Shown piece after piece: positions 1-31,970 of a DNA stretch of 31,970 nt. The DNA is from a virus. A program made the translations under genes and the position numbers. The stretch lies in IMG/VR virus record IMGVR_UViG_3300034072_000868, positions 1 to 31,970 of that record, one strand, 5' to 3'. The notes below the pieces were generated by a model, which worked only from the letters and a program-made list of their open reading frames with translations, ran no database searches and was not told the DNA's origin. Positions within the stretch are counted from its first letter, which is position 1. Every line of letters begins with the position of its first letter.

Positions 1-63
1 CGCTGGTGGCGGAAGGTGTCTTAGGTTTTAACAGTGAAACCAGCTATTTATCTACGTTGGAGC

Positions 64-101
64 GGGGATATTGGCGGGGGATGTCGGGGGGTGTCAGGGG
101 G
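64..101 (+). other. G-quadruplex-forming G-tract cluster
   Basis: Four runs of at least four G on the + strand lie at 64-67, 76-80, 86-91 and 97-101, with loops of 8, 5 and 5 bases. The pattern satisfies the usual rule for an intramolecular G-quadruplex. It stands in an otherwise gene-free leader and is not explained by coding. Whether it folds in vivo, and whether it serves replication, packaging or transcription, is unknown. Confidence 0.55.
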
Positions 102-191
102 TCAGAGGTTTATGTGGGCGATGATGCTGAAGTTGCGTATGTGGCTGAGATCACTGGACTTTTTGGCTTCTGACATCACGCTAAACCTGAA

Positions 192-213
192 ATTTGTACA
201 CCGATTTGTACAC
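192..213 (+). repeat. Direct repeat ATTTGTACAC, two copies 12 bases apart
   Basis: The decamer ATTTGTACAC is present at 192-201 and again at 204-213, separated by CG. Each copy contains the palindrome TGTACA, and the 12-base period puts them about one helical turn apart. This suits a dimeric DNA-binding protein or an arm-type site. From memory, similar TTTGTACAC repeats occur next to integrase genes of some Pseudomonas islands, but there is no integrase in this window to support an attachment site. Confidence 0.4.
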
Positions 214-234
214 AGAGCCGAAAGTGCCCTATTT

Positions 235-283
235 CCTCCCTCGGCGAAGATGCGCGCATTCTACTGAGGAGGGAGGGGCTTTT
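235..283 (+). terminator. Long stem-loop with short T-run, possible terminator
   Basis: CCTCCCTC at 235-242 pairs with GAGGGAGG at 269-276, followed by GGCTTTT (277-283). The 26-base loop contains its own perfect palindrome ATGCGCGCAT at 250-259. The final T-run is only four bases and the loop is long, so this is a weak intrinsic terminator at best. It may mark the end of a transcript entering from the left, insulating the regulatory gene that follows. Confidence 0.4.
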
Positions 284-314
284 CCATTCGTAATAATTTG
301 ATTACTATGTAGAC

Positions 315-345
315 CTGTATTTACAGCAATACAAGTTCCCAGAAA
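315..345 (+). promoter_or_regulatory. Bipartite phage element, copy A
   Basis: The palindrome CTGTATTTACAG occupies 315-326. Its TTTACA (320-325) is followed after exactly 14 bases by CAGAAA (340-345), a one-base variant of the CATAAA seen in other copies. The element ends 20 bases before the ATG of the ArsR-type gene. Four further copies with identical spacing precede other genes, so this is a shared control site rather than chance, most simply a phage-specific promoter or operator. Confidence 0.6.
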
Positions 346-365
346 CACAGACGTAAGGGCCACGA

Positions 366-629
366 ATGCAATCCGCAGAACTTCTCAGCAGCCTGGGCAA
401 TCCGGTCAGACTCCAGATCGTGGAGACACTGAGCGAGGCAGGCGAACTGTGCGTCAATGACGTCACCGAAAGACTCGGCGGCATGCAGTCGAACATCTCC
501 CATCACCTGCGCATCCTGCTCAACGCCGGCGCTGTGGAGATGAACAAGGTACAGACGAAGCGTGTCTATAAAGTGAAGGACAAGGTCGTCAAGCTGGTAA
601 GTATGGCCAAAGAGGTGGCCGATACTTGA
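366..629 (+). CDS. ArsR/SmtB-type winged-helix transcriptional regulator
   Basis: This 87-residue protein matches the compact ArsR/SmtB winged helix-turn-helix fold: LSSLGNPVRLQIVETL near the N-terminus, then the recognition-helix region MQSNISHHLRILLNAG (about residues 39-54), then a short basic wing with TKRVYKV. It is nearly the minimal length for the family. I see no cysteine pair of the kind that senses metals, so it is more likely a constitutive or protein-controlled DNA-binding regulator. The ATG at 366 has AAGGG six bases upstream. The gene stands alone between a bipartite element and a strong terminator (672-695), which suggests its own transcript and possibly self-regulation. A phage early-gene regulator is the likely role, but the target is unknown. 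Confidence 0.88.
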   Translation: MQSAELLSSLGNPVRLQIVETLSEAGELCVNDVTERLGGMQSNISHHLRILLNAGAVEMNKVQTKRVYKVKDKVVKLVSMAKEVADT

Positions 630-671
630 CTAAGGGCGGGCGCTGAAGCACGCTGAAAGGCAGCAAAAAAG

Positions 672-695
672 AAGCCCCGCACTAGCGGGGCTTTT
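672..695 (+). terminator. Rho-independent terminator after the ArsR-type gene
   Basis: AAGCCCCGC (672-680), a four-base loop ACTA, and GCGGGGCTT (685-693) form a perfect nine-base stem that runs into a T-rich tail (TTTT, then AATTT). An A-run precedes the stem, so it could also work on the opposite strand. It ends the short transcript of the ArsR-type gene. Confidence 0.88.
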
Positions 696-754
696 AATTT
701 GGAAATCACGGCCCGACTCTACCCGCCGTGCCGCTGCCCAGTCAAGGAACGCCA

Positions 755-1396
755 ATGATCTTCCACATGGTCGCCCTGTCCCTCCCGGTAGAGGGTTACT
801 ACCTCCCCCTACACAAGCACGAGTCAGCCCACCTTTGTAAGTGGACTGCGCAGGACAGAGAGGACTTCACGAGAATCGTCAGCCAGATCGAAACCCTGTA
901 CGAAGTAGGCCCAGGAAAGGCAGTAGTAAATAGGGAAGACCTTGAGGCCCTCTATGACGAGACGCTGACCCCGCAGGAAGCCTCCAGACGGGTGCTCCCT
1001 TATTACATAACCTGCAGCTCCTCGAACAAGAAGAGGATCAGGTTCCCCCACCGCACCAGAAACGACGTCACCATTGTTGGGCCCGCTGCCACCCCTGAAG
1101 AAGAGAACGGGCTACGACTTGCAGTAATCGGCAAAGGGTGCGCAAAGCTAAGCCTACTCCCGTGGGTACTCGACGAGGTGTCACGCCTCAGCGGCACTTT
1201 GTACACAGAAGAGATCGCACAGACCTTGGAAGGCAGGTCTGATCGGAACCTTGTAGAGGTAGTCGCAAACTCCAGGCAGCCCGTCACAGCAGAAGGGTTT
1301 GCCAAGATCGTAGCAGTGCCGGCTGAAGCCCAAGTCAGGCTGTCCCGCACCCATCGAGGGGAGTTCATATCGGAGATCCCAAGGGTTTGGGCATAA
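755..1396 (+). CDS. Uncharacterised 213-residue phage protein
   Basis: I do not recognise this family. The frame is open from a GTG at 728, but the ATG at 755 has AAGGA six bases upstream and gives a protein starting MIFHMVALSLP, so I take that start (213 residues). The product looks soluble, with no signal peptide or membrane segment and no clear catalytic motif. A central basic stretch, SSSNKKRIRFPHRTRN, lies about residues 88-103 and might contact nucleic acid or a nucleotide. Codon use is less GC-biased than in the replication genes, with more ATA, GTA and AGG codons, as often seen in accessory or recently acquired phage genes. The leftmost accessory position next to regulators suggests a host-takeover or defence-related role, but that is only inferred from place. 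Confidence 0.75.
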   Translation: MIFHMVALSLPVEGYYLPLHKHESAHLCKWTAQDREDFTRIVSQIETLYEVGPGKAVVNREDLEALYDETLTPQEASRRVLPYYITCSSSNKKRIRFPHRTRNDVTIVGPAATPEEENGLRLAVIGKGCAKLSLLPWVLDEVSRLSGTLYTEEIAQTLEGRSDRNLVEVVANSRQPVTAEGFAKIVAVPAEAQVRLSRTHRGEFISEIPRVWA

Positions 1397-1397
1397 C

Positions 1398-1431
1398 CGT
1401 CAATACAGAGATATTTAGATATGTATTGACG
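1398..1431. promoter_or_regulatory. Inverted repeat, 10-base arms, with embedded TTGACG
   Basis: CGTCAATACA (1398-1407) and TGTATTGACG (1422-1431) are perfect reverse complements around a 14-base AT-rich centre. The right arm carries TTGACG (1426-1431), which could be a -35 box, with a poor -10 candidate TAGTGT at 1449-1454. There is no T-run after it, so an operator is more likely than a terminator. It lies in the 96-base gap in front of the ribbon-helix-helix gene. Confidence 0.55.
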
Positions 1432-1447
1432 TGTCTATTTGCGTTAA

Positions 1448-1476
1448 TTAGTGTGTACACATCGTAGACACACTAA
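1448..1476. promoter_or_regulatory. Inverted repeat TTAGTGTGT/ACACACTAA, likely operator
   Basis: TTAGTGTGT at 1448-1456 and ACACACTAA at 1468-1476 are perfect nine-base arms with an 11-base spacer that includes a further GTGTACAC palindrome overlapping the left arm. The repeat ends 16 bases before the ATG of the ribbon-helix-helix gene. Proteins of that family commonly bind such repeats in their own promoters, so self-repression is the natural reading. Confidence 0.55.
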
Positions 1477-1492
1477 CGACCGGAGTATGCCC

Positions 1493-1696
1493 ATGTCCGC
1501 TACCACCCTCGGCGGCGTAGTTCGCGCCTCTGACCTGCTGAACACCCAGGTGAAAAAATTCACTATGGATATGCCGGCAGAGATGCACTATCAGCTCAAG
1601 CAAATCGCCGCAGCCCACCGCACCACGGTGCGCGAGCTGGTGATAGAAGCCATCAACAATTACACCGTCCCCATGTACAACAAAGAGGTCAAATAA
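1493..1696 (+). CDS. Ribbon-helix-helix (Arc/MetJ-like) DNA-binding protein
   Basis: The 67-residue product has the ribbon-helix-helix layout: a short beta strand VKKFTMDMP (about residues 16-24), helix A around EMHYQLKQIAAAH, a tight turn, and helix B around TVRELVIEAINNY. These proteins bind DNA as dimers through the strand. Three starts are in frame (1451, 1487 and 1493). I choose the ATG at 1493 because GGAG lies seven bases before it, and because the farther starts would overlap the operator-like repeats. The gene opens a three-gene run in which the next start follows its stop codon directly. It probably represses its own transcript via the inverted repeats at 1398-1476; antitoxin function is possible, but no toxin is recognisable next door. 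Confidence 0.82.
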   Translation: MSATTLGGVVRASDLLNTQVKKFTMDMPAEMHYQLKQIAAAHRTTVRELVIEAINNYTVPMYNKEVK

Positions 1697-2011
1697 TTGA
1701 ACCAAAACCTGGCTCGACTCCGCGTGATGTCCGCTGAAAGCGGTGATCTAGGGTCGGCCGCTGCGCGAGATGCGTCAATTCAGACGTTTCTGAATGAGCT
1801 GGGCAACGTCGTCTGCGAACAGGTTATAGACCTGCTGCCAGACAGTAAGCTCCGATCGCTGTACGTCAGCTGGACTAAGCAGCTGGGGTTGGACGAGCTG
1901 AGCCGACGGACCTGGATCGCAGAAGGCGTCATTATCTCCCCTGCCGCAGCAGGCCGCGTCATCAACCCACCCACCTCTGAGAATGTATTCAAACTGCATG
2001 CGCGACATTGA
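1697..2011 (+). CDS. Uncharacterised 104-residue protein, TTG start
   Basis: I do not recognise this protein. The TTG at 1697 directly follows the stop of the ribbon-helix-helix gene and has AAAGAGG about eight bases upstream, inside the end of that gene, so translation is probably coupled. An ATG at 1727 is the alternative start but has no ribosome binding site. The sequence appears soluble and largely helical, with no cysteine pairs or membrane segment. A segment around residues 50-90, from PDSKLRSLYVSWTKQLGL to EGVIISPAAAG, has hydrophobic spacing that could fit a small helical bundle. It shares the transcript with a DNA-binding protein, so a partner or modulator is conceivable, but this is not shown. 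Confidence 0.65.
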   Translation: MNQNLARLRVMSAESGDLGSAAARDASIQTFLNELGNVVCEQVIDLLPDSKLRSLYVSWTKQLGLDELSRRTWIAEGVIISPAAAGRVINPPTSENVFKLHARH

Positions 2012-2336
2012 CAGCAAGGTCTACCAGTACACCCTGGAGTTCAGCCGCACCGTAGCTGCTGAAGTGGACCCTGCCGCCCTACAGGACAGCATCGAGCGTC
2101 ACCTGGAATCTGCCCGCAAGGTGGTCACCAATGACACGCTGGAGCGAATTGGGCATGTACACATCGCAGTAATGATCAACACCGCAGCCAGGTACAACCT
2201 GTCCCTCGGCGAGGTGATGATGGAAGCAGTCCGCCACGGCGTTCAGCCCGTAGCCCCTCTTTGCGTAGCGGTCGAAACCGCCAAGTCCAGCAGCCGCCGG
2301 ACAACCCGCAAACCCCAGCTCAAACTCGTCAAGTAA
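1983..2336 (+). CDS. Uncharacterised 117-residue protein, possibly DNA-associated
   Basis: The frame begins inside the previous gene and overlaps its end by 29 bases, which suggests translational coupling. ATG 1983 is used; an internal ATG at 1998 is also possible, and neither has a strong ribosome binding site. The middle, INTAARYNLSLGEVMMEAVRHG (about residues 65-86), resembles the two-helix part of ribbon-helix-helix or similar small DNA-binding proteins. The C-terminus is strongly basic (SSSRRTTRKPQLKLVK), a common nucleic-acid-binding tail. I cannot assign a function. Together with the two preceding genes it makes a small accessory transcript that ends before the replication block. Confidence 0.68.
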   Translation: MYSNCMRDIDSKVYQYTLEFSRTVAAEVDPAALQDSIERHLESARKVVTNDTLERIGHVHIAVMINTAARYNLSLGEVMMEAVRHGVQPVAPLCVAVETAKSSSRRTTRKPQLKLVK

Positions 2337-2352
2337 GCCCAAGTCGTAGCGA

Positions 2353-2382
2353 TTGACTGCCCTCCTCCGGAGTCGGTAGGAT
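2353..2382 (+). promoter_or_regulatory. Candidate sigma-70 promoter
   Basis: TTGACT (2353-2358) and TAGGAT (2377-2382) match the -35 and -10 consensus at five and four of six positions with an 18-base spacer. It lies in the 107-base gap before the SF1 helicase gene and just upstream of bipartite element B, so host polymerase could start the replication block here. This is a weak single-site prediction. Confidence 0.3.
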
Positions 2383-2396
2383 CGCCGCTTGCCTTA

Positions 2397-2432
2397 TGTA
2401 AATACAGCAACCTATAAAACCATAAATACAGG
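2397..2432 (+). promoter_or_regulatory. Bipartite phage element, copy B
   Basis: TGTAAATACAG (2397-2407) is the reverse-complement form of the core found in copy A. AATACA (2401-2406) is followed after 14 bases by CATAAA (2421-2426), and the latter continues into a second TAAATACAGG (2423-2432). The SF1 helicase start codon is 17 bases downstream of CATAAA. Confidence 0.6.
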
Positions 2433-2443
2433 AAATCACACCC

Positions 2444-3751
2444 ATGAAACTGAATCCTGGTCAGGAAGCTGCGGTTGAGTCCGTAGTTACGGGCTTCTTA
2501 GAGAAGAACATGAAGGGCGCCACGGTCATCGGCGAAGGTGGTACAGGCAAGACCACCTGCGTGATGACGATGGCGGACAGACTGAAAGCCGCTGGCCTGA
2601 AGGTGCTGTTCACCGCCCCTACCAACAAGGCAGTCAAGCAGCTGGAGAAGTCCGCCAAGGCGTACGGACTGAACCTGAATGACGTTGCCTTCCAGACCCT
2701 GCATAGCGCCCTCGGCCTGACCATGATGCCGAGCGAAGAGAACAAGTACGCCGCCCGCTGCGGCAAGGGCGTCTTCAGCCTTTTCGACGTTGTGGTCGTC
2801 GACGAAGTGTCGATGCTCAGCCGCCGAGTCCTGTTCGATTACCTGCTGCCGGAGTGCGAGAAGGAAGACGTCAAGCTGCTCTTCATGGGCGATGACATGC
2901 AGCTGCCGCCGGTGAAGGAGAAAGTCTCCCAAGCATTCGAGATCTTCGAGACATTCCGACTCACCAAGGTAGAGCGGCAGTCAGGAGACAGCGAGATCCT
3001 CAGCGTCAACGGCCTACTCCGCACCGCGATGTCAGCTGGAAAGACCTTCGTCTCCCCGGCCATCCAGGGAAACGGCGTAGAGGTCGTCAAGGCGGTCGAC
3101 TTCCTCAAGACAGTGGTTTCCGCCTTCGACGAGCACACAGACCTCGACGAGCAGCGTGTGCTGGCGTGGCGCAACCGCCGAGTTGACGAGATCAACACCG
3201 CTATCCGCTCGAAGATATACGGCCCAAGCGCTGAGCGTTTCGAGGTGGGCGAGCGTGTGGTCACCGGCGCACCGATCGGTGACGGTGAAAGCATTCTCCT
3301 CAGCACTGACGAGGAGTGCCTGATCCACGACGTGCGACTCGGCCAGATTGAGGACGAGGACAGCGCCGAGAACTTCAAGGTTTACACCCTGGTGCTCACG
3401 CCACTGCATGCCGACGTGCAGCAGGTGTTCGCCCACGTCCTCCATGAAGACGAGGAAGAACGCTACTGGGCACGACTGGAATACCTGGCCGCCCGCGCCA
3501 AGAAGGACAGCCGTGACGCCCGCAGATACTGGGCCCGGTACCACAATTTCAAGGAGCTGTTCGCAACCATCCGCTACTGCTACTGCATCACGGTGCACCG
3601 CAGTCAGGGCAGTACGTTCCGCCGCGTCTTCGTTGACGTGAAGGACATCCTCTGCAACCCGATCCGCACCGAGCGCCAGAGCCTGCTCTACGTGGCCTAC
3701 AGCCGGCCGAGCCAGGAGCTGCTGATCAACAAAGAGAAGTACGTGGCATGA
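2444..3751 (+). CDS. Dda/RecD-like SF1 DNA helicase
   Basis: This 435-residue protein is a superfamily 1B helicase of the Dda/RecD2 type, which moves 5' to 3' on single-stranded DNA and unwinds origins, displaces proteins and helps recombination. Motif I is GEGGTGKTT (residues 30-38), motif II VVVDEVSM (117-124, Asp120-Glu121), motif III GDDMQLPPV (149-157), motif V THR-type TVHRSQGST (383-391), and motif VI YVAYSRPSQ follows about 30 residues later. Length matches phage T4 Dda (439). The ATG at 2444 follows element B. The next gene starts in its stop codon (ATGA at 3748), making this the first gene of the replication operon. I am confident of the family; direct action at the phage origin is inferred. 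Confidence 0.93.
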   Translation: MKLNPGQEAAVESVVTGFLEKNMKGATVIGEGGTGKTTCVMTMADRLKAAGLKVLFTAPTNKAVKQLEKSAKAYGLNLNDVAFQTLHSALGLTMMPSEENKYAARCGKGVFSLFDVVVVDEVSMLSRRVLFDYLLPECEKEDVKLLFMGDDMQLPPVKEKVSQAFEIFETFRLTKVERQSGDSEILSVNGLLRTAMSAGKTFVSPAIQGNGVEVVKAVDFLKTVVSAFDEHTDLDEQRVLAWRNRRVDEINTAIRSKIYGPSAERFEVGERVVTGAPIGDGESILLSTDEECLIHDVRLGQIEDEDSAENFKVYTLVLTPLHADVQQVFAHVLHEDEEERYWARLEYLAARAKKDSRDARRYWARYHNFKELFATIRYCYCITVHRSQGSTFRRVFVDVKDILCNPIRTERQSLLYVAYSRPSQELLINKEKYVA

Positions 3752-4053
3752 GACCCCTGGCCGAGATCATTGAAGCGGCCCAGGCCGGGGAGTCGCCAGA
3801 GTACGACGAGCTGTTCTACGCGGTCAGCGCTCTGCAGCACCTGGTCACCTTCGATGGGGCTGACCTGGTCGGCCTCGCAGAGCGCGGTAGCCCCGAGGTA
3901 ACCAAGATGCTGGAAGAGCACTGCAAGCGAGTTCGTGGCGCATTCAGCCGCCCGCCGATCCTCTGGATCGGCCCGAACGACGATCCGCGAAACCCCGAGT
4001 TCCAAGAAAGGCGGCTGGATCAGCTGGTCGCCAGAAGAAGAATTTTGCACTGA
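3748..4053 (+). CDS. Uncharacterised 101-residue protein
   Basis: No family is recognised. The ATG at 3748 overlaps the helicase stop codon (ATGA), so translation is coupled and the product is probably used with the replication proteins. The N-terminal two thirds look helical and acidic (AEIIEAAQAGESPEYDELF). The C-terminus turns basic (QERRLDQLVARRRILH). There is a conserved-looking block PPILWIGPNDDPRNPEF around residues 69-85. No cysteine clusters or membrane segments are present. Its position between a helicase and the primase suggests a small replication accessory factor, but that rests on context alone. Confidence 0.72.
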   Translation: MRPLAEIIEAAQAGESPEYDELFYAVSALQHLVTFDGADLVGLAERGSPEVTKMLEEHCKRVRGAFSRPPILWIGPNDDPRNPEFQERRLDQLVARRRILH

Positions 4054-4066
4054 GCCGGAGCCGATC

Positions 4067-4315
4067 ATGGAAATTTTGGACGCCAAAGACACCCAGGTGC
4101 CTGCACCCCATCAGCGCATCGACTACCGAGCGCTGGCTGAGCTGTACAACAAGATGGCGGTAGGTCAGACCCTGAAGCGCCCCCCGGTCTACAACATCAC
4201 AGTGTTCCGCCGCAATCTGCAGCGCCGAGTAGCCGAGGGCGGTTTCTCAGTGTTCCAACGCAGCGGCCACTGCTTCATCAAGCGCCTCACCACTGCCGAA
4301 ATGGAAGTGGTGTAA
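4067..4315 (+). CDS. Uncharacterised 82-residue basic protein
   Basis: The open frame reaches back to 3935, but the ATG at 4067 has GGAG six bases upstream and avoids a long overlap with the previous gene, so I take it as the start. The product is small and basic, with an RRNLQRRVAEGG segment (about residues 50-61) followed by a short hydrophobic C-terminus (FSVFQRSGHCFIKRL). The N-terminal half contains a possible helix DYRALAELYNKMAVG. It could be a small DNA-binding or primase-associated protein; I recognise no family. It sits seven bases before the primase-helicase start. Confidence 0.68.
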   Translation: MEILDAKDTQVPAPHQRIDYRALAELYNKMAVGQTLKRPPVYNITVFRRNLQRRVAEGGFSVFQRSGHCFIKRLTTAEMEVV

Positions 4316-4321
4316 AGGGCC

Positions 4322-7183
4322 ATGTACCACTTCCTCCAGTTCAATCCCAACAAGAAGGAAGCCTGGCGGCTTTACGACGAGAAGCAGCTCGCCGACCTGC
4401 CCCAGCCGCCAGCCTTCATTACGGTCCTGCGCGTTGACCAGGACCCAGAGAATTACGCCGAGAACGGGGAGGATCCGCTTGACCATGTGAAGTACCAGGG
4501 TCCTATGTACTTCGACTTCGACGGAGCAGACCTCGACGAGGTGCTCGACTCTGTTCGCACAGTGCTGGACACCCTGACCCGCAAGCTGGACATCAACAAG
4601 GACTACATCCACTGCTGGCTCTCCGGCCAGAAGGGTGTGCATATCACCGTCCCTGAGCAGGTGTTCGGCATCAAAGGGCCGATGAAGGCGCTGCCCCTGA
4701 TTTACCGTGAGGTAGCGGCCACATTCAAAGCACCTTGCCTGGACATGAGCGTCTACTCAGCCGGCCGCGGCCGGATGTGGCGCTGCGAAAACATCGCACG
4801 GCCCGGTACCGGCACCTTCAAGGTCGGCACCACGGTAGACGAGCTGATGGAGATGGACGCGGAGCAGTATGAGGTCCTCGTGGCCGCTGCCCGCCCTCCC
4901 CTGGCTCGCGCCCTGCCGCCGAAGAACGTGATCCACGCTCGCGCTGAGTCAATCCTGAAAAGTGCCAAGGCCGCCGCCCTGCAGAAGATCAAGGCGATGA
5001 AGTCAAGCACCGTAGTTCCGAAGGAAGCCCTGCGCGAGTACGGAGAAACCCCGGGCTGCGTGCTCAAGCTGATCACCGAGGGCGACTGCGAGGCGTCCAA
5101 CTGGAACCAGGCGGCCATGCAGGTGGCGGCCTACATCGCTGCCCGCTACGAGCGCAGCGAGGAAGCCGAGTACACCGCAGACGTGATCGACCCGTTCATC
5201 GAGAACGTCGATAGCAGCAGCCGTCCGAGTGCCAAGGAGCGCCGCAAGCACGTGCAGGAGCAACTCAACCGGGCCTTCAGTGGCCGGCTGAAGCTGCTGC
5301 CTGGGCCACTGATCGCCACGATCGGCACGCCATGCGGCGCCTGCCCTATCTGCCGCAGTGACCTTGCAGAGAATCCGGCTGACGAGGAAGCCAAGGGAGA
5401 TGCCTACGACGCTGACATGCGTATCAGGGCAGCTGACCAGGGCTACCTGCACATCACTGACACCGGTGTCCGTCAGCTCACCAGCTTCACCTTCTGGCCA
5501 CACACCGAGATCCACGACCTGGAGGACGTGTCCACAGGTGAGCACTCTGTGTACCGGGAGTCAGCGCGTAAGGCCATGGTCGGCACCCTTATCGATGACG
5601 AGGGTGTCGAGTTCAAGGACCTGCACGTTGACGAAAGCGCCTGGAAGTCCCGCCGCGAACTGATGAACTCATTCGCCGGCTACGGCACCGCAGTGGTGCT
5701 GTGCTCAGACGCTGACACCCAGCGCCTACTCAAGGCTGTACGGCAGATTGCCCGCAACAAGGCCCCTGACAAGGAACTCGAGAAAATGGTCCGCACCAAC
5801 CTCTGCGGGATGCTGTTCGACCGGCAGAAGGGAAAGATCATCCCCCACTACGTCGAGGACGCTGGAGCCTGCTCCAGTAACGGCACCCACAGCAAATACT
5901 TCTACTCGGGCGACCCCAAGCAGTCCCCGAAACTTCTGGAAGAGTCTTACCCCTTCGTCAATGACACAGAGCTGGAGGAAGCGATCCGCAACCTCTGCTA
6001 CGTCAATCTGCCGGAGAGCGTCGGGGCGATCCTGGGGTGGCACGTAGCCTGCCACTTCCGCGAGCACATCCAGATCAACGAGGCACAGTTCCCGCTGCTG
6101 AATATCAGCGGCAACGCCCAGGCAGGCAAGACCTCCCTGGCGATCCTGACCAGCTTCATCAACGGGATGGACTACGAGCGTTCGGACTTCCTGAACGTAG
6201 AAGTTTCCACGGTTTTCCCTCTGATCAAGTTCGTGTCGAGCAGCAGCACTGTGCCCCGTCTGGTCGAAGAAGTGAACCCGGCCAACATGGCTGCCGGTAT
6301 GTACAGCAAGGTCCTCGGCGTCTTCAAGGCCGCCTGGAACCGAGCCCCTGTGCCCCGCGGCAAGATCCTCGACAAAGAGGTCAAGGTGTCCAACGAGCGG
6401 GTCAGCTCGCCGATCGTCTACACCAGCGAGCAGACGGCCACTGTGCCTTCCCTGCGCAGCCGGACAGTAGAGGTCAAGCTGACCGCCCGCGCCCTGAATG
6501 ACCCCAAGTACCGGGAGCACTACAAGGAGGCCCGCTCTCGCCGATTCGCCCTCCTGCGCATGGCCAAGGCACTGGTTACGAAGGCCCTCAGCACCAGTCC
6601 GACGCAGGTGCAGAAGATCTTCGAGGAGATGAAGCAGTACGTGCCAGACCGCCTTGGCCCGCGTCCGCAGTGGAGCTATCAGGTGACCATGACCGGCCTG
6701 CACCTGCTGGCTGAGACCATGGACGACTACCAGGTGAAGGGCCGGGAGCATGTGGACGGCCTGCTGGAAGCCCTCAAGGCCCACCTGGTGGACAACGCGA
6801 GCGAGATGGAGAAGGAGAAGTCAGTCTCCGAGGTCGACCGCGTGCTGGCCACCATGAACCTGCTGGCCGAAGAGCCTGATGACCGCACCACCGGGCTCCG
6901 CGCCGGCGACCACTACTGGCGTCAGGGCAACAACCTGTTCCTGGTTATCGCCTCCTGCCTGCCCCGCTACTGCCGCTACGCCAAGGCCCTCGGCGACGTG
7001 CCGGTGATCAAGGAAGCGCGGCAGATGACCAGCCTGCTGGAGGGCGAGATGTACTTCGACCGCAAGGAGGCGCACCCGACACGGGAAGGCGTCGAGGTCC
7101 ACGTCATCAACATCGAAACCCTGAGAGCCAAAGGCACCCCTCTCACCAACTTCCAGGACGGCACAGAGCCGTCGGAGAACTGA
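4322..7183 (+). CDS. AEP-type primase fused to a P-loop helicase domain
   Basis: This 953-residue protein appears to combine primase and helicase. The N-terminal third carries hallmarks of the archaeo-eukaryotic primase superfamily: YFDFDG (63-68, metal ligands Asp65 and Asp67), SGQKGVHI (101-108, with the His107 of motif II), and a later DMSVYSAGRGRMWRCEN block (141-157). A short cysteine cluster, CGACPIC (Cys338, 341, 344), could bind zinc with another ligand. The C-terminal half has a Walker A motif SGNAQAGKTS (596-605) in a domain that recalls superfamily 3 or DUF927-type helicases. AAGGG precedes the ATG at 4322. Primer synthesis and fork unwinding for phage replication is the likely job. 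It is unlike the TOPRIM-DnaB fusion of T7. Family call firm for the primase half, moderate for the helicase half. Confidence 0.87.
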   Translation: MYHFLQFNPNKKEAWRLYDEKQLADLPQPPAFITVLRVDQDPENYAENGEDPLDHVKYQGPMYFDFDGADLDEVLDSVRTVLDTLTRKLDINKDYIHCWLSGQKGVHITVPEQVFGIKGPMKALPLIYREVAATFKAPCLDMSVYSAGRGRMWRCENIARPGTGTFKVGTTVDELMEMDAEQYEVLVAAARPPLARALPPKNVIHARAESILKSAKAAALQKIKAMKSSTVVPKEALREYGETPGCVLKLITEGDCEASNWNQAAMQVAAYIAARYERSEEAEYTADVIDPFIENVDSSSRPSAKERRKHVQEQLNRAFSGRLKLLPGPLIATIGTPCGACPICRSDLAENPADEEAKGDAYDADMRIRAADQGYLHITDTGVRQLTSFTFWPHTEIHDLEDVSTGEHSVYRESARKAMVGTLIDDEGVEFKDLHVDESAWKSRRELMNSFAGYGTAVVLCSDADTQRLLKAVRQIARNKAPDKELEKMVRTNLCGMLFDRQKGKIIPHYVEDAGACSSNGTHSKYFYSGDPKQSPKLLEESYPFVNDTELEEAIRNLCYVNLPESVGAILGWHVACHFREHIQINEAQFPLLNISGNAQAGKTSLAILTSFINGMDYERSDFLNVEVSTVFPLIKFVSSSSTVPRLVEEVNPANMAAGMYSKVLGVFKAAWNRAPVPRGKILDKEVKVSNERVSSPIVYTSEQTATVPSLRSRTVEVKLTARALNDPKYREHYKEARSRRFALLRMAKALVTKALSTSPTQVQKIFEEMKQYVPDRLGPRPQWSYQVTMTGLHLLAETMDDYQVKGREHVDGLLEALKAHLVDNASEMEKEKSVSEVDRVLATMNLLAEEPDDRTTGLRAGDHYWRQGNNLFLVIASCLPRYCRYAKALGDVPVIKEARQMTSLLEGEMYFDRKEAHPTREGVEVHVINIETLRAKGTPLTNFQDGTEPSEN

Positions 7184-7184
7184 C

Positions 7185-7448
7185 ATGCAGATCACAGCCC
7201 ACGAAGACAGAGTTCACCACGCTGACCCGGTAGACCGGGCCTCCCACGAGGAGCAGCTCGCCCTGGACGCCGCCATCAAGACGGCGCTGAACAAGCGGGA
7301 GCCCGCCCTGAAAGCGGTGGGCACCTGCTACAACTGCGGCGAAGTGTTCGGCGACGACGAGCAGTCTCTGCGCTTCTGCGACGAGGACTGCCGCGACGAC
7401 TACGAGCATCGAATGACTCGCCGCCGGGTAAACGGAACCCTCCAATGA
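7185..7448 (+). CDS. Small zinc-finger protein (87 residues)
   Basis: The C-terminal half contains CYNCGE, then a 12-residue loop, then FCDEDCRDDYEHRMTRRR: two CxxC-like pairs (CYNC and CDEDC) that together form a four-cysteine zinc ribbon. This is a pattern seen in many small phage proteins. The N-terminal 40 residues are acidic and helical. The start codon is one base after the primase stop, and the end overlaps the next gene by four bases (ATGA), so it is firmly inside the replication operon between primase-helicase and SNF2 helicase. A structural or protein-bridging role in the replisome is plausible. No enzymatic motif is visible. Confidence 0.8.
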   Translation: MQITAHEDRVHHADPVDRASHEEQLALDAAIKTALNKREPALKAVGTCYNCGEVFGDDEQSLRFCDEDCRDDYEHRMTRRRVNGTLQ

Positions 7449-9085
7449 ACCTGGCAGGACTGCTGTCGACAGTCGGGGTGCAGGGCGCCCCTGACTGGTT
7501 CGGCGAGGTGCCTCTGGCATTCTGGCCGATGGACCACCAGCTGGAGACCTTGCGGCAGTACCCCCGCAAGATGCGCTACCTGGACGCCTCGGACCCTGGC
7601 ACAGGCAAGACCTACCCTGCCCAGGCTCACGCCATCCTGATGGCTGCGCTCGGGAACAAGGTCGTTTTCACCATGCCTCCGAAGCTGATCAGCCAGTTCA
7701 TTGAGGAGATGAAGGACTTCTTCATCGGCATCGAGAAGCACCTGCGAATCGAGCACCTCGATGTGCCAGCTGCCCAGAAGCTGAAGCTGATCGACGAGTG
7801 GGACGCCACAGGCTGGCCGGACATCCTGGTCATGTCCTACGACATCTACCGGGTGTTAAACGACAAGGCGCCGAAGAAGGCTGTCGGAACCAATATGTGG
7901 TTTCTGGAGGATGGCACGCCCTACTTCAAGGGGCCTGGCGATCCGTACCGGCCTGGTGCTAAGGCGTTCACTAAGGACGGCAGGGAGATCAACAAGCGCG
8001 GCAAGGCCGACAACCGCTTCCAGTTCAAGCTGAAGAAGGTCGGCTATAACGTGCTGTTCTTCGACGAAGCCCATGCGCTGTGCGGGATTGAGTCTATCCT
8101 GGCCACCTCCGTGCACGAAATGAGCGAGCGGCTGAAGGATGACGTGGCCATCTACCTGATGACCGGCACACCCATCCCGACGCACTTGGAGGACGTGTAC
8201 GGCCTGCTCCGGCTGATCAACCCGGACGCTTACCTCAACAAGTCGGCGTTCATGCGGCAGCACTGCGAGCTGAGCAGCCAGACACTGAACACTGGCAAGA
8301 AAGAGATCACGGTGCAGAAGGTGGTTGGATACTTCAACACCGACAAGGTCCACGCTGAGCTATACAAGAACGCCCGCCGGGTGCAGAAGCGCGACGTGCT
8401 GCAGATGCCGGATCCGATCATCAGTCAGATCCGCGTCAGCCTGGCCGGAGCGCACAAGCGGCTCTACAAGAAGATCATCAACGATCGGTTCGCCGTGCTC
8501 GGCGACAACGTCCTGGCTCCGGACAACCAGAGCGCCCTGCGGCACCTGGCCTTGCAGCTGATCAGCTGCCCGGAGGAGTTCGACCCGACAGGGAAGATTG
8601 GGCAGGACAACGAGCTGGCAGCTGCCTGCGACCAGCTGCTCGACAGCATCAACCCCGGCAACCACAAGGTGATCATCTTCGCTTACTACAAGAAGGCGAT
8701 CGATTTCCTGGCCAAGCGCTACGCCCACTGGAACCCTGCAGTGGTGTACGGCGAGTCTGCGTCAGGTCGCAACGAGGTGGATCGATTCAAGAAGGACAGC
8801 GACTGCCGAATTGCGATCATCAACTGGAAGTCAGGCGGCGCAGGTCTGAACCTGCAGGTTGCCTCACACATCGTGTTCTACGAGTGCCCGACCTCCCCAG
8901 GGGACGCCAAGCAAGCGATTGCAAGGGCCGACCGCAAGGGACAGGAAAACATCGTGAACGTCTATTTCTTCCGCGTTATGGGCACCCTGCTCGACCGGAA
9001 CTTCAAGAATCTCCTCAAGAACGAGCAGAGCAACAACCGCGTCATTCGTGACCGGAAGGACCTCCTGCACGAACTGTTGAGATGA
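7445..9085 (+). CDS. SNF2-type SF2 helicase/translocase
   Basis: This 546-residue protein has the SWI2/SNF2 branch features of superfamily 2: Walker A DPGTGKT (50-56), DEAH box FFDEAHAL (Asp207, Glu208, His210), motif III TGTP (240-243), and motif VI QAIARADRKGQ (490-500, arginine fingers Arg494 and Arg497). The helicase C-terminal segment SGGAGLNLQ lies shortly before motif VI. There is no extra DNA-binding or nuclease domain, so it is a bare translocase core. Phage proteins of this kind are thought to act in recombination-dependent replication or remodelling of DNA-bound proteins. It overlaps the zinc-finger gene by four bases and ends the operon. The 119-base gap after it holds element C. 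Confidence 0.92.
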   Translation: MNLAGLLSTVGVQGAPDWFGEVPLAFWPMDHQLETLRQYPRKMRYLDASDPGTGKTYPAQAHAILMAALGNKVVFTMPPKLISQFIEEMKDFFIGIEKHLRIEHLDVPAAQKLKLIDEWDATGWPDILVMSYDIYRVLNDKAPKKAVGTNMWFLEDGTPYFKGPGDPYRPGAKAFTKDGREINKRGKADNRFQFKLKKVGYNVLFFDEAHALCGIESILATSVHEMSERLKDDVAIYLMTGTPIPTHLEDVYGLLRLINPDAYLNKSAFMRQHCELSSQTLNTGKKEITVQKVVGYFNTDKVHAELYKNARRVQKRDVLQMPDPIISQIRVSLAGAHKRLYKKIINDRFAVLGDNVLAPDNQSALRHLALQLISCPEEFDPTGKIGQDNELAAACDQLLDSINPGNHKVIIFAYYKKAIDFLAKRYAHWNPAVVYGESASGRNEVDRFKKDSDCRIAIINWKSGGAGLNLQVASHIVFYECPTSPGDAKQAIARADRKGQENIVNVYFFRVMGTLLDRNFKNLLKNEQSNNRVIRDRKDLLHELLR

Positions 9086-9131
9086 TCGTTGACAGGCCGA
9101 TTTCTGGCCCGTATAACGACAACCCTCAGAG

Positions 9132-9162
9132 CCATATTTATGGGCTTCTGTGTAACCATACT
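9132..9162 (+). promoter_or_regulatory. Bipartite phage element, copy C
   Basis: CCATATTTATGG (9132-9143) is a palindrome with the same TT centre as copy A. TTTATG (9137-9142) is followed after 14 bases by CATACT (9157-9162). This is the most diverged copy, but the spacing is unchanged. It lies 42 bases upstream of the next start codon, in the longest gap of the replication region (9086-9204). Confidence 0.5.
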
Positions 9163-9204
9163 GACAGCGACAATCGAAACTGACATCGAAGAGGAAACAC
9201 CAAA

Positions 9205-10053
9205 ATGGCACTCGTAAAACCGCAAGTAGCTCAGAAAGAAGAAACCCTGGCCGCTGAAGCCGTAGCCCAGACCGCCGAGCAGGTGGTTGAGCAGGAAGTA
9301 GTGGCCGAGCAGGCACCGGTCGAGACCGGCGAAGTGCTGGAGGCTGAAGGCGTAGAAGCCACTGCCGCCACCGCAGAGGTGGTTGAGATCCAGCCCGCTG
9401 CCGAGCCCGCCCAGGCTGTAGCCGTCGCTGAACCCGCAGCAGCCAAGGCCGTAACGGTCGGCGAGCAGCGCACTAACGCCATGGCACAGTTCACCCAGGA
9501 TCAGGCCGCAAACGGCTTCGAGGGCCTGGAGCTGAGCGGCATGTCCTTCGACCGCATCAAGCTGCACGAAGGTCAGTTCAAGCTGGGCACCGAGGAGACT
9601 GAGCTGGGTACCGACATCCAGGTCGTGATCCACAGCACCCGCAAGATCTTCGTGGTGCGCCAGAGCGACGACAACGACGCCGAGACCTTCTACTCCTACG
9701 ACCCGAAGGGCCTGACCTTCACCGACGGCAGCTCGGCGCAGGAGAAGCTGGAAGACTGGCTGGACGACGGCTACGGCACCGAGGAGAGCCCGCTCGACAT
9801 CCGCGAGTACCTGGAGGCCATGGCCACCCTGGTCAACCGCGAAGACGAGCATGAAGGCACCATGGTGATGCTGAGCATCCCGCCGGCCTCGAAAGCCCGT
9901 CTGGCAGGCGTAGCTGCCCAGGCCTACACCCGCTTCAAGGGTGCCACCTTGGGCCAGGTCGTCACCCAGTGCTCCGTAGGCAAGAAGATCGGCGAAGGCC
10001 AGAAAGCCTTCCGTCCGTGGGTCTTCAAAGCCCTGGAGCGCTTCGAGGGCTGA
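9205..10053 (+). CDS. Uncharacterised 282-residue protein; candidate ssDNA-binding protein
   Basis: Residues 1 to about 90 are a low-complexity Ala/Glu/Val-rich stretch. From about residue 100 a compact, beta-rich domain starts (GFEGLELSGMSFDRIKLHEG), including FVVRQSDDNDAETFYSYDP and ending in RPWVFKALERFEG. I recall similar proteins in replication regions of other phages, without assigned function. The gene has its own upstream element (copy C), a good ribosome site (GAGG before the ATG at 9205), and the strongest terminator in the window, so it is a single, highly expressed unit. That is how a phage single-strand binding protein would be organised, and no other gene here fits that role. 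The call is inference; a scaffold or replication accessory protein is also possible. Confidence 0.82.
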   Translation: MALVKPQVAQKEETLAAEAVAQTAEQVVEQEVVAEQAPVETGEVLEAEGVEATAATAEVVEIQPAAEPAQAVAVAEPAAAKAVTVGEQRTNAMAQFTQDQAANGFEGLELSGMSFDRIKLHEGQFKLGTEETELGTDIQVVIHSTRKIFVVRQSDDNDAETFYSYDPKGLTFTDGSSAQEKLEDWLDDGYGTEESPLDIREYLEAMATLVNREDEHEGTMVMLSIPPASKARLAGVAAQAYTRFKGATLGQVVTQCSVGKKIGEGQKAFRPWVFKALERFEG

Positions 10054-10070
10054 CAGCCTTCCTACCCAAA

Positions 10071-10098
10071 AGGACCCGGCGATGCCGGGTCCTTTTTT
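10071..10098 (+). terminator. Strong Rho-independent terminator
   Basis: AGGACCCGGC (10071-10080), loop GAT, and GCCGGGTCCT (10084-10093) form a perfect ten-base stem followed by TTTTTT and then CT. It closes the transcript of the candidate ssDNA-binding gene 18 bases after its stop codon. Confidence 0.95.
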
Positions 10099-10142
10099 CT
10101 CGCCCCGAGTTTCTAGCAAAGCCCATAACTACCGAGGTTCAA

Positions 10143-10538
10143 ATGGAAATCACCCCAGAAGTGGCAGCCAGAATTGCCGCCACCCCGTACGAGAAGATGG
10201 TTGCTGACCTGGCCAAGCCAGGCGTGGACATCGTCCGCCAGACCTGCCCCCAGAAGGCCCACCTGAACCACATGGCGATTGGCGTGTCCGGCGAGGCCGG
10301 CGAGCTGCTCGACGCCATCAAGCGCCACACGATCTACGACAAGCCCCTGGATCGGGAGAACGTGGTCGAGGAGCTTGGCGACCTGGAGTTCTACCTCGAA
10401 GGTCTGCGAGCCTCAATCGGCATCACCCGCGAAGAGACCCTGGAGCACAACAAGCTGAAGCTCCTCGGTAAGCGCTACGCCAGCGGCAAGTACAGCGACG
10501 AGCAGGCCATAGCCCGCGCTGACAAGGCAGGTGCCTGA
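10143..10538 (+). CDS. MazG-like nucleotide pyrophosphohydrolase
   Basis: The 131-residue protein has the MazG/all-alpha NTP pyrophosphohydrolase signature: GEAGELLDAIKRH (Glu51, Glu54) and VVEELGDLEFYLEGL (Glu77, Asp80), the four acidic residues that bind magnesium. Such enzymes cleave (d)NTPs to (d)NMPs and pyrophosphate; phage versions can clean up unusual nucleotides or lower (p)ppGpp signalling. The open frame extends upstream to 9969, but that would run through the terminator; the ATG at 10143 with GAGG upstream is the correct start. The next gene starts within its stop (TGATG at 10536). With thymidylate synthase and a dNMP kinase nearby it fits nucleotide-pool control. Substrate cannot be read from the sequence. 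Confidence 0.9.
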   Translation: MEITPEVAARIAATPYEKMVADLAKPGVDIVRQTCPQKAHLNHMAIGVSGEAGELLDAIKRHTIYDKPLDRENVVEELGDLEFYLEGLRASIGITREETLEHNKLKLLGKRYASGKYSDEQAIARADKAGA

Positions 10539-10837
10539 TGGATAACCAGCACCGCAAGATCGCCGGCTACCGCGAGCTGAGCCAGACAGAAATCGACCTG
10601 ATGAACCGGATCAAAGCCAAGGGCGGCGAGCTGCTGGAGCTGCAATCCGAGCTGATTCAAATGCTGATTCAACAGGGGCGCGACAAGGCCGCCGACGCAG
10701 CCTATAACACTGACTGCCACGCAGAACTCGAACGCTTCCAGACCGCCGAACCTGTGCGCTGGGCGGCCATCGGCAAGACCGACATCCAGACCGGCATCAT
10801 GGCCATGGTGCGCGCCGTCGCCCAGCCCTCCGTTTAA
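10538..10837 (+). CDS. acb2: Acb2-type anti-CBASS cyclic-oligonucleotide sponge
   Basis: The 99-residue sequence matches what I know of the Acb2 family (Acb2/Tad1 hairpin domain): the N-terminal NQHRKIAGYRELSQTEIDLM and the C-terminal pattern IGKTDIQTGIMAMVRAVAQP. Tyr11 and Lys26, reported as important for cyclic dinucleotide binding in the Pseudomonas phage protein, fall at exactly these numbers here. Acb2 forms hexamers that sequester signals such as 3',3'-cGAMP and cyclic tri-AMP, so CBASS effectors are not activated. It is coupled by a TGATG overlap to the MazG-like gene, so both are made together early. It is slightly longer than the roughly 94-residue founding member, the extra residues lying in the middle loop. 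Family call is from recall, not a search. Confidence 0.88.
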   Translation: MDNQHRKIAGYRELSQTEIDLMNRIKAKGGELLELQSELIQMLIQQGRDKAADAAYNTDCHAELERFQTAEPVRWAAIGKTDIQTGIMAMVRAVAQPSV

Positions 10838-10847
10838 CTGCGAACCC

Positions 10848-10882
10848 GTAAATACAGGAGTGCCGGCGGAACTCCGCCGGCA
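10848..10882 (+). promoter_or_regulatory. Partial phage element plus perfect GC-rich hairpin before the thymidylate synthase gene
   Basis: GTAAATACAG (10848-10857) repeats the core of element B, but no CATAAA follows at the standard distance. Instead TGCCGGCGGA (10861-10870) and TCCGCCGGCA (10873-10882) form a perfect ten-base inverted repeat around AC. The hairpin ends 11 bases before the ATG and touches the ribosome site GAGG (10885-10888). There is no T-run. It may end the upstream transcript poorly, protect a 5' end, or control translation of the thymidylate synthase. Confidence 0.5.
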
Positions 10883-10893
10883 GCGAGGCATCG

Positions 10894-11748
10894 ATGAAAC
10901 AGTACAAAGATCTCGTAAGCCGTATCGTGAACGAAGGCCAGGCAGTGCCTGACCGCACCGGTACCGGAACCCGCAAGGTGTTCGGCCACCAGATGCGCTT
11001 CGACCTGCAGGAAGGCTTCCCGCTGGTCACCCTCAAGAAGACCTTCTTCAAGGGCGTAGTTGTGGAGCTTCTGTGGATGCTCCGCGGTGACACCAACATC
11101 AACTGGCTGCAGCAGCACGGCGTCCACATCTGGGACGAGTGGAGCACGCCAAACGGAGACCTCGGCCCGGTGTACGGTGCCCAATGGCGCAACTACAAGG
11201 CTGCCGACGGGGCCGGTATCGACCAGATCGGGGCGCTGCTGGCCAACCTGGCAGAGCGCCCCTTCAGCCGGCGCCATGTGATCAGCGCGTGGAACCCCGG
11301 CGACCTCCCTGACGAGAAAGTCAGCCCGCAGGAGAACGTGCAGATCGGCAACATGGCTCTGGCGCCCTGCCACTGCCTGTTCCAGTTCGACGTAGCGCCT
11401 GACCCATTCGGCGGCAAGCCGATCCTCAGCTGCCAGCTGTATCAGCGGTCGGGAGACGCCTTCCTCGGGATTCCGTTCAATATCGCGTCGTATTCGCTGC
11501 TCACCCACATGATCGCCCACCATCTGGGCTACCAGGTCGGGGAGTTCATCTGGACCGGCGGCGACTGCCACCTCTACTCGAACCACGCCGAGCAGGTGCG
11601 CGAGCTGCTGCAGCGCGAGCCGCTGCCACTTCCTCGCATCGAACTGAACTACCCAGCCAGCACCCCGCTGGAAGAGGTAGAGCCCAGCCAGATCGTTCTT
11701 CACGACTACCAGCACCACAGCGCCCTGGCCGCGCCCGTGGCGGTATAG
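10894..11748 (+). CDS. thyA: Thymidylate synthase (ThyA-type)
   Basis: This 284-residue enzyme methylates dUMP to dTMP using methylene-tetrahydrofolate. The key parts are present: RTGTGT (phosphate-binding Arg21), WDEW...[12 protein letters not shown] (80-99), PCHCLFQF with catalytic Cys159, [20 protein letters not shown] (181-200, Asn196 contacting the uracil), GDCHLYSNH, and a C-terminus ending APVAV like active enzymes. Length fits the family (264 in E. coli, plus short insertions). The canonical Asn argues against a dCMP hydroxymethylase. A dUMP hydroxymethylase, a thymidylate synthase relative in phages with modified thymine, cannot be ruled out from these motifs. The start at 10894 has GAGG upstream. 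The polymerase gene follows nine bases after the stop. Confidence 0.95.
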
Positions 11749-11756
11749 GAGATCCC

Positions 11757-14700
11757 ATGTACTCAATTCTCGACTTCCGCGCTGTCGTAAAGCACTCCTA
11801 CTACGGCGCCAGTGATCCGGAGGCCATGTTCTGCGAGGAGGTTGGCCGCCGATTCGCTAACTGGGAAGTGGCCGCCGCCGGCTTCATCAGCCGCTACATC
11901 GAGCCGATCATCGCTCAGGGCGGCAGCCCTCGTAACCTGCTGGTGGCCCACGATATGGGCCGCGAGTACCGCACCGCCCTGTTCCCCGGCTACAAGGCCG
12001 CCCGTGACGACGTGAAGCGCAGTCCTATCGAGGTCGAGCAGTGCGAGAAGCTGTTCGACTGGGCCAAGCACTTCCTGACCGCCCTGGGCGCCACCCAGAT
12101 GGGCGTCAAGGGCGTGGAAGCTGACGACGTTATCGCCTGGCTGTGCGAGCGCATCACAGAGCCCAAGGCCGTGTACACGGTCGACGGCGACCTGCTGCAG
12201 CTCTGCAACGACAACACCATCGTCTACCTGAAGAACGAACCGTTCTACGGCGAAGGCGAAAAGGACGGCATCCCCTTCCACCTGACCAGCCTGGCCAAGT
12301 CCATCCTGGGCGATAAGTCCGACTGCTACGGCGGCGTGAAGGGCCTGGGCATCGCCAAGGTCCAGCAGCTGCTGGAGAACTTCGGCGCCGACGGCGTAGA
12401 GGAACTGCAGGGTGTCGTCGAGACCGGCAACACCGAACTGCTGGACCAGGCCATTGAGCAGACCGGCGACAAGGTCCTGATCAAGCTCCGCGAGAACTTC
12501 GGCGAGTGGCGCACCATGTGGCGCCTGGCCAAACTGCACCCGGAGCTGTGCTGGAAGCCGCGTGCCAAGAAGCTGATCAAGCCGATGGTGCACAAGCGAA
12601 TCCCGAACGGCCAGCAGCTGTTCAACCTGCTCAAGCAGGTGGGTTGCGAAGATATGTGGGACAGCGTGTTCGCCAGCTGCATGCCCTCCCAGCTCGCCAT
12701 CACCGCCAATAACTGGGAGGAGATGCGCGACGCCATCTTCGCCGAGATGGCCGCCGGTGACATCACCACCTTCGACTACGAGTCGTCCAACAAGGATCCG
12801 ATCCCGGAGTTTGCGCTGGCATCGACCCAGGGCGAGAACTTCGTCGACGTGCTCAGCCAGGAGCTGGCCGGCGCATCGTTCCAGTTCGGCCAGCACCTGG
12901 AGAACGTGATCTACGTCCCGGTCGACCACAAGGACACCGCCAACGTCGGCAAGCACGTCATTGCAGAGCTGCTGGAGCACGCCGGTCGGGTCAGCCGCCT
13001 GGTTGCGCACAACGTATTCTTCGAGGGCGTGGTCAGCCAGACCAACTTGAACCTGTCGCTGATCAACGTGCATGACACCCGCATGATGCAGCGCTACTAC
13101 AACGAGAACGCCGAGGCCCACCTCAAGGGGCTGTCGCTGGAGTACCTGGGCTACGAGCAGGCGTCCTACGCCGAGACCATGGCCAAGGGCAACGGCGGCA
13201 AGGGCGCCCAGACAATGTCTGAGCTGACCTTGGAAGAGGTGTTCAGCTACGGCGCCGACGACGCCCAGGTCACCGGCCACCTGTACGACCTGCTGAAGCT
13301 GATGCTGATGCTCGACGAGCAGTGGGCGTTCTACGAGCAGTGGGCTGTAAACCCTACGGTGGTCCTGCAGCACAGCTACATCAAGGGCGTGGACATCAAC
13401 TGGGCCTTGCAGCGCCGGGTGCACGAACGCGACCTCAAGCAGGTCGAGGACGGCATGGCCGAGCTGCGTGAGGTCCTGGAGGCAAACGTCACCGGCAACA
13501 TCACACCAGGCTGTGAGTCACTGATCGAGGCGGAGAAGGACTACATCTACCGGGCGGCGAAGAAGAAGGCCGACGGCGACGGCGAGGTCGCCAAAACCAA
13601 GCTGTATGAGTGGCGCACCAAGTTGGAACGGGCCTGCCAGTACATCCCGTACCGGGAAGACAGCGTAATGCCGGCGTTCTCGTTTACCGCCAAGCAGGTC
13701 AGCGCAGCGCTGGTTGCCGTTGGCCTGCCGGAGATCGAGAAGGTCACCGCCAAGGGCATCGGCGATTACATGGAGCAAGTCGGCTACGTCGGCTTCGACG
13801 CCGAGGAGTCTTTCAGCGCCCCGCAGGCTGAGTTGCTCAAGGCGATCACTTCGGCCGTATCCCGCAACGCACTGAAGGTTAAGCAGTTGGAGGCCAAGGT
13901 CACGGCGGCTGCAGAGGCAGAGGACGAAGAGGCATACGAGCAGGCTCAGGCCGCTGTCGCGTCTGCCCAGGTAGCTTTCGATACTCTGGGTGAGGTTGTC
14001 CAGCGCCTGGCCGGCGTAGAGCCCAAGGTCATCAAGATCGGCGACGAGCTGAACGTAGGCAGCCCTGCTCAGATGCAGCACCTGCTCTACTGCAAGATCG
14101 GCGTACCGGTTCGACTGCGCGGCAAGCAAGCTGGCAAGGGCCGCCTGCAAGTTGGTATCACCGAGGCAGGTCCGTCCACCGACGAAACTGCGATTCTCAC
14201 CGCGATTGCGAACGACATCGAGCGAGGCAGCTGGCAGCACGACGCGCTGGAAGCCCTGCTCAAGGTCAAGTCGGCCAGCACCCGGATCAGCCTGTACCAC
14301 GACAAGTACCCGCTGTGGCGCCACCGCGACGGCAAGCTGCACCCCTCCTTCACCGACGCCGGTACCGATACCCGCCGCCCGACCGGCTCCTCGCCGAACG
14401 TGCTGCAGGTGTCGAAGAAGGACAAGGCCATGCGCTCGATGTTCGTACCGCCGTCGCCTGACCACGTGGTCGTCGCAATCGACTACAACGGCCAGGAGAT
14501 CCGCCTGATGGCCTGCGAGTCCGGCGACCCGGTGATGATCTCGGTCTACGACCCGGAGAACGAGAAGGACCTGCACAGCATGACCGGCTCTGGTATCGCC
14601 AAGATGGACTACGACGAGTTCGTGGCCGCCAAGGACGATGAAACCCATGAGCTGAACAAGCTGACCAACGCAATCCGGAAGAAGGCCAAGGGCGTCAACT

Positions 14701-15359
14701 TCGGCCTGGCCTACGGTGCCGGCCCTGCCACCCTGTCGCGCAACCTGATCGTACCGATCTCGGAAGCAGAAGCGCTGCTCAGCGGCACTATGAACCTGTA
14801 TTCCCAGATTCCTGTATGGCAGCAGAACACGGCGAAGTTCATGGAGCGCAACGGGTTCACCCTTACCGCCTTCGGCACCAAGCGCCACGCCAACGACGAC
14901 ATCTTCAGCAAGGACCACGGCAAGGTCAGCCGTCAGCACCGTCAGGGCACCAACGCAACGATCCAAGGCACCGCCGCGGAGATGCTGCGCATCGTGCTCA
15001 CCGGAATCGTTGACCGAGACCTGCTGAATCGCCTGGACATGGTGTTCTTCGCACCGATCTACGACGAAACCGTGGCCTTCGTGCACAAGGACGACGTCGT
15101 CGAATACTGCCGCGAGATGAACGAGATCATGTCCTCCGCCACCCCGCCGGGTCACGTCGTCAAGCAGGTTCCCGAGTTCTCGATCGGACCTGACTGGGGT
15201 CGTGTACACGAGCTGGGCCGCTATCCGGGCGAGGAGAAGATCCTCGAAGCGGTTCGCCGCAGCCTGGACGAGGCGAAGGAGATCTGGGAGGTGGACATGC
15301 TGCAGCCGTTCGATCCTATCCGTAACAAGTACCAGGAAGTTCTGGAGGAAGCTGCGTGA
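11757..15359 (+). CDS. polA: DNA polymerase I-type polymerase with fused 5'-3' and 3'-5' exonucleases
   Basis: The 1200-residue protein has all three PolI domains. The 5' nuclease has EADD (121-124), TVDGD (141-145), GDKSD (185-189) and a helix-hairpin-helix GVKGLGIAKV. The proofreading domain has DYE (Asp340, Glu342) and YGADD (Tyr498, Asp502), close to E. coli numbering. The palm has motif A DYNGQE (Asp909, Glu914), motif B R974, K978, F982, Y986 with exact E. coli spacing, and motif C Y1102-D1103-E1104 where HDE is usual. About 200 extra residues, including an alanine/glutamate coiled-coil-like stretch, lie between the proofreading domain and the palm (the region about 540-770). Most phage A-family polymerases lack the fused 5' nuclease. 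It is the replicative polymerase, and its own Okazaki-primer remover. Start ATG 11757 with AGGAG upstream. Confidence 0.96.
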   Translation: MYSILDFRAVVKHSYYGASDPEAMFCEEVGRRFANWEVAAAGFISRYIEPIIAQGGSPRNLLVAHDMGREYRTALFPGYKAARDDVKRSPIEVEQCEKLFDWAKHFLTALGATQMGVKGVEADDVIAWLCERITEPKAVYTVDGDLLQLCNDNTIVYLKNEPFYGEGEKDGIPFHLTSLAKSILGDKSDCYGGVKGLGIAKVQQLLENFGADGVEELQGVVETGNTELLDQAIEQTGDKVLIKLRENFGEWRTMWRLAKLHPELCWKPRAKKLIKPMVHKRIPNGQQLFNLLKQVGCEDMWDSVFASCMPSQLAITANNWEEMRDAIFAEMAAGDITTFDYESSNKDPIPEFALASTQGENFVDVLSQELAGASFQFGQHLENVIYVPVDHKDTANVGKHVIAELLEHAGRVSRLVAHNVFFEGVVSQTNLNLSLINVHDTRMMQRYYNENAEAHLKGLSLEYLGYEQASYAETMAKGNGGKGAQTMSELTLEEVFSYGADDAQVTGHLYDLLKLMLMLDEQWAFYEQWAVNPTVVLQHSYIKGVDINWALQRRVHERDLKQVEDGMAELREVLEANVTGNITPGCESLIEAEKDYIYRAAKKKADGDGEVAKTKLYEWRTKLERACQYIPYREDSVMPAFSFTAKQVSAALVAVGLPEIEKVTAKGIGDYMEQVGYVGFDAEESFSAPQAELLKAITSAVSRNALKVKQLEAKVTAAAEAEDEEAYEQAQAAVASAQVAFDTLGEVVQRLAGVEPKVIKIGDELNVGSPAQMQHLLYCKIGVPVRLRGKQAGKGRLQVGITEAGPSTDETAILTAIANDIERGSWQHDALEALLKVKSASTRISLYHDKYPLWRHRDGKLHPSFTDAGTDTRRPTGSSPNVLQVSKKDKAMRSMFVPPSPDHVVVAIDYNGQEIRLMACESGDPVMISVYDPENEKDLHSMTGSGIAKMDYDEFVAAKDDETHELNKLTNAIRKKAKGVNFGLAYGAGPATLSRNLIVPISEAEALLSGTMNLYSQIPVWQQNTAKFMERNGFTLTAFGTKRHANDDIFSKDHGKVSRQHRQGTNATIQGTAAEMLRIVLTGIVDRDLLNRLDMVFFAPIYDETVAFVHKDDVVEYCREMNEIMSSATPPGHVVKQVPEFSIGPDWGRVHELGRYPGEEKILEAVRRSLDEAKEIWEVDMLQPFDPIRNKYQEVLEEAA

Positions 15360-15703
15360 AGACCTGGCTCAAGAGTTTGCTCAAAGAGCGCAGCAGCGGC
15401 CCCGTGCCGCTGCTGGAACCCATGCAGATCCGTGCCCGCACCGTTGCAGCTCTCGCGGAGTCCGAGGCCCGGCTGCTCGACCAGGTGGAATCCCTGCAAG
15501 AGCAGCTGGCCCAGGCCACCCACGCCGCCGGGGTGGCGCAGGAGCGCTGTGACCATGCCCGCATGGCACACGCTGCCCTGAACCGCCGGGTCAACGACCT
15601 GCGGCTCGACTGGCCCGCTGTCCACGACCGCTACTTCACCAAGCAAGGCATCGCAGCACGCGAAGCCGGCGTACCAATGAACCCGAAACGGAAGAGAAAG
15701 TAA
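15356..15703 (+). CDS. Uncharacterised coiled-coil protein (115 residues), GTG start
   Basis: The GTG at 15356 overlaps the polymerase stop (GTGA) and has GGAGGAAG upstream, so translation follows the polymerase. Residues 30-80 form a probable coiled coil (ALAESEARLLDQVESLQEQLAQ). The N-terminus KTWLKSLLKERSS and the C-terminus (PMNPKRKRK) are basic. No family is recognised. A small, helical, basic-ended protein made with the polymerase might tether it to DNA or to other replisome parts; that is inference from position and composition only. Confidence 0.75.
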   Translation: MKTWLKSLLKERSSGPVPLLEPMQIRARTVAALAESEARLLDQVESLQEQLAQATHAAGVAQERCDHARMAHAALNRRVNDLRLDWPAVHDRYFTKQGIAAREAGVPMNPKRKRK

Positions 15704-15705
15704 CC

Positions 15706-16416
15706 ATGCTGGTATTAGCTCACGACTATGAAACCACCGGTGTAGACACCAGCAAGCTGGGCGTAGTGCAGTCCGCTCTGTGCTTCGCCACCCTGCACCA
15801 GAACGGTAGCTTCACGATCCTGGAGAAGGACGTGCAGGTGCTCGACCCTGGCCACCCGATTCCGGCCGGCGCTTCTGGTGTGCATGGCATCTACGACCAC
15901 CACGTGATTGGCAAGCCACTCTGGGAAGCCTACCTGGCTGAGCAGTTCAAGGTGGTCAACGCTACCCCGATCCAGGGCGTCGTCGGCTACAACAGCAAGT
16001 CCTTCGACGACCGCATTGCCCGCCGTGTCGGCCTTGGCGCCTACCCCTCGATCGACCTGATGCGTGCCACCAAGCGCTTCAAGACCCAGGGCATCCTGCA
16101 AAAGGCCACCCTGGGCGCCGCGTACCTGGGCCTCACCGGCAAAGAGCCGGAGAACGCTCACGACGCCTTCGCCGACATCGTGATGACCCTGGAGCTGATC
16201 GCCCCGGCCATGGAACACGCCAAGTGCGCCACGCTGGAAGACTTCATCGTTTGGCTGAACGGCGTAGGCATGACGCCGCAGGACCGCATGCCGTTCGGGA
16301 AGCACAAGGGCGTGAAGCTGTGCAACCTGCCCAAGGACTACGTGCAGTGGGCGTTGGGCAACCTGCCTGATATGGACCCAGACCTTCGCACCGCGTTCGA
16401 GGGCCTGACAGCATGA
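15706..16416 (+). CDS. DEDDh 3'-5' exonuclease with C-terminal DUF3820-like segment
   Basis: The 236-residue protein belongs to the DnaQ/ExoX group of 3'-5' exonucleases. DYETTG (residues 7-12) supplies the first two acidic residues, GYNSKSFDDR the third, and the AHDAFADI segment supplies the histidine and last aspartate. After about residue 195 a short module with MPFGKHKGVKLCNLPKDY resembles the DUF3820/ExoX C-terminal piece that helps grip single-stranded DNA. Likely roles are mismatch-related end trimming, or degradation of host DNA ends for nucleotides. The PolI-type gene already has proofreading, so this is an additional nuclease. The end overlaps the kinase gene by four bases (ATGA). 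Confidence 0.9.
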   Translation: MLVLAHDYETTGVDTSKLGVVQSALCFATLHQNGSFTILEKDVQVLDPGHPIPAGASGVHGIYDHHVIGKPLWEAYLAEQFKVVNATPIQGVVGYNSKSFDDRIARRVGLGAYPSIDLMRATKRFKTQGILQKATLGAAYLGLTGKEPENAHDAFADIVMTLELIAPAMEHAKCATLEDFIVWLNGVGMTPQDRMPFGKHKGVKLCNLPKDYVQWALGNLPDMDPDLRTAFEGLTA

Positions 16417-16955
16417 GCAGACTGGTAGGGCTGATCGGGAAGGCGCGGGTCGGAAAGGACACCGTCGCTGAGCACCTCGTCGAGCAGTACGGCCTGATGC
16501 AATACGCCTTTGCCGACCCGCTGAAGGACATGCTGGAGGCGGTGTTCGGCGACAAGTTCAGAGGCGGGGACCGCGAGCAGGTGATCGACTGGTTGGGCAA
16601 GTCGCCCCGCCAGCTGATGCAGACCCTGGGGACAGAGTGGGGCCGCGACTGTGTGCATCCAGACCTCTGGGTGCTCTTCGCCGAACAGGAGTGGCTGAAG
16701 GCTCAGGCCCGCAAGGCGCCTGGCCTGGTCATCAGCGATGTCAGGTTCAAGAACGAGGCCGAGTGGATCCACGAGGCAGGCGGCTTGCTGATCGAGATTA
16801 CCCGCCCCGAGGCCGAGGAAGTTTCCGCGCACCGCAGCGAGACAGGCTTCGCGGCGTTCGGGATGCAGCGTGAGCTGATCAACAACGACGGCAGCCTTGA
16901 CGACCTGTTCGAGCAGGTTGACGACCTTGTCATGGAGTTCTTACGTGGCCACTGA
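16413..16955 (+). CDS. Deoxynucleoside monophosphate kinase
   Basis: This 180-residue P-loop kinase resembles phage dNMP kinases (T4 gp1 type), which convert dNMPs to dNDPs. The Walker A region is GLIGKARVGKDT (6-17), followed by YAFADPLKDML, the LID-like WLGKSPRQLMQTLGTEWGRD, and VISDVRFKNEAEWI, all typical of the family. Length is shorter than T4 gp1 (241), as in many other phages. It overlaps the exonuclease by four bases and the next gene by 11. Together with thymidylate synthase and MazG-like hydrolase it completes a nucleotide-supply set fed by degraded host DNA. Confidence 0.92.
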   Translation: MSRLVGLIGKARVGKDTVAEHLVEQYGLMQYAFADPLKDMLEAVFGDKFRGGDREQVIDWLGKSPRQLMQTLGTEWGRDCVHPDLWVLFAEQEWLKAQARKAPGLVISDVRFKNEAEWIHEAGGLLIEITRPEAEEVSAHRSETGFAAFGMQRELINNDGSLDDLFEQVDDLVMEFLRGH

Positions 16956-17469
16956 CATTGGGAAGATCTTCGAGAAGGAGCTGGAGAAAGTCTTCCGCTC
17001 CCTCAAGGAGAGCCACCTGTTCGGGTGGCACAGGCTGCCAGACACCTCGTCCGCCGGCGGACACATCATCGGTGAGCAGCCCAGCGACTACCTGCTGGCC
17101 CTGCCGCCAGGCAGTTGCAGCCTCAACGACCAGCGCCTCCTGTTCATGGAGGCCAAGGCCAGCGAGAAGCATGCAGGGCTGACCAAGGCGGCCATGCAGC
17201 CGGCGCAGCGCGGAGCAGTCAGCTTCTACCGCAACATGCTGCAGCTGCCATACCTGGTGTTCTTCTACGCCGCCGACGCCGGCGTCATCCAGATATGGGA
17301 TGGCTCGGTGGTGGTGGCAGACGAGCGGATCAGCAAGTACACGCCGCTGTGCGTGATCGAGCAGGCTGGGTCTGGGGTCAAGCTCAACACAGAGGTCATC
17401 CAGCACGAGCTGATCGACTTCTTCGAGCTGCCTCCCAAGTCCAAGACGCTCGCAAACTATTGCGCATAG
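16945..17469 (+). CDS. PD-(D/E)XK nuclease, RecU-like Holliday junction resolvase candidate
   Basis: The open frame starts at 16897, but the GTG at 16945, with GGAG seven bases before it, gives the sensible N-terminus MATDIGKIFEKELEKVF (174 residues). The motif PSD (46-48), then EAK (69-71) in LLFMEAKASEK, is the PD-(D/E)XK metal site, here with the Pro-Ser-Asp variant common in resolvases. The order FEKEL, aromatic/basic helix, PSD, EAK, then Q-R-G helix, matches RecU/archaeal-type resolvases more than restriction enzymes. It would cut branched DNA produced by recombination-dependent replication before packaging. It overlaps the kinase gene by 11 bases and is the last gene of the polymerase block, followed by element D. 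Resolvase activity is inferred. Confidence 0.85.
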   Translation: MATDIGKIFEKELEKVFRSLKESHLFGWHRLPDTSSAGGHIIGEQPSDYLLALPPGSCSLNDQRLLFMEAKASEKHAGLTKAAMQPAQRGAVSFYRNMLQLPYLVFFYAADAGVIQIWDGSVVVADERISKYTPLCVIEQAGSGVKLNTEVIQHELIDFFELPPKSKTLANYCA

Positions 17470-17470
17470 A

Positions 17471-17502
17471 CCCATATTTACAGCAGTATGGGCAACCATA
17501 AA
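17471..17502 (+). promoter_or_regulatory. Bipartite phage element, copy D
   Basis: TTTACA (17477-17482) is followed after 14 bases by CATAAA (17497-17502). The first part lies in a separate inverted repeat, CCCATA (17471-17476) with TATGGG (17487-17492). The ligase ribosome site AGGAG (17504-17508) directly follows, and the ATG is at 17515. This is the shortest distance to a start codon, so CATAAA cannot be an ordinary -10 box with the transcript beginning downstream. Confidence 0.6.
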
Positions 17503-17514
17503 CAGGAGCACTCA

Positions 17515-18639
17515 ATGCAAGTCCTGAAGGAAATCACCCTCTACAAGAACCACGACGGCCAGATCGGAGATTGGCTGATCAAAGCCGTTAGCCTGGAGCC
17601 GCACCTCGAGGGTGGCGCCGCGCAGCTGCAGATCAGCCACACCAAAGTGGTCGGCGGCAAGGCTGTGACCAAGATCGTTCCGGTTGAAGGAAAGAACGCC
17701 GGTCGAGCGAACGAGACCTCGCCCTGCACTCAGGCCGTCCTGGAGCTGGACAGCCGCGTCAACAAGCAGATCGACAAGGGCTACGTCCGCAACATCGACG
17801 ACGCTTCGGCGCCGGCAACCAACGCCCTAGGTCTGCAGAAGCCAATGCTGGCCCACCCGATCGACAAGGTGAAGCCGGACAGCATCGACTGGGACGACGC
17901 ATTCGGCCAACCGAAGCTCGACGGACACCGCTGCCTGGTGAACGGGATCATGTACAGCCGCAACGGCAAGGAGATCCTGCTGCCGCATATCCGCGACTTC
18001 CTGGGCGACCACGGCCTGGTCGACAAGAAGCTGGACGGCGAGCTCTACGTGCACGGCCAGCTGCTGCAGGACATCGGCTCGCTGATCAAGAAGCCCCGCG
18101 AAGAGTCGCTGCAGCTGCAGTATCACGTCTATGACGTGATCAGCGACGCGCCGTACGCAGATCGCCATGCCTGGCTGGCCGACGTAATGAGCGGCGCCCT
18201 GGCCGCCAACGACTCCCCTATCCGACTGGTTCCCGCCGTCCGGGTGGCCAGCCGCGACGCGCTGACCCAGCTGCACAAGGCGTGGCTGGATGCCGGCTAT
18301 GAGGGCTCAATGCTGCGCCACGGCCGCACCGGATACCAGGCCGACAAGCGCAGCGGGTCGCTGCTCAAGGTGAAGGACTTCGAGGACATCGAGGCCACTG
18401 TGGTCGACGTGGAGCGTGGTACGCCGAACGGCAGTTTCGAGGTCCCCGTCTGGATCCTGCAGCTGCCCAACGGAAACCGCTTCAAGGCCACCGCCCACGG
18501 CGACATGCACCAGAAGCATGCCCAGTGGGAGCTGCGCCACACCTACATCGGCCGTCAGCTGACGGTGCAGATCTTCGGCTACAGCAAGGACGGCATCCCG
18601 CTGCTCCCGGTAGCCCTTCGTTGGAGGGAGGACATCTGA
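17515..18639 (+). CDS. ATP-dependent DNA ligase
   Basis: The 374-residue protein has nucleotidyltransferase motif I QPKLDGHR with catalytic Lys134, then SRNGKE (Ia), LDGELYVH (III), YEGSMLR (IV) and LLKVKDF (V). These show an ATP-dependent ligase that seals nicks. The ligase core begins near residue 110. The first 110 residues form an extra domain (MQVLKEITLYKNHDG to KQIDKGYVRN) that resembles the WGR-like module found before some ligases and PARPs and probably binds DNA ends. The longer frame from 17488 is rejected because AGGAG sits six bases before the ATG at 17515. The next gene begins in its stop (TGATG). It seals lagging-strand and repair nicks for this phage. Confidence 0.94.
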   Translation: MQVLKEITLYKNHDGQIGDWLIKAVSLEPHLEGGAAQLQISHTKVVGGKAVTKIVPVEGKNAGRANETSPCTQAVLELDSRVNKQIDKGYVRNIDDASAPATNALGLQKPMLAHPIDKVKPDSIDWDDAFGQPKLDGHRCLVNGIMYSRNGKEILLPHIRDFLGDHGLVDKKLDGELYVHGQLLQDIGSLIKKPREESLQLQYHVYDVISDAPYADRHAWLADVMSGALAANDSPIRLVPAVRVASRDALTQLHKAWLDAGYEGSMLRHGRTGYQADKRSGSLLKVKDFEDIEATVVDVERGTPNGSFEVPVWILQLPNGNRFKATAHGDMHQKHAQWELRHTYIGRQLTVQIFGYSKDGIPLLPVALRWREDI

Positions 18640-19055
18640 TGAAAGACGCGAAAAGAACGGGCCTGACGGTGATTGTGGGCGTGCTCGCCCTGCTGATCTT
18701 CACGCTGGGCAGCTGGGTATGGCTCTACGGCACTGCGGAGATCCGCGGCCGGGTAGGCGCAGAGGTCAAGCTGGAGTCGGCGGATAGTCGCATTGCCAAC
18801 TACGACCACTTCTACGACCTCTGTGCCGCGGTGCAGGGCTACGAGCATGCGCTCTTGTCGCAGCGGTCAGCCCTGGCCGCCGGGATCAGCGCCGATCGCG
18901 CCTACACCAACATGGCCGGCATCACCGCGCAGCGTGCTCGGGCCATCGCCCAGTACAACGCCGACGCCAACAAGTCCTATACCAAAGCCCGCTTCCTGGG
19001 TGACACCCTGCCTCGCCGTCTCGACGTGAACCTGGAGAACACGCAATGCAACTGA
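18639..19055 (+). CDS. Single-pass membrane protein with periplasmic-type domain
   Basis: The 138-residue protein begins with a basic tip MKDAKRTG and one hydrophobic segment (about residues 9-31, TVIVGVLALLIFTLGSWVWL). The rest is soluble, with a helical repeat-free domain including RIANYDHFYDLCAAVQGYE and QRARAIAQYNADANKSY. I recall proteins with the same YDHFYDLC and AQYNADA patterns in several other phages, also unassigned. The start ATG overlaps the ligase stop (TGATG) and the frame upstream is the ligase in another phase. It is the first of four small envelope or unknown genes. Superinfection exclusion or an envelope anchor for replication are guesses from context. Confidence 0.85.
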   Translation: MKDAKRTGLTVIVGVLALLIFTLGSWVWLYGTAEIRGRVGAEVKLESADSRIANYDHFYDLCAAVQGYEHALLSQRSALAAGISADRAYTNMAGITAQRARAIAQYNADANKSYTKARFLGDTLPRRLDVNLENTQCN

Positions 19056-19564
19056 TCGCCCGCATCTTTATCGCGCTGTGCATGGCGCTGTCGCTGACGG
19101 CCTGCAAGGTCGAGGGCTCGTCCCGCGACCAGAACATGAAGGCCCAGCAGTCGCTGATGGCACGAGCCACGGCGGCGGTGCCGGTACCGCAGATCAACAA
19201 CTTCCTGGCCCGCGAGGCGGTGGCCAAGCAGGTCAGAAGACTCGACGAGAAGGGCAAGCTGTTCTACGTGTACATCCTCGGCCAGAACGGCCAGCAGGTT
19301 GGCTACTACGTGTCGAACACCCGTCCGGTCAGCACCTGCGCCCTGCTGACGCCTGCCCAGGAGGTCATGCACTACAACAGCGGAGCCACCGCGGTGCTTG
19401 GCACTCCCAGCCTCGGTGGTGTCTACGGGTTCGGCGGCGGCTGTAACAGCCACTTCTTTTTCGACGCAGCCACCGACGCCTACGTGGAGATCAGCGGGCT
19501 GCCCTTCTTCGTGGCAGACCAGCCGCTGGCCGTGGACGCGGCGCCGATCAAGGTGAGTCGATGA
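19046..19564 (+). CDS. Phage-encoded lipoprotein (172 residues)
   Basis: The N-terminus MQLIARIFIALCMALSLTAC is a lipoprotein signal peptide with lipobox LTAC, the mature protein starting at Cys20. The mature domain has a conserved-looking pattern VPVPQINNFLAREAVAKQ, then KLFYVYILGQNGQQVGYYVSN, then PVSTCALLTPAQEV, and a glycine-rich segment. I recall similar lipoproteins in other phages and prophages, without known function. Residue after the cysteine is Lys, so outer-membrane sorting is expected. The gene overlaps the membrane protein by 10 bases and the next gene by four. Blocking receptors of incoming related phages is a reasonable hypothesis for a phage lipoprotein. Confidence 0.88.
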   Translation: MQLIARIFIALCMALSLTACKVEGSSRDQNMKAQQSLMARATAAVPVPQINNFLAREAVAKQVRRLDEKGKLFYVYILGQNGQQVGYYVSNTRPVSTCALLTPAQEVMHYNSGATAVLGTPSLGGVYGFGGGCNSHFFFDAATDAYVEISGLPFFVADQPLAVDAAPIKVSR

Positions 19565-19812
19565 CCGAGCGCCTAGCCAAGCTGCTGGGCTACATGACTG
19601 AAGCCGAGGCCAAGCGCCTCGGCTTCAGTCATCACGGCCTGTACTACGGAATCCCGTTCTGGGTCAGGGACCCCTACGGCGTGTTCGAGGCGGGACCCAA
19701 GTGGGCCGTGCTGGAACCAGTGGTAACCCTGTTCCACCACATCGAAGGCATCTGCAACCACCTGCTTAACAGGCCGCCGAGCTTCCTGTTTCAGATCAGG
19801 GAGATCGAATGA
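19561..19812 (+). CDS. Uncharacterised 83-residue protein
   Basis: The ATG at 19561 overlaps the lipoprotein stop (ATGA), and the end overlaps the next gene by four bases, so this is a coupled member of the same string. The protein starts MTERLAKLLGYMTEAEAKRLGFSHHG and has the aromatic block YYGIPFWV, then VTLFHHIEGICNHLL, which could be a short amphipathic or interfacial helix. No cleavable signal is visible. It may be a peripheral membrane or cytoplasmic partner of its neighbours. I know no function for it. Confidence 0.78.
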   Translation: MTERLAKLLGYMTEAEAKRLGFSHHGLYYGIPFWVRDPYGVFEAGPKWAVLEPVVTLFHHIEGICNHLLNRPPSFLFQIREIE

Positions 19813-20027
19813 ACACCCAAGAGCTGATAGCCACTGTCTTTGGCCTTGTCGTGGGGGCAGTTGTGCTGTGCACGCCGGCCGCCTGCACAGCGAACCGACA
19901 CATCCAAATATCGGCCGCCATACAGGCAGGTGCCGACCCCATCGAAACCAAATGCGCCATCGAAGGAGGCTCTAGTCAGTCTCCGGTCTGCATAGTCGCC
20001 GCCGCCCGTAAGGAGCCCCGGAAATGA
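19809..20027 (+). CDS. Small envelope protein, possible lipoprotein (72 residues)
   Basis: The N-terminal hydrophobic stretch (about residues 8-26, IATVFGLVVGAVVLCTPAAC) is either a membrane anchor or a signal peptide; Cys21 or Cys26 could be lipidated, though PAAC is a poor lipobox. The rest has two further cysteines (KCAIEGG and VCIVAA) that could form a disulphide in the periplasm. It overlaps genes on both sides by four bases. It closes the envelope block before the SbcD-like gene. Confidence 0.72.
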   Translation: MNTQELIATVFGLVVGAVVLCTPAACTANRHIQISAAIQAGADPIETKCAIEGGSSQSPVCIVAAARKEPRK

Positions 20028-21073
20028 CTCAGTACACCCTGTTCACCGACCCCCACCTCGGCACCCGCCGTGCAGCTCACACCACTCGAGAGTCTGCCAA
20101 GAAGCTGACCCAGGCCCTCTTCGATCAGGCGCTGACGATCGCAGAGAATGGCTACAACCCCATTTGCCTTGGAGACCTGTTCGACCGCGCCTGCAACGAG
20201 GAGGCTATCTTGGTACAGGGGTTCCAAGTATCCAGTAACTGCCTCTGGACGCTGGCCGGCAACCACGACAGCACCAACCGCGAAGGCACCGTCACTTCCC
20301 TGGATGCCTTGAAGGCCTTGCACTGCCCCATAGTGTCTTCCCCTGACTTGTCGACCCCTTACCACCTGTACCTTGGCGACGGCATTTTCATGGTCCCGCA
20401 CCACGCATCCCAGGAGCTGTTCGAGACAGCTCTGTTCCATGCCGCCGAACATGCAGCCCACGACCGGGGCGGCAAGGCATCGGTGCTGATGCTGCACTGC
20501 AACTACGACGCCCCTGATTTCATGCAGGTAGAGGACGACACCCTCAACCTGTCCGCCGAGGTCGCCGAGCGCCTGCTCAACGCCTTCGACTACATCCTAC
20601 TGGGCCACGAGCACCGACCAGCCACCTTCTTCGACGGCCGGGTTGTGATCCTGGGGAACACTCACCCCACCAGCTTCTCGGACATCAGCGACAAGTTCAG
20701 CTACGTCCTGGACATCGGCGACGGCCATGTGAGCATCGAGCCGGAGCTGATCTGGAGCCAGGAGCGCGGCTTCCGCGAGATCCGCTACGGCGACCCGGTT
20801 CCTGACCTATCCGGTGTGCAGTTCGTGTCGGTGTTCGGGATCGCAGAGGCTGAGCAGTCTGTGGCGGTGGCCGATTTCGTGCAGGAGGTCTGGTCTGCCG
20901 GCGCCGACCTGCTGGCCGTTCGCAACAACGTGATGATCGGGCAAGCGTTCAACGAGGTACAGGAGCCCGGTGAGTCCAAGCTGGGCGACCTGAAGACCCA
21001 CATAGCCGCTGAGCTGCAGGGTACCGATCTGGCGGACCTGTTCTCGACGCTGGCGGCGGAGGTATCGGCGTGA
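20024..21073 (+). CDS. SbcD/Mre11-like metallophosphoesterase nuclease subunit
   Basis: The 349-residue protein carries the calcineurin-like phosphoesterase motifs in order: TDPHLG (Asp9, His11), GDLFDR (50-55), GNHD (79-82), LMLHCNYD (His158), and GHEH (194-197). That is the full two-metal site of SbcD, Mre11 and T4 gp47. With the SbcC-like ATPase encoded at 21643 it would form a complex that processes DNA ends and hairpins, used in phage recombination and possibly host DNA degradation. It is linked to its neighbours by four-base overlaps on both sides. Two small genes lie between it and sbcC, unlike the direct sbcD-sbcC pair in bacteria. Confidence 0.93.
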   Translation: MTQYTLFTDPHLGTRRAAHTTRESAKKLTQALFDQALTIAENGYNPICLGDLFDRACNEEAILVQGFQVSSNCLWTLAGNHDSTNREGTVTSLDALKALHCPIVSSPDLSTPYHLYLGDGIFMVPHHASQELFETALFHAAEHAAHDRGGKASVLMLHCNYDAPDFMQVEDDTLNLSAEVAERLLNAFDYILLGHEHRPATFFDGRVVILGNTHPTSFSDISDKFSYVLDIGDGHVSIEPELIWSQERGFREIRYGDPVPDLSGVQFVSVFGIAEAEQSVAVADFVQEVWSAGADLLAVRNNVMIGQAFNEVQEPGESKLGDLKTHIAAELQGTDLADLFSTLAAEVSA

Positions 21074-21420
21074 GAAGCGACCAGTTCTCCGTAGGTAAAA
21101 AGGTCCTGGTAACTACCGACAACTGGTTCTTCGCCCCTGATGGCCGCCAGTACAGGGCGGCCTGGGGTACGGTGCAGGCCATCGAGACCGACGAGAAGAC
21201 CCTGGGCGTTCGCACCAACGCCCGATCGACAAACTGGTACCTGCAGATCGGCGGCCTGGTGGTCGCCGGCTGCCAGATCCATTACGCCGTGGCCTGCGAG
21301 ACGTGCGAGACAGGCAGCGTGGTGGACTGGAAAGAAGTCGACGGCGCCGTGACCAAGTTCATCCGCCCATCCAACGTCTACAACGCTGACGGAGGTCTCG
21401 ATGGGACTCAACGACTGTAA
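21070..21420 (+). CDS. Uncharacterised 116-residue protein, GTG start
   Basis: The GTG at 21070 overlaps the SbcD-like stop (GTGA). The protein begins RSDQFSVGKKVLVTTDNWFFAPDG and reads as a small beta-rich fold, with WGTVQAIETDEKTLGV resembling an SH3-like barrel. A pair of cysteines, CETCETG (about residues 77-83), might bind metal with others. No family is assigned. It is coupled to SbcCD genes and might modulate the complex or bind DNA. Confidence 0.78.
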   Translation: MRSDQFSVGKKVLVTTDNWFFAPDGRQYRAAWGTVQAIETDEKTLGVRTNARSTNWYLQIGGLVVAGCQIHYAVACETCETGSVVDWKEVDGAVTKFIRPSNVYNADGGLDGTQRL

Positions 21421-21640
21421 CTGTGGGGCTTACCGCGGTCAGCACGAACTCGGCGCAGGAGCCTGCTTCCGAGAGCCCTGCTCGCCGCCGGTGATGCTTG
21501 GTGACGACCTTTGGCAGGTCGACGGTGGTACCCCGATAAACACATTCACTCTGACCCAGACCTGGCTGTACCGGGCCCACGAAGACGGCACATGGAGCCG
21601 TCCGCGCCGGCCAGTCAGCGAACCCACTTTGCGAGGATGA
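21401..21640 (+). CDS. Uncharacterised 79-residue protein
   Basis: The ATG at 21401 is preceded by GGAGG at a good distance inside the previous gene, which it overlaps by 20 bases. The sequence has an N-terminal cysteine cluster (CNCGAYRG, ACFREPC) that could hold one zinc ion, followed by DLWQVDGGTPINTF and an arginine/proline-rich tail. No family is recognised. Its stop codon (TGA 21638-21640) lies three bases before the SbcC-like start, so expression is coupled. Confidence 0.72.
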   Translation: MGLNDCNCGAYRGQHELGAGACFREPCSPPVMLGDDLWQVDGGTPINTFTLTQTWLYRAHEDGTWSRPRRPVSEPTLRG

Positions 21641-21642
21641 CC

Positions 21643-23844
21643 ATGCAACTGATCAAGCTCGTCGCCAAGAACTTCAAGAAGCTCAGCGACTTCACCGCCA
21701 ATTTCACCGACGGCCTGAACGTCATCGTCGGCGAAAACGCCCAGGGCAAGTCCACACTGCTGCAGGCCATCGAGGCCGCGCTGTTCGGCGTCACTGTGGT
21801 GCCAGGCAAGAAAGAGAACATCCCCACCTGGGGCCAGACCAACTTCAGCTTGGAACTGCACTTCCACGCCGAGGGCAGCGTCTACGTCCTCACCCGCAGC
21901 AAGTCTACGGCCAAGCTGTTCTGCTACGACATGGACAACAACGAGCTGCTGGTGGCCAACGGCAACACCCCGGTGACAGCCTACATCGAGGAGCTGCTGG
22001 GCCTGACCGCCAAGGACTTCAACCTGTTCGTACAGTCCAAGCAAGGTGAGACCTCGGGCGTGCTGACCTTCGGCGCCACTGCGTTGAACCAGAAGGTCGA
22101 AGAGTACGCCGGCGTCAGTCTGATCGACGACGTGGCCAAGCGTGCCAACGAGGTGGCCACCGAGCAGCGTGCAGTCGTTGCCGCCCACGAAGTGGATCCC
22201 GAGGACCTTGAGGCAGCCCGCGCCGACAAGGCTGATGCCGACACCCGCCTGGTCGCCGCCGAGAAGAAGTTCGCCGGCGCCGAGAAGGGCCTGCAGGGCC
22301 TGCCAGCGTTCACCGCCACCTGTCCGGAGCCGAGCAGCCAGCAACTGACCGAGCAGCGCCGCAAGGCAGATAAGCGCGCCGAGGAACTGAAGGAGGCGCA
22401 GGCTGACGTGGCCCTGAAGAAGCAGGCCGTCGAGTCTGCGTTCCAGGCCCAACAGGCAGCCGGCGAGCTGGTGGACATCGAGCAGCTCGATGCCGACAAG
22501 AAGACTGCCAGCGAGCTGGTCCGGCGCCGCCGCGCAGACCTGAACGTCCTCAGCGTCGAGAAGATGGAGGCCCAGGCCGCCGTTAAGGCGCTGGAGAAGG
22601 CACAGGAAGCGTTCACAGTAGCCGAGCAGTCCATGGAGGTGGGGGCAGTAGATCGCCTCACCAGCGCTGTCGCAGATGCGCAGGCTGAGCACACTGCTGC
22701 CGGCGAAAGTGTCGCCGTGCTGTACTCGCGCCACCAGGACATGAGCAAGATGGTTGACGGGGCCACCTGCCCCACCTGCGGTAACAATCTCAGCGACCAC
22801 GATCCGGTCAAGCTGGAGAACGAGTTCATCGAGCTCACGAACCAGCTGGAAGCAGCGCGCCGGCTCAAGGTCGAGGCCAAGAAGAAGCTCGACAGCCTGC
22901 AGGCCAGTCTGGACAAGCACACCGCCACAGAGCTGGCGTTCACCCGCGCCGGCGACGCCCTGGAGAAGGCCCAGACTGCGGTTGATGCGATTCGCGTAGC
23001 GCTGGACGACGAGCTGGAAGGCGCCACCGCGCTGCTGGCCGACGCTGATGCCGCTCTGGCTACTGTGAACGTCAAGCTGCAGGGGGCCGAGGAAGCCAAC
23101 GACAACGTGCGGGCCTACCGCCGCCGGTTTGCTAAGGCCGAGCGGGAGCTCGAGGAAGCTGAGGACCTGGTGTCCGACCTGGAAGCTGCACAGCTGCCGC
23201 GTCCGACCGATGTGGAGATCGACGCCACAGCCCAGGCAGAAGCTGCTTTCCGCGAAGCACAGAGTGGGTACGAACGAAGCAAGTCTACCCTGGAGTCCGC
23301 CGTGGTTCTGGCCCGAGCCGAGCTGCACAGTGCCCGCAACGTCTCCGGCTATGCAGATGCAGAGCTTTCCCGCCTGGAGGAGGCCGCTGAGAAAGGTCGG
23401 CTGGCCCGCGAGATGATGGACAAGGCCTCCCGTCTGGCCCGGTTCCTCCGCGACCGCCGGCAGGCATACCTGCAGGAGATCTGGCAAGCCGTCATGGGCG
23501 CCGCCTCGCGTCAGGTGGCCACCGCATCTCGTGGCCTGATCACCAGGATCGCCAACAACGACGGTGAGTTCACCTTCGAGGAAGACGGCGTCGTGGCCCC
23601 GGTGGCCAGTGCGTCCGGCGCCCAGAAGGCGTTCATCGGCAGCGCGGTGCGCATCGGCCTGGCCCGTACCCTGTACGGCCGCGACAGCCTGCTGATCTTC
23701 GACGAGCCCACCGAGTCCATGAGCGAGCGTAACGCCTCTGGCCTGGCGGCCTCCCTTGCCGGCGCAGCCAGCCAGCTGCTGCTGATCACCCACCGCGAGC
23801 AGGACCAGGGCCTGGCCGCGAACATCGTCCAAGTAGGAGCGTAA
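21643..23844 (+). CDS. SbcC/Rad50-like SMC-type ATPase
   Basis: The 733-residue protein has an N-terminal Walker A GENAQGKST (30-38), two long coiled-coil arms, a zinc-hook CPTC (Cys376, Cys379) exactly midway, and a C-terminal signature region ASGAQKAFIG, Walker B LLIFDEPTE (Asp687, Glu688) and LLITH. This is the Rad50/SbcC/T4 gp46 layout; arms are shorter than in E. coli SbcC (1048 residues). The open frame extends to 21511, but the ATG at 21643, with GAGGA five bases upstream, is the better start (an ATG at 21637 is possible). It works with the SbcD-like nuclease on DNA ends. Confidence 0.94.
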   Translation: MQLIKLVAKNFKKLSDFTANFTDGLNVIVGENAQGKSTLLQAIEAALFGVTVVPGKKENIPTWGQTNFSLELHFHAEGSVYVLTRSKSTAKLFCYDMDNNELLVANGNTPVTAYIEELLGLTAKDFNLFVQSKQGETSGVLTFGATALNQKVEEYAGVSLIDDVAKRANEVATEQRAVVAAHEVDPEDLEAARADKADADTRLVAAEKKFAGAEKGLQGLPAFTATCPEPSSQQLTEQRRKADKRAEELKEAQADVALKKQAVESAFQAQQAAGELVDIEQLDADKKTASELVRRRRADLNVLSVEKMEAQAAVKALEKAQEAFTVAEQSMEVGAVDRLTSAVADAQAEHTAAGESVAVLYSRHQDMSKMVDGATCPTCGNNLSDHDPVKLENEFIELTNQLEAARRLKVEAKKKLDSLQASLDKHTATELAFTRAGDALEKAQTAVDAIRVALDDELEGATALLADADAALATVNVKLQGAEEANDNVRAYRRRFAKAERELEEAEDLVSDLEAAQLPRPTDVEIDATAQAEAAFREAQSGYERSKSTLESAVVLARAELHSARNVSGYADAELSRLEEAAEKGRLAREMMDKASRLARFLRDRRQAYLQEIWQAVMGAASRQVATASRGLITRIANNDGEFTFEEDGVVAPVASASGAQKAFIGSAVRIGLARTLYGRDSLLIFDEPTESMSERNASGLAASLAGAASQLLLITHREQDQGLAANIVQVGA

Positions 23845-23846
23845 CG

Positions 23847-24068
23847 ATGCACACCTGCCCAGCCTGCGGACACTCGTCCGCACCTGCGGTTCACCTCAAC
23901 CGGGCCGGCGACCTGCCGCCGGTTAACTGCCCACTCCTCATAAACGTGAACGGCGAGCTCTTGAGAGCTCGCCGCACAGGTTTCATCGAGGGTAAGGACC
24001 GGCAGATGGAGTACGAGACGCCAGAAGGCGAGATACTCCTAGGCCGGTTCGAGTGGACTTACCCCTGA
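23847..24068 (+). CDS. Small CxxC protein, last gene of the rightward unit
   Basis: The 73-residue product begins MHTCPACGHSS, a CxxC motif that could bind zinc in a dimer, since no second pair is visible except Cys29. A conserved-looking end ETPEGEILLGRFEWTYP follows. The start is two bases after the SbcC-like stop with GGAG upstream. The coding sequence contains a perfect ten-base hairpin (23951-23974). Its last ten bases overlap the end of the convergent membrane-protein gene. No function assigned. Confidence 0.75.
   Translation: MHTCPACGHSSAPAVHLNRAGDLPPVNCPLLINVNGELLRARRTGFIEGKDRQMEYETPEGEILLGRFEWTYP
23951..23974. promoter_or_regulatory. Perfect 10-base hairpin within the last rightward gene
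   Basis: CGGCGAGCTC (23951-23960), loop TTGA, and GAGCTCGCCG (23965-23974) are perfectly complementary. It encodes amino acids (GELLRARR region), but the arm symmetry exceeds coding need. There is no T-run, so it is a candidate RNA structure, attenuator or 3' end-stabilising element rather than a classical terminator. Confidence 0.5.
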
Positions 24069-24415
24069 TCTTCCTTCTCGGCCGGCGGTGTCTTTCCGCC
24101 GGCCAACCCCTGCAGAAGTGCAGGCACCATCTTCTTGGAGTGGCTGACGATCAGCTCAAAGCCCTTCATGCCTGTGGCACCCACCAACAAGACCAGGGCA
24201 TCCCTATTGCCCCAGTCGGATGGGATCAGCTGCCCAAACACCATCCCCATGTAGAACCCCACCATTGCGGTGACGAACAGCATCAGGACGGACAGAGCCT
24301 CTCCGTTCCGCCTGGCAACCTGGTACAGGTAGCCTACCAGCGCAGCGAATGCGCCGAGCAGGCCGAAGTACACAAACGCCTCGAACTTCTCAACCCAACC
24401 GAGCGTTGTCTTCAC
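24059..24415 (-). CDS. Holin-like membrane protein, three membrane segments
   Basis: The 118-residue protein has three hydrophobic stretches: FEAFVYFGLLGAFAALVGYL (about residues 11-30), SVLMLFVTAMVGFYMGMVFG (42-61) and ALVLLVGATGMKGFELIV (73-90), then a charged tail. This resembles LydA/class I-type phage holins that permit endolysin release. It is last in a leftward lysis string behind endolysin and Rz/Rz1. It overlaps the neighbouring membrane protein by 26 bases. Which of the two is the holin and which the antiholin cannot be decided. Confidence 0.83.
   Translation of the reverse strand: MKTTLGWVEKFEAFVYFGLLGAFAALVGYLYQVARRNGEALSVLMLFVTAMVGFYMGMVFGQLIPSDWGNRDALVLLVGATGMKGFELIVSHSKKMVPALLQGLAGGKTPPAEKEDQG
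24080..24104. terminator. GC-rich inverted repeat at the convergent junction
   Basis: GGCCGGCGG (24080-24088) and CCGCCGGCC (24096-24104) pair around a seven-base loop. It lies 12 bases past the end of the last rightward gene and inside the 3' end of the leftward membrane-protein gene. Neither strand has a T-run after it, so termination in both directions is possible but weak. No better terminator is visible between the two opposing units. Confidence 0.45.
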
Positions 24416-24722
24416 GGGCGTCCTTAGTAATCAGGTCCAGGATCAGCCAGTAGGCCATGCAGTTGCTAAGGACAAACATCTGAAACACCCGGATCGACAG
24501 CAGGGTCTTCCCGTAGACCTCCAGGGCGTAGAAGTTCGCCGCCATGAAGGTCAGGGTGCACACTGTCATCAGCATCAGAATTGCCGCGAGGCGTGCCTCC
24601 TGCTGCCTGTCCTTGACCCGGAACACGCGCTTCCAGACCACGAACAGCTTAACCAGGAGGGCCGAGTACAGGAGGAACGGCACCGCGGAAATGAACAAGT
24701 CGAACACTTGCTGGTAGGACAT
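24390..24722 (-). CDS. Second small membrane protein, holin/antiholin candidate
   Basis: The 110-residue product has three hydrophobic segments: FISAVPFLLYSALLVKLFVV (residues about 9-28), LAAILMLMTVCTLTFMAANF and VFQMFVLSNCMAYWLILDLI, with a basic loop RVFRVKDRQQEAR between the first two. A GTG at 24728 would overlap the endolysin stop, but ATG 24722 has GAGG seven bases before it and is preferred. Its position between endolysin and the other membrane protein suggests a holin or antiholin. No family match is claimed. Confidence 0.8.
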   Translation of the reverse strand: MSYQQVFDLFISAVPFLLYSALLVKLFVVWKRVFRVKDRQQEARLAAILMLMTVCTLTFMAANFYALEVYGKTLLSIRVFQMFVLSNCMAYWLILDLITKDAREDNARLG

Positions 24723-24724
24723 GG

Positions 24725-25207
24725 TCACGCCTCAGTTACCGAAACTTGGGCGGGCTTCAACACCGGCAGCGGCCCAGTCTGCAGGAGGATCTCCTCCGGG
24801 TACCGGTAACCGGTAACTCGGCTCACTTGGAACGCTCGGATGTTCACCTCGTCGGACTGGTTGCCGCCCAGGACCAGAAGATTGCCTTTCTCGTCCCGGC
24901 CCACCGCGAAGCCGACGTGGCCACCGCCGTCGCGGGAGAACACCACCACGCAGCCTACGACTGGATCCACCAGGGTGCGGCCCCACTGCAGGTAGGACTT
25001 CGCGCTCTCGAATCGGGTCGACCGGACCCCACTCCGCTCCAGCATCGCCCCGACGAACGCCGCACACCACGGTGTCTCGTCGTCCTTGATCCCGCCGCGC
25101 TTGATGTCCTTCCACATCTGCAGGATCTCCGCCTGGTGGCTAGGTCCTTTAAGCTCGGACAGACCTATATGCTTCCTGGCCTCTACCAGCCAGCTGGGTT
25201 CTTTCAT
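24725..25207 (-). CDS. CHAP/NlpC-type endolysin (TIGR02594-like)
   Basis: The 160-residue protein shows the cysteine-peptidase pattern of phage CHAP-like hydrolases: WCAAFVGAML with the catalytic Cys, then GCVVVFSRDGGGHVGFAVG with the His, then LVLGGNQSDEVNI. The order and lengths resemble the TIGR02594 family, common in phage lysis genes. It would cut peptidoglycan peptide bridges at lysis. There is no signal peptide, so release depends on the adjacent holin-like proteins. It overlaps the Rz1-type gene by four bases at its start. Confidence 0.88.
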   Translation of the reverse strand: MKEPSWLVEARKHIGLSELKGPSHQAEILQMWKDIKRGGIKDDETPWCAAFVGAMLERSGVRSTRFESAKSYLQWGRTLVDPVVGCVVVFSRDGGGHVGFAVGRDEKGNLLVLGGNQSDEVNIRAFQVSRVTGYRYPEEILLQTGPLPVLKPAQVSVTEA

Positions 25208-25506
25208 TGCGGGGCTCCTTCACTCGCCCACTCGCGCCACGCTTCATCGCGGGTATGCAGCGTTCGCAGGAGAGTCTTCAGGTGGTTGAGGTCTTGCTTG
25301 GAGAGTGCCGCCGCAGCATCCGGCGACTTAGGAGAAATGAAGCGAGGTAGCGGGGACGGCCTGTACTCCGCGGAAAGCTCAGCTGGCGGGCGGCGCGGCA
25401 CTTCGACAGGAACCAGAACCTCTACCGGGCGGTAGACGACCACCTGCTCAGGTGAGGTGCAGCCGGCGGCCAACACGATCAGTAGGAGAACAGTGAGTCG
25501 AGCCAC
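25204..25506 (-). CDS. Rz1-type outer-membrane spanin lipoprotein
   Basis: The 100-residue protein starts MARLTVLLLIVLAAGC, a lipoprotein signal with lipobox LAAGC, and then has a proline-rich part (VPVEVPRRPP) as typical of o-spanins. Its start lies inside the 3' end of the Rz-type gene (overlap 28 bases), the characteristic Rz/Rz1 overlap. It would span the periplasm with the i-spanin and fuse inner and outer membranes after endolysin action. It is longer than lambda Rz1 (60 residues), with extra helical C-terminus. Confidence 0.87.
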   Translation of the reverse strand: MARLTVLLLIVLAAGCTSPEQVVVYRPVEVLVPVEVPRRPPAELSAEYRPSPLPRFISPKSPDAAAALSKQDLNHLKTLLRTLHTRDEAWREWASEGAPQ

Positions 25507-25817
25507 TTGTTCATCTCCTCTGGCTGGGTGCTGCTCTGGTGGTCTGTCGCTAGCTTGGCTGGCAGGGTCGCCAGCTTCTGGGTTGCGCGGCCGGCGGCCT
25601 GAAGAGCTTCTGAACTCAGCCGGCTCTTCAGTCCGGTGACCGCTGCGTTCTGCCTGTCGACGGAGGCTTTGAGCGCCAGACTGTCCTCGGACAGACGCCG
25701 AACCTGTGACTGACTGCCGGAAAGCAGCACGCTTATGGCCTCTGCCCGCTGATGCTCGCTAAGCGCAAGTAGCAGGGCGGAGGCCGCCAGCAAATAGGGA
25801 AGGATTCTTGAGAGCAT
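25479..25817 (-). CDS. Rz-type inner-membrane spanin
   Basis: The 112-residue protein begins with a membrane segment (MLSRILPYLLAASALLLAL, residues 1-19), followed by a long helical, coiled-coil-forming periplasmic part (VRRLSEDSLALKASVDRQNAAVTGLKSRL). That is the i-spanin layout. The overlap with the Rz1-type frame supports this. The CAT complement at 25815-25817 is the start. A partial element-like sequence lies 35 bases upstream (25852-25866). Confidence 0.85.
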   Translation of the reverse strand: MLSRILPYLLAASALLLALSEHQRAEAISVLLSGSQSQVRRLSEDSLALKASVDRQNAAVTGLKSRLSSEALQAAGRATQKLATLPAKLATDHQSSTQPEEMNKWLDSLFSY

Positions 25818-25851
25818 GGAAGGCCTCTGGTTTTCAGAAGACTACCATAAA

Positions 25852-25866
25852 CCTGTATTCCTGTAG
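25852..25866 (-). promoter_or_regulatory. Partial phage element upstream of the Rz-type gene
   Basis: Read on the + strand, CCTGTATTCCTGTAG contains two overlapping CTGTA half-sites and is preceded by CCATAAA (25845-25851). Read in the coding direction, the TTTATGG comes after the TACAGG rather than CATAAA at 14 bases, so the standard arrangement is absent. It is a degenerate or rearranged relative of the other copies and may still bind the same protein. Confidence 0.35.
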
Positions 25867-25900
25867 AGCCTTACCAGACCATCTGCTTCACTGGGGGTGG

Positions 25901-26119
25901 TCATTCCGGCGCCTTCGGTCTCTGCGCTGGTTCAGGGAAGCCCGGGCTCTTAGGCCAGTCACGCAAGGCAATACGATAATCGCGCCACGCTTTGGCGTTC
26001 TGCCCAGAGTCAGACATCCTGTTGACCTGGATGTCAGCCTTGCTCAGCTCAGCGCCCCTCCACTCACGCTCACGCGCTTCGCTCAACTCACGGAGCTTGG
26101 TCGCATCCACTTTAAACAT
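25901..26119 (-). CDS. Fibre-assembly chaperone-type protein (72 residues)
   Basis: The ending AWRDYRIALRDWPKSPGFPEPAQRP matches the C-terminal pattern W-x-x-Y-R-x-A-L-R-D, then GFP, then RP of phage tail-fibre-assembly/TAC-like proteins. The N-terminus EAREREWRGAEL is helical. The gene is close downstream of the side fibre and one other small gene, as such chaperones usually are. It would assist folding or trimerisation of the fibre. It overlaps its upstream neighbour by eight bases. Confidence 0.82.
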   Translation of the reverse strand: MFKVDATKLRELSEAREREWRGAELSKADIQVNRMSDSGQNAKAWRDYRIALRDWPKSPGFPEPAQRPKAPE

Positions 26120-26405
26120 TGTCGTTTTCTCCGTAGCCGGTAGGCTCCCCTAGCGCCTCCGGGTCGATCACCCATGCGTCTCGCGTCACAGGGTCATAGG
26201 CGGCATTCATAGCCCCCCAGTCGACCTCCCAAAAGGGCACTCCGCGTTTCACCAGAGAGCGAGCGACCATGCCAAAAAGCTCCTCGTCAGTACCTTGGTA
26301 GGTCTTGAACACGCCGGCGCGCATGCCGGCCACGTCGATGTAGTGCTCGACGAACGGAGCCGTCGAGTTGTGGATGATGACGCGGGGTTTTACAGGATCG
26401 GTCAT
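26112..26405 (-). CDS. Uncharacterised 97-residue protein downstream of the side fibre
   Basis: The product begins MTDPVKPRVIIHNSTAPFVEHY and contains FKTYQGTDEELFGMVARSLVKRGVPFWEVDW and DAWVIDPEALGEPTG. I recognise no family, but proteins of this type often follow phage tail fibres. The start is three bases past the fibre stop (26408), so it is clearly in the same transcript. It may be a second fibre-linked factor. Confidence 0.75.
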   Translation of the reverse strand: MTDPVKPRVIIHNSTAPFVEHYIDVAGMRAGVFKTYQGTDEELFGMVARSLVKRGVPFWEVDWGAMNAAYDPVTRDAWVIDPEALGEPTGYGENDNV

Positions 26406-26407
26406 TC

Positions 26408-29400
26408 TCAGTTCCCCAGGATCACGTTGACATAGTTGCTGTCCGCGGCGGTTGCTGCGTTGTACGCATAAGTCGTCAGCTTCAAGTTGGTACCGTTACC
26501 GGCCTGCGTCATAACGATCCGGTTACCGTTGGTCATGGCTACGGCGGGCTTGTTGTTTTCCACATCGCCAAACGCACCAGCGATCGCGTAGACACCCACG
26601 GCCTCCCGGCTCACATTCAGGCCAGCCGTGTTGCGGAGCATCGTGATCGCCCCCGCACCGTTAAACGTGCAGGAGCCGCCGATCAGCCCGGTGTGCGAGT
26701 TGTTGGCCTGTACCAACCAGCCGGCCCAAGCGGCGGCGCCCAGCTTACTTCTGGACCAGATGACGCCATTAGGGTCGTAGTGGATCTGGAACAGGTGGGT
26801 ACCGTCGTTGTAAGTCTTGATAATCCCGGCTTTAGCCTGGAAGAAGTTGAATGTGCCGGTAGTGTCCGCCGAAACCTGAGTCTCGACACCATTCGCCGTT
26901 AGGTTGTCGATGTTTACGGCAGTTGGCCCGAGGGCAACGCTGCCGTAGGCAATTGCACCATCAGTCCAGATGCCGTTCGTGCCGATACCGCCTTGCAGCG
27001 CACCGGACTGATACACATACAGCCCCTCGCCAATCGCGGCATTCGCGCTGGTGTGGCTGCCGCGAATCCAGGAGAGGCCGAAGCTATTCGCAGGGTTATA
27101 CGCTACGCCCTGCCCTGCCCCGTCATAGTTAGAACCCATGCCCCAAATATTCGCGCCCCAGTCCGCGCCTGAACCGTTGGAGTTGGCGTAACCCCCATGG
27201 ATGCCCATCGGCGCCTCAACCACTCCGGTCAAAGTCCCGCCGGCCAACGGCAGTTTTGTTGCATCGGCTACGGTGATGTTCGCGGTGCCGTTGAAGCTGA
27301 CCCCGTTGATGGTTCTGGCAGTCTGCAGGGCAGAGGCTGTTGCAGCGTTTCCAGAGCATGAAATCGCCCAAGTACCGGAGGCCCCGCCGCCTGTCTTGGT
27401 CGGCGCACGGCTCGCAATCTCAGCCACCGCATAGGCTGTTGAGGCAATCTGTGTGGTATTGGTGCCAACTGGGGCGGTTACGCAGGTGGAGGCGCCTGTC
27501 AGGGCAATTGAGTCGAAGTCGTTGATAGCGTCGTAGGCGCCGCTGGCCGTGCTGAACACCAGCTTACGCTTACCCTGGGCTACTGCCACTGCGGCGCCGT
27601 TCGGTCCGCAGCGCACAGAGACAGAGAACGCACCAGTTGTACCGTTACTGATCGAGTAGATCCGGTTTGCAGTAGTTGGCAGCTCCACCACGAGCGCTGA
27701 GGTAAGTGCGCCGGACAGCGCGATAACAGCATTCGCTGCCTCGTCCGAAGTCAGCACGCGGGTTCCGCCGGTCAGGCCAGCAAGGGCCAGCTGGCCGTTG
27801 ACCACTGACTGCACAAACGCTGTAGACGCGACCTGCGTGGTGCTTACCCCTGGGGACGCAGTTGGTACCGTCGGCGTGCCTGTTAGCGCTGGGGAAGTAA
27901 GCGGAGCTGCCCCCATCTCCGCCAAGGTCCAAGAGACGTTAGCGGACCCGTCGAAGGATTTGGCTGAGGCGCCCAGGGTTAGCGTGCGAGCAGACGCCAG
28001 CTTCGTAGCTGTGGCGATGTTTCCGCCCGCCTCCAGCTTGGAGTTCAGCTGCCCCTGAACCTTGCCGAACGCAGAGAGCACTGTGTCGGTGCTGGCCAGA
28101 GGCGCAGCGGTGCCTGCCAGGTACCCAGTCAGTACAGTAGACCGAACATTGTCCGCCAGGCCGTTGGCGGCGGCGGTGATCTGTGCCTGCAACTTACCCA
28201 GGCCGACCAGCAGACTGTCAGTAGCTACGACCGCCGAGCCGGTGGCAGTGCTGAGGCCGGTGAGTACAGCAGCCCGGACGGACGCTACCAGATCCTTCCA
28301 GGTCTTGTCGCCTGCCCAGAACTGCGAGGAGGTACCGGCAGCGATGCTCGGCTCCTTGGTAGAGTCAGCAACGGTGATGTTTGCAGTCCCGTCAAAGGCC
28401 ACGCCGTTGATAGTGCGCGCCGTAACCAGCTTGGTCGCCGCCGCGGCAGTCCCTCCAACAGGCAGGGCGCCGATCTTAGCCGGAGTGACAGTGACCGTGC
28501 CGGTCTCTCCGTTTACCGAAGACACCGCCTCGGTGTTGTCGATTTTGTAGAACTGGTCGAGGTTCTTCGAGTAGACCAGGGTGTCACCAACCCCGTAGAC
28601 CTCGCCACCCGCCGTGCCGCCGACAGTCACCTTCCAGAAGGCTCCGTTACTGGGCTTCGCCGGGTACGAGCCGGAGGATAGGTCGATGCCGCCAAGCTCC
28701 ACCAGGCTGCCTGTAAGGGACGCGGCGGCGCTATGGGCCTGGTCGCGGTATGTCTGCGCCATGGACGCGGAGGACGACGCTGCCGACTCGGCGGCCTGTG
28801 CCGCCTGCTTGGAGACCAGGGCAGCAGCCTCCGAAGTGGCCGCCGAGGCCGAGCTAGCCGCAGCCTTGGTTGCGTGGTGCTTCGCCGAATGCTTCCCGGC
28901 CTCCACTTGGACATCGACACCCTCTTCGGCCCATTTCTGTGCCTTGGCGGAACTAGCGGATGCCTCGGCGGCTTTGGTCGTGGCCGTGGCGGCACCTGTC
29001 GAGGCAGTAGAGGCGCTGCCAGCCGCCTCAGTGGCTTTGGTCGTGGCAGTGGCGGCACCTGTCGAGGCAGTAGAGGCGCTGCCAGCCGCCTCAGTGGCTT
29101 TGGTCGTGGCAGTGGCGGCACTCGATGCAGCGTTCGTCGCACTGGTCGAGGCTTCAGTGGCCTTGGTTGTGGCAGTGGTTGCGCTCGATGCAGCGTTCGT
29201 CGCACTGGTCGAGGCTTCAGTGGCCTTGGTTGTGGCAGTGGTTGCGCTAGCCGATGCCTTCGCAGCGTGGTGCTTGGCCGAGTATTTGCCCGCCTCTACT
29301 ACAGTGTTCTCCGGCTCTTCCGCCCACTTCTGGGCCTTGACCTGTGAGTTGCTTGAGTTCGTCGCACTGGTCGAGGCTTCAGTGGCCTTGGTTGTGGCAG

Positions 29401-30136
29401 TGGTTGCGCTCGATGCAGCGCTGGAGGCGCTGTTGGCAGCTTCAGTGGCCTTGGTCGAAGCTGCAGCGGCACTGTTGCTTGCGTTCGTCGCACTGGTCGA
29501 GGCTTCAGTGGCCTTGGTTGTGGCAGTGGTTGCGCTCGATGCAGCGCTGGAGGCGCTGTTGGCAGCTTCAGTGGCCTTGGTCGAAGCTGCAGCGGCACTG
29601 TTGCTTGCGTTCGTCGCACTGGTCGAGGCTTCAGTGGCCTTGGTTGTGGCAGTGGTTGCGCTCGATGCAGCGCTGGAGGCGCTGTTGGCAGCTTCAGTGG
29701 CCTTGGTCGTGGCAGTGGCTGCGCTCGCCGATGCCTTCGCAGCGTGGTGCTTGGCGGAGTATTTGCCCGCCTCTACTGCAGTGTTCTCCGGCTCTTCCGC
29801 CCACTTCTGGGATTTGGTGGCGGACGTGGCCGCACCTGCCGCACTGGTGGCAGAGTCTGCAGCTTTGGTGACCGCAGTGGCTGCGCCGGTGGCCGCAGAG
29901 GCTGCGCTATTGACTGCTTCGGCCGCCTTCACCGTGGCCGTGGTTTGGCTCTCCGCTGCGCTGGTGGCGCTGGCTGCGGCGGCCGTCGCCGACTGGGCAG
30001 AGTCCTGGGCGAACTCCTCAGACAGCGTGATGTTGTGGTAGGTCTCAGTCTGCTGGACTCGAGTGATCAGATTCTCTACCCGCCCGGTGAGCTCGGAGAC
30101 AGCGGCGTCGAACTGGGGGTAATTATTCGCAGACAT
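26408..30136 (-). CDS. Side tail fibre, Ala/Thr/Ser-rich repeat protein (1242 residues)
   Basis: The N-terminal ~70 residues begin MSANNYPQFDAAVSELTGRVENL, then a long shaft of AxxA/T repeat rich in ATTKATEAS-type heptad-like units runs to about residue 460; this is typical of lambda Stf-like fibre shafts. Three spacer modules contain KAQKWAEEP/G and EAGKYSAKHHA. From about 480 to 940 there are repeated blocks such as TARTINGVAFDG, TLTGVV and ASTAFVQSVV typical of phage fibre stalks. The C-terminal ~300 residues (from about 940) form a distinct glycine/asparagine-rich tip domain that probably contacts the receptor. No internal chaperone cleavage site is recognised. The gene is preceded by element E and followed by two small assembly-type genes. 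Confidence 0.93.
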   Translation of the reverse strand: MSANNYPQFDAAVSELTGRVENLITRVQQTETYHNITLSEEFAQDSAQSATAAAASATSAAESQTTATVKAAEAVNSAASAATGAATAVTKAADSATSAAGAATSATKSQKWAEEPENTAVEAGKYSAKHHAAKASASAATATTKATEAANSASSAASSATTATTKATEASTSATNASNSAAAASTKATEAANSASSAASSATTATTKATEASTSATNASNSAAAASTKATEAANSASSAASSATTATTKATEASTSATNSSNSQVKAQKWAEEPENTVVEAGKYSAKHHAAKASASATTATTKATEASTSATNAASSATTATTKATEASTSATNAASSAATATTKATEAAGSASTASTGAATATTKATEAAGSASTASTGAATATTKAAEASASSAKAQKWAEEGVDVQVEAGKHSAKHHATKAAASSASAATSEAAALVSKQAAQAAESAASSSASMAQTYRDQAHSAAASLTGSLVELGGIDLSSGSYPAKPSNGAFWKVTVGGTAGGEVYGVGDTLVYSKNLDQFYKIDNTEAVSSVNGETGTVTVTPAKIGALPVGGTAAAATKLVTARTINGVAFDGTANITVADSTKEPSIAAGTSSQFWAGDKTWKDLVASVRAAVLTGLSTATGSAVVATDSLLVGLGKLQAQITAAANGLADNVRSTVLTGYLAGTAAPLASTDTVLSAFGKVQGQLNSKLEAGGNIATATKLASARTLTLGASAKSFDGSANVSWTLAEMGAAPLTSPALTGTPTVPTASPGVSTTQVASTAFVQSVVNGQLALAGLTGGTRVLTSDEAANAVIALSGALTSALVVELPTTANRIYSISNGTTGAFSVSVRCGPNGAAVAVAQGKRKLVFSTASGAYDAINDFDSIALTGASTCVTAPVGTNTTQIASTAYAVAEIASRAPTKTGGGASGTWAISCSGNAATASALQTARTINGVSFNGTANITVADATKLPLAGGTLTGVVEAPMGIHGGYANSNGSGADWGANIWGMGSNYDGAGQGVAYNPANSFGLSWIRGSHTSANAAIGEGLYVYQSGALQGGIGTNGIWTDGAIAYGSVALGPTAVNIDNLTANGVETQVSADTTGTFNFFQAKAGIIKTYNDGTHLFQIHYDPNGVIWSRSKLGAAAWAGWLVQANNSHTGLIGGSCTFNGAGAITMLRNTAGLNVSREAVGVYAIAGAFGDVENNKPAVAMTNGNRIVMTQAGNGTNLKLTTYAYNAATAADSNYVNVILGN
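28991..29116. repeat. Tandem 63-base repeat in the fibre shaft, two copies
   Basis: A 63-base unit starting GGCACCTGTCGAGG occurs at 28991-29053 and 29054-29116 with no differences seen. It encodes 21 residues of the alanine-rich shaft on the - strand. Confidence 0.85.
29132..29248. repeat. Tandem 63-base repeat in the fibre shaft, about 1.9 copies
   Basis: A unit starting GTTCGTCGCACTGG is found at 29132-29194 and again from 29195 to about 29248. It is 63 bases, the same length as the neighbouring repeat family but of different sequence. Confidence 0.8.
29250..29334. repeat. 85-base duplicated spacer module, copy 1 (copy 2 at 29727-29811)
   Basis: An 85-base segment encoding the KAQKWAEE spacer recurs 477 bases downstream at 29727-29811 with only about two differences. 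A more diverged third version lies near 28860-28945. The spacers alternate with the ATTKATEAS shaft blocks. Confidence 0.8.
29357..29709. repeat. 126-base tandem repeat in the fibre shaft, about 2.8 copies
   Basis: Copies start at 29357, 29483 and 29609, each beginning GTTCGTCGCACTGG, with an exact 126-base (42-codon) period; the third diverges at about 29709. Codon-level identity between copies shows recent duplication or gene conversion. Confidence 0.88.
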
Positions 30137-30150
30137 TTGGCCTTCCCATG

Positions 30151-30183
30151 TTTATGGCTAGTATCATACCTGTAAATACAGGT
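30151..30183 (-). promoter_or_regulatory. Bipartite phage element, copy E (leftward)
   Basis: On the - strand, TTTACA (30176-30171) is followed after 14 bases by CATAAA (30156-30151), 14 bases before the fibre start codon. The first part lies in the most symmetrical site of all, ACCTGTA-AA-TACAGGT (30168-30183), whose last base is also the last base of the stop codon of the upstream gene. This copy shows that the element is used on both strands and for a late gene. Confidence 0.65.
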
Positions 30184-30923
30184 CAGTAAATAAGCACGCC
30201 CGCATACGCCGCCGGAGTCGACAGTGCTGAGGGGTTCGCGGAGTTCGAGTAGGTGTCCATTGTCAGCCGCAGCGACATGGATCCTCCGGTTGGCGGGCCG
30301 TACCCATACGCGCAGTAGGCCACTGGCGTCTGGCCCTCGACCCCGTTCGGGTATACAAGGTCAGCGAACCGCAGGGTGTCCACCACCAGGTATCCGCCCG
30401 GTGCGGGGTTGGCTGAGGTGTACCAGCTGACCCGAAACCCTGTGTACGGCAGCGACGTAGAAGACAGGCTCCAAGTGGACGGGTTGTGAATCGCGGCGAT
30501 CTTCAGGATGGGGGCGCCGGAGTCGAAGCTGATCCGACCGTCCGCCGTGCGGACTCGTAGCCCCCACCCGGCAGTGCTCTTCATGCCGGTGGCGAACACC
30601 TTGTAGGTCACCTGCACAGAGCTTCTGGCCTGGCCACTGACGGTGTAGTTGAAGCGCAGCTGGAACCCGGTCCAGTTGCCGGAACTGCCGATGTACGTGA
30701 TGCCTCGGACGATGACGTCAGTCAGCGGCCAGGTGATGGCCACTATCGGCGGCTCCACAGACGTGATAACGCGGCTGAACGTCAGCACAGACGTGGGCCA
30801 GGCGCTGCCGCTGGTGAACACCGCAGCGGTGTACGTCCCCCCCTGAATCAGGGAGTAGTTCAGGAACACGTCGTCGATAGCAATTTCGCCCGCAGGGTTG
30901 CGGACCTTGAATCCCATGGTCAT
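30183..30923 (-). CDS. Tail-tip or fibre-associated structural protein (246 residues)
   Basis: A beta-rich protein with no signal or membrane segment. It begins MTMGFKVRNPAGEIAIDDVFLN (an in-frame ATG two codons on is also possible) and continues with GISYIGSSGNWTGFQLRF-like Gly/Ser/Thr-rich strands, ending in YAGVLIY. The composition resembles phage virion proteins. It overlaps the preceding gene by four bases (ATGA on the - strand), and with it lies between the J-like protein and the side fibre. A receptor-interacting accessory or tail-tip decoration protein is likely; no family name can be given. Confidence 0.83.
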   Translation of the reverse strand: MTMGFKVRNPAGEIAIDDVFLNYSLIQGGTYTAAVFTSGSAWPTSVLTFSRVITSVEPPIVAITWPLTDVIVRGITYIGSSGNWTGFQLRFNYTVSGQARSSVQVTYKVFATGMKSTAGWGLRVRTADGRISFDSGAPILKIAAIHNPSTWSLSSTSLPYTGFRVSWYTSANPAPGGYLVVDTLRFADLVYPNGVEGQTPVAYCAYGYGPPTGGSMSLRLTMDTYSNSANPSALSTPAAYAGVLIY

Positions 30924-31216
30924 GCGATAGCCGCTACCCTGATCGTGCCGCTGGCATGAAAGTCAGGGCTGGTTGCGTAGGGGCGCCAGGACAGCCGGCC
31001 GCTGGCATTCAGGGTCACTACGTGCGGAACCTTGTCCGGGTCGGTCGGGGCGTAGAACCACACCGCGTTCAAATGGTTGTAGCCGGCCGGCAGCTGGTAG
31101 CTGCCAGACTGCCCTTTGACCGCCTGCACGCTGGCGATGAAGCGCAGGAACCTCCCGTCGATGGTCAGCTGTTGGCTGCCGTCTGACCCGTAGTAGATCC
31201 TCAGTCCATAGGCCAT
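30920..31216 (-). CDS. Small tail-tip protein (98 residues)
   Basis: The protein starts MAYGLRIYYGSDGSQQLTIDG at the ATG that overlaps the stop codon of the J-like gene by one base (TGATG). It contains QLPAGYNHLNAVWFYAPTDPDK and ends GTIRVAAIA, a beta-rich pattern. It is a coupled partner of the 246-residue protein and probably part of the tail tip. No family is recognised. Confidence 0.8.
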   Translation of the reverse strand: MAYGLRIYYGSDGSQQLTIDGRFLRFIASVQAVKGQSGSYQLPAGYNHLNAVWFYAPTDPDKVPHVVTLNASGRLSWRPYATSPDFHASGTIRVAAIA

Positions 31217-31970
31217 CAGCTAAGCAACCCCATCTCAACCCGCAGCACGCCGTTGGAGTCGTACACCCGGGTGCCATTGCTGTCCCGCACGGTTCTCCCC
31301 TGCCCCGCCACCTCACCGTTCATCTCGAAGCTGCCTGCCTTGGTAAGCCGCCAACCTGTCTGCCCGGCTACGAAGTTGCTGGACGTGATCTCGCTGCCGA
31401 TTTTTGCCGAAGTGATCGCAGCATCGGCGATCTTGGCTGAGGTGATTGAGGCAGCGCGGATCATGGCGTCCTGGATGACCGTCTGGCCGTCTACGACGGC
31501 GAATGCCAGGGTGTAAGTGCCTCCTGACGGGTTGTAGACGTAGAACCTGTCGGCCACAGCCCCGATCTCGGACACATTGCCGTCCACGGAGATCCCAAAC
31601 ACTGCCTTCTTGCCGTTGACCGTGGCGGTCGTCACCGCACGGGCAACCGCACCATCGGTGTAGGAGGTCTGGGCGGTGAACTGCTGCTGGACGGAGGCGA
31701 ACTGGTTTCCGGTGTTGCTGGTCAGCGTGTCGATCCGGGTGGACAGCGCACTGTCACCGTTGGCCCTGGCAGTCTGCTCGCTGGTGATCGCGGCAGCGTT
31801 GGCCGTGGCCGCTGCAGCTGCGTCTGTAGCCACCTTGTCGGTAACGGCCACCCAGGCAGTGCCGTTCCAGCGCTTCGGCGTGTTGGCGCCGCCTGTGGTG
31901 TCAATCCAAAGGTTCTGTGGCAGCCGATCTGCGGCAGACGGGGCAGCAGACTGGAAGAGGATCTTCCCGC
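31216..31970 (-). CDS. J-like central tail protein, C-terminal part (gene continues beyond the window)
   Basis: The frame is open to the right window edge; its start is outside. The visible 251 codons begin KILFQSAAPSADRLPQNLW, continue WNGTAWVAVTDKVATDAAAA, and then show the typical end of lambda J-like tip attachment proteins: NGKKAVFGISVDGNVSEIGAVADRF (DUF1983-type), ITSAKIADAAITSAKIG, and a C-terminal beta-rich part with GEVAGQGRTVRDSNG. This protein forms the central tip and first receptor contact in siphoviruses. The GTG at 31851 is internal, not a start, because an uninterrupted coding pattern continues upstream. Partial at 5' end. Confidence 0.93.
   Translation of the reverse strand, partial: GKILFQSAAPSAADRLPQNLWIDTTGGANTPKRWNGTAWVAVTDKVATDAAAAATANAAAITSEQTARANGDSALSTRIDTLTSNTGNQFASVQQQFTAQTSYTDGAVARAVTTATVNGKKAVFGISVDGNVSEIGAVADRFYVYNPSGGTYTLAFAVVDGQTVIQDAMIRAASITSAKIADAAITSAKIGSEITSSNFVAGQTGWRLTKAGSFEMNGEVAGQGRTVRDSNGTRVYDSNGVLRVEMGLLS

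What the first reader, a model, noticed from the sequence alone, without database searches (positions are those of the whole stretch)
18639..20027. Block of four envelope or unknown genes inserted between ligase and SbcCD
A one-pass membrane protein, a lipoprotein with clear LTAC lipobox, an 83-residue unknown and a small cysteine-containing envelope protein are coupled by overlaps and interrupt a DNA-metabolism operon. Early expression of envelope proteins suits superinfection exclusion.
Basis: inference. Interest (0 to 1): 0.55.

Follow-up and report, generated by a model that had tools for sequence, protein, structure and literature searches.

The report
Paired membrane genes in phage operon
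Between two DNA-repair genes this phage carries a widely travelled pair of genes for a membrane-anchored protein and a lipoprotein, found side by side in phages of very different bacteria, which may guard the cell envelope during infection; its job is still unknown.

Summary
The four genes are real and placed as described, but they are not one unit. (1) o1+o2 (18639-19564) is an undescribed two-gene module: o1 an inner-membrane helical hairpin, o2 a lipoprotein modelled with an SH3-like barrel resembling YgdI/YgdR lipoproteins. In 75 of 78 distinct o2 genes a membrane-protein gene of matching design lies next to it or one tandem copy away, in phages of Gram-negative and Gram-positive bacteria, phage-plasmids, prophages and a haloarchaeal plasmid. 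(2) o3 (19561-19812) is a PHROG 6519 protein without a membrane segment; it carries an exceptional perfect 17-bp hairpin. (3) o4 (19809-20027) belongs to the operon: in nearly all close relatives the ligase-SbcD gap codes for tiny one-pass membrane proteins, usually overlapping sbcD by 4 nt. Insertion is confirmed: Pseudomonas phage PMBT3 has 50 bp and no gene in the gap. Superinfection exclusion at the cytoplasmic membrane is the likeliest single function of o1/o2 (about 0.35), but nothing here tested it. Spanin membership is rejected: the pair occurs in phages of hosts without an outer membrane, and this phage has its own Rz/Rz1-like pair.

The parts
17488..18639 (+). ATP-dependent DNA ligase, left flank of the slot
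   Evidence: PHROG 114 E 3.8e-71; Pfam DNA_ligase_A_M E 3.7e-13
18639..19055 (+). o1: one-pass membrane protein with a predicted extracytoplasmic helical hairpin; partner of o2
   Evidence: hydropathy 2.39; AlphaFold2 model pLDDT 87.4, helices 2-45, 48-80, 85-111; homologues adjacent to o2
19046..19564 (+). o2: lipoprotein (lipobox LTAC, Cys20) with helical stalk and SH3-like barrel (residues 70-161)
   Evidence: lipobox read from sequence; model pLDDT 81.1; five best structural matches are small bacterial lipoproteins or proteins of that type including E. coli YgdR, Z 5.2-6.4
19561..19812 (+). o3: 83-aa protein of PHROG 6519, no membrane segment; relatives sit beside endolysin in Pseudomonas phages
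   Evidence: PHROG 6519 E 1.5e-9; tblastn 46 phage records; contexts
19594..19632 (+). perfect 17-bp inverted repeat with 5-nt loop inside o3 (RNA hairpin)
   Evidence: dG -39.7 kcal/mol, 0 of 200 shuffles as stable; 0 of 20,000 synonymous resamplings exceed 14 bp
19809..20027 (+). o4: 72-aa one-pass membrane protein with two Cys in its C-terminal part; occupant of the position abutting sbcD
   Evidence: hydropathy 2.31; homologue 41% identical in the same position in L112; distant relatives in Pseudomonas phages nickie, ZY21, phiK7B1 and Pantoea phage G19
20024..21073 (+). SbcD-like nuclease, right flank of the slot
   Evidence: PHROG 100 E 4.2e-22; relatives in Pseudomonas and Vibrio phages
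21640..23844 (+). SbcC-like subunit
   Evidence: PHROG 28217 E 9.1e-149
24059..25817 (-). the phage's own lysis cassette: two holin-like membrane proteins, endolysin, Rz1-like lipoprotein (25204-25506) and Rz-like membrane protein (25479-25817)
   Evidence: endolysin PHROG 9589 E 4.7e-9, best hit PHROG 1259 tail lysozyme E 4.8e-45; sequences and hydropathy; holin and Rz/Rz1 names are inferred from topology, no family match

Best explanation
The gap between ligase and sbcD is a standing slot for membrane proteins in this phage family. In this phage a mobile two-gene envelope module (o1+o2), followed by o3, was inserted there, ahead of the resident small membrane gene o4. o1 (N-in, one membrane helix, outer helical hairpin) and o2 (lipid-anchored SH3-like barrel) most likely form one complex on the outer face of the cytoplasmic membrane. 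The likeliest use is to block or control entry of further phage DNA there (superinfection exclusion) during the time of DNA replication. Shown: gene anatomy, lipobox, pairing, slot. Inferred: complex formation, topology, timing, function.
For: Pairing: 75 of 78 distinct o2 genes have a membrane partner near by: 40 with o1 upstream (one of these with a tandem o2 copy between), 1 with o1 directly downstream, 34 with a second-type membrane partner directly downstream. In bacterial genome contigs 28 of 31 recognised o2 ORFs have the partner directly downstream. Neighbours otherwise differ between the phage lineages inspected, as for a cargo cassette. The pair occurs in phages of Gram-negative hosts (Xanthomonas, Klebsiella, Salicola) and Gram-positive hosts (Arthrobacter, Curtobacterium, Microbacterium, Streptomyces) and in a haloarchaeal plasmid, so the shared site of action is the cytoplasmic membrane. 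Slot: one search finds 24 of 31 slot ORFs hydrophobic against 2 of 51 between sbcD and sbcC and 1 of 77 after sbcC. Known exclusion lipoproteins act in comparable places: Ltp tethered outside the cytoplasmic membrane blocks DNA injection (PMC3952083, passages); Llp and Cor are small exclusion lipoproteins, Cor acting early after infection (PMC9586334, PMC13164509, passages).
Against: No sequence match to any exclusion or defence family. In prophages read by eye (Streptococcus suis, S. plurextorum, Enterococcus innesii) the pair lies among early replication-type genes and not in a lysogeny module, where ltp lies. o2 is strongly conserved (mean column identity 61% among nine Firmicutes-type members), which suits a conserved cellular target better than a variable phage target. 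Three Saccharibacteria contigs carry the pair beside housekeeping genes. No expression data.
Confidence: 0.35

Rival explanations
1. o1/o2 acts on a conserved host component of the cytoplasmic membrane (secretion, energy coupling or cell-wall synthesis) to keep the infected cell intact or to take it over, and exclusion of other phages is not its purpose.
For: Strong conservation of the o2 core across phyla; presence in jumbo phages, phage-plasmids, prophages and Saccharibacteria contigs; the nearest structural matches are resident bacterial lipoproteins.
Against: No target is known; the YgdI/YgdR-like match is moderate (Z 5.2-6.4) and shows no function.
Confidence: 0.3
2. o1/o2 is a second two-component spanin or another lysis or lysis-timing device (inner-membrane coiled coil plus lipoprotein, genes in i-spanin/o-spanin order and overlapping).
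For: Architecture matches the two-component spanin definition (PMC6139136, passages): inner-membrane helical protein followed by an overlapping lipoprotein gene.
Against: The pair occurs in phages of Gram-positive hosts and in an archaeal plasmid, which have no outer membrane; this phage has an endolysin with its own Rz/Rz1-like pair on the other strand; it lies in a DNA-metabolism operon.
Confidence: 0.08
3. The slot's tiny membrane proteins, o4 here, work with the translationally coupled SbcD, for example by tethering SbcCD or the replicating DNA to the membrane. (This concerns o4 and is not exclusive with the readings of o1/o2.)
For: A hydrophobic ORF overlaps the sbcD start by 4 nt in 12 of 19 loci by the automatic count, and one abuts sbcD also in L112, L115 and L117 when ORFs are read by hand; codon positions 1/2/3 differ 125/71/185 and 84/60/132 in two groups, as expected of genes.
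Against: PMBT3 has none; UAntarctica has none abutting sbcD; sequences of the small proteins differ between subgroups; the distant L123/L124 have non-membrane genes there; o4 relatives in other phages lie next to helicase, primase or exonuclease genes and not sbcD.
Confidence: 0.12
4. The slot simply tolerates passing genes; the membrane character of its content has no functional meaning for the operon.
For: Phages vary widely in slot content; PMBT3 does without.
Against: Membrane ORFs are concentrated in this gap and almost absent from the equally variable sbcD-sbcC gap (24 of 31 against 2 of 51).
Confidence: 0.15

Closest known systems
YgdI/YgdR-type bacterial lipoproteins (E. coli YgdR 3fif; 2rd1, 2rb6, 2ra2, 2k57)
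   Same: Small SH3-like lipoprotein fold; the only five chains with Z of 5 or more to the o2 model
   Different: No Pfam match of o2 at E up to 1; o2 has an N-terminal helical stalk and insertions, is phage-borne and is paired with a membrane protein
Ltp superinfection-exclusion lipoprotein of Streptococcus phage TP-J34
   Same: Phage lipoprotein that spreads between phages and acts outside the cytoplasmic membrane (PMC3952083, passages)
   Different: Ltp lies in the lysogeny module; no membrane partner is mentioned in the passages read; not found as a relative in any search here
Llp (T5) and Cor (T1) exclusion lipoproteins
   Same: Phage lipoproteins of the envelope; the T1-type cor locus has two upstream genes for a membrane-associated and an outer-membrane protein (PMC13164509, passages)
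   Different: Llp and Cor are small lipoproteins that block an outer-membrane receptor, and llp lies next to the receptor-binding protein gene (PMC9586334, passages); o2 also serves phages of hosts without an outer membrane
Two-component spanins (Rz/Rz1)
   Same: Inner-membrane helical protein plus lipoprotein, adjacent or overlapping genes
   Different: Present in phages of monoderm hosts; separate lysis cassette in this phage; not in the lysis region
Ligase-SbcCD region of Pseudomonas phages Lana, PMBT3 and UAntarctica
   Same: Same gene order on both sides of the slot
   Different: Slot there is empty (PMBT3) or holds other short genes, none related to o1-o3

Membership tests
Two-component spanin | inner-membrane i-spanin plus lipoprotein o-spanin from adjacent genes | tested here: met
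   o1 membrane helix plus helical hairpin, o2 lipobox, 10-nt overlap
Two-component spanin | outer membrane as target, so confined to phages of Gram-negative hosts | tested here: not met
   o1+o2 adjacent in Arthrobacter, Curtobacterium and Microbacterium phages; both present in Streptomyces phage Zuko
Two-component spanin | the phage's spanin sits with the lysis genes | tested here: not met
   own endolysin and Rz/Rz1-like pair at 24725-25817 on the minus strand
Superinfection exclusion protein | expression blocks infection by a second phage | not testable with these tools
   needs a plating and DNA-entry assay
Ltp family | lipoprotein exported to the outer face of the cytoplasmic membrane | tested here: inconclusive
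   lipobox present; sorting in a Gram-negative host is unknown
Ltp family | gene in the lysogeny module | tested here: not met
   lies between ligase and sbcD; prophage copies read by eye also lie among early genes
Llp/Cor | gene next to the receptor-binding or tail genes | tested here: not met
   neighbours are ligase and sbcD; feature taken from T5 llp, the cor locus was not compared
YgdI/YgdR lipoprotein family | match to the Pfam model of the family (PF06004, number recalled) | tested here: not met
   no Pfam match of o2 at E up to 1; 18 members scanned, none to this model
YgdI/YgdR lipoprotein family | SH3-like barrel fold of these lipoproteins | tested here: inconclusive
   top five of 997 chains, Z 5.2-6.4, rmsd 2.0-3.0, 51-54 residues; Foldseek itself gave no match at E below 0.001 in PDB
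PHROG 6519 (o3) | profile match | tested here: met
   E 1.5e-9, 38.9 bits, residues 9-80 of 83
SbcCD (flank) | SbcD and SbcC profile matches | tested here: met

The most novel reading that the evidence does not exclude
o1/o2 is a general, undescribed two-protein membrane system, used by phages of bacteria with and without an outer membrane and by an archaeal element, and kept in some Saccharibacteria chromosomes. It acts on a conserved part of the cytoplasmic membrane, such as the route of DNA entry. In this phage family the ligase-SbcD gap is a dedicated address for such membrane functions.
Probability: 0.3. Interest if true: 0.75.

Novelty: new variant of a known kind. Interest (0 to 1): 0.5.

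Why it matters
A gene pair kept together across phages of such different hosts marks a common step of infection that none of the family libraries searched names. If it controls DNA entry or protects the infected cell's membrane, it gives a compact, testable handle on both. The finding that relatives reserve the ligase-SbcD gap for tiny membrane proteins also raises the testable question whether phage SbcCD works at the membrane.

Tried and rejected
Family searches of o1-o4 in Pfam, NCBIfam and PADLOC gave nothing of use; PHROGs gave only o3 and a weak match of one of 18 o2 members to an unknown family. PDB sequence search with o1 and o2 profiles gave chance-level hits. Foldseek of o2 against PDB gave no match at E below 0.001. 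The o1 structural matches are generic helical bundles, best Z 8.2, and were not used. In the viral structure library o2 and o1 each have one match below E 0.001: A0A248SKC2 for o2 (no name shown) and a Microbacterium phage Floof protein for o1; among the next for o2, at E 0.009-0.2, are small phage proteins, three of them named lipoprotein.

The second-type partner (Firmicutes-like) as a true homologue of o1 is only suggested: hhalign probability 12-47, score 21.8 against a column-shuffle mean of 10.3 (maximum 19.1, 0 of 150 reach it), reversed control 12.1; the aligned part is 34 columns and not the C-terminal motif seen by eye. An earlier comparison with a contaminated partner alignment gave probability 0.3. 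An SbcD homology of the exonuclease next to the o4 relative in Pantoea phage G19 was checked and rejected. Conservation of the o3 hairpin was rejected: two Pseudomonas phage homologues lack it. GC-rich hairpins of 7-10 bp in the slot of eight relatives (20 entries examined) are at other places and have no null test. The first genome scan with the Gram-negative type found 112 pattern matches and no relative.

Rows dropped: in the family survey 15 of 99 held loci (repeat copies and loci fetched for other genes) were left out, and identical o2 C-termini were merged to 78. In the slot count L103, L106, L119, L120 (copies or near-copies), L113 (contig edge) and the distant L123-L126 were left out of the 19. 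The automatic ORF choice picked wrong frames in L112 and L117; hand-read ORFs there are. In the genome scan o2 was recognised in 31 ORFs for 37 loci. Family E-values come from iterated profiles that contain the hits; the first, un-iterated pass found the same numbers, 86 and 44 ORFs.

Papers: five read as passages only (PMC13164509, PMC3952083, PMC9586334, PMC8421299, PMC6139136); all others seen only as search listings. That the pair is undescribed rests on searches and the family scans, so it is not exhaustive.
Full report
What is there. The four ORFs are present at the stated coordinates, on one strand, overlapping by 1 to 10 nt with each other and with the genes on either side. Each has a purine-rich stretch upstream of its start. 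o1 has one strong membrane helix, o2 a signal peptide with the lipobox LTAC, o4 one membrane helix and two cysteines in its C-terminal part; o3 has no membrane segment. Ligase and SbcD flank the block, SbcC follows. The window is a virus record of 31970 bases with no held completeness estimate; a longer copy of the same phage (37957 bases) is in IMG/VR.

Is it an insertion? Yes. The order polymerase, exonuclease, dNMP kinase, resolvase, ligase, slot, sbcD, variable genes, sbcC is shared with Pseudomonas phages UAntarctica, PMBT3 and Lana and with viral contigs found by an SbcD scan that returned 24 loci. The slot is 50 bp without an ORF in PMBT3, 180 bp with one 44-aa ORF in UAntarctica, 572 bp in Lana and 1384 bp here. 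Apart from L103, the copy of this phage, no relative's slot holds o1, o2 or o3 by tblastn at E up to 0.001.

The slot is a place for membrane proteins. Over 19 loci, ORFs of 30 aa or more were called by rule: 24 of 31 slot ORFs are hydrophobic (best 19-residue mean 1.6 or more), against 2 of 51 ORFs between sbcD and sbcC and 1 of 77 after sbcC. In 12 of the 19 a hydrophobic ORF overlaps the sbcD start by 4 nt; in L112, L115 and L117 reading by hand shows an abutting one as well. Codon-position differences (125/71/185 and 84/60/132 over positions 1/2/3) support that these 32-42-aa ORFs are genes. o4 holds this position in the window, and L112 has an o4 homologue (41% identical) in the same place. 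So o4 is a resident and o1-o3 are additional. Limits: PMBT3 has no slot gene, UAntarctica none abutting sbcD, and the distant L123/L124 carry non-membrane genes there. o4 relatives elsewhere lie beside replicative helicase and primase genes (nickie, ZY21) or before an exonuclease that is not SbcD (Pantoea phage G19).

o1 and o2 are a pair. tblastn with o2 finds 30 phage records at E up to 1, of Xanthomonas, Klebsiella, Serratia, Salicola, Rhizobium, Streptomyces, Curtobacterium, Microbacterium and Fusobacterium; o1 finds 17 records. Viral-contig scans returned 5, 20, 43 and 2 loci, the first of them the copy of this phage. In 78 distinct o2 genes, 40 have o1 upstream (in one a tandem second o2 lies between), 1 has o1 directly downstream, and 34 have a second-type membrane partner directly downstream; in 2 o1 is 2.3-2.8 kb away, and in 1 none was found in the stretch held (families). 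All 44 o1 and all 40 partner ORFs have a hydrophobic segment. The partner resembles o1 in size and layout, but homology is only suggested. The archaeal case is Natrinema pallidum plasmid pNPA200, where an o1-type ORF directly precedes the lipoprotein. A lipobox by a relaxed pattern was seen in 62 of 78 and by a strict pattern in 33 of 78; over-extended starts lower this count, and the aligned cysteine is invariant in the 18-member alignment.

Structure. The o2 model (54 sequences, pLDDT 81.1) has a signal helix, two further helices and a beta barrel from residue 70. Among 997 chains the five with Z of 5 or more (5.2-6.4, rmsd 2.0-3.0 over 51-54 residues) include a putative lipoprotein of Pseudomonas syringae and E. 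coli YgdR; the next, Hfq, has 4.2. The tool warns that Z below 8 may mean only a common arrangement, and Foldseek itself had no match below E 0.001. That 2rd1, 2rb6 and 2ra2 belong to the YgdI/YgdR group is recalled. The o1 model (28 sequences, pLDDT 87.4) is a long helix and a helical hairpin.

Distribution in genomes. A scan of genome contigs with the Firmicutes-type o2 gave 37 loci in Clostridia, Bacilli, Leptotrichia, Saccharibacteria and other MAGs. 28 of 31 recognised o2 ORFs have the partner directly downstream. In Streptococcus suis, S. plurextorum and Enterococcus innesii the pair lies among early phage-type genes, read by eye. In three Saccharibacteria contigs it stands beside EF-G and EF-Tu, thioredoxin reductase and triosephosphate isomerase, or bL25 and UvrA, read by eye from translations. 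Misassembly is not excluded.

How it may work. The pair serves hosts with and without an outer membrane, so the shared place is the cytoplasmic membrane. A lipid-anchored barrel beside a membrane-anchored helical hairpin suggests a two-part complex on the outer face. Blocking DNA entry there would suit an early gene and a mobile cassette, and Ltp shows that a phage lipoprotein can do this (PMC3952083, passages). Against it stand the high conservation of o2, its place outside the lysogeny module, and the Saccharibacteria copies. I therefore give exclusion 0.35 and a conserved host target 0.3. The spanin reading fits the architecture (PMC6139136, passages) but not the distribution or the presence of the phage's own lysis genes.

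o3 and the hairpin. o3 belongs to PHROG 6519. tblastn finds 46 phage records; most of the 30 listed, all Pseudomonas phages, have an endolysin gene under the edge of the match, and in two records inspected it follows the endolysin or lies close behind the lysozyme gene. In the window it carries a perfect 17-bp inverted repeat with a 5-nt loop, the longest in the window. Synonymous resampling of residues 9-28 never exceeded 14 bp in 20,000 draws, and resampling of 23 window genes gave at most 10 bp in 12 rounds. The strand folds at -39.7 kcal/mol. Two homologues lack it. A templated repair of an imperfect palindrome is a possible origin; a role in the transcript is also possible. Neither was tested.

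Verdict. A correct observation with a partly right interpretation. The pair is undescribed in the searched libraries and papers, and the membrane-protein slot is a feature of this phage family that I did not find described, but function is inferred.

Noticed in passing
19594-19632: Perfect 17-bp inverted repeat with a 5-nt loop inside the coding part of o3, far beyond what codon choice would give, in the operon of SbcCD, a hairpin nuclease.
   Followed up: partly
L114 5848-5868, L116 5850-5867, L117 5848-5867, L118 5835-5855, L121 5853-5870, L122 5967-5986, L102 4851-4873: Relatives of the Lana group carry a short GC-rich hairpin (GGGGCAGC-type) just upstream of the small membrane gene or of sbcD; no null test done.
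   Followed up: partly
L140 7992-8902, L148 8001-8903, L163 8004-8909: Three Saccharibacteria contigs carry the lipoprotein-partner pair beside housekeeping genes with no phage genes seen next to it.
   Followed up: partly
L018 2884-3863: Microbacterium phage Big4 has two tandem copies of the lipoprotein gene behind one o1 gene.
   Followed up: no
10068-10096: 13-bp hairpin with 3-nt loop followed by a T run after the gene ending at 10053, a good candidate terminator.
   Followed up: no
24059-25817: Lysis cassette on the minus strand in the order Rz-like, Rz1-like, endolysin, two holin-like membrane proteins; the endolysin's best PHROG is a baseplate hub/tail lysozyme.
   Followed up: partly
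21070-21420: 116-aa protein of PHROG 22562 between sbcD and sbcC, kept in many but not all relatives.
   Followed up: no
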